DNA from: a virus | IMG/VR virus record: IMGVR_UViG_3300021425_003342 | Span: 1-52,313 of that record | Length of the DNA stretch: 52,313 bases | Reading direction: 5' to 3' (one strand) | Shown here: positions 1 to 52,313 of the stretch, in pieces | Layout of the letters: each line of letters opens with the position of its first letter | Numbering within the stretch: the stretch's first letter is position 1 | The notes under the pieces: model-generated | The model's input: the letters and a program-made list of their open reading frames with translations, nothing else | The model's database searches: none | Told to the model about the DNA's origin: nothing | Position numbers and translations under genes: made by a program

Positions 1-308
1 CGAACTTCAACTGGCTCACTTACACCATTTGAAGCACACCGTGCAATATCTGAATCTTTAATGTGTGATGATGAGTTTGCTATATCAATAGTGTTTGCTC
101 CAACACCTTCACACAATTTTTTACGACCAGCACCTGAGCCACCTGACTCAATGATTGGTGTTGGAAAGTCAAAGTTTTCTCCAAAAGCCTCTGCAACAAT
201 TGCTGCATAGGGTAATACTGTTGAAGATCCAGCTACGTGAACTTGGTCACGTGCAGTTGCCATAGTGGCAGTCGCTATTATAGCAACTATTAAGTTTAAT
301 AGTTTCAT
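1..308 (-). CDS. pstS: Phosphate-binding protein PstS-like (3' end outside window)
   Basis: Periplasmic substrate-binding protein of the Pst phosphate ABC transporter family. The visible N-terminal ~102 residues start with a Sec signal peptide (MKLLNLIVAIIATATMATA), followed by the family's phosphate-binding segments VAGSSTVLPYA and ESGGSGAGRKKLCEG. The start is an ATG at 306-308, preceded on the minus strand by an AAAGGAG ribosome site. The remainder runs off the left edge. Upstream lies a short hairpin (GACGG/CCGTC, 326-342). pstS is a known auxiliary gene of marine phages, thought to raise phosphate uptake during infection. No PstCAB genes are seen, so it presumably works with the host transporter (inference). 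Confidence 0.9.
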   Translation of the reverse strand, partial: MKLLNLIVAIIATATMATARDQVHVAGSSTVLPYAAIVAEAFGENFDFPTPIIESGGSGAGRKKLCEGVGANTIDIANSSSHIKDSDIARCASNGVSEPVEV

Positions 309-363
309 TTCTTTCTCCTTTGCTTGACGGCTTTACCCCGTCGCTCGCAATAAACCTATCTTG

Positions 364-786
364 TTATGAACACCAAGATAGTTTTTTACCTCCATCATAG
401 CTTCTAGCTAATCCTTCTTCTATAATAGAGCTAGAGTAAAGAACACCGTCTAAATATACATTAGATAATATTCTTCCTCCGTATTTATCCCATTTTAAAT
501 TTTTAAATTCTATAACTTTAGCCTCTCTAAACATACGATTAGCAAATTCTCTACCTTTGATAGCTAATTCTTTTTCTTCTAAACACTCACCTTTTATCTC
601 AGGAGTATCTATGCCTAGTATTCTGACACTCATTTTTTGTAGAGTTAACGGTAAAGATTCATATATTATATAGCAAGTATCCCCGTCATAACAAACTCTA
701 TCTCTATACTCTCTCATTTTTATTTCTGCATTAACAGTAGTTGATACAACGCACAATAGTCCTAATAAAAATATTTTATTTAGCAT
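364..786 (-). CDS. Secreted thermonuclease-like protein (SNase family)
   Basis: 140-residue staphylococcal-nuclease-fold protein with an N-terminal signal peptide (cleavage likely after residues VNA). The Ca-binding and catalytic motif VRILGIDTPE carries the expected Arg, Asp and Glu, and a second catalytic Arg is likely in DKYGGR. Members cut DNA or RNA outside the cytoplasm. It lies between pstS and a methyltransferase, overlapping the latter by 11 nt. Next to pstS, an exported nuclease could release phosphate or nucleotides from extracellular DNA, or degrade host DNA in the periplasm (inference). The family call is firm; the role is not. Confidence 0.85.
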   Translation of the reverse strand: MLNKIFLLGLLCVVSTTVNAEIKMREYRDRVCYDGDTCYIIYESLPLTLQKMSVRILGIDTPEIKGECLEEKELAIKGREFANRMFREAKVIEFKNLKWDKYGGRILSNVYLDGVLYSSSIIEEGLARSYDGGKKLSWCS

Positions 787-1387
787 CTCTATGTTCCTCT
801 AAAGTTTTCTTAGTTTTTCTAAACCACCAGGTAGTGTTAGGATATACTTTTATATTATCTCCACAAGTATCTTTTACAGCTTTAGCTACCTCTTCAAAGT
901 CGTAATCGTCTCCTGATATAATTCCGCCCATCTTTATTTTAGGGTACCAGTATTCAATGTCCTCAACTACATCTTTATACGCATGAGAAGCATCTATCAT
1001 AAGAAAGGATATACTTCTGTCTTCATACTGCTCAGACGCTTCTAATGAAGTAGCTTTTACAGGGTTTATATAGTCTCTAACACCTGCAGCTATTAAATTA
1101 TCTTCAAATACTTTATAAAAATTACCTCCATGCTGTTTTATAGCATCGAAATGAGGCTCATCACTAAAATCAGATAATTCAAATATGTCTACTGCATGAA
1201 AATCTATTCTTTTTTCACTTTCTTTAATAAAAGTACCCATAGCTGCAGTAGACTGACCTAAGAAACTTCCTACCTCTACTAAAAGAGCTCCGTCCTCAGA
1301 GTTAGCTACTATATCAGCATAAAAAGGTATATACCTTGAATACCCAAATATTTTATGACCTTTTATTTCTATATAATGACCTGACAT
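776..1387 (-). CDS. Class I SAM-dependent methyltransferase (Methyltransf_24-like)
   Basis: 203-residue Rossmann methyltransferase. The SAM-binding motif I is VEVGSFLGQSTAAM (about residues 37-50). An acidic strand-end HAVDIFE follows, and later FLMIDASHAYKDVVEDIEYW and GGIISGDDYDF, an arrangement typical of sugar O-methyltransferases and the cephalosporin-hydroxylase-like group. The start codon overlaps the stop of the upstream dehydrogenase gene, so the two are translationally coupled. Its neighbour and the glycosyltransferase cluster elsewhere suggest methylation of a glycan, but the substrate is not visible in the sequence. Confidence 0.75.
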   Translation of the reverse strand: MSGHYIEIKGHKIFGYSRYIPFYADIVANSEDGALLVEVGSFLGQSTAAMGTFIKESEKRIDFHAVDIFELSDFSDEPHFDAIKQHGGNFYKVFEDNLIAAGVRDYINPVKATSLEASEQYEDRSISFLMIDASHAYKDVVEDIEYWYPKIKMGGIISGDDYDFEEVAKAVKDTCGDNIKVYPNTTWWFRKTKKTLEEHRDAK

Positions 1388-2154
1388 TAATTTTCCTTTA
1401 TTTTATTATTATAGCTCACTGCAGCTTTTAGTATAGACAAATCTATTTGATATCTATTCATAGTGTGCAGTAAAGCAGACGTATCTTTTGGAAAGCATGC
1501 GCCTCCAAAACCTCTTCCGTCGTCCCCAGGAACCTTTGTATGACTATTACCTATCCTATCATCATCTACAAAAATATCAATTAAATCGTCAAATGATATG
1601 TGTAGTTTTTCACAAGCATCAAACATTTGATTAGCATAAGATACTTTTAAAGCTAAAAATGAGTTTCTAAAGTATTTAGCTAGTATAAGAGTGTCTATGC
1701 TATCATATATTTTAGTATGTATATTAGGCATAGCTTTTTCAAAAATAGAAGCCCAGTAAGTACTTTTATCACCTGCAAAATACATAGTCTTTTGATTTTT
1801 AAAGTCAGTGTTTGCATTCTTAGCTGTTAAAAACTCAGGAGAAAAAGTAAGGGATAGTAAAGAATATTTTTCTCGTAATTTTCTAAAACCATCTAAACTC
1901 ATAGTAGACTTAATAAGTATAGGTATATTATCGTAACACTCACTTAAAACTTCATCTATATAACTTAAGTCGCAGCTACCATCGTCTTTTTGTGGTGTAG
2001 GTAAACATAGTATGACTCCTTTAGCGTTATCAAAGTCAAAAACTTTATTATCATTTATTTTAGGATCAGAAATATGTACAGTATACTCATGACTAAGGGC
2101 CGACATAACTGCCGACCCTACAAAGCCTATACCGCTTATAACTAAAGAAGACAC
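1387..2154 (-). CDS. Truncated UDP-glucose/GDP-mannose dehydrogenase-like protein
   Basis: Homologous to nucleotide-sugar 6-dehydrogenases, which oxidise UDP-glucose or GDP-mannose to the uronic acid. Visible are the N-terminal NAD motif GIGFVGSAV, the conserved SPEFL segment, the central helix KYFRNSFLALKVSYANQM and the catalytic-Cys motif GGACFPKD. At 255 residues it stops just after the central domain and lacks the C-terminal UDP-binding domain of the usual 390-440-residue enzymes. It therefore either acts as a minimal variant or has another role. It overlaps neighbours by about 1 nt on both sides, between mazG and the methyltransferase. Confidence 0.8.
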   Translation of the reverse strand: MSSLVISGIGFVGSAVMSALSHEYTVHISDPKINDNKVFDFDNAKGVILCLPTPQKDDGSCDLSYIDEVLSECYDNIPILIKSTMSLDGFRKLREKYSLLSLTFSPEFLTAKNANTDFKNQKTMYFAGDKSTYWASIFEKAMPNIHTKIYDSIDTLILAKYFRNSFLALKVSYANQMFDACEKLHISFDDLIDIFVDDDRIGNSHTKVPGDDGRGFGGACFPKDTSALLHTMNRYQIDLSILKAAVSYNNKIKEN

Positions 2155-2564
2155 TACAAATCGCCTTCTTGTCTATTTTCACTATACCAAACATTAAAAT
2201 TACCGTCTGGATATCTATTTTTAAGCTTATTTACGTTCTCAGCTATTACTTCATTAGGATCTAAGTCTAGTGCACGACAAGAATTAATCCAATACCAAGC
2301 AATATCGCCAAGTTCACGTTTGATGTGAAATCTGGTGTCATCATCCAAAGGCTTACCCTGGAATACACATTTTTTAACAATCTCACTGAACTCTCCTCCT
2401 TCACTAGCAATACCTATACTTCCAGTTAAAAGTAAGGAAATATTAACTCCCGTATCAGTTTCTAGTTGGCGTAGGCGTTCTATAAGAGAATTAACTTCAT
2501 TACTTTCTGTTGAAGTTACTTTTTGTACGAAATTCTTATATTTATTTAAATCAACATTTTTCAT
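2154..2564 (-). CDS. mazG: MazG-like nucleotide pyrophosphohydrolase
   Basis: 136-residue all-alpha NTP pyrophosphohydrolase. It shows the MazG metal-binding motifs EGGEFSEIVKK (EExxE-type) and ELGDIAWYW (ExxD), then the family tail NVNKLKNRYPDG. MazG proteins hydrolyse (d)NTPs to NMPs; phage copies have been proposed to clean nucleotide pools or modulate (p)ppGpp signalling, which is not settled. It is the first gene of a leftward, overlapping three-gene run with the dehydrogenase and methyltransferase. Confidence 0.85.
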   Translation of the reverse strand: MKNVDLNKYKNFVQKVTSTESNEVNSLIERLRQLETDTGVNISLLLTGSIGIASEGGEFSEIVKKCVFQGKPLDDDTRFHIKRELGDIAWYWINSCRALDLDPNEVIAENVNKLKNRYPDGNFNVWYSENRQEGDL

Positions 2565-2603
2565 TAGGTACTTTCTAATATTAAGTTAAAAGGAGTTTAT
2601 TTT

Positions 2604-2627
2604 ATAACGAGAGCTCCTGTTCGTTAT
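2604..2627 (-). terminator. Putative hairpin terminator after the porin-like gene
   Basis: A 7-bp stem ATAACGA/TCGTTAT lies just downstream of the porin-like gene's stop codon and before mazG. The tail in the minus direction is A-rich rather than a clean U-tract, so termination is only suggested. Confidence 0.3.
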
Positions 2628-2631
2628 CTAA

Positions 2632-3393
2632 TTAAAAGTTTAGAGTAAGAACAACACTAGGAGTTAATTCTTCTGCATCTAAATCATAGTTTAATTTAGG
2701 CTCAATATCTAACCCTGAAACATCTACTAAATAAGAAGCTCCCAAGTTACGAGCTAATTCATCCTCGTCTCCATTTACATACATAGTGATGCTAGATAAG
2801 TTACCGTCTACTTCGTAGGCTAATTTCTCTGTATCTTCTGAATATGTTAGAGCAGTACCATAATTACCCATATCTACTCTAGTTCCAATAACCCAATTTT
2901 CTGAGTCTAGGTCATAATCTACAGCACCGGTAATTCCTAACCCTCCAGTAGTTACTGTGGATGCTAACGCTACAGATTCGATATCAGATACATCATTCTT
3001 ATAGTCTTCAAATTCTAAGGCTACAGACGTGGCACCCATAGTAATTCTTAAACTTTCATCCATACCCATATTAGCAATGGTATGCTCGCCTTCAGCTCCG
3101 ATCCAAATATCTCCCTGGTCTCCTAAAGATACGCTTACTTCGCCTACTGTAGTTCCTAGATTCCACTCATCTAGAGCAAAAGTAGTACCGTCTACAGACT
3201 CTATATTAAAGCCCCCAAAAGCTGAGCCTTCTGACGACATAGAAGCTCCTAAGGTAGTAGTTGAGGCCCATTTGTCGGACGAATTTTCTTTTAATTCTAC
3301 TTCTACACTACCTGTAATAGGGTTAGCTAAAGCAGAAAAAGCCATACAGCTAATAGCTGTAGTAGTTAATAAAGTTTGTGATAAACGATTCAT
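2632..3393 (-). CDS. Porin-like outer-membrane beta-barrel protein
   Basis: 253 residues with a clear Sec signal peptide (MNRLSQTLLTTTAISCMAFSALA), then alternating polar/hydrophobic strands rich in Gly, Ser, Thr, Asp and Glu, without cysteines after the leader. It ends in SVVLTLNF, the C-terminal aromatic signature recognised by the BAM machinery. The profile resembles small alphaproteobacterial porins, although I cannot name a family. A phage-made outer-membrane protein could change permeability or block superinfection (inference). It has its own intergenic gap upstream with an AAGGAAAA ribosome site and a downstream hairpin, so it may be a single-gene unit. Confidence 0.7.
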   Translation of the reverse strand: MNRLSQTLLTTTAISCMAFSALANPITGSVEVELKENSSDKWASTTTLGASMSSEGSAFGGFNIESVDGTTFALDEWNLGTTVGEVSVSLGDQGDIWIGAEGEHTIANMGMDESLRITMGATSVALEFEDYKNDVSDIESVALASTVTTGGLGITGAVDYDLDSENWVIGTRVDMGNYGTALTYSEDTEKLAYEVDGNLSSITMYVNGDEDELARNLGASYLVDVSGLDIEPKLNYDLDAEELTPSVVLTLNF

Positions 3394-3426
3394 AATAATT
3401 TTCCTTATATACAGGTTTAATTCCTG

Positions 3427-3948
3427 TTATTTCATATTTATTTTTAAATATTCTAGTATTTTCTTTGGAGAAGTCTCTCCATAAGGATCTTTGTAAGATC
3501 CTAATATGTTACGACCTGGTTCTTCAAACCAAGCCTTTATTAACATATTATCTATGAGTGCGGCATATCGCCAAGATCTCATTCCCATACCTAGATGACT
3601 CTTGTCTACTAACATATCTAATTGGTTAGTAAAAGAACTATTATAATCAGATATAAATTTTATACTATTAATATCTAAATGAGAATACCAACTACTCATT
3701 ACAAAAGGGTCATTTACAGATATACAATATATATTTGAAATACCTAATTTAATGAATTGTTCATATGCTTTATCAAAATCGGGTACTTGTTTAGAGGAGC
3801 AAGTAGGAGTAAAAGCTCCTGGCACGGAAAAAATAACCACTTTTTTATTTTTAAAAAGGCAGCTACTTGTTGTGTCTTTGATGGTAGTACTTGAAACTTC
3901 TTTTAAAGAAATAGAAGGCACTGATCTGTCAGTATAGTAAGATGTCAT
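3427..3948 (-). CDS. Peroxiredoxin, Prx5/AhpE-like
   Basis: 173-residue thiol peroxidase. The peroxidatic-cysteine motif PGAFTPTCSSKQVPDF places Cys50 as the active residue, and the downstream segment CISVNDPFVMSSW matches the Prx5 pattern. It would reduce hydrogen peroxide or alkyl peroxides in the cytoplasm using glutaredoxin or thioredoxin. A phage glutaredoxin is encoded at 14179-14406. A second, cysteine-less relative lies at 14661-15068. It is driven by its own sigma70-type promoter (3962-3990), which suggests independent expression. Confidence 0.88.
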   Translation of the reverse strand: MTSYYTDRSVPSISLKEVSSTTIKDTTSSCLFKNKKVVIFSVPGAFTPTCSSKQVPDFDKAYEQFIKLGISNIYCISVNDPFVMSSWYSHLDINSIKFISDYNSSFTNQLDMLVDKSHLGMGMRSWRYAALIDNMLIKAWFEEPGRNILGSYKDPYGETSPKKILEYLKINMK

Positions 3949-3961
3949 TCTCGTATTCTTT

Positions 3962-3990
3962 ATAATATATTCTTCTTAGGCATTAGTCAA
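3962..3990 (-). promoter_or_regulatory. Sigma70-type promoter for the peroxiredoxin gene
   Basis: On the minus strand: -35 TTGACT (3985-3990), 17-bp spacer, -10 TATTAT (3962-3967), 14 nt before the ATG at 3948. The -35 box overlaps the 3' end of the gene upstream. Confidence 0.65.
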
Positions 3991-4327
3991 ATATATTTTT
4001 TTGTTCTTTAGTTTTTCTTAGTAGATATTCATGATATCTCTCTTGAAGAGGATTATCAGGACTACTACTAGTACCGATAAAAGCATCAGACTTAAGTAAT
4101 TGCTGTTGTACTTTATTCTCTAAAAACTCAATATATTCTGCAGCTTTCCACGCATAATGTTCTGTGCATCTAGACTTCCACTCTTCTCCTGCTTTATTTT
4201 TTAGTTTTTTTACCCAATCACTTTGAACAGTACGAGGCGTAATGCCCCATCGTACATAGTTATCTCCCTTATCAATGACGTCGTGTTCATTTTCTTCTTT
4301 TTCAAAACCATGAGTATTTATTTTCAT
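3983..4327 (-). CDS. Hypothetical protein, 114 aa
   Basis: Not recognised. A charged, soluble protein with a mostly helical, Lys/Glu-rich middle (HYAWKAAEYIEFLENKVQQQ could form a coiled coil around residues 61-80). The start overlaps the stop of the upstream gene (4324-4327), so it belongs to the leftward three-gene run 5047 to 3983. No transmembrane segment or cysteine-rich motif. Confidence 0.6.
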   Translation of the reverse strand: MKINTHGFEKEENEHDVIDKGDNYVRWGITPRTVQSDWVKKLKNKAGEEWKSRCTEHYAWKAAEYIEFLENKVQQQLLKSDAFIGTSSSPDNPLQERYHEYLLRKTKEQKNIFD

Positions 4328-4572
4328 TTGTCATCCTCTGTTAACTCAGATAAAGTTATGTCAGGAATTTTTTTAATAAGTATTCTAATATAGAACTCTT
4401 TATCATTTGAGTAGGTAACTCCATTTACTATCAGATAATCATCAAGAGTTAAAAAACCAAAACCTTCGTGATCCCACATTAGAGCTTCTCTAAGAGAAAT
4501 AGAATAATCTTTCATCATAGTTAGAAGTCTCTTATTAAAGATTTCTAGATTTTTAATTCTAGTGTGGTACAA
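4324..4572 (-). CDS. Hypothetical protein, 82 aa
   Basis: Not recognised. Short soluble protein with an acidic C-terminus (SELTEDDK). It overlaps the upstream YkuK-like gene by 14 nt and the downstream gene by 4 nt, which supports it being a real member of the operon. Confidence 0.55.
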   Translation of the reverse strand: MYHTRIKNLEIFNKRLLTMMKDYSISLREALMWDHEGFGFLTLDDYLIVNGVTYSNDKEFYIRILIKKIPDITLSELTEDDK

Positions 4573-5047
4573 TAACTACTCCTCTACCTTTAGCGATACT
4601 ATCTGCTCCGTAACTCGCTGCAAAACCAAAAGGTTTTAATTTTGGTGTGATACCTGTCATACCTAAAATATATCCCGCAGCCTCTGAAGCAGCACAATTA
4701 GATCCGAACTTAGGATTGGTATTTATATCTAAATGTATTTCTATATCGAACTCATCTATAAAAGGCGCTACTTGTATATATAATTCACAAACTTTTCTAG
4801 CCTCATGAATCATTCTCATTTTAGGTCTATCTTTTTTTAAATCATAATCTACTTCATAAGATGTATTAGAGAATAGTTTACAGCCATTTTTACTATTTTT
4901 ATGTACTATAAGTACAGTAGCATATTTTGCTTTTTTTCTATTATTTTTAAAGTAGGTTACAGAATCACAGCCTAGATATATTTTTGTATTAGAATCTAGA
5001 GTCACTAGTAAGTCTACTAATTCTTCAATTTGTTGTTTTGTGAACAT
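4559..5047 (-). CDS. RNase H-like fold protein, YkuK/DUF458 family
   Basis: 162 residues resembling the DUF458 (YkuK) family of ribonuclease H-like proteins. Supporting segments are KIYLGCDSVTYFKNN (first strand with the acidic residue), ATVLIVH, EARKVCELYIQ, IEIHLDINTNPKFGSN and AASYGADSIAKG near the C-terminus. The biochemical activity of the family is not established. It heads a three-gene operon and follows the hairpin at 5119-5149, so it probably has its own promoter in 5048-5118. Confidence 0.75.
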   Translation of the reverse strand: MFTKQQIEELVDLLVTLDSNTKIYLGCDSVTYFKNNRKKAKYATVLIVHKNSKNGCKLFSNTSYEVDYDLKKDRPKMRMIHEARKVCELYIQVAPFIDEFDIEIHLDINTNPKFGSNCAASEAAGYILGMTGITPKLKPFGFAASYGADSIAKGRGVVIVPH

Positions 5048-5118
5048 CTTATATACTCTATAGTATCATTATTTATGACTAATGTTAAATTTTATTTTAT
5101 TAAGTTTGGATGTAAAAC

Positions 5119-5149
5119 AGCCCTCCTAGTATAAAAAACTAGGAGGGCT
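5119..5149 (-). terminator. Strong 12-bp hairpin, likely terminator of the tRNA-cluster transcript
   Basis: Perfect inverted repeat AGCCCTCCTAGT (5119-5130) / ACTAGGAGGGCT (5138-5149) with a 7-nt loop. On the minus strand it is followed by GTTTTA. It separates the leftward tRNA cluster from the YkuK-like gene. Confidence 0.6.
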
Positions 5150-5152
5150 ATG

Positions 5153-5282
5153 GTCGCTCTTTGGAATGTTTACTTATATAACCCCCTCAGATAATAAGTA
5201 AATACTCTACAAAGTGCGACTTACAAGTACAACTATTTCTCAACCAATACAGAGTCCGGAGTATATTTGAGAGCGTAGTTGT
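5153..5282 (-). ncRNA. Structured noncoding segment next to the tRNA cluster
   Basis: Two long hairpins, no plausible gene. The first has an outer stem GTCGC-T-CTTTG (5153-5163) / CAAAG-T-GCGAC (5210-5220) enclosing TTTACTTAT (5169-5177) / ATAAGTAAA (5194-5202), with a CCCCCTCAG-containing loop. The second has ACAACTA (5229-5235) / TAGTTGT (5276-5282). It lies between tRNA-Leu and the 5119 hairpin, so it would be transcribed at the 3' end of the tRNA transcript. The strand is inferred from the neighbours; no RNA family is recognised. Confidence 0.5.
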
Positions 5283-5291
5283 CACGCTGGT

Positions 5292-5375
5292 TGGTACCCG
5301 CGGCCGGACTCGAACCGGCACGCCTTGCGGCCACAGATTTTAAGTCTGTTATGTCTACCATTCCATCACGCGGGC
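5292..5375 (-). tRNA. tRNA-Leu(UAA)
   Basis: Class II tRNA. The acceptor GCCCGCG pairs with CGCGGGT, the anticodon stem-loop is ACAGA-CUUAAAA-UCUGU with anticodon UAA, a long variable arm is present, and the T-arm is GCCGG-TTCGAGT-CCGGC. Discriminator A and CCA are encoded. It reads UUA, a very frequent codon in this AT-rich genome. Confidence 0.93.
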
Positions 5376-5600
5376 TTATCTTTTTATAACATAAGCTCCT
5401 TCTGAGCTGTTTATAGCTAAAATTAACTCTTGCCACATTTCTGGAGTTATATTAAGTATATCATCATAATCACCGTCTTCATCCATTTGAGTAATATATA
5501 CTCCATCTTCATAACTATTTATTATTAGGTCCGGTAAACTGCCTGAGTCATCTAATATAGTTATAATTACTTCATCGTGATCAAATTCTACTGTATACAT
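5376..5600 (-). CDS. Hypothetical acidic protein inside the tRNA cluster, 74 aa
   Basis: Not recognised. Strongly acidic (MYTVEFDHDEVIITILDD, then DEDGDYDD) with probable beta strands; resembles no family I can name. An AAAGGA ribosome site precedes the ATG. The stop codon abuts the first base of tRNA-Leu, so the gene must be co-transcribed with the tRNAs and its mRNA end would be trimmed by tRNA processing. Confidence 0.65.
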   Translation of the reverse strand: MYTVEFDHDEVIITILDDSGSLPDLIINSYEDGVYITQMDEDGDYDDILNITPEMWQELILAINSSEGAYVIKR

Positions 5601-5617
5601 ACTAACATTCCTTTGGG

Positions 5618-5689
5618 CATAGGTGCAAAGAATCGAACTCTGTCTTTCGGATTTGGAATCCGACGTGCAACCATTAACACTTCACCCAT
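5618..5689 (-). tRNA. tRNA-Trp(CCA)
   Basis: Acceptor AUGGGUG pairs with CACCUAU (one G-U), the anticodon stem-loop TCGGA-TTCCAAA-TCCGA gives anticodon CCA, and the T-arm is CAGAG-TTCGATT-CTTTG. Discriminator G; CCA is not encoded (GCCC follows). The acceptor is weaker than in the neighbouring tRNAs. Confidence 0.85.
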
Positions 5690-5692
5690 ATA

Positions 5693-5768
5693 TGGTGGGC
5701 CCGGTAGGATTTGAACCTACGATCTACCCGTTATGAGCGGGGAGCTTTAACCACTAAGCTACAGGCCC
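5693..5768 (-). tRNA. tRNA with CAU anticodon (Met, or Ile2 reading AUA)
   Basis: 76 nt with encoded CCA. The acceptor is GGGCCTG/CGGGCCC, the anticodon loop CUCAUAA gives CAU, and the T-arm is GTAGG-TTCAAAT-CCTAC. A CAU anticodon can be elongator Met, initiator, or lysidine-modified Ile2. The first acceptor pair is G-C and there is no initiator-type mismatch. AUA codons are abundant here, which favours Ile2, but identity cannot be settled by eye. Confidence 0.88.
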
Positions 5769-5773
5769 TAATT

Positions 5774-5848
5774 TGGCTCCGGCGGTAGGGATCGAACCTA
5801 CGACCAATTGATTAACAGTCAACTGCTCTACCGCTGAGCTACGCCGGA
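5774..5848 (-). tRNA. tRNA-Asn(GUU)
   Basis: Acceptor TCCGGCG/CGCCGGA, anticodon stem-loop GTTGA-CTGTTAA-TCAAT with anticodon GUU, T-arm GTAGG-TTCGATC-CCTAC. Discriminator G with encoded CCA. Confidence 0.93.
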
Positions 5849-5860
5849 ATGTTATAACTA

Positions 5861-6019
5861 CTATCTTGTTAGAAGATCTAAAATAATACTTAACTCATAA
5901 ATTGCTTTATCTAGGACTAAATGAGCAGTGTTATCTTCATTTTTTTTCTTTTCTTCGTGTAGTAGATCTATTCTTACTTTAATATAATCTATGGGGTCAG
6001 GTTTACTACCTCGTCTCAT
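5861..6019 (-). CDS. Hypothetical protein, 52 aa
   Basis: Not recognised. Starts MRRGSKPDPIDYIKVRIDLL and continues with a charged helix (HEEKKKNEDNTAH) and a C-terminal hydrophobic helix. The ATG at 6017-6019 is preceded by AAAGGAC at suitable spacing; a longer reading from 6097 would run into the GC-rich structured RNA and lacks a ribosome site. Sits between tRNA-Asn and the structured segment. Confidence 0.55.
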   Translation of the reverse strand: MRRGSKPDPIDYIKVRIDLLHEEKKKNEDNTAHLVLDKAIYELSIILDLLTR

Positions 6020-6054
6020 AGTATGTCCTTTATTATGCAGAAATAAATATATAA

Positions 6055-6215
6055 TCGGTGGGGAGGCTTTCTGCAGTGCCTCCCCACGTATCTGCATTTG
6101 ACGTATGCAGCAACCGACTGGGTTTTTTTACGGTACCAGTGCTTATACCGACCTATATGTCCGACGCGCCTCGAACCACATATAGGGTTTATTGGGTACG
6201 TTTAGCGAAATCGCT
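6055..6215. ncRNA. GC-rich multi-hairpin structured RNA candidate
   Basis: About 160 nt, clearly richer in GC than its surroundings. TCGGT (6055-6059) / ACCGA (6113-6117) closes two hairpins: GGGGAGGC (6060-6067) / GCCTCCCC (6078-6085) and CTGCAT (6092-6097) / ATGCAG (6105-6110), a three-way junction. It is followed by TTTTTTT on the plus strand (6123-6129). Further stems are CGGTA/TACCG (6131-6150), CCTATATGT (6152-6160) / ACATATAGG (6178-6186) and TAGCG/CGCTA (6203-6215). It lies between tRNA-Asn and tRNA-Arg. No RNA family is recognised and the strand is undecided. Confidence 0.5.
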
Positions 6216-6237
6216 AGGCTTTCCCCCTTGCCTGTCT

Positions 6238-6314
6238 TGGTGATCTCTTCAGGATTCGAACCTGAGACCTAGTGCTTAGAAGGCACTTGCTCTATCCAGC
6301 TGAGCTAAGAGACC
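6238..6314 (-). tRNA. tRNA-Arg(UCU)
   Basis: Acceptor GGTCTCT/AGAGATC (one G-U), anticodon stem-loop AGTGC-CTTCTAA-GCACT with anticodon UCU, T-arm TCAGG-TTCGAAT-CCTGA. Discriminator A with encoded CCA. It reads AGA, the dominant Arg codon in the neighbouring genes. Confidence 0.93.
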
Positions 6315-6463
6315 TTGACTTTTATTCCTATATTTTTCAGCATTGTAATTGCTAAGTTAGTATTATCTATCTCTTCTACAGGTAAATTTTCGTCTACCCA
6401 CTCATTCATCTGTCTGTGTAAATCTTCTACAGATTTTATATTAAATTTTATTTGTTTTTTCAT
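6305..6463 (-). CDS. Possible small protein overlapping tRNA-Arg, 52 aa
   Basis: Reading frame starting MKKQIKFNIKSVEDLHRQMN, continuing acidic (NEWVDENLPVEEID) and ending KVKVS, with its stop codon inside the tRNA-Arg acceptor/D region (6305-6307). A second in-frame ATG lies immediately upstream (6464-6466). There is no clear ribosome site. Composition is like the neighbouring genes, so it is plausible, but overlap with a tRNA makes it uncertain. Confidence 0.4.
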   Translation of the reverse strand: MKKQIKFNIKSVEDLHRQMNEWVDENLPVEEIDNTNLAITMLKNIGIKVKVS

Positions 6464-6509
6464 CATATAATCATAATACTATTAAAATAAGTAATAAGCA
6501 AGAACAAAA

Positions 6510-7088
6510 CTATTTTTTATTGGTATAATAAAGATAGTCGTCTATCCATTCTTCTATAGCGGGGGCATCAAACATTTGAGCGTCTGAAAGAGGGTCTGTA
6601 AATACTAATGTTCCATCTGCTCGACTCATCACATTAGCCTCATGAAGATCTAGCCTACAATCTCCCGATTGTCCTTCATACTCTAAGTCCTCTGAAGGCT
6701 GCAAAGATACTACATCTGCTAAATCTACTATCTTGTTAACAGCTTCTTCTAACTCTTGGCTAGCCCAATAAGGTTTATCTTCTCCTTTTACTGCCCAATC
6801 GTATAATTGTTCATAGTCTTTAAGTTGTTTATCGTTTAAAGGGTATAGCTTTTCTAGTTTTACTGTATAAAACTCGTTATAATTATCGACGTATAAGCTA
6901 TGAAATTTGGGAAAATGTATATTTTTTAAGGATTTTATCTCTCTTAAATAATATAGATAAGGGTCAAATATGTCTGCTCCTATTTTAACAATTTCTTTAT
7001 TACTATCAAAAGCAGCAGCGTAACACCCAGAGCCTACATAGTTCATGTTTTTTAACGCATTTTTTAATATTTTATGTACGGTAGACAT
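6510..7088 (-). CDS. Protein-kinase-like protein
   Basis: 192 residues with a minimal protein-kinase-like fold. The N-terminal glycine-rich stretch VGSGCYAAAF is followed by EIVKIG with a candidate ATP-binding Lys. A hinge-like region comes in the middle (VKLEKLYPL). DLHEANVM and LVFTDPLSD resemble the catalytic (HRDxxxxN) and DFG loops with the Asp and Asn kept. It is shorter than a full Ser/Thr kinase, as in some phage kinases that modify host RNA polymerase or other proteins. Whether it is active, and on what, is unknown. It sits alone between two intergenic structured regions. Confidence 0.65.
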   Translation of the reverse strand: MSTVHKILKNALKNMNYVGSGCYAAAFDSNKEIVKIGADIFDPYLYYLREIKSLKNIHFPKFHSLYVDNYNEFYTVKLEKLYPLNDKQLKDYEQLYDWAVKGEDKPYWASQELEEAVNKIVDLADVVSLQPSEDLEYEGQSGDCRLDLHEANVMSRADGTLVFTDPLSDAQMFDAPAIEEWIDDYLYYTNKK

Positions 7089-7115
7089 TTATATTTTCCT
7101 TATAATTAAAAAAGT

Positions 7116-7152
7116 AAAAAGGCGTTCTTACTATAAGTTAGAACGCCTTTTT
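7116..7152. terminator. Bidirectional rho-independent terminator
   Basis: Inverted repeat AAAAAGGCGTTCT (7116-7128) / AGAACGCCTTTTT (7140-7152): a GC-rich 8-bp core flanked by A/T runs that give a U-tract in both directions. In the minus direction it would end transcripts coming through the phosphomannomutase gene before the kinase-like gene. Confidence 0.75.
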
Positions 7153-7300
7153 ATCTGCTGCCGTTTCCGAAATAACGGACTTAGTTACACTAGCAGAATA
7201 GTGGTTAAACAATTTTTTTCGGATAGGATAGTTTAACATAACCCATAGTGATTTTTATGGTTTACTGGCATCACTTGACCAGCCCCTCATCTTAAACAAG
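7153..7300 (-). ncRNA. Noncoding segment with several hairpins upstream of the terminator
   Basis: About 150 nt without a gene between the phosphomannomutase stop and the 7116 terminator. Short stems are visible: CCGTT/AACGG, CACTA/TAGTG, TTAAAC/GTTTAA and ACCCATA/TATGGTT. Read on the minus strand they end in a strong terminator, the layout of a small RNA or a processed 3' leader. Evidence is structural only. Confidence 0.35.
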
Positions 7301-7303
7301 TGT

Positions 7304-8020
7304 TTAAAGAAGAGAAACTAAATATCTTGTTTCAGAAGGAGAAGATACTTTAAATACTTTATCTTCTTTGCTATTTCTTTCTTCAATAGCTTTAGACAGT
7401 GTATAGTCATTACCGCCCTCTTGAGTGTCATCACCAAAGAATAATATAGGAATATCTTGAAAGTAATCTAGTATTTGACTTTTATCTTTGCCTTCTCTGT
7501 ATATGTCAAAACCAGTTCTTCCAGCTATTTGTGCTGTAATATTATACTTATCTTTAAAAGCATTATTAAACTTTATAGATAAGTTTAACCTTTCTTTAGT
7601 GTTTTTGTCAAACTCAGAGTATAGTACTCTTTGTACAGGTGTAGCATTTCTTCCAACTATACTAAAGTTTAACATACCAGGTCTTTTATCAAAATGAAAT
7701 CCTGTCTTATGTTCAAAAGTGCTACTATTTAGTTCACTATTTAGCCAGTCTAGTACTTCTGTAGGAGGTATCCAATCTTCTCTGAGTACCTCTTTTCCTT
7801 TGTGCCATACAGAGTTTCCTGAGCAATTAAAACTATAATAAATTATATTCTCTAAAAACCAAGGGTCTAGTTGCTCTTCTGTTTTAATATAGTCACTTCC
7901 TGTAGCTAAATAAATACTATAAGACATAGATAGTCCTACCAGTTCTTGTAAAAAGAAAGGGTCTATTTTTTCTCTAGGATCGGTAAGCGTACCATCTACA
8001 TCAAATATTATAGCAGTCAT
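7304..8020 (-). CDS. Phosphomannomutase, eukaryotic PMM type (HAD superfamily)
   Basis: About 238 residues of the HAD-IIB family resembling eukaryotic phosphomannomutases, which interconvert mannose-6-P and mannose-1-P. Visible are the DxDGT nucleophile motif FDVDGTLTDPR, SDYIKTEEQL, the substrate-loop NFSIVGRNA, QIAGRTGFDIYREGKDK with the conserved Lys, and FFGDDTQEGGNDYTL (metal-binding Asp residues). This type is unusual in phages and in most bacteria. Together with the PMI-type cupin fusion (15503-16312) it would supply mannose-1-P. The ATG at 8018-8020 overlaps the upstream stop (ATGA); an in-frame ATG five codons upstream is also possible. Confidence 0.85.
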   Translation of the reverse strand: MTAIIFDVDGTLTDPREKIDPFFLQELVGLSMSYSIYLATGSDYIKTEEQLDPWFLENIIYYSFNCSGNSVWHKGKEVLREDWIPPTEVLDWLNSELNSSTFEHKTGFHFDKRPGMLNFSIVGRNATPVQRVLYSEFDKNTKERLNLSIKFNNAFKDKYNITAQIAGRTGFDIYREGKDKSQILDYFQDIPILFFGDDTQEGGNDYTLSKAIEERNSKEDKVFKVSSPSETRYLVSLL

Positions 8021-8349
8021 TCGTTTACTATCCATAGATCTTCTAAATACTCAGAAATAAACTTAAAAGACTTTTTAGTATCTTTAAGAACTGCTTCAAA
8101 CTCAGCATTATCTGATTCTTGACAATAAAAATACTCACTTAAGCAGTCTGAATGATAGTTAACTTCCATTTTCCACTCTTCTAAAGAAGTAAAATCACTA
8201 GGATATTCTTCACAATACTCTGCATAGTTAGCTAAGAGCCTTGACAATAATACAGACATAGTCTTATCTGTAGTCCAGGAATCGCTTGGGTCTATTAAAA
8301 TAGTGCAATCAGAATACTCTGTGTTTAAGTTGGTAATATTAGCTAGCAT
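8017..8349 (-). CDS. Hypothetical acidic protein, 110 aa
   Basis: Not recognised. Soluble, acidic, with several Cys and many aromatic residues (EYFYCQESDNAEF). It is coupled to the phosphomannomutase gene by an ATGA overlap and lies 10 nt downstream of the zinc-finger-like gene, so the three form one operon from the promoter at 8684-8712. Confidence 0.6.
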   Translation of the reverse strand: MLANITNLNTEYSDCTILIDPSDSWTTDKTMSVLLSRLLANYAEYCEEYPSDFTSLEEWKMEVNYHSDCLSEYFYCQESDNAEFEAVLKDTKKSFKFISEYLEDLWIVNE

Positions 8350-8359
8350 ATTTTCCTCT

Positions 8360-8656
8360 TCACATTAAGCTATCAATAAAAGATTCTATACTTTCTATAG
8401 CATCTTGCATAGTATGTGCTGATACAATTTTCCATTCTTTATCTGTATCAAGCACAAAGCTATCATAGTCTAAGTCTTCTAGAACTTGTACCATTAAACA
8501 ATGTTTATGTTCTAATTTATTTTTTTGTCTAGCAAACCCCATACAGTCACACTGGTAGTGCCCTTGTGTATTTTTATTAACTTTATAAGTTTTAGGCTCT
8601 TCTAATATATTGACAACTTCAAAATTATTTTTATTTAGTTTTTTCACTGCGTACAT
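8360..8656 (-). CDS. SWIM-like zinc-binding protein, 98 aa
   Basis: A short protein whose middle, YQCDCMGFARQ then EHKHCLMVQ, resembles a SWIM zinc finger. It has the CxC pair (Cys36, Cys38) and, 11-14 residues on, His50, His52 and Cys53. In canonical SWIM domains the second pair is CxH; here the order is H-x-H-C, a variant. SWIM domains bind DNA or protein. It is the first gene after a promoter with an operator-like inverted repeat. Function unknown. Confidence 0.6.
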   Translation of the reverse strand: MYAVKKLNKNNFEVVNILEEPKTYKVNKNTQGHYQCDCMGFARQKNKLEHKHCLMVQVLEDLDYDSFVLDTDKEWKIVSAHTMQDAIESIESFIDSLM

Positions 8657-8666
8657 TAGTTACCTC

Positions 8667-8712
8667 ATTAAATGTTATATTACATATTAACATTTAATAA
8701 GTATCTATGCAA
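8667..8712 (-). promoter_or_regulatory. Promoter with operator-like inverted repeat
   Basis: On the minus strand: -35 TTGCAT (8707-8712), 17-bp spacer, -10 TAATAT (8684-8689). An 11-bp perfect inverted repeat, ATTAAATGTTA (8667-8677) / TAACATTTAAT (8688-8698) with a 10-bp gap, overlaps the -10 and likely start site. It could be a repressor operator or an mRNA 5' hairpin. Confidence 0.6.
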
Positions 8713-8718
8713 ATACTA

Positions 8719-9225
8719 TCAGTATTTTTTTGCTACACAGTAGAAGCTATTATTTAAATCATAACCTTTTGTTACAAAAGTATTAGTCCAGTTTTTGCTT
8801 TTACTTTTAAAATATTTATTAAACTGTGAAGAAGAAAACATATGATAATGTTTTCTATTGTTCCAAGGATTCCAATATTTTTGACTCTTATGAGGTAGGT
8901 ACAAAAATAAAATTCCTCCTATTTTTAATTTAGAATTCCAATAGTCTAAAGCCCCTACCCAATCAGGTAGATGCTCTAAACAGTGAGAAGAAAATATATA
9001 ATCTACTTCTAAATCAGGTAAATTATAGGCATCCCAAGGATCGTCTATATCTATGTCTATGTTTATAGACCCTGGATAAGACCATTCTTTTTTCATACAA
9101 CCTATATCATAACCTACTTTATCTAATCCTATAATCTCTTTAGCAAAAGGAATAGCAAATCTAGCTGCATTTCCAGTAGCTTGAAAAGCAGGATATTGTT
9201 TATTTTCAAAATTTATTATTTTCAT
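8719..9225 (-). CDS. SAM-dependent methyltransferase-like protein
   Basis: 168-residue compact class I methyltransferase-like protein. Motif I is degenerate (VGYDIGCMKKEW), followed by NIDIDIDDPWD and the highly characteristic VDYIFSSHCLEHLPDW plus KIGGILFLYLPH, as in Methyltransf_11/23 proteins. The first Gly-rich loop is weak, so activity is less certain than the fold. It begins 1 nt after the next gene upstream ends and probably acts on a small molecule or glycan (inference). Confidence 0.65.
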   Translation of the reverse strand: MKIINFENKQYPAFQATGNAARFAIPFAKEIIGLDKVGYDIGCMKKEWSYPGSINIDIDIDDPWDAYNLPDLEVDYIFSSHCLEHLPDWVGALDYWNSKLKIGGILFLYLPHKSQKYWNPWNNRKHYHMFSSSQFNKYFKSKSKNWTNTFVTKGYDLNNSFYCVAKKY

Positions 9226-9573
9226 TTATACACTAATGTCTACTGTTGACTCTCGACCGCTTAATTTTAAAGCGTATTCTTCTCTTATATATGCTTTTTC
9301 TGCATAATTTCTATTATCTAGTTTACTATTATAATCTTTCCACATATATTGAAGTTCTTGAAACTTCTTCAATATAACAGCTGCGCGAGTAGAAGGCTCT
9401 ACTACTCTTCTTTCTTCTGTATTTGGGGGTCTTATATTTTCTGCGTTAGGAAAAGTATTAGGATTAAAAGGCATGTTTTTTGAATTGCCTTGTACAGACT
9501 TATCGCCTTGATTCATAGGCATACTAGAGTTTCCTTGGAGCATTTGCTGTGAATTAATAATATTAGTTTCCAA
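9226..9573 (-). CDS. Hypothetical protein with Asn/Gln/Pro-rich N-terminus, 115 aa
   Basis: Not recognised. The first ~60 residues are low complexity (Asn, Gln, Met, Pro) and likely disordered; the rest is a charged helix (FQELQYMWKDYNSKLD). Tightly packed between a methyltransferase and another unknown gene (1-nt gaps), so it is probably real and co-transcribed. Confidence 0.55.
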   Translation of the reverse strand: METNIINSQQMLQGNSSMPMNQGDKSVQGNSKNMPFNPNTFPNAENIRPPNTEERRVVEPSTRAAVILKKFQELQYMWKDYNSKLDNRNYAEKAYIREEYALKLSGRESTVDISV

Positions 9574-9574
9574 A

Positions 9575-9901
9575 TTATCTGTCTCCTATTCTAACATCTA
9601 TTTTAGAAAAAAAGTTAGAATCATAAAAAGTATAAAAGTTCTTATAGTCTTCGTTATCGTAAAATCTCAAAAATATATTATTATCGTATCCTAAATGCCA
9701 CTGGCATATATCGTATCTAAACTTGCAGTTTTCTAAACACCAGTTTAATATTTTTTTAACATTAGGATGTTCTAAATCTATAAATTTAAGTACTTGATAT
9801 ACTATAGTAGAAGAAGATTTATCTTTATTAAAAGACTTAGTATATTTATGCTTTCTAGTGAACATTAATCTGTCTAAGTCTGAAAAGTGTTTTTTTATCA
9901 T
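9575..9901 (-). CDS. Hypothetical protein, 108 aa
   Basis: Not recognised. Basic N-terminus (RLMFTRKHKYTKSFNKDK), then an aromatic-rich stretch with WCLENCKF and WHLGYDNNIFLRFYD. No known motif or membrane segment. First gene of a short leftward run after the hairpin at 9927-9950. Confidence 0.5.
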   Translation of the reverse strand: MIKKHFSDLDRLMFTRKHKYTKSFNKDKSSSTIVYQVLKFIDLEHPNVKKILNWCLENCKFRYDICQWHLGYDNNIFLRFYDNEDYKNFYTFYDSNFFSKIDVRIGDR

Positions 9902-9926
9902 AAAGTACTCATTATAAGTTATAGAT

Positions 9927-9950
9927 AAGGGCCCGCTAATAGGGACCCTT
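9927..9950 (-). terminator. Stem-loop after the Hsp20 gene, possible terminator
   Basis: AAGGGCCC (9927-9934) pairs with GGGACCCTT (9942-9950) with one bulged A. It lies directly downstream of the hsp20 stop codon in the minus direction. No U-tract follows, so it may stabilise the mRNA end rather than terminate. Confidence 0.35.
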
Positions 9951-9966
9951 ACCTTGTTGTTTATTT

Positions 9967-10401
9967 TTACGAAATATCAATTTTTTTTGGTTTTTTACTG
10001 TCTGGAACTATTCTTTCTAGAACCACACTAAGTAAGCCATTATTCATACAAGCATCTTTAACTTCTATATCGTCTGCAATAGTAAACTTACGTGTAAATC
10101 CTCTATTAGCTATGCCTCTGTACACCCACGAATCAGGGTTATTATCACTTTGATCAGGCTTATATGAAATAGATAATACATTATCAGTTACTACCATATC
10201 AATATCTTCTTTTGATACTCCAGCTAAGGCTATCTCAATAGTATATTGATTATTTACATTAGTTATGTTATACGGAGGATATCCAGTACTTTGTGCTTGA
10301 TTGTCTAAGTACTTATTCATCTGATCGAAAAGACGATCAAATCCTACCGCATAGGGGGTAAATTTATTAATATCTAATAAAGAAGCATTTCTCATATTCA
10401 T
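9967..10401 (-). CDS. hsp20: Small heat-shock protein, Hsp20/alpha-crystallin family
   Basis: 144-residue chaperone of the IbpA type. The alpha-crystallin domain is clear: YPPYNI, YTIEIALAGVSKEDIDM, RGIANRGFTRKFTI and the conserved NGLLSVVLER, ending in a Lys-rich tail with KKIDI. Family members hold unfolded proteins in oligomers. Hsp20 genes recur in marine T4-like phages and may assist virion assembly (inference). Its ATG overlaps the stop of the preceding small gene (ATGA), so the two are co-translated. Confidence 0.92.
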   Translation of the reverse strand: MNMRNASLLDINKFTPYAVGFDRLFDQMNKYLDNQAQSTGYPPYNITNVNNQYTIEIALAGVSKEDIDMVVTDNVLSISYKPDQSDNNPDSWVYRGIANRGFTRKFTIADDIEVKDACMNNGLLSVVLERIVPDSKKPKKIDIS

Positions 10402-10619
10402 TTTAGACCTCCTTTAGTAAAAATTTGTGCTGACTCTCCTAGAGCTTTAACAAATAAATCTACAGACTTAAATGCTGTCTTAGTAAAATCAGTCTGGGCG
10501 TCTATAAATGAATGTAAAGGTTTTGATAAAGATTCTTCCTTTACTAATGCATCTACATAGTATTTTTTTGTATTTTGAAGGGAATCAATTCCCCAATCTG
10601 TTATATACGAACTCATCAT
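10398..10619 (-). CDS. Hypothetical helical protein co-transcribed with hsp20, 73 aa
   Basis: Short amphipathic helical protein (SFIDAQTDFTKTAFKSVDLF) vaguely reminiscent of phasins, but too short for a firm call. The ATG at 10617-10619 follows an AAGGAG ribosome site; the longer frame from 10643 would include that site and is unlikely. It is the lead gene of the hsp20 operon. Confidence 0.6.
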   Translation of the reverse strand: MMSSYITDWGIDSLQNTKKYYVDALVKEESLSKPLHSFIDAQTDFTKTAFKSVDLFVKALGESAQIFTKGGLK

Positions 10620-10652
10620 TAATTTTCTCCTTTTAATAAGCAAGATTATAAT

Positions 10653-10689
10653 AGCAGTATTTTTATTACTGCTTATTGCCCTATAGGGC
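10653..10689 (-). terminator. Hairpins between 10790 gene and hsp20 operon
   Basis: AGCAGTA (10653-10659) / TACTGCT (10667-10673) and the palindrome GCCCTATAGGGC (10678-10689). On the minus strand they follow the 92-aa gene by about 100 nt and precede the hsp20 operon, with A/T-rich sequence after them. Terminator or leader structure; the rest of 10690-10789 shows nothing else. Confidence 0.35.
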
Positions 10690-10789
10690 TGGTAGTTTGT
10701 TTTAGGTTTCCGAAGACAACACTAAAAGAAACTATAATTAATATATCAAATAAATAAGTTTATGTAAATAAAAAAGTTAAATTAGTAAG

Positions 10790-11068
10790 TTATTTGGGGT
10801 CAATTTCTTTAGGCGTTTTGTAGTCTGTAGTATCCATAGAAACCTTAGTAGTTACCAATTTATCTGCAGCTAATGTAGCTTTTTTTACTACATTCTGTGA
10901 GGGGGCAATAGTTTTTTGCTCTGCTGCAATATCTGCTGCTTCTTTTTCTGCTAACCACCTATCAGTTAAGCTTTTTTCTAAAGAGGCTCCAGCATCATTT
11001 GCTCTTAATACTTTTTTAACTTCTTCTTTAGTAGTTAAGTTTTTAATTAAATTATACATATTGTTCAT
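10790..11068 (-). CDS. Hypothetical protein, 92 aa
   Basis: Not recognised. Charged, Ala/Lys-rich, mostly helical (RWLAEKEAADIAAEQK), with a Thr/Asp-rich C-terminus. Probably soluble and partly disordered. It lies 9 nt downstream of the next gene, last in the operon that starts at ligA's promoter-distal end. Confidence 0.5.
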   Translation of the reverse strand: MNNMYNLIKNLTTKEEVKKVLRANDAGASLEKSLTDRWLAEKEAADIAAEQKTIAPSQNVVKKATLAADKLVTTKVSMDTTDYKTPKEIDPK

Positions 11069-11077
11069 CCTTTTGTA

Positions 11078-11347
11078 CTAATCTTCAGTAAAATTTCTTT
11101 CTCGTCTTATAAAGTGTCTACTGACGGTACCATCATCAAACTGAAGATAACCTTGCGCCTGATCACTATACATTTCTAAAACTTCGTTACCATAATAATG
11201 GTCTTCTAGTGTTAAGTCAAGAAAAGATTGTTTAGATTTACTATCATTACGATAAGCAGATAGATCTGCATTATGCTCAGTCGCAAATTCTTTAGCTTCT
11301 TGCTTAGTTAATCCAGAGTCACTGAATCTTATTATCATTTTCGGCAT
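11078..11347 (-). CDS. Hypothetical protein, 89 aa
   Basis: Not recognised. A small alpha/beta protein (MPKMIIRFSDSGLTKQEAKE; later GYLQFDDGTVSRHF). Its start overlaps the end of the gene upstream by 29 nt. Confidence 0.5.
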   Translation of the reverse strand: MPKMIIRFSDSGLTKQEAKEFATEHNADLSAYRNDSKSKQSFLDLTLEDHYYGNEVLEMYSDQAQGYLQFDDGTVSRHFIRRERNFTED

Positions 11348-11657
11348 GTAAAGATTCTCCCAGAACTTCTATAGTATTTTCTAAGTCTTTAAAAGCGGCA
11401 TCTAGTAGTCTACTAGCGGGATGTTTGTTATTATGCGCTCTAAATATCATAGCAGAAGATATAAAACATAAAGCTTCTAAGTCTTTTAATAGCTGAGAAT
11501 TTTGATTAGGAGAATAACCTAACTCCTCTAGAGTCATTAAGGTTTCATAAAATATATCTTTACTTATTACCTTAGCATCTTCTATATCTATATCTTCGTC
11601 TATATAAGATTGCTTTATTTGTTTAGATCTCTGTAAAAAATCAATAACTTCCGCCAT
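11319..11657 (-). CDS. Hypothetical helical protein, 112 aa
   Basis: Acidic helical protein (MAEVIDFLQRSKQIKQSY..., LEALCFISSAMIFRAHN). The N-terminal pattern, MAEVIDFLQRS, is one I associate with small conserved proteins of marine myoviruses, but no function is known. It overlaps the ligA stop by 17 nt, so it is translated from the ligA transcript. Confidence 0.55.
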   Translation of the reverse strand: MAEVIDFLQRSKQIKQSYIDEDIDIEDAKVISKDIFYETLMTLEELGYSPNQNSQLLKDLEALCFISSAMIFRAHNNKHPASRLLDAAFKDLENTIEVLGESLHAENDNKIQ

Positions 11658-13380
11658 GAGTTAGCTCTCCTCTTAAGATGTATTTTTTATTTTGCCAGTA
11701 GTTTATAATAGGAATATTATACTGTCTAGCTTTAGCTACTTTAGAAGTTTCTTCTCCAGAGCTAATTAAATAATCTATATCTTTAGTTACTCTATCTTTG
11801 AGCACTATATTAAGATCTTGTAAATGATCTGATAAATCTTGCTTTGTCATGTCTAGCTTACCTGATACTGCTACTGTTAAGTTATTAGTAGCCTCTTCTA
11901 CAAAAGTAGAAGCCGTTAAAGAATAAGGTAAGGTTTTAACCCAAGATTCATTAACATCTAACCAAGCAAGTATACTATCAACTGTTTTAGGACCTATCCC
12001 ACTAATATCTTCATATTCTATTTCTCTCAATCTATCAAAGGAAGGTATCTTTTGAGTAATACGTTTAGCAGTGTTTTTGCCTACTCCAGGTATGCCTAAA
12101 GCTCCTAATACAGAATAATACTCTTTTGGCCTAGATAGTTCTTCTAGTACTTTTTCACCGTTCTTACCCATGTGCTCCCAAGGAACTTCTTCTTTAAATA
12201 AATCGTTAGGATGAGTTAAGTCTAACTTTTGAATCCATGCGGGGCCTAAGCCTTTAATACCTAGCTGCTTAACAAAATACTCTACAGATTTATTACCATC
12301 TTTATCTGAGGTAAAAAGTTTGGGGCCTTCTCTATGCAGCTTTAATCCTAGTTTTTTTTCTGCATCTGCCACACAGAATCTAGCAAATTTAGATTTAGAT
12401 AGTACTTTTACAAACTGTGGAGTAATTTGTCTTTCAATAAGTATTTCATCTCCTAGACCAAGTTCGTGTTGCTCTATAAAATCAATATTATGAAGTATTA
12501 CTCTAGATATAGTAGCATCATCAATATTTACAGGATCTACTACTGCTACAGGAGTAACAACCCCCGTTCTACCAATACTCCAAAAAATATCTTGAATGGT
12601 GGTTACTGCAGTCATAGCCCCTCTAGTTTTTAACGCTACAGCGTATCTAGGGTACTTAGAGGTTGTTCCTAATAATTTTTCTCTTTTATATGATTCTACT
12701 CTATAAACAATACCATCGCTAGGATAAGAAGAACAATCCCAGTTAAAAGTAGATACGAAACCAAAACTATGAAGACTCTTAACTCTTACAGAATAATCTT
12801 CTTCTATTCCTGCAACATCATGTACTATAAAACGTAAAGATCTGTCTATAATCTCCTCAGCATTTTTTATACCAAGAGAACCGCTTACAAAGTTTCTAAA
12901 GTTTTGTACATTTTCTTTATCAGTTACTACTTCTCCTATAACTGTAAGTATTTTATCTTGTGGGGTAATAGTAAGAGGTATAGAGGCAATATAATTTACT
13001 AGATGAGTTACATTTTCGCCAAACTCCCCATCGCCTCGGGTAAGGGCATGAAGTAAATTACCTTTTTCATCGTAAGTCACAGATAGGTTAGTTCCGTCTA
13101 TTTTTACAGTCTCAACTGTAAACTCGGGATCTATTTCATCTCGTTCATATACTTTTTTTAAAGAGTATAAAGGAAAAGGGTGTTTAATTTTACCTTTAGA
13201 ATTTCCTACTCTTACAGTAGGGCTAGATGAGTCTGCCCACCCCTGTTTAAGCTCTAAAGAGTTTAATCTATCATATAACTGATCATACTCATAGTCAGAT
13301 AATATAGGGGCGTTATCATCATAATACAATTTAGAATGGTATTTAACTGTATTTAGTAGAGAATTATAATCTTGTTTCAT
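11641..13380 (-). CDS. ligA: NAD+-dependent DNA ligase LigA without zinc finger
   Basis: 579 residues, NAD-dependent ligase that seals nicks in duplex DNA. Order: Ia-like N-terminus (YHSKLYYDDNAPILSDYEYD), adenylation domain with the nucleophile Lys93 in VKIDG, ALTRGDGEFGENVT, then SIGRTGVVTPVAVV leading into the OB fold, helix-hairpin-helix repeats (GIKGLGPAW, GIPGVGKNTAKR, ISGIGPKTVDS) and a short C-terminal BRCT domain (LTVAVSGKLD). The four-Cys zinc finger between OB and HhH is missing, which explains the shorter length against about 670. Expressed from a near-consensus promoter at 13404-13432. Confidence 0.95.
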   Translation of the reverse strand: MKQDYNSLLNTVKYHSKLYYDDNAPILSDYEYDQLYDRLNSLELKQGWADSSSPTVRVGNSKGKIKHPFPLYSLKKVYERDEIDPEFTVETVKIDGTNLSVTYDEKGNLLHALTRGDGEFGENVTHLVNYIASIPLTITPQDKILTVIGEVVTDKENVQNFRNFVSGSLGIKNAEEIIDRSLRFIVHDVAGIEEDYSVRVKSLHSFGFVSTFNWDCSSYPSDGIVYRVESYKREKLLGTTSKYPRYAVALKTRGAMTAVTTIQDIFWSIGRTGVVTPVAVVDPVNIDDATISRVILHNIDFIEQHELGLGDEILIERQITPQFVKVLSKSKFARFCVADAEKKLGLKLHREGPKLFTSDKDGNKSVEYFVKQLGIKGLGPAWIQKLDLTHPNDLFKEEVPWEHMGKNGEKVLEELSRPKEYYSVLGALGIPGVGKNTAKRITQKIPSFDRLREIEYEDISGIGPKTVDSILAWLDVNESWVKTLPYSLTASTFVEEATNNLTVAVSGKLDMTKQDLSDHLQDLNIVLKDRVTKDIDYLISSGEETSKVAKARQYNIPIINYWQNKKYILRGELTHGGSY

Positions 13381-13403
13381 AGTAACCTTTCTTGTATATA
13401 TCT

Positions 13404-13432
13404 ACTATATAATAATTATTAATAATTGTCAA
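13404..13432 (-). promoter_or_regulatory. Near-consensus sigma70 promoter for ligA
   Basis: On the minus strand TTGACA (13427-13432), 17-bp AT-only spacer, TATAGT (13404-13409). An AAAGG ribosome site and the ligA ATG (13380) follow. The -35 overlaps the stop codon of the small membrane protein gene upstream. Confidence 0.8.
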
Positions 13433-13569
13433 GGTAATTTATCTAGTTCTTGCCCTATAGAGGTTAAGACATTAAAGGCCTCTCCACTAAAAGTTAACAT
13501 CTGCTGAGTAGCGATAATAGAAAAAATAAGACATATAATATAGAAACCTGTTTTAACATATATACTCAT
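13429..13569 (-). CDS. Small single-pass membrane protein, 46 aa
   Basis: Reads MSIYVKTGFYIICLIFSIIA at the N-terminus, a single transmembrane helix, followed by a short polar tail ending GQELDKLP. Its ATG overlaps the stop of the 69-aa gene (ATGA, 13566-13569), strong support for a real, coupled gene. Function unknown; small phage membrane proteins may act in lysis or superinfection control. Confidence 0.6.
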   Translation of the reverse strand: MSIYVKTGFYIICLIFSIIATQQMLTFSGEAFNVLTSIGQELDKLP

Positions 13570-13775
13570 CCACTTATATATCCTTTTTTAGGTCTGTACC
13601 AGTTCTTTTGATAAGAAATTCTTCCTAATAGCTCTCTTAACTCTCTCAGTTCTAGTTGTTTTTTTGAGTCGGAGTCGATCAATAAAGAAGCAGCCCTACG
13701 AGCTACTTTAGCTTCTAGAGCTTGTTCAATTATTTCTATGTCTCTTATATCTAATTTAAATTCTTTATTATACAT
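13566..13775 (-). CDS. Hypothetical protein, 69 aa
   Basis: Not recognised. Helical, charged (RDIEIIEQALEAKVARRAAS; LELRELRELLGRIS), basic C-terminus. Lies 4 nt after the upstream membrane-protein gene and is coupled to the small membrane protein downstream. Confidence 0.55.
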   Translation of the reverse strand: MYNKEFKLDIRDIEIIEQALEAKVARRAASLLIDSDSKKQLELRELRELLGRISYQKNWYRPKKGYISG

Positions 13776-13779
13776 AAAA

Positions 13780-14130
13780 TCATCCTTTTTTAACTTTTAA
13801 ATGCTCTCTAACATCAAAGTGATTACTATCTAAAAACTCTTTAAACTCACTAGAATCTTCGTATTCTAGTGAGTAACCTAAATAATCTTCCATTTTATTT
13901 TTGTCTGATTTTGCTAATGGATACTTTAATACTAGAGGCGCATCCTTAATAAGTGTGGTAGTAGTTTTTGAGGGGGCTTGCTGCTTTTTATAAACATGAG
14001 TTTCTTCTGGGTGCTGAGAATCAGCCCAGTAATATATACCGCTTGTTACCTTTGAGGTAAAACTAAATATAGCTACCAAAGGAAGAATAACAAAAAATAA
14101 GAGTATAAAAGCGCTAAATAAATTTTCCAT
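13780..14130 (-). CDS. Membrane-anchored hypothetical protein, 116 aa
   Basis: N-terminal transmembrane helix (MENLFSAFILLFFVILPLVA) followed by a soluble ~85-residue domain with a Pro/Thr linker and an acidic C-terminal part. No known family. There is no Shine-Dalgarno sequence; the -10 box of the upstream promoter sits 6 nt before the ATG, so the transcript may be leaderless. Confidence 0.6.
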   Translation of the reverse strand: MENLFSAFILLFFVILPLVAIFSFTSKVTSGIYYWADSQHPEETHVYKKQQAPSKTTTTLIKDAPLVLKYPLAKSDKNKMEDYLGYSLEYEDSSEFKEFLDSNHFDVREHLKVKKG

Positions 14131-14136
14131 TATATA

Positions 14137-14165
14137 ATAATAATTAAATATAAACTATTAAGCAA
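14137..14165 (-). promoter_or_regulatory. Promoter predicted to give a leaderless mRNA
   Basis: On the minus strand TTGCTT (14160-14165), 17-bp spacer, TATTAT (14137-14142). The ATG of the downstream gene begins at 14130, about where transcription should start. Confidence 0.55.
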
Positions 14166-14178
14166 CTAATAAGTTACA

Positions 14179-14406
14179 TTAATTAGTATTTAAATAGCTT
14201 TCTAATTCTCTATAACCACCTATATGCTTGCCATTTATTTGTATTTGTGGTAATGTTTTTACATTAGGTAATATCTCTAATAATTGTTCTTTAGTGAAGT
14301 CTTTATCTAGTACCTTCTCAGTGAATTTTAGATTTTTTATATTTAATAAGTTTTTTGCCTTCACACAAAAGTTGCAGTTTGTTTTAGAGTATATAAGTAT
14401 ATCCAT
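14179..14406 (-). CDS. grx: Glutaredoxin
   Basis: 75-residue dithiol glutaredoxin with active site CNFC (KTNCNFCVKAKNLL), the cis-Pro motif KTLPQIQINGKHIGGYREL and the C-terminal GSH-binding GG. It uses glutathione to reduce disulfides; the natural client here is the phage ribonucleotide reductase NrdA, whose C-terminus carries a CxxC, and possibly the peroxiredoxin. It follows the degenerate glutaredoxin gene by 1 nt. Good match in length and motifs. Confidence 0.92.
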   Translation of the reverse strand: MDILIYSKTNCNFCVKAKNLLNIKNLKFTEKVLDKDFTKEQLLEILPNVKTLPQIQINGKHIGGYRELESYLNTN

Positions 14407-14407
14407 A

Positions 14408-14668
14408 TTATAGTCCTTTTGTTATAATCTTCTTTGCTTCTTGTATTGAATTTACATATTGATTGTTTATATATATAATAGGATAACTAAAAAATTTTCT
14501 ATTATACTTACTCTCTAAAGAGTCTATAGTTATATCATGTCTAATCTGGGGCCAAGAAGAGTCTTTTACTACATAGGTTTCTAAGTCACGTACCTTACTC
14601 TTACAGTATATAATAAAATCATTAGATGCTATACAACTAGGTAAAGAATAAACTATAACTTTAGACAC
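14408..14668 (-). CDS. Degenerate glutaredoxin-like protein
   Basis: 86 residues with a glutaredoxin-like plan: N-terminal strand KVIVYSLPSC, a helix, then SYPIIYINNQYVNSIQEA resembling the cis-Pro TVPQIFING region. Only one Cys (SLPSCIAS) stands where CxxC is expected, and the GG motif is lost. It may have a monothiol or non-redox role. It sits between true glutaredoxin and the cysteine-less peroxiredoxin-like gene, overlapping the latter by 8 nt. Fold assignment is by eye and moderate. Confidence 0.55.
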   Translation of the reverse strand: MSKVIVYSLPSCIASNDFIIYCKSKVRDLETYVVKDSSWPQIRHDITIDSLESKYNRKFFSYPIIYINNQYVNSIQEAKKIITKGL

Positions 14669-15068
14669 TTACATCTCCTAAATACTTTATTTCTGAATTA
14701 CTTATTTCTATCTTTTGACGTATAGGAGTTTCTTTTTCTAGTAAGTCTAAATAGTCAAAAAATTCTTTATTACCGTCAGGTAACATATCTATATTTTTAA
14801 TATTTAAGTCAGTAGCCCATTGATTCATTACATAGGAGTCATTAGGACAACAACAATAAGTATTATTATAATTCGATATTAAATCAGAATTATCATAATG
14901 AACTAATAATTTACTATCTATATATGCACCTTTTAAAAAAATAATTAAACTTTTTTTGTCTGTAAATATATCATACGCAGTAGGTATTACCCATCCTCCT
15001 GCTCTTCTTATATAAAAAGGTATAAAAGGAATAGTTTTATTTTTTCCGGATAATAACCGTTTCTTCAT
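14661..15068 (-). CDS. Degenerate peroxiredoxin-like protein lacking the peroxidatic Cys
   Basis: 135 residues that align by eye with the phage peroxiredoxin at 3427-3948. KSLIIFLKGAYIDSK corresponds to VVIFSVPGAFTPTCS with the catalytic Cys lost, and CCCPNDSYVMNQW corresponds to CISVNDPFVMSSW. A run of three cysteines appears where the parent has one. It is therefore unlikely to be a normal peroxidase; a structural, regulatory or altered redox role is possible. It neighbours glutaredoxin genes and overlaps the next gene upstream. Confidence 0.6.
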   Translation of the reverse strand: MKKRLLSGKNKTIPFIPFYIRRAGGWVIPTAYDIFTDKKSLIIFLKGAYIDSKLLVHYDNSDLISNYNNTYCCCPNDSYVMNQWATDLNIKNIDMLPDGNKEFFDYLDLLEKETPIRQKIEISNSEIKYLGDVSV

Positions 15069-15531
15069 TTATATACCCTTTTCCTGAGAAAGATGAGTAG
15101 CTTTTAACTCTATTAGAATATTCTTCTAATAAGTCTATATTGAGATAAGGAGCTATTATAATACCTCCTGATCTAGCTTCTGATATTGCAGACACAAAAC
15201 ACTTTTCTTTTTCGTGCTCATCTATAATAATAGTATCAAATATATTACTTGGATATTCTTTTATACTATCTACATAATTTTCTTTTGAATACTTAGTCTT
15301 TATATTATTAATATTTTTAAAAGATAAAAAGTCTTTTGTTGCATTAAAGGATGCAAGATCATGTTCTACTATACACATAGAAGTACATCGTCTAGCTAGC
15401 CAAAAAGTAGAACTATCTCTTCCCCAGCTGAATATTAATTTATCTGTATTATCTAAGTGTTCTATTATTAAGTTTTCTACCTCTGTAGGATAGGTAGACT
15501 GATTATACGTCGTCTCGTTTATTCTTTTCAT
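15037..15531 (-). CDS. Rossmann-fold methyltransferase-like protein
   Basis: 164 residues, weakly methyltransferase-like. KLIFSWGRDSSTFWLA stands where motif I would be, MCIVEHDLASFNATKDFL resembles the acidic motif II region, FDTIIIDE motif IV, and SEARSGGIIIAPY the post-IV strand. I start it at the ATG 15529-15531, which has GAAGG upstream, rather than at 15597, which would overlap the previous gene by 95 nt. Substrate unknown; the sugar-nucleotide genes upstream hint at a glycan. Confidence 0.55.
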   Translation of the reverse strand: MKRINETTYNQSTYPTEVENLIIEHLDNTDKLIFSWGRDSSTFWLARRCTSMCIVEHDLASFNATKDFLSFKNINNIKTKYSKENYVDSIKEYPSNIFDTIIIDEHEKEKCFVSAISEARSGGIIIAPYLNIDLLEEYSNRVKSYSSFSGKGYINEETVIIRKK

Positions 15532-16312
15532 TAAGTATCTGCCTTCGCTCAATGTCTGACTCAATACATTTAGTTCCGTATTGTACTTCAAGCACATGAG
15601 CGTTAAAACTGCCTATATTAGTAGTTTTATGCCAAGTATTAGTAGGTATAACAAAAGTAGTGTGAGGACTAAGAATCATTGTTTTCCAAGAAGCATCTGG
15701 ATACTCTAGTTCTATTTGTAAATCACCTTCCAATAAATACCAATGTTCTGAGCGATGTAAGTGTTTTTGATCAGATAAGCTACAATTAGGATAAATAACT
15801 AGCTCTTTTATCTTTTGAGGTAGATCTGGCTGTTTATCATCTAAAACTCTCCAGTATCCCCAATCTCTTTCTGTTTTTTGAGTTTTCCATTGGTCTAGAA
15901 TCCAAGAAGAACTATTTACTTTATTCTCTCCTCCTACTCCCCACTCAAATCTAACCCAAGGAACTCCTCCATAAGTTTTTTCCTCAGGAGTATTACCCAT
16001 AGTTCTATCTCCTCCATTAGCAAAAATTATTCTACTATCGGGAGACATTTTTAAGGTTCTATATATAGCATCATTAGCAGTATCATCTAAGTCATTAAAT
16101 TTAATAACTCTATCAATACAGCTTATGTTTTCAAGTATCTCAGCTCTTTCAGACCAGCTCATAAATGGTCTACCTTTTTTTCTTGTTAGCCAATCATCAC
16201 TATTTAGTCCTACCACTAATTTTTGTCCCAATCTTTTAGCTTCTTTAAAATAAGCTATATGCCCAGAATGAAGAGGGTCAAAACCTCCAGTAACCAGTAC
16301 TATACTAGACAT
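15503..16312 (-). CDS. Fusion: HldE-type nucleotidyltransferase + type II phosphomannose isomerase cupin
   Basis: 269 residues in two domains. Residues ~1-140 form a cytidylyltransferase-like domain (VTGGFDPLHSGHIAYF with the HxGH motif; GLNSDDWLTRKKGRP), close to the ADP-heptose-forming half of HldE. Residues ~150-260 form a cupin like the C-terminal isomerase of ManC/AlgA: RDWGYWRVL, KHLHRSEHWYLLEG with metal-binding His and Glu, IPTNTWHKTTN and LEVQYGTKCIESDIER. It could make mannose-6-P from fructose-6-P and also activate a sugar-1-phosphate. The pairing is uncommon. Overlaps the methyltransferase-like gene. Confidence 0.82.
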   Translation of the reverse strand: MSSIVLVTGGFDPLHSGHIAYFKEAKRLGQKLVVGLNSDDWLTRKKGRPFMSWSERAEILENISCIDRVIKFNDLDDTANDAIYRTLKMSPDSRIIFANGGDRTMGNTPEEKTYGGVPWVRFEWGVGGENKVNSSSWILDQWKTQKTERDWGYWRVLDDKQPDLPQKIKELVIYPNCSLSDQKHLHRSEHWYLLEGDLQIELEYPDASWKTMILSPHTTFVIPTNTWHKTTNIGSFNAHVLEVQYGTKCIESDIERRQILNEKNKRDDV

Positions 16313-16315
16313 ATT

Positions 16316-16585
16316 CTAACCTTTACAAATATCTAAAATGTTTCTAATTTGAGACTCTTTTTCATCTAACTGTTCTTGATTTTGCTTATGTAAAACAGTA
16401 GCAGCAGCTCTAACAGCTGTCGACTGTAAGCCATATTCTTCTTTTAAATGTTTTACTCTTTTATTAATTTCATCTCTGGAACTTTCTATTGCTGCTAGGA
16501 AAGACACAATAATATCTAGCTGCTCTGCTACATCTTCTGGATTAATAGCCTTAATAGGTTTTTTCACATCTTTATTTTCTGACAT
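16316..16585 (-). CDS. Hypothetical coiled-coil protein, 89 aa
   Basis: Helical protein with a long probable coiled coil (AAIESSRDEINKRVKHLKEE) and a second helix (AVRAAATVLHKQNQEQ). The layout is faintly like GapR/DUF2312 DNA-binding proteins of alphaproteobacteria and their phages, but this is not secure. Lies 3 nt upstream of the fusion gene's start. Confidence 0.5.
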   Translation of the reverse strand: MSENKDVKKPIKAINPEDVAEQLDIIVSFLAAIESSRDEINKRVKHLKEEYGLQSTAVRAAATVLHKQNQEQLDEKESQIRNILDICKG

Positions 16586-16594
16586 AGTTATTCC

Positions 16595-16990
16595 TTATTT
16601 TTTAGGTTTGTATATTAGTTTTGCTAAATTAAATAGAAAAATTCCTATTTTTCTTCTAATTCTATGAGATAATTTATTATTCTTAGTATTTATACACTCT
16701 ATTAACTCTCCTATAAACATTCTAACGTCTAATGAGGTAACATTACTATCTATATACATAAATACATATTTACCTTTTATAATAGGTTTATACTTAGTAC
16801 TTTTTATTCCTTTAAATATTTTAAGTAAGTTATCGGGTGCGTGTATTTTTAAATGTGTCCAGCTTTCTCCAGATAATTGCTCTATTTGAAACTTACCTAG
16901 CTTTTCTAGATTTCTTACTAAGTTTCTAGCAATTATTTCTCGTTCTACTTGTCCTGGAACTTCTGGGTTTCTGAATAAATATTTAGTCAT
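16595..16990 (-). CDS. Hypothetical basic protein, 131 aa
   Basis: Not recognised. Lys/Arg-rich with a basic C-terminal helix (HRIRRKIGIFLFNLAKLIYK) that may contact membrane or nucleic acid. The ATG at 16988-16990 is chosen because GAGGAG stands 6 nt upstream; a TTG one codon earlier is less likely. Confidence 0.5.
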   Translation of the reverse strand: MTKYLFRNPEVPGQVEREIIARNLVRNLEKLGKFQIEQLSGESWTHLKIHAPDNLLKIFKGIKSTKYKPIIKGKYVFMYIDSNVTSLDVRMFIGELIECINTKNNKLSHRIRRKIGIFLFNLAKLIYKPKK

Positions 16991-17001
16991 CAATAACTCC
17001 T

Positions 17002-17274
17002 CTAATAATCACTATCGTGTATATATAATTGAAGTAGCGTATAGTGTAATATTTTCATTAAGTCTTTACGAGCGTCTGCTGCAGTACCCTTCTTACCGTA
17101 TCTATTAGAATATTTATCTATGCTTCCCATGCAAAAACCTGTTCCATGTCCCCTATCAATAATTACTTCAGTAGATTGAAATTTATTATTAGAATAGTGT
17201 TGACCATAAGTGGAATCAACGTACTTTTTAAGCTCTTTTATATATTGATCTTCATTAAATTTATAGTCTATCAT
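17002..17274 (-). CDS. DUF3310-like protein, 90 aa
   Basis: C-terminal half GSIDKYSNRYGKKG ... ARKDLMKILHY matches the pattern of DUF3310 (SaV-like) proteins, small helical phage proteins sometimes annotated as nucleotide kinases without proof. Coupled to uvsE by a 4-nt overlap. Confidence 0.6.
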   Translation of the reverse strand: MIDYKFNEDQYIKELKKYVDSTYGQHYSNNKFQSTEVIIDRGHGTGFCMGSIDKYSNRYGKKGTAADARKDLMKILHYTLLQLYIHDSDY

Positions 17275-18338
17275 ATTGCTACTAAAGGCTCTCCTGCTAG
17301 CTCTTCTTCCTCTTTTATAAAATTGTAAAAACCTAATACAGCTACTTCTTTATGTTTAGCTTCTATATCAAAGTCTGCATACTGTAACATAGGTACATGA
17401 TTTGCCATAAGTTCTTCGTCCCAAAATACTTCTGAGTGCGCGTTAGGTTTCATCCAATATGCAGAATTTTCTGGAGGAAAAGACTGAGATACATGAAATA
17501 AAGGTCTAACACCTTTCCAAGATATTACAGCTTCAGTAAAATACTCATGCATGTAAGTAATATGTTCTACATCTCTAATTTTCCTATTAACGGTTTTACC
17601 TTCTAGTACGACTTTTTCTGACTCTCTCATTCTATGGCACGCATAGTGATGAGTATCTAAACAACAACGAATAGGTATGCGCTTAGACAATTCTAGGGTG
17701 TGTCTTATATCATATCCATTAGGTTTATCTTCGTTTTCTACGGTTAGACATTGTTGAGCATAGTCAGATAAGTAAGGAAAATTAGTAGCAAAACGCTTTA
17801 TACCGTCTTCATGCTTTCCTCCATAAAGACCTTGAAGATGAATGTTCATAACAAAGTCTTTAGCCGGTAATCCCATCAAACTTCCATATAGAGCATGATA
17901 TTCTAAATCTTTAATAGAATTTTCTACTACTTCGGCTTTATTAGAGGCTAGAACAGTATATTGACCAGGATGTACACTCAGTCTTACTTCATGTTTTTTT
18001 GCTAGCCTGCCGCACTCTTCTAATATAGCACAAATATCATCCCAAATTTCTTCATACCAAGGCTTAGTAAAATCTAGAGTATAGCACGGAAAAAGCTCTG
18101 AAGATATTCTCCAAGCTCTTAGATTTTTAGGTTGTGTAGGAAAATAATTTTTTAACACAGATAAAAGCTGATTACAGTTATGCAAAGCTTTTTGTTGTAC
18201 TCTTTCTTTTCCGCCTTCTTTTAGTGCATAAGTTTTAGTAGTAGTTCCAAAATTGTAAGCTTTAGCTTTTACTTTATCGTGAAACTGACAGCACTGAGAG
18301 ATTCTCCAGTCTTCACTAGTTTTATTGAAATATTCCAT
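17271..18338 (-). CDS. uvsE: UV damage endonuclease UvsE/UvdE
   Basis: 355 residues, full-length UVDE family TIM-barrel endonuclease, which nicks DNA 5' of UV photoproducts and some abasic sites. Conserved segments are RISSELFPCYTLDF, RLSVHPGQYTVLAS, MNIHLQGLYGGK, LTVENEDKPNGYD, CCLDTHHYACH and a metal-binding His/Glu/Asp set. It is found in several marine phages and fits repair of sunlight damage. Own promoter at 18364-18392; downstream DUF3310 gene is translationally coupled. Confidence 0.93.
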   Translation of the reverse strand: MEYFNKTSEDWRISQCCQFHDKVKAKAYNFGTTTKTYALKEGGKERVQQKALHNCNQLLSVLKNYFPTQPKNLRAWRISSELFPCYTLDFTKPWYEEIWDDICAILEECGRLAKKHEVRLSVHPGQYTVLASNKAEVVENSIKDLEYHALYGSLMGLPAKDFVMNIHLQGLYGGKHEDGIKRFATNFPYLSDYAQQCLTVENEDKPNGYDIRHTLELSKRIPIRCCLDTHHYACHRMRESEKVVLEGKTVNRKIRDVEHITYMHEYFTEAVISWKGVRPLFHVSQSFPPENSAYWMKPNAHSEVFWDEELMANHVPMLQYADFDIEAKHKEVAVLGFYNFIKEEEELAGEPLVAI

Positions 18339-18363
18339 TGTGTATCCTATATGGTTATACTAT

Positions 18364-18392
18364 ATAATACTTAATAAAAAAGTAAGTGTCAA
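18364..18392 (-). promoter_or_regulatory. Near-consensus sigma70 promoter for uvsE
   Basis: On the minus strand TTGACA (18387-18392), 17-bp spacer, TATTAT (18364-18369), 25 nt before the uvsE ATG. Confidence 0.75.
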
Positions 18393-18402
18393 ATTAATTC
18401 TA

Positions 18403-18756
18403 TCATTGAGAATCTCCAGGAGACACCCTATAATTGTCTTCTACGCTGTCAGGAGTACTAACTTCTAATATAGTCCCTTCTTTTAAACATTCTAATTGAT
18501 GAGGGCTGCAAGGCTCATTATGCCAAGTGTCCCCCTCTTTAATTTTTGTACTTATCTTAGAAGCGTCAAAAGTATTAATCCAGTGAACTATGAACTCACC
18601 CTCTAATACGTACCAAGTCTCTTCTTTATCTTTATGAAAATGCATAGAAAACTTAGCACCCTCATTAAACTTCATCAGCTTGCCACAATATTTATCATTT
18701 GTAGCCCAAATAAGTTCGTGACCCCATCCTTTTTTTACAAAACCTTCAAGTCTCAT
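18403..18756 (-). CDS. Cupin protein, sugar-phosphate isomerase-like
   Basis: 117-residue single cupin. KKGWGHELIWATNDKYCGK at the N-terminus, the metal motif MHFHKDKEETWYVLEGE (two His, one Glu) and a third His in SPHQLECL, ending STPDSVEDNYRVSPGD. This subgroup of single cupins is found beside HldE genes in LPS and capsule loci. Here it overlaps the HldE kinase gene by 11 nt. Likely an aldose/ketose phosphate isomerase or epimerase (inference). Confidence 0.75.
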   Translation of the reverse strand: MRLEGFVKKGWGHELIWATNDKYCGKLMKFNEGAKFSMHFHKDKEETWYVLEGEFIVHWINTFDASKISTKIKEGDTWHNEPCSPHQLECLKEGTILEVSTPDSVEDNYRVSPGDSQ

Positions 18757-19540
18757 TAAAAGCCCTTTCTATATCTAATTGATTTATAACATACGTTCCA
18801 AAGTGTTCTACTGAGTAAGATGCGAGTTTATTTGCTAAGTCTATAGAATCATGAATAGACTTAAAGCTGTTTAATACTGCAAGAGAGGCTAAAAATACAT
18901 CTCCTGCTCCCGTAACATCATGAACTTTTACAGGAGAAGGTCTAGAAAATACCCCCTCGCATACTGAACCTTTAGATCCTAAAGTTACTATTTTAGTAGA
19001 AGATATTGGTAGATTATAACTGCTAGTGTCTTCATACTCATTTATTTTTATAATAGAGTTTGGAAAACAACTTAAGTCTTCTTTTTTAGTGTCTACATAC
19101 ACTTTATGTTTGAATTTCTCACATACTAGTTTGGCAGTATCAGGTGTTAGTAGCCCTTTGCAATAGTCAGAAATTATGACTATATCATAATCCTCAGAAT
19201 TCATCACTTTAATATTATAGTCTACCAAAGAAGAAACAGAATCTCCTATATCTTCTCGTAGTAGTTGTTGATTAGATTTTATATCTATAAATCTTCTTTT
19301 AATAATTTTAGAAGTATTAGTTATCAAATCTATTTTAGATATGTTAAAAGCTTTAACATTATTTTTAACATTAGCAGCCATGCCTTCTACAGTATTCAGT
19401 TCTTTAAAGTGTATAACAGGCACAGGAGCCTCTGGAGATATTCTAGTTACAGAACCTAGTCTATACTCGTCTAGACAAGATTCACCTATTATTAATATTT
19501 TTAATGATGTTAGTTGTTGAGTATCTAGTGTCTCGTTCAT
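18746..19540 (-). CDS. hldE-N: HldE-type heptose-7-phosphate kinase (PfkB family)
   Basis: 264 residues resembling the N-terminal kinase half of HldE (RfaE), which phosphorylates D-glycero-D-manno-heptose-7-phosphate at C1. Visible are LIIGESCLDEYRLG, the family's ISPEAPVPV and EGMAANVKNN, and the PfkB catalytic loop DVTGAGDVFLASLA with the catalytic Asp. It is somewhat shorter than the bacterial kinase domain (about 315). Partner domain is encoded separately just upstream with a 59-nt overlap, so HldE is split here. The sugar could differ from heptose. Confidence 0.82.
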   Translation of the reverse strand: MNETLDTQQLTSLKILIIGESCLDEYRLGSVTRISPEAPVPVIHFKELNTVEGMAANVKNNVKAFNISKIDLITNTSKIIKRRFIDIKSNQQLLREDIGDSVSSLVDYNIKVMNSEDYDIVIISDYCKGLLTPDTAKLVCEKFKHKVYVDTKKEDLSCFPNSIIKINEYEDTSSYNLPISSTKIVTLGSKGSVCEGVFSRPSPVKVHDVTGAGDVFLASLAVLNSFKSIHDSIDLANKLASYSVEHFGTYVINQLDIERAFNET

Positions 19541-19880
19541 AAAATATAACTTTCTTTACAAAATCTTCGCCTACAATATTTTTATACTTATATTCTTCTC
19601 CAATGACTAGTAAGTCTGCATTATAAGTATCAAATATAGAACATAAATCGTCATCAGAATCAAAAGATATTACTGATGTTACAGGTTTTAAAGCACTTAT
19701 AATTTTAGATCTAATGGCTAAAGTGTTTATAGGCCTGCAAAGACCTTTATTTTTTCTTACTCTATCATCGCTGTCTAGACACACTATTAACCTATCTCCT
19801 AATGTAGAAGCATAATTAAATAAATCTATATGACCAGGATGTAGTATATCATAACATCCATTAGTGAAAACTGTTATCAA
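19482..19880 (-). CDS. hldE-C: HldE-type sugar-1-phosphate nucleotidyltransferase
   Basis: 132-residue cytidylyltransferase-fold enzyme matching the C-terminal half of HldE, which joins heptose-1-phosphate and ATP into ADP-heptose. Motifs: FTNGCYDILHPGHIDLF with HxGH, IVCLDSDDRVRKNKG with the RxxKG-like loop, and ERDTRYSTTNII matching the family's YSTT (S/T-rich) end. It overlaps the kinase gene, which supports a joint pathway. No GmhA or GmhB homologue is seen in the window. Confidence 0.85.
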   Translation of the reverse strand: MITVFTNGCYDILHPGHIDLFNYASTLGDRLIVCLDSDDRVRKNKGLCRPINTLAIRSKIISALKPVTSVISFDSDDDLCSIFDTYNADLLVIGEEYKYKNIVGEDFVKKVIFYERDTRYSTTNIIKNINNR

Positions 19881-20274
19881 TATAAAATCCGTAAGCTTTA
19901 TAGTTAATTGTTAACTCTGTATTACTAGGTATAGTATTTTTAGTAATTATTAAATCATTTTCTGAATCATAATTAAGATTAGGAGAATAAGAATGATTAA
20001 TATAAAACCTAAAATCTATTGAATTATAGCCTTTAGAAGGTATATTCATACCATTATTAGTTATTTTAAATGTTTTTTTATAGGTAGAAAGAATATTATC
20101 ATCTAATTTTTTCAATATAAAATTATCTAATTTTTCCCATTCTATAGGAGAAAAAATAACTATATTTTTTGGTATCTCTTTCAGAGCAAAAACACCCACA
20201 CCATGAATAGGTGAAGGTGCTAATTTACAAAAAACATTGTTAAATGCTTCTAAAGTTAAGTATGAGTTACTCAT
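19861..20274 (-). CDS. SET-domain protein
   Basis: 137-residue stand-alone SET domain. SPIHGVGVFALKEIPKN is the SAM-contacting N-terminal part (GxG), FRFYINHSYSPNLNYD is the NHS/C core motif with SAM-binding Asn-His, and ELTINYKAYG gives the catalytic Tyr region. SET proteins methylate lysines; bacterial and phage targets are mostly unknown. It overlaps the HldE-C gene and precedes a structural-type helical protein gene. Confidence 0.8.
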   Translation of the reverse strand: MSNSYLTLEAFNNVFCKLAPSPIHGVGVFALKEIPKNIVIFSPIEWEKLDNFILKKLDDNILSTYKKTFKITNNGMNIPSKGYNSIDFRFYINHSYSPNLNYDSENDLIITKNTIPSNTELTINYKAYGFYIDNSFH

Positions 20275-20862
20275 TTACATGATTATTTCTATAGAAGCTT
20301 CTTGATTAGCTATATCTTTAATTTTTGTCATGTGTACGTCTTCTATATAAGAGTGTTCACTAACTAAATTCATTTGTTCTGCTAAACTAATAATCATATC
20401 TGCGTAGTGTTGAGCTTTATCAACTGAGTCTTGATCTGCAGCTCCCATAGCTATAATTTGTTTTTCTCTTTTAAAAAACAAGTCATGTAGCATAGCAGCC
20501 TCTACTACTAGATGAATCATATCTGTTTTATTAGTAATATCAGAGTACAACTCTTGGGCGCTCGGACATATATCAAAATGTTTAGTTACATATTCTCCAA
20601 CCTGTACAGATTCATTTTCTGTATGCTCTTTAGTATTTTCATAGTCTAAAACAACACTTGAAGATTCCATGTGTACTAAATAGTCTCTAGAACTATTCAT
20701 ATATGCTGAACAAACAGCTAGCTTATTAGTCCACCAAGTAGGTAAAGACGCTTCTGAATTAGAGGGTAAAGCAGCTAATATTTCTTGAGAATCTTCAATA
20801 ATCATATCACACATTCTTCGAGAGGAAGATACATCTGTATGTCCATTTTTATTTATTTTCAT
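20275..20862 (-). CDS. Conserved phage helical protein, 195 aa
   Basis: The N-terminal segment (SSRRMCDMIIEDSQEI, LPTWWTNKLAVCSAYMNSSR, DYLVHM) resembles short modules seen in marine phage proteins near virion genes: a helix pair with a conserved LPxWWTNK motif. The remainder is a predicted helical domain with two His-Asp segments (VEAAMLHDLFF), not a convincing HD hydrolase. Function unknown. Its start overlaps the stop of the next upstream gene. Confidence 0.6.
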   Translation of the reverse strand: MKINKNGHTDVSSSRRMCDMIIEDSQEILAALPSNSEASLPTWWTNKLAVCSAYMNSSRDYLVHMESSSVVLDYENTKEHTENESVQVGEYVTKHFDICPSAQELYSDITNKTDMIHLVVEAAMLHDLFFKREKQIIAMGAADQDSVDKAQHYADMIISLAEQMNLVSEHSYIEDVHMTKIKDIANQEASIEIIM

Positions 20863-21218
20863 TTTCTAGGACCTCCTTTTTTAGGTGACTTTTTAGAACC
20901 TCCTGCTCCTGCCCATAGTTTTTTTCTTGCCCAATAGTTAGCAGAAAATTTATCATCTTTAGTAAGTCTTCCTGATTTATCTTTAATTCCTGCACTTCTT
21001 TGAAGATAGTTCTTTCTAGCTTCTTCAGAATAATTATGTCCATAGTCTTTATGACCGAACCTGACTACTTTTATTTCATCACCTTTTTTTGCTAGTACAA
21101 CCTGTTTGTGTTTTGAAGAAGAGGTATTTCTTTTAGGTTTGTTAAACCCTGGATAGCTTTCCCCTCTGTATTCTATTCTTCCACTAGGCAGTCTTCTAGC
21201 ATCTTTTGCTTTTGCCAT
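20859..21218 (-). CDS. Basic Gly/Lys-rich conserved phage protein, 119 aa
   Basis: Basic protein with RIEYRGESYPGFNKPKR, VVRFGHKDYGHNYSEEARKN, and SANYWARKKLWAG followed by a Lys/Gly tail. The YPGFNKPKR and VRFG...ARKNY...SAxYWARK pattern is one I associate with small conserved proteins of large marine phages, possibly nucleic-acid-binding or virion-associated. Begins a run of several small basic genes (20859-23119). Confidence 0.6.
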   Translation of the reverse strand: MAKAKDARRLPSGRIEYRGESYPGFNKPKRNTSSSKHKQVVLAKKGDEIKVVRFGHKDYGHNYSEEARKNYLQRSAGIKDKSGRLTKDDKFSANYWARKKLWAGAGGSKKSPKKGGPRK

Positions 21219-21267
21219 AATTATCTCCTTATTTTAACACATATTAACCTAGCTAGCAAAGTAATTA

Positions 21268-21546
21268 TTACTTTTCTAAATGTTTTATGCGTGTCTCCAT
21301 ATCATCTATTTTTTTTATAAGACCAACAGGAAGCTTAGCTCTCCAAGCGTCTTTTGGTTGTTGTAACCAACTCCATCCTAATTTAATTATCAAGATATCT
21401 AATATTATATCTATTTTTGAATAACACCATAAACCTAACCTAGTAGTACTAATATAGGCTACAAATATAGCACCAAAAATACTTCCTGCTAAAGCAGTAT
21501 ATAACCATAATCTGTCTGAAGACATACGTTCAATCATATCCCACAT
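21268..21546 (-). CDS. Small membrane protein with C-terminal coiled coil, 92 aa
   Basis: N-terminal transmembrane helix (LWLYTALAGSIFGAIFVAYI), a second hydrophobic stretch (IDIILDILIIKLGWSWL) and a charged helix at the end (IKKIDDMETRIKHLEK). A holin-like layout, but no holin family is recognised. It lies 6 nt downstream of another small membrane protein gene. Confidence 0.6.
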   Translation of the reverse strand: MWDMIERMSSDRLWLYTALAGSIFGAIFVAYISTTRLGLWCYSKIDIILDILIIKLGWSWLQQPKDAWRAKLPVGLIKKIDDMETRIKHLEK

Positions 21547-21552
21547 AAATAT

Positions 21553-21720
21553 TTATTCACTTTTCCATATAGTCCATATACCCCAAGCAATAGCTGCATA
21601 GGCTACTAAGTCTATAGGCATCATAAGCATAACTATTCCGGTAGCTATTAAAGCAGCGCCATCCCATGAAGTTCTTTCTTTTAGTTTTGACTTTATCCAT
21701 GATAATGTTCTAGTAATCAT
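21553..21720 (-). CDS. Small membrane protein, 55 aa
   Basis: Reads MITRTLSWIKSKLKERTSWD, then a hydrophobic helix (GAALIATGIVMLMMPIDLVA) and a second, Trp-rich hydrophobic end. AAAGGAG ribosome site before the ATG. Pairs with the downstream membrane gene; the two together could be a holin/antiholin set or have another membrane role (inference). Confidence 0.6.
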   Translation of the reverse strand: MITRTLSWIKSKLKERTSWDGAALIATGIVMLMMPIDLVAYAAIAWGIWTIWKSE

Positions 21721-21732
21721 AATGATTCTCCT

Positions 21733-21960
21733 TTATTTTTTAGACTTTCTTCTTTTTCCAGAAGACGTCACAGACCATTTTACTTTTTTACGGCCTTTTT
21801 TCTTAGAAGCTTCTTGTTTTGTTATTCTAGAAGCTACTGCTTTAGGTCTACAAGCAGGATATTTTCTCTTATCTTTTTTTCCTGAACGACCACAAGGCTT
21901 ACCTGTTTTAACATCTACCCATTCTTCTGAAAACCATTTACCTAATCCGCCCTTAGCCAC
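21733..21960 (-). CDS. Conserved basic phage protein (GKPCGRSG motif), 75 aa
   Basis: Lys-rich, with the motif LGKWFSEEWVDVKTGKPCGR then KYPACRPKAVASRI. This cysteine-containing pattern is conserved in many large marine phages, usually annotated hypothetical (DUF5872-like). GTG start at 21958-21960; the previous gene's TAA overlaps it by 8 nt, favouring coupled translation. Confidence 0.7.
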   Translation of the reverse strand: MAKGGLGKWFSEEWVDVKTGKPCGRSGKKDKRKYPACRPKAVASRITKQEASKKKGRKKVKWSVTSSGKRRKSKK

Positions 21961-22129
21961 TTTTTTTTCTCACTTTATTAGTAGGTGCACCTTTCCATTT
22001 ACCGCCCTTAGACTTATACCATTTTGCGGCCCACGCATTAGCATATGCTGAAGGATAAACATTAAATTTCTTTTTTGCCTCTGTTTTAGCTCTTGACCAT
22101 AGGCTTGGGTTAGTTGGTTTTGCTGCCAT
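21953..22129 (-). CDS. Conserved basic phage protein (DUF5872-like), 58 aa
   Basis: Reads MAAKPTNPSLWSRAKTEAKK, then FNVYPSAYANAWAAKWYKSK and a Gly/Lys tail. The motif PSLWSRAK-x-EAKKKF-x-VYPSAYANAWA is typical of a small domain widely found in phages and giant viruses; function unknown, possibly DNA-binding or packaged. Its stop overlaps the following gene's GTG start. Confidence 0.75.
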   Translation of the reverse strand: MAAKPTNPSLWSRAKTEAKKKFNVYPSAYANAWAAKWYKSKGGKWKGAPTNKVRKKSG

Positions 22130-22142
22130 GTATTGTTCCTTT

Positions 22143-22823
22143 TTAAACGGGTTGTATGTAATAACCCTTTCTTATATTAGATAAATGACCGTCTGCTTTA
22201 TATAAAAAAGTATCAGAATGTAGATTGCCTATAAACTTTAAGTGATGGTACTCAGAATAATCTTTACCTTCCCATACAGGTATTATTTTTGTTCCTATTG
22301 GTAAGTCCCATATGTGATCATTACCACTTCTTAAATGTATTTCAATTATATTATTGCCTTTAGTCTCAATATTTAAATACTTTTCTGTATTTATACTATG
22401 TACCCAGTCGGGAAGAATAAAAGAATTATTAACAACCTCCCACTGTTTAAAGGTAACTAAATTATCTTCTGACTCATGAATACCTATCATAGTACTAAAA
22501 GGTTCCCACTTATCGTTATTTTTAATAAAATCTATACTTTGATGAACACCTTCTAGCCATTCACACCAGAAATAACCAGGAGGTATATATTTGTGTGCTA
22601 TCATATCTTTTGAATGTAAATCAGGGTCTAAATATTTTTTATGCGCTCCGATTCCCATGCCATAAAGATTATATATAGGTCTTATTATATACATACCTTT
22701 TTTAGATATAGGAACTCCTGCAGGTCCACAACTATATCCCAATTTTAAACTAATATCTAGTTTATTAAATACCCACCTAAGCTCAGGATAAGCTTGCCAT
22801 GCTTGAAAGTCTTCTTCAATCAT
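22143..22823 (-). CDS. Conserved hypothetical phage protein, 226 aa
   Basis: Not recognised with a function. N-terminal CGPAGVPISKKGMYIIRPIY NLYGMGIGA-like stretch, then a beta-rich part (GYFWCEWLEGVHQSIDF). The segment VPISKKGMYIIRPI occurs in unnamed proteins of marine T4-like phages, from memory. It may be a glycan- or virion-related protein; no catalytic motif can be assigned. No overlap with neighbours but tight spacing. Confidence 0.6.
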   Translation of the reverse strand: MIEEDFQAWQAYPELRWVFNKLDISLKLGYSCGPAGVPISKKGMYIIRPIYNLYGMGIGAHKKYLDPDLHSKDMIAHKYIPPGYFWCEWLEGVHQSIDFIKNNDKWEPFSTMIGIHESEDNLVTFKQWEVVNNSFILPDWVHSINTEKYLNIETKGNNIIEIHLRSGNDHIWDLPIGTKIIPVWEGKDYSEYHHLKFIGNLHSDTFLYKADGHLSNIRKGYYIQPV

Positions 22824-22838
22824 TTATAATATATAAAT

Positions 22839-22970
22839 TTACTTTTTGCTTTTCATTTTTTTAAGTATAGCTTTTTGAAGAGCCATAGGTAATTTTTTTT
22901 GAGCAGCTGTAAGACCTTTTTTATCTGCTTTCTTTTTAGTAGTTTTTTTCTTTTTTTCATACATAGCCAT
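22839..22970 (-). CDS. Lys-rich small basic protein, 43 aa
   Basis: Nearly half lysine (MAMYEKKKKTTKKKADKKGL..., LPMALQKAILKKMKSKK). Preceded by a GGAG ribosome site. Small basic proteins of this sort accompany large phage genomes and may bind nucleic acid or be packaged. Confidence 0.55.
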   Translation of the reverse strand: MAMYEKKKKTTKKKADKKGLTAAQKKLPMALQKAILKKMKSKK

Positions 22971-22984
22971 GTAAGTTTCTCCTA

Positions 22985-23119
22985 TTATTTTTTGCCTATT
23001 TTCTTTTTATAACCACTAGCATATACAGCTCTAGCTTGTCTGGTTGCGGCTTTTTTAGTTTTATAAACTTTTCCGGTGGTTCCCCACTTATAACCGCCTT
23101 TTACTTTTTTTACGGGCAT
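22985..23119 (-). CDS. Small basic protein with conserved KGGYKWG motif, 44 aa
   Basis: Reads MPVKKVKGGYKWGTTGKVYK and then TRQARAVYASGYKKK. The KGGY-x-WG...AxxQxxAIYASGY pattern is a recurrent small phage protein of unknown function. The ATG at 23117-23119 has AAGGAG upstream; the longer frame from 23179 lies inside the neighbouring gene. Confidence 0.65.
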   Translation of the reverse strand: MPVKKVKGGYKWGTTGKVYKTKKAATRQARAVYASGYKKKIGKK

Positions 23120-23129
23120 AAAAATCTCC

Positions 23130-23291
23130 TTAAATAGAGTACGCTTCCCCTGGATTATCAGGCCAAAAGCTCTTTTCACTAGAAGAGCATTTACAGCTTA
23201 TGCATACATCATTTTTACATTCAGAACAATCAGGAGAATAACAGTGGCATCTATGCCCACAAGACTTACAATATCTTTCTTTACTTATCAT
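23130..23291 (-). CDS. Cysteine-rich zinc-ribbon-like protein, 53 aa
   Basis: Nine cysteines in 53 residues: YCKSCGHRCHCYSPDCSECK and DVCISCKCS, i.e. CxxC and CxC pairs able to bind one or two zinc ions. The ATG overlaps the stop of the upstream gene (ATGA, 23288-23291), supporting it. Likely a nucleic-acid or protein binding knuckle. Confidence 0.65.
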   Translation of the reverse strand: MISKERYCKSCGHRCHCYSPDCSECKNDVCISCKCSSSEKSFWPDNPGEAYSI

Positions 23292-23479
23292 TGATCTTCT
23301 CCTGTATAAAAATAACTATCGTATATACCATTAAACGCTGCATACATTTTAGGAGTTATTTGAGGGTAGTCTCTTTGAGCCTTTTTAATGCTAACTATTA
23401 ACGACCTCTCTCGGGGCAATAGACTCAAGGCTTCCAGCTCTAAAAGCTTTTTTAATGGGATACGACGTTTCTTCTGCAT
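23288..23479 (-). CDS. Small protein overlapping the phoH 3' end, 63 aa
   Basis: Translates MQKKRRIPLKKLLELEALSL, then LPRERSLIVSIKKAQRDYPQ and ITPKMYAAFNGIYDSYF. The second half has the pattern LxxxExxFxxSI...xLTxKQxxxLxxIY found at the ends of phage helicases and in small stand-alone proteins, so I regard it as real. It overlaps phoH by 89 nt in another frame and has no obvious ribosome site; a start inside phoH at a rarer codon is possible. Confidence 0.5.
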   Translation of the reverse strand: MQKKRRIPLKKLLELEALSLLPRERSLIVSIKKAQRDYPQITPKMYAAFNGIYDSYFYTGEDQ

Positions 23480-24080
23480 ATAAATATCTCATAATTTCTT
23501 TTACTAAAGGACTTCTTACAACATGCTCACTAGTAAAGGTAAGAAAAGCTACTAAATCTGAAGGGCTTAGTTTTGAAGATGCCCAGTTTAATCCGTTTTC
23601 TCTAGTAGTCAAGTCTGATTGTAGTAAGTCTCCTGTTATACAACATTTAATATTTCTGCCAAACCTAGTTAAAAACATACTCATTTGTTTTTGAGTAGTA
23701 TTTTGAGCTTCATCAAGTATTATAAAAGAGTTAGAAAAAGTTCTTCCTCTCATATAAGCTAAAGGAACTGCCTCTATCACATTATTAGCAATCATCTTTT
23801 TTATTTCTTTTGAATTATAAATTTCAGATAATACTCCTATAATAGGGTCCATAAACGGATTTATTTTTTCTTCTAAAGTTCCTGGTAAAAAACCTATGTC
23901 TTCTGTAGCTACCACAGGCCTTGTTATAATAATTTTTTCAATAAGACCTCTTTCTAAAAAGTTTAAGGCCGAATTACAGGCTACATAAGTTTTTCCAGTT
24001 CCGGCAGCGCCTGTTAAAAACAGTAAATCATATTTTTCTATTAGACGATAATATTCTTGTTGTTTTAAAGAGTTCTTAAT
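23391..24080 (-). CDS. phoH: PhoH-like ATPase (probable AUU start)
   Basis: 229-residue PhoH-family P-loop ATPase. The Walker A motif is LFLTGAAGTGKTYVA, followed by IIITRPVVATEDIGFLPGT and SFIILDEAQNTT (Walker B), then CITGDLLQSDL. All family motifs are present only if translation starts well upstream of the first ATG/GTG (23915). The best start is ATT at 24078-24080, seven nt after AAAGGA, and right after the upstream stop (24082). PhoH may be an RNA helicase/toxin-type enzyme and is a common marine phage gene. Strong family call, start inferred. Confidence 0.85.
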   Translation of the reverse strand: MKNSLKQQEYYRLIEKYDLLFLTGAAGTGKTYVACNSALNFLERGLIEKIIITRPVVATEDIGFLPGTLEEKINPFMDPIIGVLSEIYNSKEIKKMIANNVIEAVPLAYMRGRTFSNSFIILDEAQNTTQKQMSMFLTRFGRNIKCCITGDLLQSDLTTRENGLNWASSKLSPSDLVAFLTFTSEHVVRSPLVKEIMRYLYAEETSYPIKKAFRAGSLESIAPREVVNS

Positions 24081-24081
24081 A

Positions 24082-24768
24082 TTAACTTCCTTTCTGTTGG
24101 CTATAAAAAGATCTAACTCTATATTTAAGCTCAGGTATAAAATTTACTACGTTACCTGTAAAACATTGAGATTCTTTTTCATCTACTCCAATAACTATTG
24201 AAAAATTATTTATAGCAGTATTAAATAAATAATTATGCGCAACAGCATATGCAGTAGCTTGTATATAGTAGTTTTTTATTTGAGAGGTATATTTTTTCTT
24301 TTTAGAAGTTTTAAAATCTATTATAGATAGTACCCCATTCCATAAACCAATACCATCAACTCTTCCTGCAAATTTTAGTTTAGGATGCCATAGAGGTATT
24401 TCTTGAGCATAAGGAGTAAAGTTATTTCTATCGCACTCTTTTATAATGTCTCTAGCAGGTTGTTTAATTTTTCTTGGCTCTTTATAAAGCCCAGAAGATA
24501 CAAACCAGTCGCTAAAAACTCTATCTTCTTGTAAATAGTACTGTTCTATGTAGTCATGTACTGCAGTGCCTCTATCAGTAGCTTCTTTAGATATTCTATT
24601 AGCTTCTTCTTCTCCTACCCGCTCTCTCCACTTATGTAAAAAAGAATTATCTGAAGTAGCTCCTAAAATAGTAGTTATACTAGGATACTCACCGTCTGGA
24701 GTTTTATATACTCGTCCAGACTCTCTGTCTATATTATAGGCTTCTAAACACTTCTCATAGTTAAACAA
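24082..24768 (-). CDS. PD-(D/E)XK superfamily nuclease (RecB/Cas4-like)
   Basis: 228 residues. RGTAVHDYIEQYY (helix with His), AGRVDGIGLW (catalytic Asp), LSIIDFKTSKKKKYT (D/E-x-K) and YYIQATAYAVAHNY (motif with Gln/Tyr) are the order seen in RecB- and lambda-exonuclease-like PD-(D/E)XK nucleases, including phage recombination exonucleases and Cas4-like proteins. It probably processes DNA ends during recombination or degrades host DNA. The stop nearly touches phoH. Confidence 0.8.
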   Translation of the reverse strand: MFNYEKCLEAYNIDRESGRVYKTPDGEYPSITTILGATSDNSFLHKWRERVGEEEANRISKEATDRGTAVHDYIEQYYLQEDRVFSDWFVSSGLYKEPRKIKQPARDIIKECDRNNFTPYAQEIPLWHPKLKFAGRVDGIGLWNGVLSIIDFKTSKKKKYTSQIKNYYIQATAYAVAHNYLFNTAINNFSIVIGVDEKESQCFTGNVVNFIPELKYRVRSFYSQQKGS

Positions 24769-25105
24769 TTTTAAAACTTTCTCGTAGCGTATTAGGTTTT
24801 TCTCGTAAGAAGTTATCTTCTTTAAGCTCTGTCATCCATTGTTGCCATAATTTTTTAGCCTTAATTACGTCTTCATCGGATTTAGCGGGTAAATCAATGT
24901 CATTTATAGTACTTAAAAATGCTGATGCTAAAAACAGATTAGCGGAACCTATTTCTCTAGATTCTAATTCTTCTTCATTAGCTTTAATAGGTCTAGGTTC
25001 TACTAATTCTAAATTACTCTCTTGAATATCCATATTATCTTCATTGTAAACATCCATAGGAGGACTAGATAATAGATATTTTAATAATTCTTTTTCTTTA
25101 GTCAT
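24761..25105 (-). CDS. Hypothetical acidic protein, 114 aa
   Basis: Not recognised. Acidic N-terminal half (NEDNMDIQESNLELVEPRP), helical C-terminal half (AKKLWQQWMTELKEDNF). Overlaps both neighbours by a few nt; co-transcribed with the nuclease. Confidence 0.5.
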   Translation of the reverse strand: MTKEKELLKYLLSSPPMDVYNEDNMDIQESNLELVEPRPIKANEEELESREIGSANLFLASAFLSTINDIDLPAKSDEDVIKAKKLWQQWMTELKEDNFLREKPNTLRESFKIV

Positions 25106-25413
25106 TGTGTTTGATTAATTATCCCTATGATAGTATAAATAAATCCTGAAATTGCTAATACGAAAGAACCTATAAACATTAGTGTTTTTAAACTTACTTT
25201 ACTAGCTGATACTGTATCATGAAGTTCTTGTATTCTTTTATTACTTTGTTCTATGCTTGTATTTAGTGCTGCTAAAGACTGACTAATATGAATATAACGT
25301 TCAGCACACACAGCTTCATGAGTTTCCAGATCACTTTTTGTTTTTTGTGATCTTTCGTGTAGCCAATTTATATTTTTTTTAACATCATCACTTAAATTGT
25401 TTTCTTCTATCAT
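25102..25413 (-). CDS. XhlA-like membrane protein (coiled coil + C-terminal TM), possible holin accessory
   Basis: 103 residues: an N-terminal coiled coil (LHERSQKTKSDLETHEAV...; SIEQSNKRIQELHDTVSAS) and a single C-terminal transmembrane helix (TLMFIGSFVLAISGFIYTII). This architecture matches the haemolysin XhlA / phage lysis accessory group. The adjacent gene upstream is a cell-wall hydrolase, supporting a lysis role. Its promoter lies so close that the transcript may be leaderless. Confidence 0.6.
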   Translation of the reverse strand: MIEENNLSDDVKKNINWLHERSQKTKSDLETHEAVCAERYIHISQSLAALNTSIEQSNKRIQELHDTVSASKVSLKTLMFIGSFVLAISGFIYTIIGIINQTQ

Positions 25414-25418
25414 TTTTT

Positions 25419-25448
25419 ATTGTATCAAACGCTTGTTATATTCGTCAA
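25419..25448 (-). promoter_or_regulatory. Promoter directly before the XhlA-like gene, probably leaderless
   Basis: On the minus strand TTGACG (25443-25448), 18-bp spacer, TACAAT (25419-25424); the ATG begins at 25413, where transcription is expected to start. No Shine-Dalgarno is present. Confidence 0.6.
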
Positions 25449-25458
25449 TCTTAAATTT

Positions 25459-25932
25459 TTATTTTTCCCACCTATAAAAATGGTGATCCTCTATAGTAAC
25501 CGTTTTTGATAGATGGTTGTTCCAATAAGGTTTGACTTTTTTACTATGATAGTGCGTTGAGTTATGTGTTACGTCTGATATTTGCCCTAAAATTAACGCT
25601 TTAGCAAGTTTAAAAGAAAATTCTTTTACTTCTTTATTTAACATAGTATCTTTTATTCCATCACAATACCAACTAAATTGGCATTTGTTAAGTATTATAT
25701 TATTATTTTTGTCTTTTTTGGCTTGAGTTACGACCTTACATACTGAATTTGGAAATCTACTATCTTTTACCCTATTTATAGTTACATTTCCTACAGCTAT
25801 TTGACCTTTTATTGATTGGTTACGTGCTTCAAAATAAATATTTTTTGCTAAGCACTCTATTTCTTTATTTGTATCGGCAAGTACTGTATTTGCACTAAGT
25901 AATAATAAAAAAATAGTTATTGATTTTATCAT
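25459..25932 (-). CDS. Cell-wall hydrolase, SleB/CwlJ (Hydrolase_2) family endolysin
   Basis: 157 residues with an N-terminal signal sequence (MIKSITIFLLLLSANTVLA). The Hydrolase_2 motif is clear: IECLAKNIYFEARNQSIKGQ with the catalytic Glu, AVGNVTINRVKDSRFPNSVC, and QFSWYCDG, ending SDVTHNSTHYHSKKVKPYW. It cleaves peptidoglycan glycan strands and is the probable endolysin, exported by Sec. An AAGGGGAG ribosome site precedes it. Neighbours: XhlA-like membrane protein downstream, terminator upstream. Confidence 0.88.
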   Translation of the reverse strand: MIKSITIFLLLLSANTVLADTNKEIECLAKNIYFEARNQSIKGQIAVGNVTINRVKDSRFPNSVCKVVTQAKKDKNNNIILNKCQFSWYCDGIKDTMLNKEVKEFSFKLAKALILGQISDVTHNSTHYHSKKVKPYWNNHLSKTVTIEDHHFYRWEK

Positions 25933-25954
25933 ACACTACTCCCCTTATGTTAAT

Positions 25955-25985
25955 AAAAAACAGCCGCAAGAGTGGCGTGCGGCTG
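25955..25985 (-). terminator. Rho-independent terminator before the endolysin gene
   Basis: 8-bp GC-rich stem CAGCCGCA (25961-25968) / TGCGGCTG (25978-25985) followed on the minus strand by TTTTTTATT. It ends the leftward transcript of 26578-26004. Confidence 0.8.
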
Positions 25986-26003
25986 ATTTTATGCATGATT
26001 GTA

Positions 26004-26339
26004 CTAAGTATTTTTTGTATTTTTAAACCAGTAGGGCTCCGAGTGTCGACTTGTCCATGAGTATTCTACTTGTAGCTTCCTGAGCATTTCATTTAAGTCT
26101 TGACATTCATTAATAATTTTGATACACTCGTTAGTAAATATGGTAAACATATTATTGGAATAACTCCCTACTCCCCCGTAAGCCTCTTCGGGCTTAGTGT
26201 ATAAATACTTTTTGTAAAAGGTTGGATTATTCATCTTTAACAAAAGTGGTTTAACTAGCTTAACAACATCTTCTACAGATGTAAAAGAGTTAGATAGTAG
26301 TGTTTTCAAAGAGTTAAAATCTTGTTGATACTTATTCAT
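26004..26339 (-). CDS. Hypothetical protein, 111 aa
   Basis: Not recognised. Helical, with a Tyr/Gly-rich loop (EAYGGVGSYSNN) and aromatic end (EYSWTSRHSEPYWF). Start overlaps the stop of the upstream gene; both are in the first leftward transcription unit from 26.6 kb, so probably early-expressed. Confidence 0.5.
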   Translation of the reverse strand: MNKYQQDFNSLKTLLSNSFTSVEDVVKLVKPLLLKMNNPTFYKKYLYTKPEEAYGGVGSYSNNMFTIFTNECIKIINECQDLNEMLRKLQVEYSWTSRHSEPYWFKNTKNT

Positions 26340-26578
26340 TATATTATTAACCTACTTGGTTTTGAGTTTTTCCAGAATTCAGATTCTTTATAATAACGTG
26401 TGTTTTCTAAGGAATCCAAAAAGTCATTTATTTCACGAGCCTTACGCTTCCAAAGTTTTTCTTTTAAAGCAGAACTTAATGCTTCATCTCTGAGAAGATT
26501 CATCTCAGATAATGCCTCATTAGGTTTCCACTTTACTATGGATAGACAACGGCTCAATTCATTCTGATAGTCTTTCAT
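26339..26578 (-). CDS. Hypothetical protein, 79 aa
   Basis: Not recognised. Trp/Glu-rich helical protein (LSRCLSIVKWKPNEALSEMN; LKEKLWKRKAREINDFLD). First gene of the leftward unit driven by the promoter at 26608-26636. Position near the divergence point suggests an early host-takeover role (inference only). Confidence 0.5.
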   Translation of the reverse strand: MKDYQNELSRCLSIVKWKPNEALSEMNLLRDEALSSALKEKLWKRKAREINDFLDSLENTRYYKESEFWKNSKPSRLII

Positions 26579-26607
26579 ATTATTTGCTTACCTGTTGTTA
26601 TAAATTA

Positions 26608-26636
26608 ATATTAGCATGAAAAATTATAAATGTCAA
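26608..26636 (-). promoter_or_regulatory. Leftward sigma70 promoter at the divergence point
   Basis: On the minus strand TTGACA (26631-26636), 17-bp spacer, TAATAT (26608-26613). It marks the switch from leftward to rightward gene orientation. The intergenic region 26579-26698 holds this promoter; no clear rightward promoter was found. Confidence 0.75.
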
Positions 26637-26698
26637 GAATAAAATTAAATCAAAATATGTCTACTCTTAAAAAGTGTCAGACTAATAGGAGAAATAAG

Positions 26699-26938
26699 TT
26701 GAAAAAGGTTACAGGATACTTTAATAAATTTAATAAGACCTATGTGCAACGAGAACTGGTCACTCTGCAAAAACTAGGAATTAATACAGAAAGCGTAAGT
26801 AGTGCAGACCTCTCAAGAAATATTACAACACCTATGTTTGTGATGACTAAAAATAATGGAATTATATCCAAACTTATAGGTAAATATTCTGCAGGTTACT
26901 TATCTTCTTGGGTACAAAACTATATAAAGGTAAATTAA
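26699..26938 (+). CDS. Hypothetical basic protein upstream of bS21, 79 aa (TTG start)
   Basis: Not recognised. Basic N-terminus (LKKVTGYFNKFNKTYVQREL), then a mixed region (SADLSRNITTPMFVMTKNNG). I start it at TTG 26699 because AGGAGAAATAAG places a strong ribosome site before it; the ATGs at 26630 and 26657 have none and the first overlaps the opposing promoter. The stop codon overlaps the bS21 start (TAATG), so both are translated together. Confidence 0.6.
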   Translation: MKKVTGYFNKFNKTYVQRELVTLQKLGINTESVSSADLSRNITTPMFVMTKNNGIISKLIGKYSAGYLSSWVQNYIKVN

Positions 26939-27204
26939 TGAAAATAAGTATAAAAAAATATAATAATGATGTCTCTAAAGCATATAAAATTATGATGAGA
27001 AAATTAAATGCTGACGGGTTTTATACAGACGCTAAAAGACAAAATTACTATGTTTCAAAGTCTGAAAAGCTTAGAGAAGCTAAAAAAGCTGGTAAGGCTA
27101 GATATAGAAAAGCAGAAGCTAAAAGACAAGCGCTTATGCAAAAGTTAGAAAGAAAAGCAGGCTACACAAAGAAGCAAAAAAATAGACCAAACTCCAAATC
27201 TTAA
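26938..27204 (+). CDS. rpsU: Ribosomal protein bS21
   Basis: 88 residues, homologous to the small-subunit protein bS21, which helps 30S subunits bind mRNA near the anti-Shine-Dalgarno region. The N-terminal core reads MKISIKKYNNDVSKAYKIMM, RKLNADGFYTDAKRQNYYVS, then the typical Lys/Arg/Ala-rich helix (AKKAGKARYRKAEAKRQAL). Start ATG at 26938 follows AAAGG. bS21 is known to be carried by phages of aquatic bacteria and may bias host ribosomes toward phage mRNA. Upstream gene overlaps by one base. Confidence 0.9.
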   Translation: MKISIKKYNNDVSKAYKIMMRKLNADGFYTDAKRQNYYVSKSEKLREAKKAGKARYRKAEAKRQALMQKLERKAGYTKKQKNRPNSKS

Positions 27205-27217
27205 TTTTAAATTTTTG

Positions 27218-27246
27218 TTGCTAACTACTATTTTTAGTGTTAATAT
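27218..27246 (+). promoter_or_regulatory. Promoter TTGCTA-17-TAATAT
   Basis: TTGCTA (27218-27223), 17-bp spacer, TAATAT (27241-27246), 30 nt before a small gene. The -10 overlaps the palindrome GTTAATATTAAC (27239-27250). Identical -35 and -10 hexamers and spacing recur at 34700-34728. Confidence 0.6.
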
Positions 27247-27275
27247 TAACTATATAATAAAAAAGAGAGTAACGC

Positions 27276-27443
27276 ATGAATACTGAGAAAGATAAAATTA
27301 TCAATGAAGCTGTAGAAAAACTCCATAATAATCCTTTAAAGTTTGCACCTTATAGACGGCCTAGCAGATTTAATAGGCTTAGAAACTATAACAATAAGAT
27401 TATTAATCAAGAAAAAGGAAGTACTAGTATAGTTTCTTTATAG
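27276..27443 (+). CDS. Small basic protein, 55 aa
   Basis: Reads MNTEKDKIINEAVEKLHNNP, LKFAPYRRPSRFNRLRNYNN and a short polar tail. Rich in Arg and Asn in the middle, suggesting RNA or DNA binding. First gene after the 27218 promoter; GAGAG precedes the ATG by a few nt. Not recognised. Confidence 0.55.
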   Translation: MNTEKDKIINEAVEKLHNNPLKFAPYRRPSRFNRLRNYNNKIINQEKGSTSIVSL

Positions 27444-27453
27444 GAGAATACAA

Positions 27454-27573
27454 ATGAATCCTAAAAATGGAGTAATACCTCATGCACTATCTAAAGCATG
27501 GAAAAAGAAACTAAAACAACTGTCTAATAAAAAAATAAGACAAAAAATAAATAAGAAATTAAGAGGTCACTAA
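27454..27573 (+). CDS. Small Lys-rich protein, 39 aa
   Basis: Reads MNPKNGVIPHALSKAWKKKL then KQLSNKKIRQKINKKLRGH. TAGGAG ribosome site before the ATG, which lies 10 nt after the previous stop. Highly basic; may bind RNA. Its 3' end overlaps the terminator at 27561-27607. Confidence 0.5.
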   Translation: MNPKNGVIPHALSKAWKKKLKQLSNKKIRQKINKKLRGH

Positions 27574-27607
27574 CTGCGATATATCTATCGTTTTAAACCT
27601 CTTTTTT
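27561..27607 (+). terminator. Branched rho-independent terminator before the tmRNA
   Basis: Outer stem AAGAGGT (27561-27567) / ACCTCTT (27597-27603) continuing into a six-T run (27602-27607); inner hairpin CGATA/TATCG (27577-27590). It should end the small-protein transcript just before the tmRNA acceptor piece, or form part of the precursor. Confidence 0.55.
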
Positions 27608-27951
27608 GTAATCGTTGATACAATTCAACATATGGACAGGACTGCGGGGCAGTACCGCACAGCTCCACCATAAACACTTGGAGAATGAAATGAGTGATAT
27701 CGTGACATATTTGTCATTGAAATTTGTACAATATGCACTGATAATCATATTATTTGGAAGTTTATTAGAAGTGTTTTTGATGGGGCTGAAATAGGATCGA
27801 CTGACGTATAGAGATGAGAGTAGATTACCGTGTTGGCCTACGTTATTCAGCCAAAAACTACAAATGCAAACGATAACTTTGCACCATCTAATTACGCACT
27901 AGCTGCATGATTAAGGGGGCTGGTCACTTGCCTAGCAACAGAAAAAGTGAC
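27606..27951 (+). ncRNA. ssrA: Circularly permuted two-piece tmRNA (alphaproteobacterial type)
   Basis: Rescues stalled ribosomes by acting as tRNA-Ala and then mRNA. The acceptor piece comes first: pseudoknot TTGTA/TACAA with GTTGA/TCAAC (27606-27629), T-arm TGCGG-GGCAGTA-CCGCA (27643-27659), CAGCTCC-A-CCA ending at 27670. After a ~111-nt intervening segment the coding piece starts GGGGCTG (27782-27788), pairing with CAGCTCC. Then pseudoknot GTAG/CTAC with TTGGC/GCCAA (27820-27854), the tag frame 27866-27910 encoding ANDNFAPSNYALAA plus UGA, and a closing hairpin GTCACTT/AAGTGAC (27923-27951). CGTAT (27805-27809) can pair with ATATG (27630-27634) as helix P2. Confidence 0.92.
27690..27794 (+). 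CDS. Possible hydrophobic peptide in the tmRNA intervening segment, 34 aa
   Basis: An open frame MSDIVTYLSLKFVQYALIII continuing with a hydrophobic stretch and ending EVFLMGLK, with GGAG 6 nt before the ATG. It spans the intervening segment and ends inside the tmRNA coding piece. It predicts one transmembrane helix. It may be coincidental, since the segment is normally cut out of the RNA. Confidence 0.25.
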   Translation: MSDIVTYLSLKFVQYALIIILFGSLLEVFLMGLK

Positions 27952-27973
27952 ACTCATTATTTTGAATAGCACT

Positions 27974-28570
27974 ATGAAAGTATACTCTGCCTCCGAAGCT
28001 ATTATAGAATTTTCTATAGACTCTTCTAATACTATTGATCCGTCTGTGGTATTTTTAGTAAAAGAGGATAAATATGGAATATCACTAGGTAAAAACAATA
28101 TAATACTCTCATCATGTGTTATTAACTGCGCAACTGGTTACAGAGAGAATACTGTTATAGGAAGTGGCAATTATATAGGCCCAAGTACTACTATTAATAG
28201 TGATACTTTAATAGGCAATAATAATACTATAACAGGTTGTTGTTACTTAGGTTTTCATAGTGTTATTCAAAATAATGTTTATATAGAATATAATGCTCAT
28301 ATACAAAATTATTCTACAGTAGGCAGTCATTCTTTTATAGGTACTTTTTCTCCTATAATAAAAGATGTAAAACCTTTCTCTAAAGTGTTCGGTAATCCTT
28401 CTAAAACAAGAGGAGTATATCGTTCTTCTAGTTATAAAAGTAACTTTAATAACACACAAAAAGATGAAATAGAAAAGTTTGTAAGAGAAGGCACAGAACC
28501 TTTAGATCCTTATATTATAAGTATTATTGATGAATATAGAAATTTCTCAAGAAAAAAAGTAACAAAATGA
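27974..28570 (+). CDS. Hexapeptide-repeat acyl/acetyltransferase (LpxA-like left-handed beta-helix)
   Basis: 198 residues with repeated [LIV]GxxxxI-type hexapeptides (NTVIGSGNYIGPSTTINSDT, LIGNNNTITGCCYLGFHSVI, NVYIEYNAHIQNYSTVG) and the family ending SFIGTFSPIIKDVKPFSKVFG. Such trimeric enzymes transfer acyl or acetyl groups to sugars. A His in the coil (GFHSVI) is a candidate catalytic residue. The ATG at 27974 avoids the tmRNA; an earlier GTG lies within its closing hairpin. Opens the glycan cluster and overlaps the next gene by 4 nt. Confidence 0.78.
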   Translation: MKVYSASEAIIEFSIDSSNTIDPSVVFLVKEDKYGISLGKNNIILSSCVINCATGYRENTVIGSGNYIGPSTTINSDTLIGNNNTITGCCYLGFHSVIQNNVYIEYNAHIQNYSTVGSHSFIGTFSPIIKDVKPFSKVFGNPSKTRGVYRSSSYKSNFNNTQKDEIEKFVREGTEPLDPYIISIIDEYRNFSRKKVTK

Positions 28571-29340
28571 TAATAATATATAGAGCTTCAGAAGCTAATA
28601 AGTCTCCAGGAAGTATATCAGATGGCTCGCAAGATAAAGCTAGATGGAATGGAAAAAAGAAAGACGATATTTTTAGAAAGTGTTGGCTTTCTTTACAGCA
28701 AGACTTAGAAGGCTGGGATGATAAGATTATAGTATTAGCAGATACGGTTACTGAAGAAACTAAATCTTGGATGCGAGAAACCTGTTCTATACCTACTAAA
28801 TTAGAAATAAAAGATATACCTAACAGAACTGAAGTACCTCCGTTTGGAGAACATCCTTATCCTCAGTATCATCCTGTTACAATAAATACTTGTATACCTT
28901 TAATGGAAAATTTAATAGAAATAGCAGAATCAAATACTGAAGAATTAATATATTTATGCGAAGACGACTACCTTCATACTAAAACTGCCATAAAAACTAT
29001 GAAAAATGTTTTTAAAGCAGGGTATGAAGGTTTTTATTTGCCGTATGATTATCCAGATAGGTATTTTGATAAAGATAGAACCGTAGAAGTATTAGTAGGG
29101 CCTGATTGTCACTTAAAGACAGTTAGTAGTGCTACTTTAACTTTAGCTGCAAAAGGAAAAACATTCTTACCGTTTAAGTTTTCTATACTACAAGCAGGTC
29201 TGTTCTCAGACGACTCTTGGACATGGAAAGCCTTTAGGCAAAACGTAGCTGTTTGTCCTTTACCTGGTACTGCTACTCACCTACAAGATAATTGTGTAAC
29301 CCCCTTAGTAGATTGGAATGACGTATGGAATCAGTGGTAA
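28567..29340 (+). CDS. Glycosyltransferase-like protein (GT-A-like)
   Basis: 257 residues. Contains IYLCEDDYLHT, an acidic DxD-like metal motif after a hydrophobic strand, and a later aromatic acceptor region (EGFYLPYDYPDRYFD). A phage family with this motif is often annotated as glycosyltransferase; the fold is inferred. Its start overlaps the acyltransferase stop (ATGA) and its end overlaps the epimerase gene by 16 nt. Confidence 0.6.
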   Translation: MIIIYRASEANKSPGSISDGSQDKARWNGKKKDDIFRKCWLSLQQDLEGWDDKIIVLADTVTEETKSWMRETCSIPTKLEIKDIPNRTEVPPFGEHPYPQYHPVTINTCIPLMENLIEIAESNTEELIYLCEDDYLHTKTAIKTMKNVFKAGYEGFYLPYDYPDRYFDKDRTVEVLVGPDCHLKTVSSATLTLAAKGKTFLPFKFSILQAGLFSDDSWTWKAFRQNVAVCPLPGTATHLQDNCVTPLVDWNDVWNQW

Positions 29341-30356
29341 TTACAGGATCTGCAGGCTTAATAGGTAGTCATCTATGTTATAAGTACTTAGATTTAGGAT
29401 ATAGAGTAATAGGCATAGACTCTTTAATAGGTGGTTATATAACTAATATGCCTGATAATAAAAACTTTTTTTATTATGAACAAGACATACTAGATACTAA
29501 AGAGCTGGCTGCTGTAATGAGTATTTACTCTCCCGTGCTTGTAATACACTGTGCTGCTTTAGCACACGAAGGCTTAAGTGTTTTTTCTCCTAAAAAAATA
29601 GTTGAGAATATATATGCAGGAACAGCTTCTGTGTGTAGTGCTTCTGTAAGTAATAATGTACCTATGTTTATAAACACTACTTCTATGGCAAGATATGGAG
29701 AAGGAAATCCTCCTTTTCAAGAAGATCATACTCCTAATCCTGTAGATCCTTATGGGTTAGCTAAGTTACATGCAGAGCAGCATTTAAACTTAATGAGTGA
29801 TATTCATGGAATAAAAGTATTTCATATGGTTCCTCATAATGTATGCGGTCCTCATCAGTGCTATAGCGATCCTTTTAGGAACGTTATGAGTATTTTTGCA
29901 AATCTAATATCTAAAGACAAACCTGTGTATATTTATGGTGATGGTACCCAAAAAAGATCTTTTTCTCATGTAAAAGATTGTGTAGAAGCTTTTGTAACAG
30001 TTTATAATAAAAGAGATAAAATAGAAAGCAAAGAAGTATTTAATATAGGTCCTAGTCATGGAACTGAGACTTCTATAGCAGCACTAGCAAATAAAGTAGC
30101 TAAATATTTTAACAAAACTGCAGAAATAAACTTTGTCCCTGAAAGACCTAGAGAAGTAAAAAATGCTTGGGTATCTACTGATAAGGCAGAGGATATACTA
30201 AACTATAAAGCCGACACAGATATTGAAGAAACTATAAGGGATACTGTAGTATGGATGAGAGACCAAACTACTAGAGATTTTGATTATCATATAGATTTAG
30301 AAATAATAAATGATAAAACACCTAAAACATGGACAGATAGGCTATTTAATAAATGA
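29325..30356 (+). CDS. NAD-dependent sugar epimerase/dehydratase (extended SDR, GalE-like)
   Basis: 343-residue extended short-chain dehydrogenase. TGSAGLIGSHLC is the NAD loop, HCAALAHEGLS the family's second strand, TTSMARYGEG and YGLAKLHAEQHL hold the Ser/Tyr-x3-Lys catalytic set, and YGDGTQKRSFSHVKDCVEAF is the substrate region. These act on nucleotide-diphosphate sugars. It may epimerise UDP-sugars or an ADP-heptose for the glycosyltransferases around it. Confidence 0.85.
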   Translation: MESVVITGSAGLIGSHLCYKYLDLGYRVIGIDSLIGGYITNMPDNKNFFYYEQDILDTKELAAVMSIYSPVLVIHCAALAHEGLSVFSPKKIVENIYAGTASVCSASVSNNVPMFINTTSMARYGEGNPPFQEDHTPNPVDPYGLAKLHAEQHLNLMSDIHGIKVFHMVPHNVCGPHQCYSDPFRNVMSIFANLISKDKPVYIYGDGTQKRSFSHVKDCVEAFVTVYNKRDKIESKEVFNIGPSHGTETSIAALANKVAKYFNKTAEINFVPERPREVKNAWVSTDKAEDILNYKADTDIEETIRDTVVWMRDQTTRDFDYHIDLEIINDKTPKTWTDRLFNK

Positions 30357-31342
30357 CTCATGTACTATTTGCAAACACACAAGCATTCGGAGACGTAATT
30401 CTAGGTATAAATGCTGCTAGACGATATAAAGAAAATAACCCTGATCATTTAGTAAGTTATTGTTTAAGAAGCAATTTTATGCTTACTACTCATGAGCAGC
30501 CTAGCGGGATATCAGAAGTTTTAGAGGTTATTAGTAAACAGCCTTGGTTAGATTCTATAGGACTAATAGAGTTTGATAATAAAGGTCAAGTAAAAAACGT
30601 AAACTTAAATAAAAGTGAAGAGCAGTTTAAAAAAGTAGATAAAATGTTTTTGCACTGGCGTTGGTTCTCAGATTTAGGAATTTCTAAGAGTACTAATTTA
30701 CCTATAAAAGAATATATTACTGAAGATCAGTTTCTAGACGGTAACACTATACTAAATGTAGAATCTATTAAACCTGATGATAATATACTAAGAATAGGTA
30801 TGTCAGGGCCTCTAGACTGGAATAGAAAATTACAGTCAGAAACAATGAGATTAGACATAATACAAGGCATAAGAGATATACTAACTACTAAAAATATAGA
30901 ACACGAGTTATCTTTTTTAGGTATAGAGTGTGGAAATTTTAATTTATATCAGTCTTTACAAATATTAAAACGTCAAGACTTATTTATATCACCGTTAGGC
31001 TCTTTAGTACATGCTTCTGCCGCTATGAATGTCAATACTATTAGCATACCTAGTGTTTTTCCTACAGAGTATGATAGTCCTGAGTTTTATTCTGATGGAT
31101 ATCACAGAACTATAAAGCCGTCTACTGATAATCATTGTGGAGATTTTAAGTGTATAGTTCCTAAACTAAGTAAAGATGCAGATACTAATATAGAACCGGG
31201 CAATCCTACAGCTAATTTTACTTTTTGGCCAAGACATTGTCCTCATACTAGTACAAGTTTTGCTTGTACTAAAACTCATAATGCTGAAAGCGTATTAGAA
31301 GAATTTAAAAATTGGTTAGATATTTATAATGACAACTCCTAA
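30353..31342 (+). CDS. Glycosyltransferase family 9 / heptosyltransferase-like
   Basis: 329 residues of the GT-B type found in LPS heptosyltransferases. The N-terminal FANTQAFGDVILGINAARR (with the conserved GD-hydrophobic motif) and the C-terminal LFISPLGSLVHASAAMNVNT (the donor-binding DSGxxHxAA-like segment, here GSLVHAS) are the main evidence. Encoding both an HldE pair and a GT9-like protein suggests heptose-containing glycan assembly. Overlaps both neighbours by 4-14 nt. Confidence 0.7.
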   Translation: MTHVLFANTQAFGDVILGINAARRYKENNPDHLVSYCLRSNFMLTTHEQPSGISEVLEVISKQPWLDSIGLIEFDNKGQVKNVNLNKSEEQFKKVDKMFLHWRWFSDLGISKSTNLPIKEYITEDQFLDGNTILNVESIKPDDNILRIGMSGPLDWNRKLQSETMRLDIIQGIRDILTTKNIEHELSFLGIECGNFNLYQSLQILKRQDLFISPLGSLVHASAAMNVNTISIPSVFPTEYDSPEFYSDGYHRTIKPSTDNHCGDFKCIVPKLSKDADTNIEPGNPTANFTFWPRHCPHTSTSFACTKTHNAESVLEEFKNWLDIYNDNS

Positions 31343-32099
31343 TCCTATTATTATAGTTCCTTATTTATTTGAACAAGAGATACAACAATTAAAAGCTGCC
31401 CTTGGATGGAAGCTTGAATATGAGTTTTGGCAAGATATAGGTCAGATAGGCAGTGATATGGCTTATCAGTATCTATGGAATAAACATAAGCATAGAGATG
31501 TAATTATATTACACTCAGATATGTTGCCTCTTCAAGAGGATACAGAAAATAAATGGTATACAGAATTAATAAATACTGTAGTTAAATATCCAGAAGCTGA
31601 TATATTTGGAATGAAACTTTTATACCCTCAAAAAACTGAGGAAGATAAATATATAATTCAGCACGCTGGTGGGAGATTTAGTAAAAATGGTGAAGCAGTA
31701 CATTTCGGAGGAGGACTTAACCTCTATGATGGAAAAGCAAATCAAGAATTGGAAATCGATGAGGGCCAATACGACAAAGTCAGAGAAGTTGCCTGGGTTA
31801 CTATGGGCGGAGTTTACCTCAAAGCTTCTGTTAGGAATTCCGTTGGTAATTTTGATCCTGAGTTCTATTGGACTTACTATCGTGATGTGGATTGGTGTCT
31901 TTCTGCCCGCCGCGCTGGTCATAAAATTTATCAAACGGGTATACCGTTACTTCATTTTGAAGGAAAAGACAACAAAAGATTACTAGCTCAGAATCCAAAT
32001 CTGCAAGAAAAATGGTCTATAAATAGATCTATATTCATGGATAAATGGATAGGAAAAAAAGAGTTTGAAACAGTAGACAGAGTAGTTGAAAATGCGTAA
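31329..32099 (+). CDS. GT2-like glycosyltransferase with a compositional patch
   Basis: 256 residues, GT-A fold. DVIILHSDMLPLQ holds the DxD-like metal motif, and EVAWVTMGGVYLKAS with YYRDVDWCLSARRAGHKI is the typical EDxDxxxRxxxxG catalytic end. The middle (about 31660-31945) uses markedly more C/G-ending codons than the flanks, so it may be a recombined patch. Sits within the glycosyltransferase run. Confidence 0.75.
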   Translation: MTTPNPIIIVPYLFEQEIQQLKAALGWKLEYEFWQDIGQIGSDMAYQYLWNKHKHRDVIILHSDMLPLQEDTENKWYTELINTVVKYPEADIFGMKLLYPQKTEEDKYIIQHAGGRFSKNGEAVHFGGGLNLYDGKANQELEIDEGQYDKVREVAWVTMGGVYLKASVRNSVGNFDPEFYWTYYRDVDWCLSARRAGHKIYQTGIPLLHFEGKDNKRLLAQNPNLQEKWSINRSIFMDKWIGKKEFETVDRVVENA

Positions 32100-32913
32100 A
32101 AAAAGTGTAATCAGTCTAATATCTTATGATGCTAGTTATTTAGTAAGTTCTATAAAAAGTTATTATAATTATGTAGATGAAATAGTATTAGGATTAGATA
32201 AAGATAGAGTGTCTTGGAGCCGTAATAAATTTTCTTTTGACGAAGATAAGTTGTGGAAAGAGCTAAGTGCTATTGATGGTGATAATAAAATAGAAGTAGT
32301 AGAAGGAAACTTTCATAGAAGTGCTGTACCTATTGAAAATGATAACTATGAAAGAAACTTTTTAAAAGAGCAATGCTCTAATGACTGGATTTTTTCTTTT
32401 GATGCTGATGAAATACTAATAAATGCAGATGATTTTTTTAACAAGTTTTGCCCTATAGTAGAAAACTATGATATAGACTTAATGTTTTATTGGATTTTAC
32501 CTTATAAAAGAGTCGGAGAAGATGAAATATTAGTAATATCTAAAGAAGATAGAAAAAGTATTCCTAATAATGAAGTTCAAGGTTTTACTACTTTAAAACA
32601 CAACACATTTAATTACTGTAGATGGACTAATAATCAAAAGAGAATTCAATCTCCCTTGGCAATACTACATTGGAGCTTCTGTAGACCAGAAGACGAACTA
32701 GATTTAAAAATTAATAACTTTGGACATAGTATTGAAAGTAAACAAGACCCGTTTTATGATATACAAGCTAAAGTAGATATTAACAATTACACACAATTAA
32801 AAAACTTTAAAACTAGTAATATGGGACCTCAATGGGAATCTCTATTAAAAATTAAAGAAAAAGACTTATTAGACTATTGTAAAGAACAAGCGGTGATTAT
32901 GTATGCAAAATAA
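32092..32913 (+). CDS. Glycosyltransferase-like protein (GT2-like)
   Basis: 273 residues. SVISLISYDASYLVSSIKSY opens like small GT-A enzymes, and WIFSFDADEILI is a strong DxD motif (FDADE). The later KHNTFNYCRWTN and HWSFCRPEDEL may contribute to acceptor binding. The ATG at 32092 overlaps the preceding stop; a TTG two codons upstream is the alternative. Operonic with the GT4 gene, overlapping by 11 nt. Confidence 0.7.
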   Translation: MRKKSVISLISYDASYLVSSIKSYYNYVDEIVLGLDKDRVSWSRNKFSFDEDKLWKELSAIDGDNKIEVVEGNFHRSAVPIENDNYERNFLKEQCSNDWIFSFDADEILINADDFFNKFCPIVENYDIDLMFYWILPYKRVGEDEILVISKEDRKSIPNNEVQGFTTLKHNTFNYCRWTNNQKRIQSPLAILHWSFCRPEDELDLKINNFGHSIESKQDPFYDIQAKVDINNYTQLKNFKTSNMGPQWESLLKIKEKDLLDYCKEQAVIMYAK

Positions 32914-34036
32914 TATTAATTTAGAAATTATAGGTAAATTTTATGATAACCACTCTTTGTCTATTGTAAATAGATACTTAGCTATTGAATTGTCTAAGTA
33001 TAACAATGTAGTTATTTCTCCTATAGATAGTTTTACCTCAGAGGCTAAGCTTAGTCAAGAAACTTTACAAAGCTTAGAAAATTTACTTCCTAAAGAAGAA
33101 ACTGCTGTAGTTCCTGATATACAAATAAGACATAGTTATCCCCCTATATGGAGGTGGCCTCATTCTAATGACACAAAAGTAGTATATATACAGCCTTGGG
33201 AGTTTACAAAAGTACCTTTTGAGTGGCAATACAAATTTGAAACTTTTGCTGACGCTCTTATCACTTTTACTCGCTGGACAGGCGCAGTGTACCAAGAAGG
33301 TGGTATTAATCCAGAAAGACTTTTTTGTATTCCTATAGGATATGATCCAAATATATTTTATGTAGACAGAGATACACCTAAAAGAGATAAGTACACTTTT
33401 CTATTTGTAGGATGTGATCAATATAGAAAAGGTTTTGATATACTACTACAGGCGTGGGCCAATACCTTTAAAAAAGAAGATAACGTAGAGCTTATAGTAA
33501 AAGATACCCCTCAAGTTTACGGAAAAACAACACTACAAGAACAATTAATTAAACTACAGTACACTAATAACTTAGCTAAAATAACTTATATAGATGATCC
33601 ATACTCAGAGAAAGATATGGCCGATTTATATAGAAGTGTAGATGTATTAGTTCATCCTTATAGAGGAGAAGGTTTTGGGATGCCTGTTCAAGAAGCAATA
33701 GCTTGTGGGACTATTCCTTTAGTTACTGGAGGAGGCTGTACTGATGAGTTTGTTACAGACTATAAAATAAAGTCTTCTCAAAAAATCGTAGACATTAATA
33801 ACATTTTTGCAGGCAAACCAGGAGACAGCTTTAACTTAATGGGTTCTCATACTTGGTTAGTAGAACCAGAAGTTCAAGACTTGATATCTAAAATGAAAAT
33901 GTTATACGATACCAAGAAACGTGCTATTCCTAAAAGTAATAAGATAAAGAACTGGGAAGAAGCAGGAATTATGTATAATCATGCTCTCAAAAAGATACAT
34001 GATTATCCAAGGATAAAAAGAGTTCATGGAAATTGA
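32903..34036 (+). CDS. Glycosyltransferase family 4
   Basis: 377 residues with the GT-B fold. The C-terminal donor domain shows FLFVGCDQYRKGFDILLQAW, DVLVHPYRGEGFGMPVQEAI (the E-x7-E motif of GT4) and ACGTIPLVTGGGC. The N-terminus is shorter than in cellular enzymes but intact. Retaining glycosyltransferase using a nucleotide sugar; acceptor unknown. Ends the glycan cluster and overlaps the PC4-like gene by 11 nt. Confidence 0.85.
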   Translation: MQNNINLEIIGKFYDNHSLSIVNRYLAIELSKYNNVVISPIDSFTSEAKLSQETLQSLENLLPKEETAVVPDIQIRHSYPPIWRWPHSNDTKVVYIQPWEFTKVPFEWQYKFETFADALITFTRWTGAVYQEGGINPERLFCIPIGYDPNIFYVDRDTPKRDKYTFLFVGCDQYRKGFDILLQAWANTFKKEDNVELIVKDTPQVYGKTTLQEQLIKLQYTNNLAKITYIDDPYSEKDMADLYRSVDVLVHPYRGEGFGMPVQEAIACGTIPLVTGGGCTDEFVTDYKIKSSQKIVDINNIFAGKPGDSFNLMGSHTWLVEPEVQDLISKMKMLYDTKKRAIPKSNKIKNWEEAGIMYNHALKKIHDYPRIKRVHGN

Positions 34037-34310
34037 TTTAGGTTTTGTAGGTTATATAACAGAAGATAAAGCTATAAAAATAACTATAAACGAATTTAGA
34101 GGTCAAGAGTATATTCATATAAGAGAATATATGAAAGATGGAGATACGGGTAACTGGTTTCCTACTAAAAAGGGATTAGCTCTAAGACCAGAATTTGTAG
34201 ATATGGCTGCTCACCTTTTAGACAAGGCGGGAGATATACTTACCAAGACTTATTTAAGTAAGATTAAAAGTAAACAACTAGAATTATTTGAAGATGAAGG
34301 AGAATCTTAA
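34026..34310 (+). CDS. PC4-like ssDNA-binding transcription cofactor
   Basis: 94 residues resembling bacterial and phage PC4/YdbC proteins, beta-sheet dimers that bind single-stranded DNA. The conserved part is NEFRGQEYIHIREYMKDG, GNWFPTKKGLALRPEF with KKG, and VDMAAHLLDKAGDIL. It could act in late transcription or DNA replication. Overlaps both neighbours and begins the regulatory group. Confidence 0.8.
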   Translation: MEIDLGFVGYITEDKAIKITINEFRGQEYIHIREYMKDGDTGNWFPTKKGLALRPEFVDMAAHLLDKAGDILTKTYLSKIKSKQLELFEDEGES

Positions 34311-34624
34311 TGGCTACTAAATCTAATAAAGCCTGGAGTGATGAAGAAGAAGAGATTCTAACAAGATTATATGTAGATCAAGGACTAGACGTATATGACG
34401 TAGCAGATCACTTTAAAAAAGGGCACAGAAGTGTAATAAGTAAACTGGTTCAAATGAAGATATATAGAAAACCAGAAGAAGAAAAAGAAGATAAGCGTAG
34501 CGTAAAAACTATGATTAGAGACATAGAAGAAATGTTAGAAATTGAAATAGAAGGTCTAAACCTGACAAAAAAAGCAAATTTAGAGTTGCTTGTTGATGCT
34601 TTAAAAGGTAAGATAGTAATATAA
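34310..34624 (+). CDS. HTH (SANT/Myb-like) protein, 104 aa
   Basis: N-terminal helix-turn-helix: AWSDEEEEILTRLYVDQGLD, VYDVADHFKKGHRSVISKLV, QMKIYRKP. It matches the repeats of the 231-residue protein next to it. The C-terminal half is a charged helix (TMIRDIEEMLEIEIEG) that may dimerise. Probable DNA-binding regulator; starts one base after the PC4-like stop. Confidence 0.65.
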   Translation: MATKSNKAWSDEEEEILTRLYVDQGLDVYDVADHFKKGHRSVISKLVQMKIYRKPEEEKEDKRSVKTMIRDIEEMLEIEIEGLNLTKKANLELLVDALKGKIVI

Positions 34625-34699
34625 GATAAAATTACAAATATATGAATTTAGCAATTTATAAAATAACAACCAAAAAACAAAAACACTTTCATATTTTTC

Positions 34700-34728
34700 T
34701 TGCTAAGTATGCCGATATTTGATAATAT
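34700..34728 (+). promoter_or_regulatory. Promoter TTGCTA-17-TAATAT before the four-HTH protein gene
   Basis: TTGCTA (34700-34705), 17 bp, TAATAT (34723-34728). The untranslated leader to the ATG at 34799 is about 64 nt and ends with AGAGGGGA, a ribosome site. Same hexamers as at 27218-27246. Confidence 0.65.
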
Positions 34729-34798
34729 CATCTTATCGAAACAAAAAGTTTCACATTTATTAATAACACAAAACATTTGAAACCAGAGGGGAATAAAA

Positions 34799-35494
34799 AT
34801 GGCAAAATTTGAATACACTGAAGACATGGTTGCTCGTATGGAGCAAGTATGCGCAGGCGGCATTACGGAAGATACTATCATCGCTCTTTGCGAGGAGTTT
34901 GACTTTCCACGTCGTTCTGTAACTGCGAAACTTCGTAAACTTGGTTACGACGTTCCAACAAAACCTAAAGCAGCTCCTGCATTTGATGCAGACGAAACAG
35001 CCGCTTTAACCTCATTTCTAGAAGGCAATAGCGGTGTACACACTGCGGAAGAAATTGCAACTCACTTTAGTGGTGAGTGGGGTCGTGATGTAACTTCTCG
35101 TCAAGTTAACGGCAAGGCTCTTTCATTAGAAATGACAGCTCATATTAAACCAGCTGAGAAAAAAGTAGCTCCACGCACCTATTCAGAGGCGGAAGAAGCT
35201 CAGATTTCTGATATGGCAGGTTCGGGCGCTTTCTTAGAAGATATTGCAGATGCCCTTGGCAAGTCTGTAAACTCCGTTCGCGGAAAACTTCTTTCTATGC
35301 AGCTTAAAGCACCTCAGCGTGATAAAAAAGCAGCTAAGAGCGATTCCTATGAGGGAATTGAAGACATGGCAACCAGTATGAGTGTTGCAGAGTTAGCAGA
35401 TCAATTTGGCAAAAGTGAGCGCGGTGTTAAAACTGTGTTAACTCGTCGCGGAATTTCTGCAACAGATTATACTCCAAAAGCTTTAGAAGCCTAA
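34799..35494 (+). CDS. Four-repeat HTH DNA-binding protein with distinct codon use
   Basis: 231 residues built from about four related helix-turn-helix units: YTEDMVARMEQVCAGGITED...RRSVTAKLRKLGYDVP; a middle unit GVHTAEEIATHF...; YSEAEEAQISDMAGSGAFLE...NSVRGKLLSMQLKAP; and IEDMATSMSVAELADQFGKS...RGVKTVLTRRG. The related unit stands alone in the gene upstream. Codon use is much less AT-biased than neighbours (CGT, GTT, CTT, GCA, GGC), consistent with very high expression or recent transfer. With a dedicated promoter, long leader and strong terminator, it is likely an abundant nucleoid- or genome-binding protein. Confidence 0.75.
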   Translation: MAKFEYTEDMVARMEQVCAGGITEDTIIALCEEFDFPRRSVTAKLRKLGYDVPTKPKAAPAFDADETAALTSFLEGNSGVHTAEEIATHFSGEWGRDVTSRQVNGKALSLEMTAHIKPAEKKVAPRTYSEAEEAQISDMAGSGAFLEDIADALGKSVNSVRGKLLSMQLKAPQRDKKAAKSDSYEGIEDMATSMSVAELADQFGKSERGVKTVLTRRGISATDYTPKALEA

Positions 35495-35520
35495 GAGTTA
35501 TAATATTAACTGCAATAACT

Positions 35521-35552
35521 GGCACGGCAAGCAATTGTCGTGCCCTTTTTTA
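35521..35552 (+). terminator. Strong rho-independent terminator after the four-HTH protein
   Basis: 10-bp stem GGCACGGCAA (35521-35530) / TTGTCGTGCC (35535-35544) with a GCAA tetraloop (one G-U pair), then C plus TTTTTT. Confidence 0.93.
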
Positions 35553-35564
35553 TGGGATAATCAA

Positions 35565-35885
35565 ATGAGTAATAGTGACAGTTCTTTATTCTTACACAAC
35601 CTACCTGATAAGGTACTTCAAAATATCTTAAACATGCCAGGGGAAGAGAAGATAATGTATTTTACTAACTTAATAAAAAGATTTTATCCAGATGTAGAGT
35701 CTGCAGAAGAATTTGAAAGACTAATTAAAGCCTATAATGCTAGTTTTGCTTTAGAATATGTGTTTAGACAAGACGAAGAAATAGCAGATTCTTTTACTTG
35801 TGTTTATACAAAAACTGGACTAGTTAGAGAGTTAAGTAATGACTTATATTTTATGATGGAAGAGTATAAGTATCAGATTAATTAA
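35565..35885 (+). CDS. Hypothetical acidic protein, 106 aa
   Basis: Not recognised. SDSSLFLHNLPDKVLQNILN then helical, acidic sequence with FTNLIKRFYPDVESAEEFER. Start at ATG 35565; the longer frame would begin in the terminator. First gene after the terminator. Confidence 0.55.
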   Translation: MSNSDSSLFLHNLPDKVLQNILNMPGEEKIMYFTNLIKRFYPDVESAEEFERLIKAYNASFALEYVFRQDEEIADSFTCVYTKTGLVRELSNDLYFMMEEYKYQIN

Positions 35886-35893
35886 ATTATATA

Positions 35894-35923
35894 TTGACAC
35901 TTAGACCTTCTATGATATATACT
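35894..35923 (+). promoter_or_regulatory. Promoter for the replication operon
   Basis: TTGACA (35894-35899), 18-bp spacer, TATACT (35918-35923); GGAGG at 35941 and the ATG at 35950 follow. It leads directly into the regulator/helicase/primase/polymerase genes. Confidence 0.7.
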
Positions 35924-35949
35924 AGTATTAAGTTAATATGGAGGTTTAA

Positions 35950-36705
35950 ATGGTTATTAAAAATATAGAAATTCCAGAGGCAAAAATACGTCAAGCTATT
36001 TGGATGATTAAAAGTAAAAAAACTAAGAAGGCTATTTGTGAACATTTAGGTATCGCGTATAACACTAAAAGATTAGATAATATTATTAATGACTTTTTAG
36101 AAAAAGAAGAGAGAACTCTTAGACTTAAAAAAGCTGCTAAAAATAAAGAGTTTACTAATGCAGAAAAAACTGTTATGGCTAAAGACTATCAAGAAGGAGA
36201 CAGTATAAGTGGCATAGCAAAGAGAAATTATATATCTTCTCAAAAAGTAAAATCTTTTTTACTAGAACTAGGTGTACCTATTCGCTCTAGAAAGAAGAGT
36301 GCCCCCGCTCAAACAGATCATGTTATTCAAGACTTAGATATTAGATTTTCTAAGGGAGATAAGGTATTTCATGCTCCTACTAATTGTTTTGCTTTTATAG
36401 AAAAAACTATGGATGAAGAGTATATAGAATACTTACAGCAAGGAATACAAAAATATGTAGAGCTTATTCCTTTTGACTATAAGAAACACAAAGAGCCTAT
36501 AGAAGACGTACACTTTAATATTTATTGGATTTTAGAGGATGGAGTAACTTGGAAACTTTCTTCTTTAAAAAATCATATTAAATCTGTATTAAAACATATT
36601 GAAGACTATGGAAGAGAAAGCTATCTTTTATGGATAGAAGGTGATTACTCTCACCAAAGAATGTTTGTTCCTCGTCACGAATTATTTCCGGTAATCAAAA
36701 AATAG
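35950..36705 (+). CDS. HTH-containing hypothetical protein, 251 aa
   Basis: N-terminal DNA-binding-like helices (KIRQAIWMIKSKKTKKAICE; then a second unit EFTNAEKTVMAKDYQEGDSI...YISSQKVKSFLLELGVPIR) related in style to the HTH repeats upstream, and a C-terminal alpha/beta domain beginning DIRFSKGDKVFHAP. Function unknown; it opens the replication operon and its stop abuts the helicase start. Confidence 0.6.
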   Translation: MVIKNIEIPEAKIRQAIWMIKSKKTKKAICEHLGIAYNTKRLDNIINDFLEKEERTLRLKKAAKNKEFTNAEKTVMAKDYQEGDSISGIAKRNYISSQKVKSFLLELGVPIRSRKKSAPAQTDHVIQDLDIRFSKGDKVFHAPTNCFAFIEKTMDEEYIEYLQQGIQKYVELIPFDYKKHKEPIEDVHFNIYWILEDGVTWKLSSLKNHIKSVLKHIEDYGRESYLLWIEGDYSHQRMFVPRHELFPVIKK

Positions 36706-38082
36706 ATGTCAGTAGATTTACAAAAGTTGGCCCTAAAAAGGCTATTAACAACTCAAAGCCCTGATTTTTTCAATAAACTTGTGAATAAATATTTCACAGG
36801 TAACAATCTTGTGCTATTTAGAAAAGTTAACAATTTCTATACCAAAAACTTAAGAATTCCTTCTATGCAGGAGTTCTATGAAATACAGAAACAAGAAAGC
36901 TCTAAAGCTTACTTGCGTTCAGAATTAATAGATATTACCTTAGAAGGTGAAACTTCTATTGACTCTAACTTTATTTCTTCTCAATTACAAGATTACTATA
37001 TAAGAGAAGAGACTATAGGTTTTATTGATAAATTTATAGACGACTTAGAGAACTTAGAACAGACTGAAATTATAGATAAAATTCAAGAACACATACTGTC
37101 TGTACAAAAATTTATTCCAGAAGGAGAAGAGCTGTTTGATGTAGCAACTATTGAGACAGTACCTCAAGAAGATAACTTTGTTATGTTTCCTAGTGGTCTA
37201 AGTACTGACTTTGATGCTGCAAATGGCGGTTTTGGCTTAGAAGAACTAGTACTTTTTGGTGGTAGAAGAGGGTCAGGTAAGTCTATTATTACCTTAAATA
37301 TGGCTTTAAATAACTTCTTACTTAATAACTCTGTCATGTTCATGAGTATCGAGATGCGATATGTAGAAGTGTACTATCGTTTAATGAGTATGATTAGTGG
37401 TGTACCTTTTAGTGATTTTATGCTTAATAATTTAACTAAAGATCAAAAGTTTTCTATAGCTAAAAGTAAATTAGATACCTTTTATAAACCAGGTGATGCA
37501 TCTGATTCTATATACAGTAATCTTCTGACTTCTGGAAGCTTTAATAACTTTGATCAAGAGCTTAAAAGAGGAGTAGTTCCTTTTAAAGATAATCGTTTTC
37601 ATATTATTGATGATGTACAATTAAGTCTAGCTAGAATAGATCACTATCTAAATATGATGACTACTAAGCATGATATTAAAATGTGCGTTATTGATTATTT
37701 AAATATTGTAAAAGTAGAAGACCGTATGGATTGGAAGAGTCAGATTAATATCTCTGATTCTCTAAAAACTCTTGCAAGAAAATATAAAGTTATTATGATA
37801 TCTCCTTATCAGATTGATGCTTCTGGAGAAGCTAGATTTGCTAAGGGAGTTCTTGATAGTGCTGATAAAAGTTTTAGATTTATGCCTAGTGACTTATCAG
37901 AAGATCCTACTGCTCTACCTTTTGAGGTAGCTAAGATTAGAAACGGTAAAGCTATAAAATTTAATGTACACATGGATTGGGATTGTTTAAGAATAGACTC
38001 TAACAAGTCTAAGGCTATTGGAGGTAGAATACTAAATAAGTATGGCGACGATAGTAAAGAGCAGGGTAGGGATTTAGGCTAA
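36706..38082 (+). CDS. Replicative DNA helicase, DnaB/gp41-like
   Basis: 458-residue RecA-type helicase. N-terminal helical region (~1-150), then GGRRGSGKSIITLNMALNN (Walker A, GxxxxGKS), SVMFMSIEMRYVEVYYRL, and the Walker B MCVIDYLNIVK with DNA-binding loops. It unwinds DNA at the fork as a hexamer with primase. Directly coupled to the primase gene by one-base overlap. Comparable in size to T4 gp41. Confidence 0.9.
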   Translation: MSVDLQKLALKRLLTTQSPDFFNKLVNKYFTGNNLVLFRKVNNFYTKNLRIPSMQEFYEIQKQESSKAYLRSELIDITLEGETSIDSNFISSQLQDYYIREETIGFIDKFIDDLENLEQTEIIDKIQEHILSVQKFIPEGEELFDVATIETVPQEDNFVMFPSGLSTDFDAANGGFGLEELVLFGGRRGSGKSIITLNMALNNFLLNNSVMFMSIEMRYVEVYYRLMSMISGVPFSDFMLNNLTKDQKFSIAKSKLDTFYKPGDASDSIYSNLLTSGSFNNFDQELKRGVVPFKDNRFHIIDDVQLSLARIDHYLNMMTTKHDIKMCVIDYLNIVKVEDRMDWKSQINISDSLKTLARKYKVIMISPYQIDASGEARFAKGVLDSADKSFRFMPSDLSEDPTALPFEVAKIRNGKAIKFNVHMDWDCLRIDSNKSKAIGGRILNKYGDDSKEQGRDLG

Positions 38083-38963
38083 TGCACGATATATATTCTA
38101 TATTAGATAAAAAACAAATTGAATACACAAATAATCCTAATCATAGTGAAGAAATACTTATTAAATGTGTAAGCGGTTTACACGAAGATTCTAATCCTAG
38201 TATGCGATTTAACTTAGATAAAAACGTATTCAATTGTTTTTCGTGTGGTTTTGGAGGAAGTTATAAAAAACTACTAAAAGCTATAGGAGAAGACTCTTCT
38301 GTAGAAATAGAAACTAAACAGACATATAAGATTAAAAAGTTAAAAAATAAACTTCATTCTAAATTTTTTGGTATGGATATAGTATTGCCTTCAGATAAGA
38401 TAAACTTTACTTTAGATTTTAAGGGAGTAAGCGGCTCTATTATGAAAGAGTTTAAAAGCTTTACTACTGGTCAGCTAGGTTTGGTAGACTATCTATGTTT
38501 TCCTATTTATCAGCAAGGAAAACTTAGATTTATAGAAGGAAGGTATAAAATACTAAACGTCAAAACACAAAGTCCCAGGTATATGAGAAAACCTTCAAAC
38601 GCTGCTACTAGTGATTTATTATTTCCTATAGATAAAATAACTGACAAAAGCCATTTAATACTTGTTGAAGGCTTATTTGATATGTTAAACTTATGGCAAC
38701 ACGGATATAAAAATACAGTTTGTATTTTCGGAACAAACAACTTTCGTAAGGAAAAAGCGTCTATAATAGATAACTTAGGTTGTACCAGAGTTACTATATT
38801 TATGGATAATGATATAAGTGGAAATAAAGCTGCAGAAAATATTACTGCACTACTAGAGGCTAGAGACATAGAAACTATCATTGTTCAGCCTCCGGAAGGT
38901 AGAGATGCTGGAGACTTAAGTAAGTCAGAATTAATGAGATTATTTGGAGAAGAATATGAGTAA
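38082..38963 (+). CDS. DNA primase, DnaG/TOPRIM type
   Basis: 293 residues. N-terminal zinc finger: KCVSGLHEDSNPSMRF and NVFNCFSCGFGG (C, H, C, C). TOPRIM: HLILVEGLFDMLNLWQHG (Glu), FGTN, and TIFMDNDISGNKAAENI with the DxD acidic pair. It makes RNA primers for lagging-strand synthesis. Intermediate length, as in phage primases that rely on a separate helicase, here encoded just upstream. Confidence 0.92.
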   Translation: MHDIYSILDKKQIEYTNNPNHSEEILIKCVSGLHEDSNPSMRFNLDKNVFNCFSCGFGGSYKKLLKAIGEDSSVEIETKQTYKIKKLKNKLHSKFFGMDIVLPSDKINFTLDFKGVSGSIMKEFKSFTTGQLGLVDYLCFPIYQQGKLRFIEGRYKILNVKTQSPRYMRKPSNAATSDLLFPIDKITDKSHLILVEGLFDMLNLWQHGYKNTVCIFGTNNFRKEKASIIDNLGCTRVTIFMDNDISGNKAAENITALLEARDIETIIVQPPEGRDAGDLSKSELMRLFGEEYE

Positions 38964-41199
38964 AGATTTAAAAGTAGCGTTAGTAATTAGTAGCCCTTTA
39001 AAAGCAAATACAGTATCAAAACTAAAATCTTTCTCTAAAGGAATTGATTTTGAAGTAAAATACCTATCTTCTGAGCCTCTAGAAAAAATTCTAAAGAAAA
39101 ATGTAGATCTAGATTTAACTATCCTAGATGAGTATGATATTATTTGTCCTGTAGGTGCAGAATCTTTAAAATATACTTCAGGTCTTACAGGAATACTTAA
39201 GTATGCAGGTCAGATAGTAGAAGAAAAATATATACCTATTATTGATCCTAATATGTTATCTATTAAGCCTCAGTACAGATTAGAACTGCAAAAATGTTTT
39301 GACAAAGTAAGAAGTGTTCTAGCAGGAGAGCAGCCTTTAGTATATGAAAAAGACTATGCTTATATTAGTACTTCAGAAGAGTTTTTACCTTATTTAGAGC
39401 AGTTTAAAAAAGCAGATACTTTAGTTGTAGATATTGAGACTACTGCTCTATCTGCTAGAAAAGGCTCCATCATTGGGATAGCTATGTCTGCCCGATCTCA
39501 TCAAGGTATTTTTGTAGCTTGTGATGTAATAGAAGAGTTCTATGATGAAGTAAAACAAATGTTTATAGATAAAACTATTGTATTGCATAATGCTAAGTTT
39601 GATGTTCAATTTATGTATCAAGCATTGAAGTTTGAGTTTCCAAAGTTTGAAGACACTATTCTTATGCACTATTGTTTAGACGAAACAGTAGGATCTCACG
39701 GTCTAAAACAGCTAGCTATGAAGTTCACTGACTTAGGAGACTATGACAAAGATCTACATGATTATAAGAAAGACTTTTGTAGGAAAAATAAAATCCTACT
39801 GGCAGATTTTAACTATGGTATGTTGCCTTTAGATATTTTATCTCCTTATGCTTGTAAAGACGCTGATGCTACTTTTCAGCTTTATGATAAATTTAAACCT
39901 TTGATAGATAAGAACTCTAAATTTTCTTATGTATACAATGAACTGTTAAAACCTGCTACCGAGGCTCTTATGTACTTAGAAGATACTGGAGGACCTATTG
40001 AGCTTCAAGTATTAACTGATATTGAAGAAGATTTTAAAATTGATATTGAAGAATGTATGGCTGAAATATCTATGCACCCTGCTATTAAGATTTTTGAAGA
40101 ACAAGAGAAAAAGACTTTTAATCCTAACAGCACCTTTCATCTACGAGAAGTACTGTTCAACATATTAAAGCTTCCTTCTACTAAGAAGACTGCAACAGGT
40201 GCTAAATCTACAGATGCAGAAGTACTTTCTGAAATGAATAATCCTCTTGCAGACGCTATCCTTGACCTCCGTAAGAAAGTAAAACTTTCTACAACTTATA
40301 TTAAAAACATTAAGAACGGAGTGGATACTGATAACAGACTTCGTTCTAGTTTTAATATTATTGGAACTGCTGCTGGGCGCCTATCATCTTCTGGCGTTCT
40401 TAATTACCAAAATCTTCCTAGAGACAAAGACTCAGGCATTAAAAAGTTTTTTAAAGCTTCTCCTGGCTTTAAAATAGTACAAGCAGATTTAGGAACTGCA
40501 GAGGTATATGTAGCTGCTGCATTAGCTGAAGATTCTTTTTTGCAGCGAGCTTTTGTAGAGGAGTTAGACTTTCACTCTTACGTAGCTCATAGTATGTTTA
40601 AACTTCCTTGTGAAATTGATGAAGTAAAAAATTTATACGCTGCTGAGAGACAAAATGCAAAAGCTATTACCTTTGGTATTTTGTATGGGGCTGGACCTTC
40701 TAAAATTGCAGAAACTGCTAATGTATCTATTGAAGAGGCTAAGCGTTTTATTAAGTTGTACTTTACCCAAGCAAAAGATTTAAAAAGATGGATTGATGGT
40801 AACATTTCTTTTATCAAAGAAAATCACTTTACTTACAGCGCGTTTGGACGTAAAAGACGTCTCCCAGAGGCAGGTGCTGACTCTAGAGGGGTAGCTGCTC
40901 ATGCAGAACGATCAGGTCTTAATTTTTTAATTCAAAGCGTAGCATCAGATATTAATTTACTTGGTATTGTAGATACTGTTAAATGGGTACAAGATAATCA
41001 GCATGAAGATAATATTAGAATTTTTGCTACAGTACACGATTCTACTATTGCAGAGGTTAGAGAAGACTATATAGACATTTATGCAGATAACTTATCTTTA
41101 AACTTACAAAAAGACAGAGGCGTGTTTATTGAGGGCAAACCTATTAAAGTAGATATTGAAGTAGGCCCTAGTTGGGGGGAGCTTAAAGACTATCGATGA
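38956..41199 (+). CDS. polA: DNA polymerase A family (PolA) with 3'-5' exonuclease
   Basis: 747 residues. N-terminal extension to ~130, proofreading exonuclease (LVVDIETTALSARKGSIIGI with DxE; VLHNAKFDVQFMYQ; YACKDADATFQLYD), then palm and fingers: motif A VQADLGTAEVYVAAAL (Asp, Glu kept), motif B ERQNAKAITFGILYGAG, motif C ATVHDSTIAEV. The residue equal to E. coli Phe762 is Phe. No 5' nuclease domain. ATG at 38956; primase 3' end overlaps by 8 nt. Confidence 0.95.
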   Translation: MSKDLKVALVISSPLKANTVSKLKSFSKGIDFEVKYLSSEPLEKILKKNVDLDLTILDEYDIICPVGAESLKYTSGLTGILKYAGQIVEEKYIPIIDPNMLSIKPQYRLELQKCFDKVRSVLAGEQPLVYEKDYAYISTSEEFLPYLEQFKKADTLVVDIETTALSARKGSIIGIAMSARSHQGIFVACDVIEEFYDEVKQMFIDKTIVLHNAKFDVQFMYQALKFEFPKFEDTILMHYCLDETVGSHGLKQLAMKFTDLGDYDKDLHDYKKDFCRKNKILLADFNYGMLPLDILSPYACKDADATFQLYDKFKPLIDKNSKFSYVYNELLKPATEALMYLEDTGGPIELQVLTDIEEDFKIDIEECMAEISMHPAIKIFEEQEKKTFNPNSTFHLREVLFNILKLPSTKKTATGAKSTDAEVLSEMNNPLADAILDLRKKVKLSTTYIKNIKNGVDTDNRLRSSFNIIGTAAGRLSSSGVLNYQNLPRDKDSGIKKFFKASPGFKIVQADLGTAEVYVAAALAEDSFLQRAFVEELDFHSYVAHSMFKLPCEIDEVKNLYAAERQNAKAITFGILYGAGPSKIAETANVSIEEAKRFIKLYFTQAKDLKRWIDGNISFIKENHFTYSAFGRKRRLPEAGADSRGVAAHAERSGLNFLIQSVASDINLLGIVDTVKWVQDNQHEDNIRIFATVHDSTIAEVREDYIDIYADNLSLNLQKDRGVFIEGKPIKVDIEVGPSWGELKDYR

Positions 41200-41837
41200 T
41201 ATATGTAAACGGTCTCTATAGAAGCGGTACTACTGTTTCTTTCAATATTTGTAAACAATTAATCAATAAAAGATTTATAGTTACAAACGTAAAAAAATGT
41301 CATGAAAAGTGGATAACATATCCTGTAGACTCTGCAGACTTTAATATATATTCTTATAGAGATTTAAGATCTATAACTGCTTCTATTATGAGAAAAAGAA
41401 GACTAACAGAACAAGAATTTTGTGAATGGTCATATAAGCAATTTAATGTAAATACTTTTAAGGATTGGTTTGACTTTTTACTAGACTATGATCATTTAGT
41501 ATTTGATAAAGCTTTAAAAGAAGATTTAAAAGTACTCAGTCTTAGGTATGAAGATGATATATTAAATATAGATAGAGCCGTTTACAAAATAGTTAGATAC
41601 TTAAATTTACTGCTACCTGAATACATACTAGATGAACTATCTAATAGTAATAACATACAAAAGAATATACTAATATCAAATAAACTAACTATAGGTGAGC
41701 AAGACCCTATTACTATGTATCACCATAATCATATTAATCTAAAACACACAGATTTTAAAAACTATATATCTGAAAAAAACTACAAATATAACAGTAGGCT
41801 AAATAACTGGTTAAGACTAAGAGGCTATGAGAAGTAA
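41196..41837 (+). CDS. Sulfotransferase-like protein
   Basis: 213 residues with a P-loop resembling PAPS-dependent sulfotransferases: IYVNGLYRSGTTVSFNICKQ holds the 5'-phosphosulfate-binding RSGTT, and YSYRDLRSITASIMRKRR resembles the 3'-phosphate-binding RDxRxxxxS helix. It would sulfate a carbohydrate or protein. Start overlaps the polymerase stop (ATGA). Its presence inside the replication operon is odd. Confidence 0.65.
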   Translation: MIYVNGLYRSGTTVSFNICKQLINKRFIVTNVKKCHEKWITYPVDSADFNIYSYRDLRSITASIMRKRRLTEQEFCEWSYKQFNVNTFKDWFDFLLDYDHLVFDKALKEDLKVLSLRYEDDILNIDRAVYKIVRYLNLLLPEYILDELSNSNNIQKNILISNKLTIGEQDPITMYHHNHINLKHTDFKNYISEKNYKYNSRLNNWLRLRGYEK

Positions 41838-42351
41838 GTTTTACAATATAAAATATCCTATATTTACTTTAAAAAATTCTCCTGTAGATGAGATATTTAG
41901 AGATAAAAAGTTATTTATTAAAAAAGATTTTATATCTTCTGACAACTTACTATTAGTAGATAGTTGGGACAATATGCCTGATAGTAATTACTTAAAAAGG
42001 TTAGAGTACTTAAATAGTATTAATAACTATACTATAAAATACGACTATACCTGTACCAATTTAAGCGCATTACTGCTTAGTAAAAGTAAGTGGGGATATG
42101 ATAGTAATTTAAATACGCACTACTTTGATAACTACTATAAGCACTATAAAATGAGTTATAGAAAAATAATAAAAGTAAAAGAAACTGCTTTTTGGGTAGA
42201 GAATATAAGTCATCCTTTTGAACTACCTAAATTCTTACTTAATATTGAAAATTTAAAAAACTTATGGGCAGGATTAGTATACATAGATTTTTGTTGGCAT
42301 ATTTATGAATTTAGTGCTTTCTATAATAAAAAGGATAGAATAAGATTATGA
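41827..42351 (+). CDS. Hypothetical protein, 174 aa
   Basis: Not recognised. Tyr/Lys/Asn-rich, AT-biased, with scattered hydrophobic strands (LWAGLVYIDFCWHIYEF) near the end. Overlaps the sulfotransferase-like gene by 11 nt and the helicase by 4 nt; may form a pair with the sulfotransferase. Confidence 0.55.
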   Translation: MRSKFYNIKYPIFTLKNSPVDEIFRDKKLFIKKDFISSDNLLLVDSWDNMPDSNYLKRLEYLNSINNYTIKYDYTCTNLSALLLSKSKWGYDSNLNTHYFDNYYKHYKMSYRKIIKVKETAFWVENISHPFELPKFLLNIENLKNLWAGLVYIDFCWHIYEFSAFYNKKDRIRL

Positions 42352-43655
42352 GCTATACTAAATTTGTTTTAAAAAATGCTACAATCTCAGATAAAATTTA
42401 TTTCAAAAAAGAAGATTTAGAACAAGAAGTAGATGATATATTTTATGATCATTTTCATTATAAAATAGGTGATGAATTCGCTACTACTTTTCAATTTCCT
42501 GAAGAAGGAGAAGATATGCATTCTATACCTTCAGGCTCTTTTTATAAAATAGATTTTAAAGATGTGGTAGACAATAGACCTCTTTTTGATAGAAGAAATT
42601 GGAAGTTTAAAGGTAAACTAAAAACAGAACAACAACAAGTAGCTAACAAAATATATAAAAACAAAAGACTCTATAATGGTCTTATAAAAGCTCCTTGTGG
42701 TTGGGGTAAGACTTTTCTTGGTTGCTATTTAATAGCTAATAACTCTAAACCTACTGTTATTATAGTACACACTAAATTATTAGCTTATCAGTGGTATGAC
42801 TCTCTAAAGGAGTTAATACCTGGAGAAGATATAGGTTTTATAGGAGATGGTAAACTACAAGTAAAAGATATTACAGTAGCTATATATAAAACTCTTATAA
42901 ATCACCTAGACACACTAAAAAATAATTTTGAAGTAGTACTAGTAGATGAGGCACATTTATGCCCTGCTGAAATGTTTAGTAGAGTAGTTAACGGGTTAAG
43001 CGCTAGAACTAAAATAGCTTTATCTGCTACACCAACTAGAAAAGACGGTATGCACATAGTATTATCTGACTATTTTGGCCCCAATAGAATAACTGCAGTA
43101 GATAAAGCGCGTCTTACTCCTTCTGTAGAGGTTGTACGGACAGATATCAATTTTAGAATAAGAAACCCTGCTAGAGATTGGGCACTAGCTTTAAACACTT
43201 TAGCAAGAAATGATAATTATATAGATTTAATATGCGATACTGCTAGAAGAAAAATAGCACTAGGCAGATGTATATTAATAGTAAGTGAACGAATTGATAT
43301 GCTGAACGGTATACACGAAAAATTAGAAGGATCTAGACTTTTAGTAGGTGCAACTAAAAACTCTGATAGAGAGTCTATACTAGAAAATGCTGGTAAGTCT
43401 GTTAAGGCTATACTAAGTACAAAGATATTTGATGAAGGAATATCTTGTCATAGGTTAGATACTATATTCTTTACTTGTCCTCAAAATAACTATGCTAAAC
43501 TAGAACAAAGAATAGGTAGGATAGTAAGAGAGCATGAAGAAAAGAAATTTCCTCTCATAGTAGACTTTTGGTTACGAGGGCCTATAGTAAAAAATATGCA
43601 AGAAAAAAGATTACAATGGTATGATAAGCAACAATTTCATATAAATTCAAATTAA
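42348..43655 (+). CDS. DNA helicase, SF2 UvsW-like
   Basis: 435-residue SF2 helicase. Motif I APCGWGKTFLGCYL, motif II VLVDEAHLCPAEMF (DEAH), motif III ALSATPTRKDGM, and motif VI LEQRIGRIVRE. The N-terminal ~90 residues are a phage-type accessory domain. UvsW-type proteins unwind R-loops and branched DNA in recombination-dependent replication. Confidence 0.85.
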   Translation: MSYTKFVLKNATISDKIYFKKEDLEQEVDDIFYDHFHYKIGDEFATTFQFPEEGEDMHSIPSGSFYKIDFKDVVDNRPLFDRRNWKFKGKLKTEQQQVANKIYKNKRLYNGLIKAPCGWGKTFLGCYLIANNSKPTVIIVHTKLLAYQWYDSLKELIPGEDIGFIGDGKLQVKDITVAIYKTLINHLDTLKNNFEVVLVDEAHLCPAEMFSRVVNGLSARTKIALSATPTRKDGMHIVLSDYFGPNRITAVDKARLTPSVEVVRTDINFRIRNPARDWALALNTLARNDNYIDLICDTARRKIALGRCILIVSERIDMLNGIHEKLEGSRLLVGATKNSDRESILENAGKSVKAILSTKIFDEGISCHRLDTIFFTCPQNNYAKLEQRIGRIVREHEEKKFPLIVDFWLRGPIVKNMQEKRLQWYDKQQFHINSN

Positions 43656-43657
43656 TA

Positions 43658-43686
43658 TTGACAGCAGGTCTCATGAAGCGTATACT
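43658..43686 (+). promoter_or_regulatory. Consensus-spaced promoter reading toward the SSB gene
   Basis: TTGACA (43658-43663), 17 bp, TATACT (43681-43686). The boxes overlap the first codons of the 146-aa gene, so the transcript begins inside it and would carry SSB and downstream genes. Confidence 0.65.
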
Positions 43687-44110
43687 ATTAAATATATTAG
43701 AAATAAAAAAAGCTGCTAAAAATATTAAAGATGCAGAAATTTTATTAACCTTTGCTATAGCTATAGGACCTAATAAAATAATATCTAATAACTTTTTTAA
43801 TCTAAAAGAAAAGTTAAAAATAGATAACTTTCCACAATTTCTTATTACTAAAGGATATTTTGATAAATATCCTGATAAAATCGTCTCTAGATTTACAATA
43901 GAAGAGCCTCAGTGTTATATGACAAATGGCTCATGGCTACACTATTCTCTTCCTAGTAGTATCAAAAGCGATTATCTACATATCCTTGGTCAGAGAAGTT
44001 TAGATAATAAAAATAGATTTTTACCTGATTATTTTGTAGACACAAAATATCATAAAAATCCTCTTATAAATCATTCTGATCGGAAAATAAAACTTATATT
44101 GGAGAAATAA
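43673..44110 (+). CDS. Hypothetical protein, 145 aa
   Basis: Not recognised. Lys/Ile-rich, MKRILLNILEIKKAAKNIKD, later GSWLHYSLPSSIKSDYLHIL. The ATG at 43673 is favoured over a TTG at 43658 that begins the -35 box. A promoter overlaps its 5' end. One nt before the SSB gene. Confidence 0.5.
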   Translation: MKRILLNILEIKKAAKNIKDAEILLTFAIAIGPNKIISNNFFNLKEKLKIDNFPQFLITKGYFDKYPDKIVSRFTIEEPQCYMTNGSWLHYSLPSSIKSDYLHILGQRSLDNKNRFLPDYFVDTKYHKNPLINHSDRKIKLILEK

Positions 44111-44111
44111 T

Positions 44112-44780
44112 ATGGCCTTACAATGGACAAACTTAAAAGTACAACCTGCAAATAATAGCGGGGGAAATAGAAATATTGAGCGTATTAAGCTCACAGAAGG
44201 AGAAAATAAAATTAGATTAATTGGAGATGTTATGCCTCGTTTTGTTTATTGGGTAACCAATAATGAAGGTAAAAGAACTCCTATCGAGTGTCTAAGTTTC
44301 GTAAGAGAAAACGAAACCTTTCAAGAGAAGGAAGGTATTGACCCCGTAAAAGAAATTGATCCTGATATATATCAAGATAAGCCTGTGTTTTCTTATGTGT
44401 GTAATGCAGTAGATAGAAAAGATGGCGCTATTAAGCTATTCGATCTTAAACCTACTATTTATAGACAAATTTTAGATTATGCTATGAATCCAGAATATGG
44501 TAATCCTTCAGACACCGAAGAAGGATATGATATTACTATTAAAAAGGAAAAGACCGGACCACAAGTTATGAATGTAAAATATACTTGTATCCCTTCTAGA
44601 AGAACTGTACCTCTCACAGATGAGGAAAAAAATGCTGAACTTTTTGAGCTAGAGAAAATTTTCAAACGTCCAACGTATGAAGCTCAAAAAGAGTTTTTAC
44701 TTCGTAATACCGCTTACTTTTCAGAAGCAGTAGCCGCTGATCTAAGAGTAGACGATGATGAAAGAATGGAAGATATTTAA
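44112..44780 (+). CDS. Single-stranded DNA-binding protein, gp32-like
   Basis: 222 residues with the functional layout of phage SSBs: basic, Asn-rich N-terminus (MALQWTNLKVQPANNSGGNR), OB-like core with VYWVTNNEGKRTPIECLSF and FSYVCNAVDRKDGAIKLFDL, and an acidic tail DDDERMEDI for partner contacts. No zinc site as in T4 gp32 is evident. Position between helicase and gp47-like genes supports the role. Confidence 0.78.
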   Translation: MALQWTNLKVQPANNSGGNRNIERIKLTEGENKIRLIGDVMPRFVYWVTNNEGKRTPIECLSFVRENETFQEKEGIDPVKEIDPDIYQDKPVFSYVCNAVDRKDGAIKLFDLKPTIYRQILDYAMNPEYGNPSDTEEGYDITIKKEKTGPQVMNVKYTCIPSRRTVPLTDEEKNAELFELEKIFKRPTYEAQKEFLLRNTAYFSEAVAADLRVDDDERMEDI

Positions 44781-45793
44781 TGACTAAGAAAAAATTATCT
44801 GAGTACTCAGGTAGTAAAGGGGAGCCTTCTAGCTCCCCTAAAACTTCTTCTGAGACTAGTAACAAACCTAAAGAATCTCAATCAGAAACATCTATTGAGG
44901 CTAAAGCTTTTAAAGAACTATCTACTCCTAAGGGAATAGGTACTCCCTATTTAGAAGGAGTAAAAATACCTGAAGACGGAAAAGCATATTTTAATCAGGT
45001 AGGGCCTCAACAAGTAAAGTTAGACTCTGAAGAACTTAAAAAAATGAATATATTCTTTGCTACCCCTTGTTATGGTGGAATGGTTACAGATCAATATTTT
45101 TTAAGCATGTTTAAGCTGTCTCAAGCTATGATTCAAAATGGTATTAATTTTAGGATCACAACCTTAAGAAACGAAAGCTTAGTAACTAGAGCTAGGAATA
45201 TATTAACAGCTATGTTTATGGCAGATGAGTCAGCTACCCATTTAATGTTTATTGATGCTGATATAGAATTCGAGGCGGATTCAGTATTAAGAATGTTAGC
45301 TATGAATAAAAATATAACTGCTGCAGCATACCCAAAGAAAACAGTAGACTGGGCAGGAGTTAGTAGAGCAGTTGAAAGAAAAGAAGAAGATCCTGCAACT
45401 TTTGGGGCTGAGTATGCTATAAATTTAAAGTTTGAAAATAGAGAAACTAAAAAAGTAGCTAGTTCAGATGGTGCTGTAGAAGTGTTAGATGCTTCTACAG
45501 GGTTTTTTATAGTAAAAAAAGAAGTAGTTAAAGCCATGTTTGAAGCCTATCCAGATTTATTTTATAAGAACGATAGCTCTATAGATCCAAAGTTTAATAA
45601 GTACTGCTATTCTCTATTTGATACCATACATGATCCTAAAGATAATAGATATTTATCTGAGGACTATACCTTTTGTAGAAGATGGCAAGCTTTAGGGGGT
45701 AAGATATGGGTAGACCCTAATACTAAACTTAATCACGTTGGCTCTTTTACTTTTCAAGGAAACTTAAACAAAATATTTAATTATGGCGGTTAA
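44780..45793 (+). CDS. Glycosyltransferase-like protein in the replication operon
   Basis: 337 residues. A disordered Ser/Lys/Glu-rich N-terminus (~1-60) precedes a GT-A-like domain: IFFATPCYGGMVTDQYFLS, FMADESATHLMFIDADIEFE with DxD, and LSEDYTFCRRWQALGGKIW (ED...C/R-W) typical of phage glycosyltransferases. The start overlaps the SSB stop and the gp47-like start overlaps its end. Its position within DNA replication genes raises the possibility of DNA or replication-protein glycosylation; unproven. Confidence 0.7.
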   Translation: MTKKKLSEYSGSKGEPSSSPKTSSETSNKPKESQSETSIEAKAFKELSTPKGIGTPYLEGVKIPEDGKAYFNQVGPQQVKLDSEELKKMNIFFATPCYGGMVTDQYFLSMFKLSQAMIQNGINFRITTLRNESLVTRARNILTAMFMADESATHLMFIDADIEFEADSVLRMLAMNKNITAAAYPKKTVDWAGVSRAVERKEEDPATFGAEYAINLKFENRETKKVASSDGAVEVLDASTGFFIVKKEVVKAMFEAYPDLFYKNDSSIDPKFNKYCYSLFDTIHDPKDNRYLSEDYTFCRRWQALGGKIWVDPNTKLNHVGSFTFQGNLNKIFNYGG

Positions 45794-46748
45794 AATTCTT
45801 TCCAGCGCAGACTGGCATATACTACTAAGAAAAAAGAAAGTGCCATATGCTTGGCAAGAAAATAGATTTAAGCTCATGTTTCAAAAGTTACGTGAGCTTG
45901 AATCTTCTTGTGATGTTCACATTATAGCAGGAGATGTTTTTGATAAAAAACCGGAACCTGATGAAATTTGTCTATTCCTTAGTTATATTAACTCAGTAAC
46001 TATAGATACTTTTATAATACCTGGAAATCATGAAGCTACTAAAAAAGGAGAGACCTTTTTAGAGTACTTTAATCAAGATAATGCTATAACTAATACCAAA
46101 GTAAAAATAGTAACAAAAAATGCTAGATACTGTTCCCATAACAAGTGGTTTCAGTTTTTTCCTTATGGGGAAATGCAAATAGGTAATATACCTAAATATG
46201 TAAAGGATGATATTTTAGTAACACATATAAGAGGAGAAGTTCCTCCTCATGTAAGTGAAGAGTTTGATTTTGAACAATTAAGAGAATGGCCTTTAATACT
46301 TCTAGGAGACTTACATTTTAATCATAAGTACAAAGATTATAATGCTTACTATCCTGGTAGCCCTTTAAACACTCACTTCGATAGAGATTTTAAACGACAG
46401 TATGGTATAGATATATTTAACTGTATAGATTCTCAAAACTATTCACGAGAGTTTGTAGATTTAAAGCTTCCTAAATTAATTAGAAAAACAGTTTCTAAAC
46501 AAAAAGACATAATTCCTCATGAGTATAATCATGTAATATATGAAATTACAGGGTCTATAGATGAAGTATCTAAAATAGAGAACTCAGATTTAATAGATAA
46601 AAAAATAGCTATACAACCCACAGAAGACTCTAAACTGGATCTTAGAAATAAAAGCTTAGTAGAAGAATTAGAAGAGTACTTATCTTATATAAAAATAGAA
46701 GATAAAGAACCTATTATAAATCAATTTAAAGAGTTAGGTATAAAATAA
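45783..46748 (+). CDS. Recombination nuclease subunit, SbcD/Mre11/gp47-like
   Basis: 321-residue metallophosphoesterase. Metal motifs: LSSADWHILLRKK (DxH), IIAGDVFDKKPEPDE (GDxxD), IIPGNHEATKKG (GNHE), and LLGDLHFNH (GD.H). With the gp46-like SMC ATPase encoded next, it resects DNA ends for recombination-dependent replication and degrades host DNA in T4. Confidence 0.92.
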   Translation: MAVKILSSADWHILLRKKKVPYAWQENRFKLMFQKLRELESSCDVHIIAGDVFDKKPEPDEICLFLSYINSVTIDTFIIPGNHEATKKGETFLEYFNQDNAITNTKVKIVTKNARYCSHNKWFQFFPYGEMQIGNIPKYVKDDILVTHIRGEVPPHVSEEFDFEQLREWPLILLGDLHFNHKYKDYNAYYPGSPLNTHFDRDFKRQYGIDIFNCIDSQNYSREFVDLKLPKLIRKTVSKQKDIIPHEYNHVIYEITGSIDEVSKIENSDLIDKKIAIQPTEDSKLDLRNKSLVEELEEYLSYIKIEDKEPIINQFKELGIK

Positions 46749-46751
46749 ATT

Positions 46752-48575
46752 ATGTCTATTATTCTAAAAACTTTAAAATTTAGTAATATGTATAGTTATG
46801 GAGAAAATATATCTATACAGTTAGATAAAGAAAAAATAACTCAATTATCTGCTCCTAATGGTAGCGGTAAAAGCTCTATTGCTTTTATATTGCAAGAAAT
46901 ACTGTTTAATAAAAATATTAAAGGAATTAAGAAGGGAGATATACTAAACAAGTACTCCAACTCAAAAAACTGGTCTGCTAATTTAATTTTTTCCGTAGAT
47001 TCTATAGAGTACACCTTAGACGTTAAAAGATCAGGTGCACAAACTAAAGTAGTTTTATATAAAGGAAAAGAAGATATATCAGAACATAAAGTTCTAGATA
47101 CTTATAAAAAATTACACTCTCTGTTTGGTATGACTTTTGAAGTGTTTTCTCAATTATCCTATCAAAGCTCAACAGATTTACTAGACTTTTTAAAAGCTAC
47201 AGACTCTAACAGAAAAAAATTCTTAATAAACCTATTCAGTTTAGAAAAGTATTTAACTATTGGAGAAGAAATAAAAAAGACAGGTACAGAAGAAGAACGT
47301 AAATTAGTTTCTTTGAAAGGCGAACAGAAAGCAATAGAAAATAGTATTTCAAATATAAATATAGGAAGTAAAAAAGAGTTTGTAGAGATAATAGATATAG
47401 ACCCGTCCTTAGAAGAAGAAATTATTAAGCTAGAAGCTTCTCTATCTAACCTAGAAAAAGACACTAGACAGATAGATAAGAATAATATAAATATTAAAGA
47501 GTTAGAATCTATCTCTTTTGATGTGTCTTTAGAAAAACCAGAAGATCCAAACTTAGATAAAGAAATACAAGAAGCTAGAGAAACGGCTAATAATGCTAAA
47601 AGAGTTGTTGAAGATACTAATAAAAAATTAAAAGGTCTAGACTTAGAAGATAAATGTTATGCCTGCGGTCAAGAGTTAGACATATCTCAATCTATAATAC
47701 AAAAAAATAAATTTGAACAACAAATAGAAGATAGTAAAACTATTTATAGTAACTATAAAGATAAGTTTATTTCTTTAACGGCTAAGAATGATATGTATAA
47801 ATCTTTACTTAGAAAATATGAGATAAATCAAAAAAACATAGAAAAATTTGAGACTATTTCTAACTTAATTGATAAGACTCTTCCTACGGATGTTCCTGAT
47901 AAAAGAGAAATACAAACAGAATTAACTAGCTTAAAGAAAACCTTAAAAAATCAAAGAACAGAAAAAAATTATACAGAAAAAATAAACGAAGATATTAGGG
48001 TGCATAATACAAAAGTAGATCTATTTTCAGAGGAAAAGGAAAAATTTTTATCTAGACAGCTAGTATTAAGAAATGATATACTAAATCTTCAAGATAAGGT
48101 TAACAATATTCAAATACTTAAAAAAGCGTTTTCTTCGTCGGGTATTGTAGCCTTTAAACTAGAAAACGTAGCAAAAGATCTAGAACAAACTATTAATAAA
48201 TATTTATCTATACTATCTGATGGTCAATTTTCAGTACTATTTAGATTAACAGGAGAAAAACTAAATGTAATTGTTATTAATGAAGGTAAAGAAGTAACTA
48301 TTGAGTCTTTGTCAGGAGGAGAGTTTAGTAGAGTACAAACAAGTGTATTACTTGCAGTAAGATCTACTCTTTCTAAAATAGGCGGTAATAGTTTAAATCT
48401 ATTATTTTTAGATGAGATAACAGGGGTATTAGATGAAGCAGGAAAAGAAAAGCTATTTGAAGTCCTATCTGTAGAAGAAGGATTGAATGTTTTTCTTATT
48501 AGTCACGACTATAATCACCCTCTAATACCTAAGATAGAGATAGTAAAAGAAAATAATATGAGTAGGATAGTATAA
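46752..48575 (+). CDS. Recombination ATPase, SbcC/Rad50/gp46-like
   Basis: 607-residue SMC-type ATPase. Walker A SAPNGSGKSSIAFIL near residues 34-48, long coiled coil (~180-470) interrupted by the zinc hook CYACGQ, then the signature LSGGEFSRVQTSVLLAVRST and Walker B NLLFLDEITGVLD. Forms a complex with the gp47-like subunit upstream. Size is close to T4 gp46. Confidence 0.93.
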   Translation: MSIILKTLKFSNMYSYGENISIQLDKEKITQLSAPNGSGKSSIAFILQEILFNKNIKGIKKGDILNKYSNSKNWSANLIFSVDSIEYTLDVKRSGAQTKVVLYKGKEDISEHKVLDTYKKLHSLFGMTFEVFSQLSYQSSTDLLDFLKATDSNRKKFLINLFSLEKYLTIGEEIKKTGTEEERKLVSLKGEQKAIENSISNINIGSKKEFVEIIDIDPSLEEEIIKLEASLSNLEKDTRQIDKNNINIKELESISFDVSLEKPEDPNLDKEIQEARETANNAKRVVEDTNKKLKGLDLEDKCYACGQELDISQSIIQKNKFEQQIEDSKTIYSNYKDKFISLTAKNDMYKSLLRKYEINQKNIEKFETISNLIDKTLPTDVPDKREIQTELTSLKKTLKNQRTEKNYTEKINEDIRVHNTKVDLFSEEKEKFLSRQLVLRNDILNLQDKVNNIQILKKAFSSSGIVAFKLENVAKDLEQTINKYLSILSDGQFSVLFRLTGEKLNVIVINEGKEVTIESLSGGEFSRVQTSVLLAVRSTLSKIGGNSLNLLFLDEITGVLDEAGKEKLFEVLSVEEGLNVFLISHDYNHPLIPKIEIVKENNMSRIV

Positions 48576-48584
48576 AGGAGTGCC

Positions 48585-50900
48585 ATGATACAGGTTATAA
48601 AAAGAACAGGTAAAAAAGAAGATCTAAACATTGAAAAACTACATAAGGTAGTTTTTTTAGCTTGTGAGGGTATAGCAGGAGTAAGCCCTAGTGAGGTAGA
48701 GATTAAAAGTCAAATACAGTTTTTTGACGGTATTAAAACCTCAGACGTACAAGAAACACTTATAAAAAGTGCCGCAGATTTAATCTCAGAGCAAACTCCT
48801 AACTATCAATGGGTAGCAGGAAGACTAATAAACTATAATCTTCGTAAAGAGGTGTATGGTCAATTTGATCCTCCTGATCTTTATTCTATAGTAGAAAAAA
48901 ATGTAAAATTAGGATTTTATGATCCTGAACTTATAGAAAACTACTCTAAAAAAGAATTTTCAACTATTAATAAGTATATAAAACATGTACGAGATGATAA
49001 GTTAACTTATGTTGCTATGGAGCAATTTAGGGGTAAATATTTAGTACAAAATAGAGTTGAAGAGATTATATACGAAACACCTCAAGTAGCCTACATGTTA
49101 ATATCTATGACACTGTTCGCTAACTATCCTAAAGAAACTAGATTAAAATGGGTAAAAGATTATTATGACGCTATTAGTTTGCATGAGCTTAGCTTGCCTA
49201 CTCCTATCATGGCGGGTCTGCGTACGCCACAACGACAATTCTCTTCTTGCGTACTTATTGAAGCTGATGACAGTCTTGACAGTATTAATGCTACTAGTTC
49301 TAGTATTGTTAAATACGTCAGTCAAAAAGCCGGTATCGGTATTGGAGCAGGAAGAATTAGGTCTATCGGGTCTCCAATACGTAAAGGAGACGCCTATCAT
49401 ACGGGGGTAATTCCTTTTTATAAGATGTTTCAAGCAGCTACAAGAAGTTGCTCTCAAGGAGGTGTTAGAAACGGAGCGGCTACTTTGTATTACCCTATAT
49501 GGCATCTTGAAGTAGAAGACTTATTAGTATTAAAGAATAATAAAGGCACAGAAGAAAACCGTGTAAGACATATGGACTATGGAGTGCAATTTAATAAGTT
49601 ATTTTATGAGCGTTTAATTACTGGAGGAGATATAACCCTATTCTCTCCTAGTGACGTTCCAGGATTATACGATTCATTCTTTAATGACCCTGATACTTTT
49701 AAAATTATGTACGAGGGAGCAGAAAAAAACACAAAACTAAGAAAGAAAACTATAAGTGCTATTGACCTATTTTCTTCATTTATGGAAGAACGTAAAAATA
49801 CAGGACGTATCTATTTACAAAATGTAGATCATGCTAATACACATTCTAGTTTTGATGAAAAGGTAGCTCCTATTCATCAGTCTAATCTATGTGCAGAGAT
49901 AGATTTACCTACTAAGCCTTTAAAAGACATATTTGATGAAGAAGGTGAAATAAGTCTGTGTACTTTGAGTGCTGTTAATTGGGGCAATGTAAAATGTAAA
50001 GAGGACTTTGAGAGAGTAGGAACTTTAGCTGTAAGAGGGCTAGATGCTCTATTAAGTTATCAAGATTATCCTTTACGTGCAGCACAGTTATCTACAGAAA
50101 AAAGAAGACCTTTAGGCGTTGGTATTATTAATTTTGCATATTGGTTAGCTAAAAATAATCTTAATTATCAAGATATAGATGAGCAAGGATTGTCTCTGAT
50201 AGATGAATGGGCAGAAGCATGGAGTTATTACTTAATTAAAGCAAGCGCAGATTTAGCTATTGATAAGGGTGCATGCCCAGGAGTTATGGAAACAAAATAT
50301 GGACATGGTGTTACACCTAATCAAACATATAAGAAAGACGTAGATGAACTAGTTCCTCATATAGAACGTATGGATTGGGAAGGGTTACGTAACCAGTTAA
50401 AAACAACCGGTATCCGTAACTCAACACTAATGGCTCTTATGCCTGCAGAAACTAGTGCACAAATAAGTAATAGTACTAATGGTATTGAACCTCCCAGAAG
50501 TTTAGTAAGTATTAAGCAGTCTAAGCATGGAGTATTAAAACAAGTGGTTCCTGGTATACACAAACTAAAGAATAAATATGATTTATTATGGGATCAACGT
50601 TCTCCAGAAGGGTATATTAAAATTATGGCTGTACTGCAGAAGTATATTGATCAAGGCATTAGTGTTAATACAAGTTATAATCCTCAGCACTTTGAAGAAG
50701 AAAAAATACCTATGAGTTTAATGTTACAACACCTATTAATGTTTTATAAGTATGGAGGTAAACAATTATACTATTTTAATACCTATGATGGACAAGGTGA
50801 ATTAGACTTAAGTAGCTTAGAAGATAAAAAAGAATTAGACAGAGATAGTTTTAACTCAGACGAAGAGTATGATGACTATTGTGAAAGTTGTGTATTATAA
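48585..50900 (+). CDS. nrdA: Ribonucleoside-diphosphate reductase alpha chain (class Ia)
   Basis: 771 residues, full length. N-terminal ATP-cone (MIQVIKRTGKKEDLNIEKLH), active-site Cys in RQFSSCVLIEADD, NLCAEIDLPT (Asn, Cys, Glu), LCTLSAVNWGN, radical-transfer tyrosines in GGKQLYYFNTYDGQ, and a C-terminal CESC redox pair. Makes dNDPs for replication, reduced by the phage glutaredoxin or host thioredoxin. GGAG site before the ATG. The nrdB gene follows. Confidence 0.96.
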   Translation: MIQVIKRTGKKEDLNIEKLHKVVFLACEGIAGVSPSEVEIKSQIQFFDGIKTSDVQETLIKSAADLISEQTPNYQWVAGRLINYNLRKEVYGQFDPPDLYSIVEKNVKLGFYDPELIENYSKKEFSTINKYIKHVRDDKLTYVAMEQFRGKYLVQNRVEEIIYETPQVAYMLISMTLFANYPKETRLKWVKDYYDAISLHELSLPTPIMAGLRTPQRQFSSCVLIEADDSLDSINATSSSIVKYVSQKAGIGIGAGRIRSIGSPIRKGDAYHTGVIPFYKMFQAATRSCSQGGVRNGAATLYYPIWHLEVEDLLVLKNNKGTEENRVRHMDYGVQFNKLFYERLITGGDITLFSPSDVPGLYDSFFNDPDTFKIMYEGAEKNTKLRKKTISAIDLFSSFMEERKNTGRIYLQNVDHANTHSSFDEKVAPIHQSNLCAEIDLPTKPLKDIFDEEGEISLCTLSAVNWGNVKCKEDFERVGTLAVRGLDALLSYQDYPLRAAQLSTEKRRPLGVGIINFAYWLAKNNLNYQDIDEQGLSLIDEWAEAWSYYLIKASADLAIDKGACPGVMETKYGHGVTPNQTYKKDVDELVPHIERMDWEGLRNQLKTTGIRNSTLMALMPAETSAQISNSTNGIEPPRSLVSIKQSKHGVLKQVVPGIHKLKNKYDLLWDQRSPEGYIKIMAVLQKYIDQGISVNTSYNPQHFEEEKIPMSLMLQHLLMFYKYGGKQLYYFNTYDGQGELDLSSLEDKKELDRDSFNSDEEYDDYCESCVL

Positions 50901-50911
50901 AGGAAAAAATT

Positions 50912-52042
50912 ATGTCAGTATTAAATGAAAACAGCAGAAATAAACACTTAACCTCGCTAATGTTTTTAGATCCCGAAGGAGGAGTAGATATTCAGAGGTA
51001 TGATACTTTAAAGTATAAACAATTTGATAAACTTACAGATAAGCAGTTAGGTTTCTTTTGGCGTCCAGAAGAGATAGATGTAACTAAAGATAGTAAAGAT
51101 TTTAGAGGTTTAACAGAACATGAGCAGCATATTTTTACTGCGAACTTAAAGCGGCAAATCTTACTAGATTCTGTTCAAGGAAGAGCGCCTGTAGAGGCTT
51201 TTGGAGGGATAGTAGGTCTTCCAGAGTTAGAAAATTGGATTTTAACTTGGACTTTTAGTGAGTCTATTCACTCTCGTAGCTACACTCATATTATTAGAAA
51301 TATTTATACTAATCCTAGTATTATATTTGATGAAATGATGAATGTTACTGAAATCACAGACTGCGCCTCTGATATTACCAAGTACTATGATGAGCTTCTA
51401 AAGTTAAGTAAACTGTATCAATTATTTGGTGAGGGAACCCACACAATTAATGGTGAAAAGTATGTAGTTGATATATATGAGCTTAAAAAATTGTTGTATC
51501 TTTGCATAGCTAGTGTTAATATCTTAGAAGGTGTTCGTTTCTATGTAAGCTTTGCATGTAGTTGGGCATTTGCTGAACTAAAGAAGATGGAAGGTAACGC
51601 TAAGATTATTAAATTAATTGCCCGTGATGAAAACTTACATCTTGCATCAACGCAGCAAATGATTAAATTATTACCTAAAGATGATCCTGATTATGCTACT
51701 ATTATTCCTGAGTGTGAAGATATTGTTAGAACTATGTTTACAGAAGCGATGGAGCAGGAAAAACAATGGGCAGAATATCTATTTAAAGATGGATCTATGA
51801 TTGGTTTAAATGCTCAACTATTAAGTGACTATGTAGAGTGGATAACTCATAAAAGACTAGTAGCTGCAGGAGTAAAACCTGATTTTAGTGTTCCTAGAGC
51901 TAATCCTCTTCCTTGGACTCAAAAATGGATAAGTGGAGCAGAAGTTCAAGTAGCTCCTCAAGAAACTGAAATTTCTAGCTACGTTATTGGCGGAACAAAA
52001 AAAGATGTTAGTGATAAATCATTCGAAGGATTTAGTTTATAA
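50912..52042 (+). CDS. nrdB: Ribonucleoside-diphosphate reductase beta chain
   Basis: 376 residues, diiron-tyrosyl radical subunit. Metal ligands: LLDSVQGRAP (Asp), FSESIHSRSYTHIIRNI (Glu, His, and the radical Tyr), EGVRFYVSFACSWAF (Glu) and ARDENLHLAST (Glu, His). The ATG at 50912 follows AAAGGAAA; the upstream GTG at 50888 lies in nrdA. The C-terminal tail ends in SDKSFEGFSL, the NrdA-binding peptide. Confidence 0.96.
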   Translation: MSVLNENSRNKHLTSLMFLDPEGGVDIQRYDTLKYKQFDKLTDKQLGFFWRPEEIDVTKDSKDFRGLTEHEQHIFTANLKRQILLDSVQGRAPVEAFGGIVGLPELENWILTWTFSESIHSRSYTHIIRNIYTNPSIIFDEMMNVTEITDCASDITKYYDELLKLSKLYQLFGEGTHTINGEKYVVDIYELKKLLYLCIASVNILEGVRFYVSFACSWAFAELKKMEGNAKIIKLIARDENLHLASTQQMIKLLPKDDPDYATIIPECEDIVRTMFTEAMEQEKQWAEYLFKDGSMIGLNAQLLSDYVEWITHKRLVAAGVKPDFSVPRANPLPWTQKWISGAEVQVAPQETEISSYVIGGTKKDVSDKSFEGFSL

Positions 52043-52043
52043 A

Positions 52044-52119
52044 GCTCCTATAGCTCAGTTGGTAGAGCAACTGATTTGTAATCAGTAGGTCCGCGGTTCG
52101 AGTCCGTGTGGGAGCACCA
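52044..52119 (+). tRNA. tRNA-Thr(UGU)
   Basis: Begins 2 nt after nrdB. Acceptor GCTCCTA/TGGGAGC (one mismatch-like T-G position), D-arm, anticodon stem-loop ACTGA-TTTGTAA-TCAGT with UGU, T-arm with GGTTCGAGT, encoded CCA. It reads ACA codons. Confidence 0.93.
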
Positions 52120-52126
52120 TTAATTG

Positions 52127-52160
52127 TAACCAGAGAGCAATCTCTGGTTATTTTATTTTA
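52127..52160 (+). terminator. Strong rho-independent terminator after tRNA-Thr
   Basis: Perfect 10-bp stem TAACCAGAGA (52127-52136) / TCTCTGGTTA (52141-52150) with a GCAA tetraloop, followed by TTTTATTTTA. Ends the nrdAB-tRNA transcript. Confidence 0.93.
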
Positions 52161-52217
52161 GCATTTTGTACCTCTAAGCTATGCAAACTGTGCATAACGG
52201 GTTTGACATAATTATAG

Positions 52218-52256
52218 TTGTTTTTTGAACCTTTTTATTCTATACTATAAGTATAG
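52218..52256 (+). promoter_or_regulatory. Promoter with palindromic -10 region
   Basis: TTGTTT (52218-52223), 17 bp, TATACT (52241-52246). The -10 forms part of the inverted repeat CTATACT-ATA-AGTATAG (52240-52256), which may be an operator. A TTGACA at 52203 has no matching -10. Confidence 0.45.
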
Positions 52257-52268
52257 AAGGAGAAAAAT

Positions 52269-52313
52269 ATGAAACTTTTAAAAAGACTATTTAATAAACT
52301 AAAACCGAAAACA
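52269..52313 (+). CDS. Unknown gene, 5' end only
   Basis: ATG at 52269 with an AGAAGGAG site upstream; the visible 15 residues read MKLLKRLFNKLKPKT, a basic amphipathic N-terminus. The rest lies outside the window, so no function can be assigned. Confidence 0.5.
   Translation, partial: MKLLKRLFNKLKPKT

Follow-up and report, generated by a model that had tools for sequence, protein, structure and literature searches.

A conserved bS21-tmRNA operon in an uncultured aquatic phage lineage, with a probable exchangeable mini-gene slot inside the permuted tmRNA gene

We observed that the permuted tmRNA gene of an uncultured virus contains a second, protein-coding gene in its intervening segment. 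We consider it likely that this tmRNA gene is dual-purpose, with an exchangeable mini-gene slot, and that it belongs to a conserved operon made up of a thioredoxin-like gene, bS21, variable small genes and the permuted tmRNA. The window, meaning the whole stretch of DNA that was analysed, is a 52-kb virus fragment (IMGVR_UViG_3300021425_003342; 52,313 nucleotides), and the island studied here lies at 26699-27951. The operon order, the coding selection, the location of the mini-gene, the covarying closing helix and the exchange of the segment on its own are apparent from sequence comparison across metagenomic contigs and one cultured phage, Melnitz. Phage tmRNA is usually regarded as simply duplicating the rescue RNA of the host; with selected and exchanged protein genes inside it, it would be a composite gene whose nested part annotation overlooks. 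An earlier sequence-only reading of this DNA had listed an unknown protein, bS21, two basic peptides and a tmRNA, all of which we found where it had placed them, and it had missed the ORF at 27690-27794 inside the tmRNA gene. The features of the island are as follows.

26699-26938, plus strand: predicted non-catalytic thioredoxin-fold protein, 79 aa; TTG start after AGGAG (AlphaFold2, Foldseek, pS > pN)
26938-27204, plus strand: ribosomal protein bS21, 88 aa (PF01165, 5.5e-7)
27276-27443, plus strand: basic peptide 1, 55 aa, lineage-specific (conserved to L008)
27454-27573, plus strand: basic peptide 2, 39 aa, lineage-specific (conserved to L008)
27608-27670, plus strand: tmRNA acceptor piece (RF04321/RF01849 alignments, sequence)
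27643-27659, plus strand: T-arm with loop GGCAGTA, in the acceptor piece
27660-27666, plus strand: acceptor 3' strand CAGCTCC, in the acceptor piece
27667-27670, plus strand: ACCA, with the encoded CCA end at 27668-27670, in the acceptor piece
27671-27781, plus strand: intervening segment, 111 nt, between the tmRNA pieces and closed by a helix
27690-27794, plus strand: nested mini-gene, 34 aa, MSDIVTYLSLKFVQYALIIILFGSLLEVFLMGLK; Shine-Dalgarno (SD) GGAG at 27680-27683 (homologues, pS > pN)
27782-27954, plus strand: tmRNA coding piece, beginning GGGGCTG (acceptor 5' strand, 27782-27788) (RF01849/RF04321, sequence)

The first gene of the block may alternatively start at an upstream ATG at 26630. 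The AlphaFold2 model of its product (mean pLDDT 91, pTM 0.79) has thioredoxins as its best Foldseek matches, with TMq up to 0.78; the single higher TMq (0.83) belongs to 5e4w_A, an entry titled for another protein. Since the protein has no Cys and hence no CxxC active site, the model identifies it as thioredoxin-like and not as a thioredoxin. The gene's stop codon and the start codon of bS21 overlap by a single base (TAATG, 26936-26940), which implies co-transcription of at least these two genes. bS21 passes the Pfam PF01165 cut-off (29.6 bits, cut-off 27) and shows pN of 0.01-0.07 and pS of 0.16-0.45 against its relatives. Pfam and PHROG searches gave no match above cut-off for either basic peptide, and basic peptide 1 had no match in phage records. 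In the comparison to L008, basic peptide 1 has a pS of 0.85 vs. a pN of 0.31, and basic peptide 2 a pS of 0.57 vs. a pN of 0.16. Because the non-synonymous rate is below the synonymous rate against relatives, all four small proteins are, by this measure, real genes and none is spurious.

Conserved synteny of bS21 and permuted tmRNA had been named as the check on the earlier reading, and it was found: bS21 is followed by a permuted tmRNA within ~0.2-1.2 kb in at least 10 non-redundant viral loci, down to a bS21 identity of about 40%. Relatives with nearly identical bS21 retain the whole block. More distant relatives, reached via bS21 profiles, retain the thioredoxin-like protein, bS21 and the tmRNA, and the genes between the latter two vary. 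L177/G011 have no gene there; L023 has a PurS homologue (L023 4565-4846; PF02700, 2.5e-12), the end of which runs into the acceptor piece, and a WYL_2-like gene that falls below the Pfam cut-off; L179 has two unrelated genes, on a contig that stops just past the acceptor piece. L183 lacks the thioredoxin-like gene and has both bS21 and tmRNA, and L181/L182 keep the thioredoxin-like gene and bS21, with no tmRNA seen. Among the matches listed, bS21 is present in 3 of 49 tmRNA-bearing viral records and lies within a kilobase of the tmRNA in one. As judged by gene order, the bS21-tmRNA linkage is real and old in this lineage and is no general rule; it would represent a further, lineage-restricted case of phages with linked translation genes.

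The role of bS21 is in translation initiation and that of tmRNA in ribosome rescue, and both may keep host ribosomes usable for phage messages. The island had been proposed to be a translation-takeover module, in which bS21, the basic peptides and the tmRNA are co-expressed early and bias host ribosomes to phage mRNAs. This would fit these two activities, the linkage across diverged phages and the co-transcription implied for at least the first two genes. Two of its premises were borne out: the window has six tRNAs elsewhere, and the ORFs directly left of the block are on the minus strand, which places the block at the start of the rightward arm. However, the basic peptides are lineage-specific, most tmRNA-bearing phages among the matches listed lack the linkage, as do L181/L182, and Melnitz keeps bS21 and tmRNA 10 kb apart. 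Early expression found no backing in the promoter signal, which is not clearly above chance (13 promoter-like sites vs. 9.2 ± 3.0 in shuffles), and the best such site in the intergenic gap (TTGACA-17-TAATAT, 26636-26608) points left. Metatranscriptome data also tie other phages' bS21 genes to late replication or expression and to structural genes (PMC9723584). Altogether, we regard a takeover module as unlikely. The combination of bS21 and tmRNA, which had been thought new, is known at the genome level, as both occur in Melnitz and both S21 and tmRNA were reported for phage Mosig (PMC9004378); the tight, conserved adjacency was unreported.

In the permuted form of tmRNA, acceptor piece, intervening segment and coding piece follow in that order, and the segment is excised. 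The covariance-model scores of the window tmRNA are above the gathering cut-off for both RF04321 (27608-27910; 117.9 bits, cut-off 47) and RF01849 (27555-27954; 103.6 bits, cut-off 50), and its acceptor piece lies upstream of its coding piece, as in permuted alpha-type tmRNA. The acceptor stem GGGGCTG/CAGCTCC includes a G3-U70 wobble, the pair expected for alanylation, and is accompanied by the T-arm and CCA. The tag reading frame, ANDNFAPSNYALAA followed by TGA (27866-27910), closes with a degradation signal. With T-arm, acceptor stem, CCA and tag all present, the window tmRNA looks intact. ARAGORN gave no call for it (27555-27954), and tallies of phage tmRNA that rely on this program may be underestimates, given this miss.

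The ORF nested in the window segment has its own SD, and its stop codon (TAG, 27792-27794) falls inside the coding piece. Its hydrophobic core suggests a single-span membrane peptide. A profile of three such peptides retrieved ten viral loci (L219-L227, L099), and in 10/10 the homologue occupies the same slot, between CTCCACCA and the GGGG that starts the coding piece. This family, F1, comprises seven distinct sequences, window included, and the tmRNAs hosting it differ in coding-piece sequence and tag. In three F1 pairs, pS was 0.32, 0.64 and 0.68 and pN was 0.06, 0.20 and 0.20 (pN/pS 0.2-0.3); three pairs are few, and the distribution of changes over codon positions is in line with coding. 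L223 has its ORF stop shifted into the acceptor stem, which reads GGGGTAG there, and the 3' strand (CTACTCC) matches it. From these substitution patterns, the nested ORF is under purifying (coding) selection, and a nested gene in the window tmRNA is well supported. We infer that the mini-protein is made from this ORF. The mini-gene is dispensable, since the closest relatives of the window carry a different ORF or none in the segment.

The comparison to sister phages provides a view of how the segment changes. Between the window and L002/L004/L005, the island is ~94% identical, except at about 27700-27770, where it is unalignable. At these positions the window instead matches L219, an otherwise different phage, in 90 of 102 ORF bases, and L219 is unrelated to the window ahead of its acceptor piece and over much of its coding piece. 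Because the sister phages are unalignable to the window in the intervening segment alone, the mini-gene is, on these alignments, swapped relative to them, and the segment has moved on its own, presumably via recombination in the conserved acceptor sequences. Such wholesale replacement is also what would be seen if the segment were a tolerant landing site for neutral or selfish cargo, with the mini-genes being morons unrelated to rescue and without any regulatory link.

We surveyed viral contigs for further tmRNA loci, picked by tmRNA DNA motif alone, and all survey counts refer to the sample of matches listed. This survey yielded 97 non-redundant loci with a median segment of 81 nt, 44 of them with segments of at least 90 nt. 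Among independent segments of 90-300 nt, 25/43 were at least 75% filled by one ORF, compared to a mean of 4.2 and a maximum of 9 in dinucleotide shuffles with the ends kept and to 2 on the antisense strand. When we allowed ATG starts only and 70% filling, the count was 27 vs. 2.2. Short segments showed no ORF excess. It could be argued that the open frames are incidental by-products of constraint at the RNA level only, since the window segment folds better than shuffles (z-score -3.6) and segment ends are structurally constrained. That explanation is, in our judgement, highly improbable and largely refuted: it conflicts with the number of filled segments and its collapse on the antisense strand, with the behavior of short segments, with the third-position excess and a pS far above pN in F1, F2, most F3/F4 pairs and the single F5 pair, and with F2 proteins that are also found outside tmRNA.

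The nested proteins are about 27-77 residues long, with one of 120, and several families are apparently membrane-spanning; those tested against Pfam and PHROGs gave no match above cut-off. Their stop codons lie either before or within the coding piece, and the ORFs commonly run into it. Both tmRNA landmarks accompany F4 in 70 of the best 80 of its 243 relatives, with three F4 copies sitting just upstream of the acceptor piece, and accompany F2 in 50/72 relatives; ~21/72 F2 copies are without landmarks, some of them free-standing. Exclusivity of the mini-genes to tmRNA holds for F1 (10/10) and fails for F2 and F4. The several unrelated families that occupy the slot, the free-standing F2 copies and the differing stop positions are all in keeping with cargo. 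Two free-standing F2 copies (L330, L331; 1501-1605) end in TTGATGGGGGC, like the coding-piece boundary, which suggests that this gene left a tmRNA and that F2 traffic runs in both directions. In L049/L177, the segment is nearly filled by a 47-residue, Cys-rich, zinc-ribbon-like ORF (MKYCKNCKHYW...).

Matches longer than 260 nt were few among the best-scoring 150 alphaproteobacterial matches, compared to ~21/46 viral ones, among the matches listed. Among the long bacterial segments that could be parsed, comparable ORFs were confined to L210 (102 nt, 31 aa) and to L212/L217, which is a contig of a MAG and resembles misbinned phage DNA. Storage of swappable mini-genes in the tmRNA segment is apparently a widespread habit of phages, and apparently an undescribed one; among open-licence full texts on genes in tmRNA intervening sequences we found a tRNA-Ala case only, and an earlier description is possible.

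To the cargo explanation we can oppose the structure of the segment ends. Viral segment ends form a helix of about 10-12 bp that extends the acceptor stem, and in the window AAACACTT (27672-27679) pairs with AAGTGTTT (27769-27776). The best helix averages 9.9 bp over 52 distinct viral loci, compared to 5.8 bp when 5' and 3' ends are swapped between loci (100 trials, maximum 6.4 bp); by this control, the closing helix is strongly covarying. In the window, the 3' arm of the helix doubles as codons for the protein end and the SD begins right after the 5' arm. In the window and at several further loci, the SD lies directly against this helix or partly within it, and nested ORFs often enter the coding piece, so that their translation must touch RNA folding. 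These features argue against cargo without any regulatory link, a possibility to which we nevertheless give only slightly less than an even chance.

Under the dual-purpose reading, the precursor would fold such that a helix stacking onto the acceptor stem closes the segment between the pieces into a loop. A small protein gene equipped with a ribosome-binding site would sit in this loop, in the window the gene for the 34-residue membrane peptide, and the loop would be absent from the mature two-piece tmRNA. Because it is excised, the loop could accommodate foreign sequence without harm to the RNA. One transcript would then serve either as mini-protein mRNA or as tmRNA precursor. To reach the end of the ORF, a ribosome would have to unwind the closing helix together with part of the acceptor stem, which would keep a translated transcript from maturing, and in a folded transcript the SD would be adjacent to or within the helix. 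Translation and tmRNA maturation may in this way be mutually exclusive. An RNase P cut before GGGG would remove the stop codon of the window ORF. We rejected stop removal as a general rule, as nested ORFs stop both before and inside the coding piece; stop loss on cleavage would be a trait of some members only, because other nested stops precede the cut.

We tentatively extend this to marine and other aquatic phages, an idea we think somewhat more likely to be wrong than right: their discarded tmRNA segment might be a cassette slot, a translate-or-mature switch might read ribosome availability, and the cleaved message might be self-targeted. If true, for ORFs ending in the coding piece the maturation cut would create a non-stop message, the target of the very tmRNA that it yields. 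The survey adds new mini-protein families, and the exclusion of translation and maturation on one RNA becomes testable. Melnitz, cultured and with such an ORF, is a concrete test system.

Like the window phage, Melnitz is aquatic, and its genome combines bS21 with a permuted alpha-type tmRNA (PMC9004378). PhoH, PDDEXK and cell-wall hydrolase genes lie near the tmRNA in both, the window genes being named by resemblance. The 142-nt intervening segment of the two-piece Melnitz ssrA also holds an ORF, from a different mini-ORF family than that of the window. In contrast to the window, Melnitz is annotated as Kyanoviridae, its rpsU is ~10 kb from ssrA and a glutamine riboswitch lies beside ssrA. 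The Melnitz (L001) segment, at about 8026-8167, contains the unannotated ORF MFKWLSKTRLVVITRDYFRERNRKADAKIPKYLSG... with an SD-like TTGGAGAA, and no CDS is annotated inside its ssrA. In L106, whose tmRNA region is 72% identical to that of Melnitz, an F3 ORF sits at the same place.

Two other arrangements resemble the window. A tRNA-Ala gene in a permuted tmRNA intervening sequence, a single case and unique according to its authors (PMC11915505), is likewise a second gene within an excised precursor segment; it is an RNA gene found once, whereas the window type is protein-coding and recurrent. LAGLIDADG homing endonuclease genes reside in tmRNA genes that have a group I intron (PMC11915505). 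There, too, the part of the tmRNA gene that harbors a protein gene is removable, but it is a self-splicing intron in the T-loop, and in the window it is the natural segment of the permuted form, with no intron. Phage-encoded bS21 has been described in HTVC008M/pelagimyophages (PMC7029224) and Bacteroidetes phages (PMC9723584); unlike in the window, the excerpts of these two sources do not report it beside a tmRNA.

The window phage is best described, from its marker genes, as a member of an uncultured, aquatic, T5-like siphovirus lineage. Its DNA polymerase, PolA, has its nearest matches among T5-like family A polymerases (39% identity). The 82-kb sister contig G001 has a terminase 40% identical to those of T5-like phages; portal and head genes are also present on it, as is a 4420-aa ORF with the length of a tape-measure protein. 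We rejected an affiliation with T4-like pelagimyophages (HTVC008M group), because PolA and the G001 terminase are closest to T5-like phages. In tblastn searches against isolated phages, bS21, basic peptide 1 and the mini-proteins had no match; short matches aside, the Melnitz tmRNA alone among isolates is near the window tmRNA in sequence. The alpha-type tmRNA suggests an alphaproteobacterial host, although Melnitz shows that tmRNA type is no proof of host. Permuted tmRNAs also turned up in MAGs. G066 and G067 have two permuted tmRNAs apiece, one of each possibly phage-derived or misbinned. L185, a Nitrosopumilus MAG, has a phage-like permuted tmRNA motif in a group not expected to have one, and L212, an Opitutia MAG from a similarly unexpected group, carries such a motif together with an ORF-bearing segment and is likely a misbinned phage.

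Follow-up and report, generated by a model that had tools for sequence, protein, structure and literature searches.

The permuted tmRNA gene and its neighbourhood

The window, i.e. the whole stretch of DNA analysed here, is a virus contig of 52,313 bases that carries genes for a DNA polymerase, helicases, SbcC, ribonucleotide reductase and an NAD-dependent ligase. The best named matches of the polymerase are those of T5-like phages (39% identity), and the window phage is regarded as a T5-like marine phage. IMG/VR holds contigs of up to 82 kb whose polymerase is 95-99% identical to that of the window. Six tRNA genes (Leu, Trp, Met, Asn, Arg and Thr) are located at 5292-6314 and 52044-52119. A permuted tmRNA gene is found on the plus strand between a small ORF of 39 residues (27454..27573, +) and a gene that is beta-helix acyltransferase-like by its repeats (27974..28570, +) and shows weak matches to PHROGs 5353 and 16087, which have no assigned function. 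Both genes occupy the same locus in relatives, being 92-97% and 95-96% identical, respectively, in the close relatives L342-L344. A run of sugar-modifying genes (acyltransferase-like, epimerase, glycosyltransferase) extends directly 3' of the tmRNA gene, from 27974 to 34036. Directly 5' of the gene, positions 27561-27608 form the element AAGAGGT...AACCTCTTTTTT, whose pairing is kept in L342 via a G-U change. It resembles either a terminator with a long loop that belongs to the upstream gene or a stretch by which the tmRNA is extended at its 5' end.

An Rfam search at gathering thresholds matches the locus with two families, tmRNA_permuted (RF04321, 27608-27910, +, 117.9 bits against a cut-off of 47, E=1.9e-22) and alpha_tmRNA (RF01849, 27555-27954, +, 103.6 bits against a cut-off of 50, E=2.7e-27), and the whole model is covered in both cases. 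The preliminary description of this DNA had proposed a phage-encoded, permuted, two-piece tmRNA of the alpha type and had named the alpha_tmRNA search as its check. With these matches, and with the record being a virus contig, the proposal is borne out. The acceptor piece comes first (27608..27670, +) and comprises the 5' strand of P2, the T-arm with its stem at 27643-27647/27655-27659, the acceptor 3' strand CAGCTCC (27660-27666) and an encoded ACCA that ends at 27670. The coding piece follows (27782..27954, +) with the acceptor 5' strand GGGGCTG (27782-27788), the D-region, pseudoknot PK1, the tag frame and a 3'-terminal hairpin (27923-27929/27945-27951). The order of the halves, their 7-bp end pairing, the T-arm and the CCA are thus as originally described. 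The third pair of the acceptor stem is a G-U wobble. A G-U at this position is the alanine identity pair. The tag frame (27866..27910, +), also recognised before, reads ANDNFAPSNYALAA-TGA with a resume codon and a terminal ALAA-type degron, and it is identical in L342-L344. As for the pseudoknots that had been claimed, PK1 can be drawn with the stems CGT/ACG and TTGGC/GCCAA, the second of which is compensated in the relative L177 (TTGAC/GTCAA).

ARAGORN misses the gene in the window while it finds the same gene in L342-L344. A promoter scan returned fewer sites than in shuffled sequences. SmpB genes are absent from the window and from four further phage records, and the phage tmRNA would therefore depend on the host factor.

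The spacer, its clamp and a nested reading frame

The two pieces are separated by a spacer of 111 nt (27671..27781, +), whose limits are set by the end of the CCA on one side and G1 of the acceptor 5' strand on the other. By analogy with known permuted tmRNAs, this intervening sequence would be cleaved off and be absent from the mature two-piece tmRNA. Host spacers have a median length of 12 nt with a 90th percentile of 57 (109 host loci), and viral spacers have a median of 80 nt and a maximum of 352 (193 viral loci among the matches listed). The viral loci are the matches listed from pattern scans, one of which used the spacer motif shared by the window and the Methylophilales phage Melnitz, so that viral frequencies given here describe the sample and not the population. 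A permuted tmRNA with a spacer of 410 nt is present in the Sinorhizobium jumbo phage Phosso (L354:1233-1642), where it is unannotated in the record and missed by ARAGORN.

The spacer begins and ends with two complementary arms, AAACACTT at 27672..27679 and AAGTGTTT at 27769..27776 (both +), whose helix extends the acceptor stem. The pairing is supported by covariation. Among the matches listed, 92 distinct arm pairs show 88.6% canonical pairs in register, as against 36-66% when one arm is slid by one or two positions, and several arm positions show three or more pair types. Examples are TAAGGACACT/AGTGTCTTTATGAT, TAGATACACTAG/CTAGTGTATCTTTGAT and TGGTAACACTG/CAGTGTTACTTTGAT. Such a helix would explain the tolerance of very different inserts.

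An ORF of 34 codons is nested in the spacer, which the preliminary description had overlooked together with the exchange of spacers among relatives. The spacer starts with TAAACACTTGGAGAATGAA-ATG..., in which a Shine-Dalgarno-like GGAG (27680..27683, +) lies just past the 5' arm and 6 nt 5' of the ATG, the same position as in the L025-type and Melnitz spacers. The ORF (27690..27794, +) encodes MSDIVTYLSLKFVQYALIIILFGSLLEVFLMGLK and ends with a TAG at 27792-27794, within the mature coding piece. Its last codons are formed by the 3' arm and the acceptor strand, and protein-coding and stable-RNA functions would therefore share bases. One hydrophobic stretch of 19 residues (mean Kyte-Doolittle 2.3) is predicted as a membrane helix, and no family match is found in Pfam or PHROGs. 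We would guess, with little weight given to it, that the product is a small protein that crosses the membrane once and might act in lysis or exclusion.

The same ORF is found in L025, L073, L145 and L193, where 29 of the 34 residues agree with the window. Over the stretch compared between the window and L025 there are 12 changes, of which 7 are synonymous against an expectation of 2.7 (P=0.009; pS 0.42, pN 0.09). This test consists of a single pair of distinct sequences, and the amino-acid changes between the window and the L025-type ORF are mild. A degenerate-codon pattern for the MSDIV start revealed no free-standing homologue, its two extra matches (L332 and L333) being due to chance. In isolate phages no match was found to the window tmRNA or to the spacer proteins of the MDFHW, MSDIV, DUF6356 and MAKYRR types.

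The interior of the spacer folds better than dinucleotide shuffles (z -4.2) and also better than codon-resampled versions (P 0.012), so that an RNA role beside the coding one is possible. This fold is not conserved in L025, in which 3-5 pairs are broken with 0-1 compensatory changes. Neither ARAGORN nor Rfam identifies a complete tRNA gene in the structured spacers examined. Spacers of about 96-117 nt in L358, L359, L174, L256 and L164 end with a T-arm-like hairpin adjoining the 3' arm, an arrangement like that of a tRNA fused into the clamp helix.

Exchange of spacers and their diverse contents

The contigs of L342, L343 and L344 have flanks 92-95% identical to those of the window and the same tag, and they carry different spacers of 30, about 94 and 74 nt, respectively. 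The arms are paired in all three. The window ORF is present in none of these spacers and was not found elsewhere in the three contigs, and neither the phage lineage nor the tmRNA therefore requires it. The 74-nt spacer of L344 is nearly identical to that of contig L150. The more distant relative L177, whose flanking proteins are 76-94% identical, has an 80-nt spacer also seen in further contigs, and the spacer of L345 (polymerase 56% identical) is 217 nt long and has another ORF. Conversely, the spacer of the window recurs in L025 and L073. The genes of these contigs are different ones (DnaB-like helicase, thymidylate synthase, endolysin and ferredoxin), they have no match to the window polymerase, and their tmRNA coding piece is shorter and lacks PK1. 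A shortened coding piece is also seen in L020, where, as in L025 (2861-3210), the resume codon follows G1 after only about 50 nt, which leaves no room for PK1. The differences between the window and L342/L343 extend to the T-stem and P2 on either side of the spacer, so the exchanged unit looks like the spacer together with the tRNA-like domain. We infer from these swapped stretches that the exchange occurred as expected from homologous recombination through the conserved halves.

A structured spacer of 74-75 nt without an ORF recurs in L344, L150, L048, L078, L133 and other phage contigs, and it might be set free as a small RNA when the tmRNA is processed.

Spacer ORFs are seen in twelve other families. 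When the viral spacers of at least 100 nt among the matches listed are grouped into 29 families, 13 of them hold a reading frame of 30 or more codons together with a Shine-Dalgarno match, compared with 2.0 expected from shuffled interiors and 0 on the reverse strand; by the same criteria 16 of these 29 have none. All seven spacer-ORF families tested, with one pair each, show an excess of synonymous changes (P 2e-6 to 0.02). Besides the window family, these are L044/L283 (9 of 10 changes synonymous, P=2e-6), L026/L051 (8 of 8, P=2e-6), L011/L028 (14 of 29, P=8e-5), L005/L012 (5 of 6, P=9e-4), the Melnitz-type pair L121/L322 (8 of 16, P=0.01) and L080/L137 (8 of 18, P=0.02). The L026/L051 product belongs to Pfam DUF6356 (E=5e-12), a family found in Caulobacter too. 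Another protein, MDFHWISW..., fills the spacer in about a dozen contigs among the matches listed, and in L334, whose own spacer is different, it is encoded by a free-standing gene directly 5' of that for the tmRNA. A later pattern of acceptor, Shine-Dalgarno and ATG yielded one further spacer ORF family (L351) and two chance matches. The literature searched, with subscription journals mostly outside it, makes no mention of protein genes in the intervening sequences of permuted tmRNAs.

Interpretation and comparison with known systems

Based on these comparisons, the locus probably represents an alpha-type permuted tmRNA gene in a T5-like marine phage, with the spacer serving as an exchangeable cargo slot and a protein gene of 34 codons as the cargo here. 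By analogy with known permuted tmRNAs, a single precursor would be transcribed. Its acceptor stem CAGCTCC/GGGGCTG would be prolonged by the helix of the spacer ends, and the tRNA-like domain would therefore fold irrespective of the content of the spacer. Host RNase P and 3'-end processing would then excise the spacer, and the resulting two-piece tmRNA would be charged with alanine and act in partnership with host SmpB. Prior to the cut, ribosomes could load at the GGAG-6nt-ATG of the spacer and synthesize the predicted small membrane peptide. Since the stop codon belongs to the mature coding piece, only the unprocessed precursor would yield a peptide with normal termination; processing would remove this stop codon, and translation of the excised spacer would therefore be unproductive. 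Recombination within the conserved tRNA-like domain would move spacers from phage to phage, so that some phages would have small proteins in the slot and others structured RNA. A broader reading, for which we see about even chances, is that of a modular expression slot. A covarying clamp would hold unrelated cargo (many small-protein families, some captured from hosts, and structured RNAs) that is recombined via the conserved tmRNA halves, and a cut before the stop would couple some of the peptides to tmRNA maturation.

Could the spacer be nothing but a linker of structured RNA, or a small RNA that is released, with the ORF as an untranslated by-product of an AT-rich hairpin? The arms are paired in nearly all spacers among the matches listed, the interior of the window spacer outfolds both kinds of control, hairpin spacers without an ORF occur in close relatives, and the structured 74-75 nt spacer recurs in many phages. 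However, such a linker would not account for the excess of ORFs with a Shine-Dalgarno match among the long-spacer families, for the synonymous excess in seven families or for the DUF6356 spacer ORF and the free-standing homologue in L334, and the interior fold is not conserved between the window and L025. We consider this explanation unlikely. In another reading, the excised spacer is a built-in non-stop messenger and a substrate of its own tmRNA, either for autoregulation or for constitutive tagging of the peptide. An RNase P cut before G27782 would remove the stop codon and make the excised spacer a natural tmRNA substrate, and the ORFs of the window, of L025, of the MDFHW family and of others indeed have no stop but the TAG that occupies bases 11-13 of the mature coding piece. 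But this TAG is simply where that frame first meets a stop in the conserved 5' end of the tmRNA, and the arrangement is not general, since the ORFs of L009, L011, L080 and L026 stop 1 or 12 nt before the cut. As a general purpose, non-stop autoregulation is rejected on account of these stops that precede the cut, and as an account of this locus it is very unlikely.

The origin of the gene was also reconsidered. It had been implied that a two-piece tmRNA in a phage is unusual in itself, and a capture from an alphaproteobacterial host, with possible phage control of ribosome rescue or tagging, had been suggested. The former is not supported. Two-piece forms account for 53 of 133 unique phage tmRNA structures, 50 of them from marine or aquatic phages (PMC9004378); a tmRNA database of 2025 lists 79 phage tmRNAs, all forms together (PMC11915505). 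In our own search, a single 20-base pattern from the coding piece matches at least 119 viral contigs, and named phages of Ruegeria, Rhodobacter, Phaeobacter and Sinorhizobium carry a permuted tmRNA, some without annotation. Since the form is published and widespread in viral contigs, a phage two-piece tmRNA as such is not new. The latter suggestion, taken as a recent capture, would fit the match to the alpha-type model and the frequent occurrence of the two-piece form among Alphaproteobacteria (PMC9004378). A rough comparison over the whole alignment speaks against it: the nearest phage tmRNAs reach 69-82% identity to the mature tmRNA of the window, but about 100 sampled alphaproteobacterial tmRNAs do not exceed 44%, with two exceptions in genome assemblies (L256, 64%, and L283, 46%), both of which have phage-type spacers. 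As the mature tmRNA is much nearer to phage than to sampled host tmRNAs, a recent host capture is unlikely. The same phage genes flank the tmRNA gene in relatives, and the lack of SmpB from the five phage records, with the host factor still needed, also counts against the suggestion; taken as a whole, we regard it as quite unlikely. That the gene is a degenerate relic without function, as its being missed by ARAGORN in the window might indicate, is hardly credible in view of the intact tag, CCA and third-pair G-U, the compensatory change in PK1 of L177 and a tag that stays identical in relatives despite 5-8% divergence of the flanks.

The two-piece tmRNA of phages is known, and it is the nested gene that alters the picture of the permuted tmRNA, with an intervening sequence regarded as waste that appears to house protein genes in many phages. 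Being inside an RNA gene, these are missed by gene callers, and the spacer ORFs would constitute a fresh set of small phage proteins. One locus with four different spacers offers a natural series on spacer content versus maturation, and the nested ORF would be a case in which protein coding and a stable RNA share the same bases.

A comparison with known systems places the locus close to that of phage Melnitz (MZ577097; PMC9004378), also a marine phage with a permuted alpha-type tmRNA. The Melnitz spacer (142 nt) begins with TAAACACTTGGAGAA, as does that of the window, and its ORF (MFKWLSKTRLVVITRDYF... / MFKWLSKTRLVVITRDYFRERNRK...) shows protein-level constraint like the window ORF while differing from it in sequence. 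Melnitz was published as carrying a tmRNA and a glutamine riboswitch (PMC9004378), and its deposited record has no annotated spacer gene; the window phage, in contrast, is T5-like and has no glutamine riboswitch. In other phages a GOLLD RNA is located a few hundred bases upstream of a permuted tmRNA, namely in Phaeobacter phage MD18 (L358:440-907) and Ruegeria phage V10 (L355:545-978). The permuted ssrA of Alphaproteobacteria (Caulobacter type, RF01849) shares with the window the order of the pieces, the acceptor stem, the T-arm, PK1 and the tag frame, but its short spacers (median 12 nt over the 109 loci) are nearly always too short for such a gene. A protein gene within the removed part of a tmRNA gene is known from group I introns (PMC11915505). 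There, a self-splicing intron sits in the T-loop of a one-piece gene and its cargo is a homing endonuclease, whereas the window has a permuted-gene spacer with predicted tRNA-type processing, varied small cargo and no intron; Rfam finds no intron family in the window, and the ORF lacks a Pfam or PHROG match. Finally, a permuted tmRNA of one nominally archaeal genome has a tRNA-Ala in its intervening sequence (PMC11915505). It is a nested gene like that of the window, but its cargo is RNA; it is described there as a unique case, and a protein gene is not mentioned.
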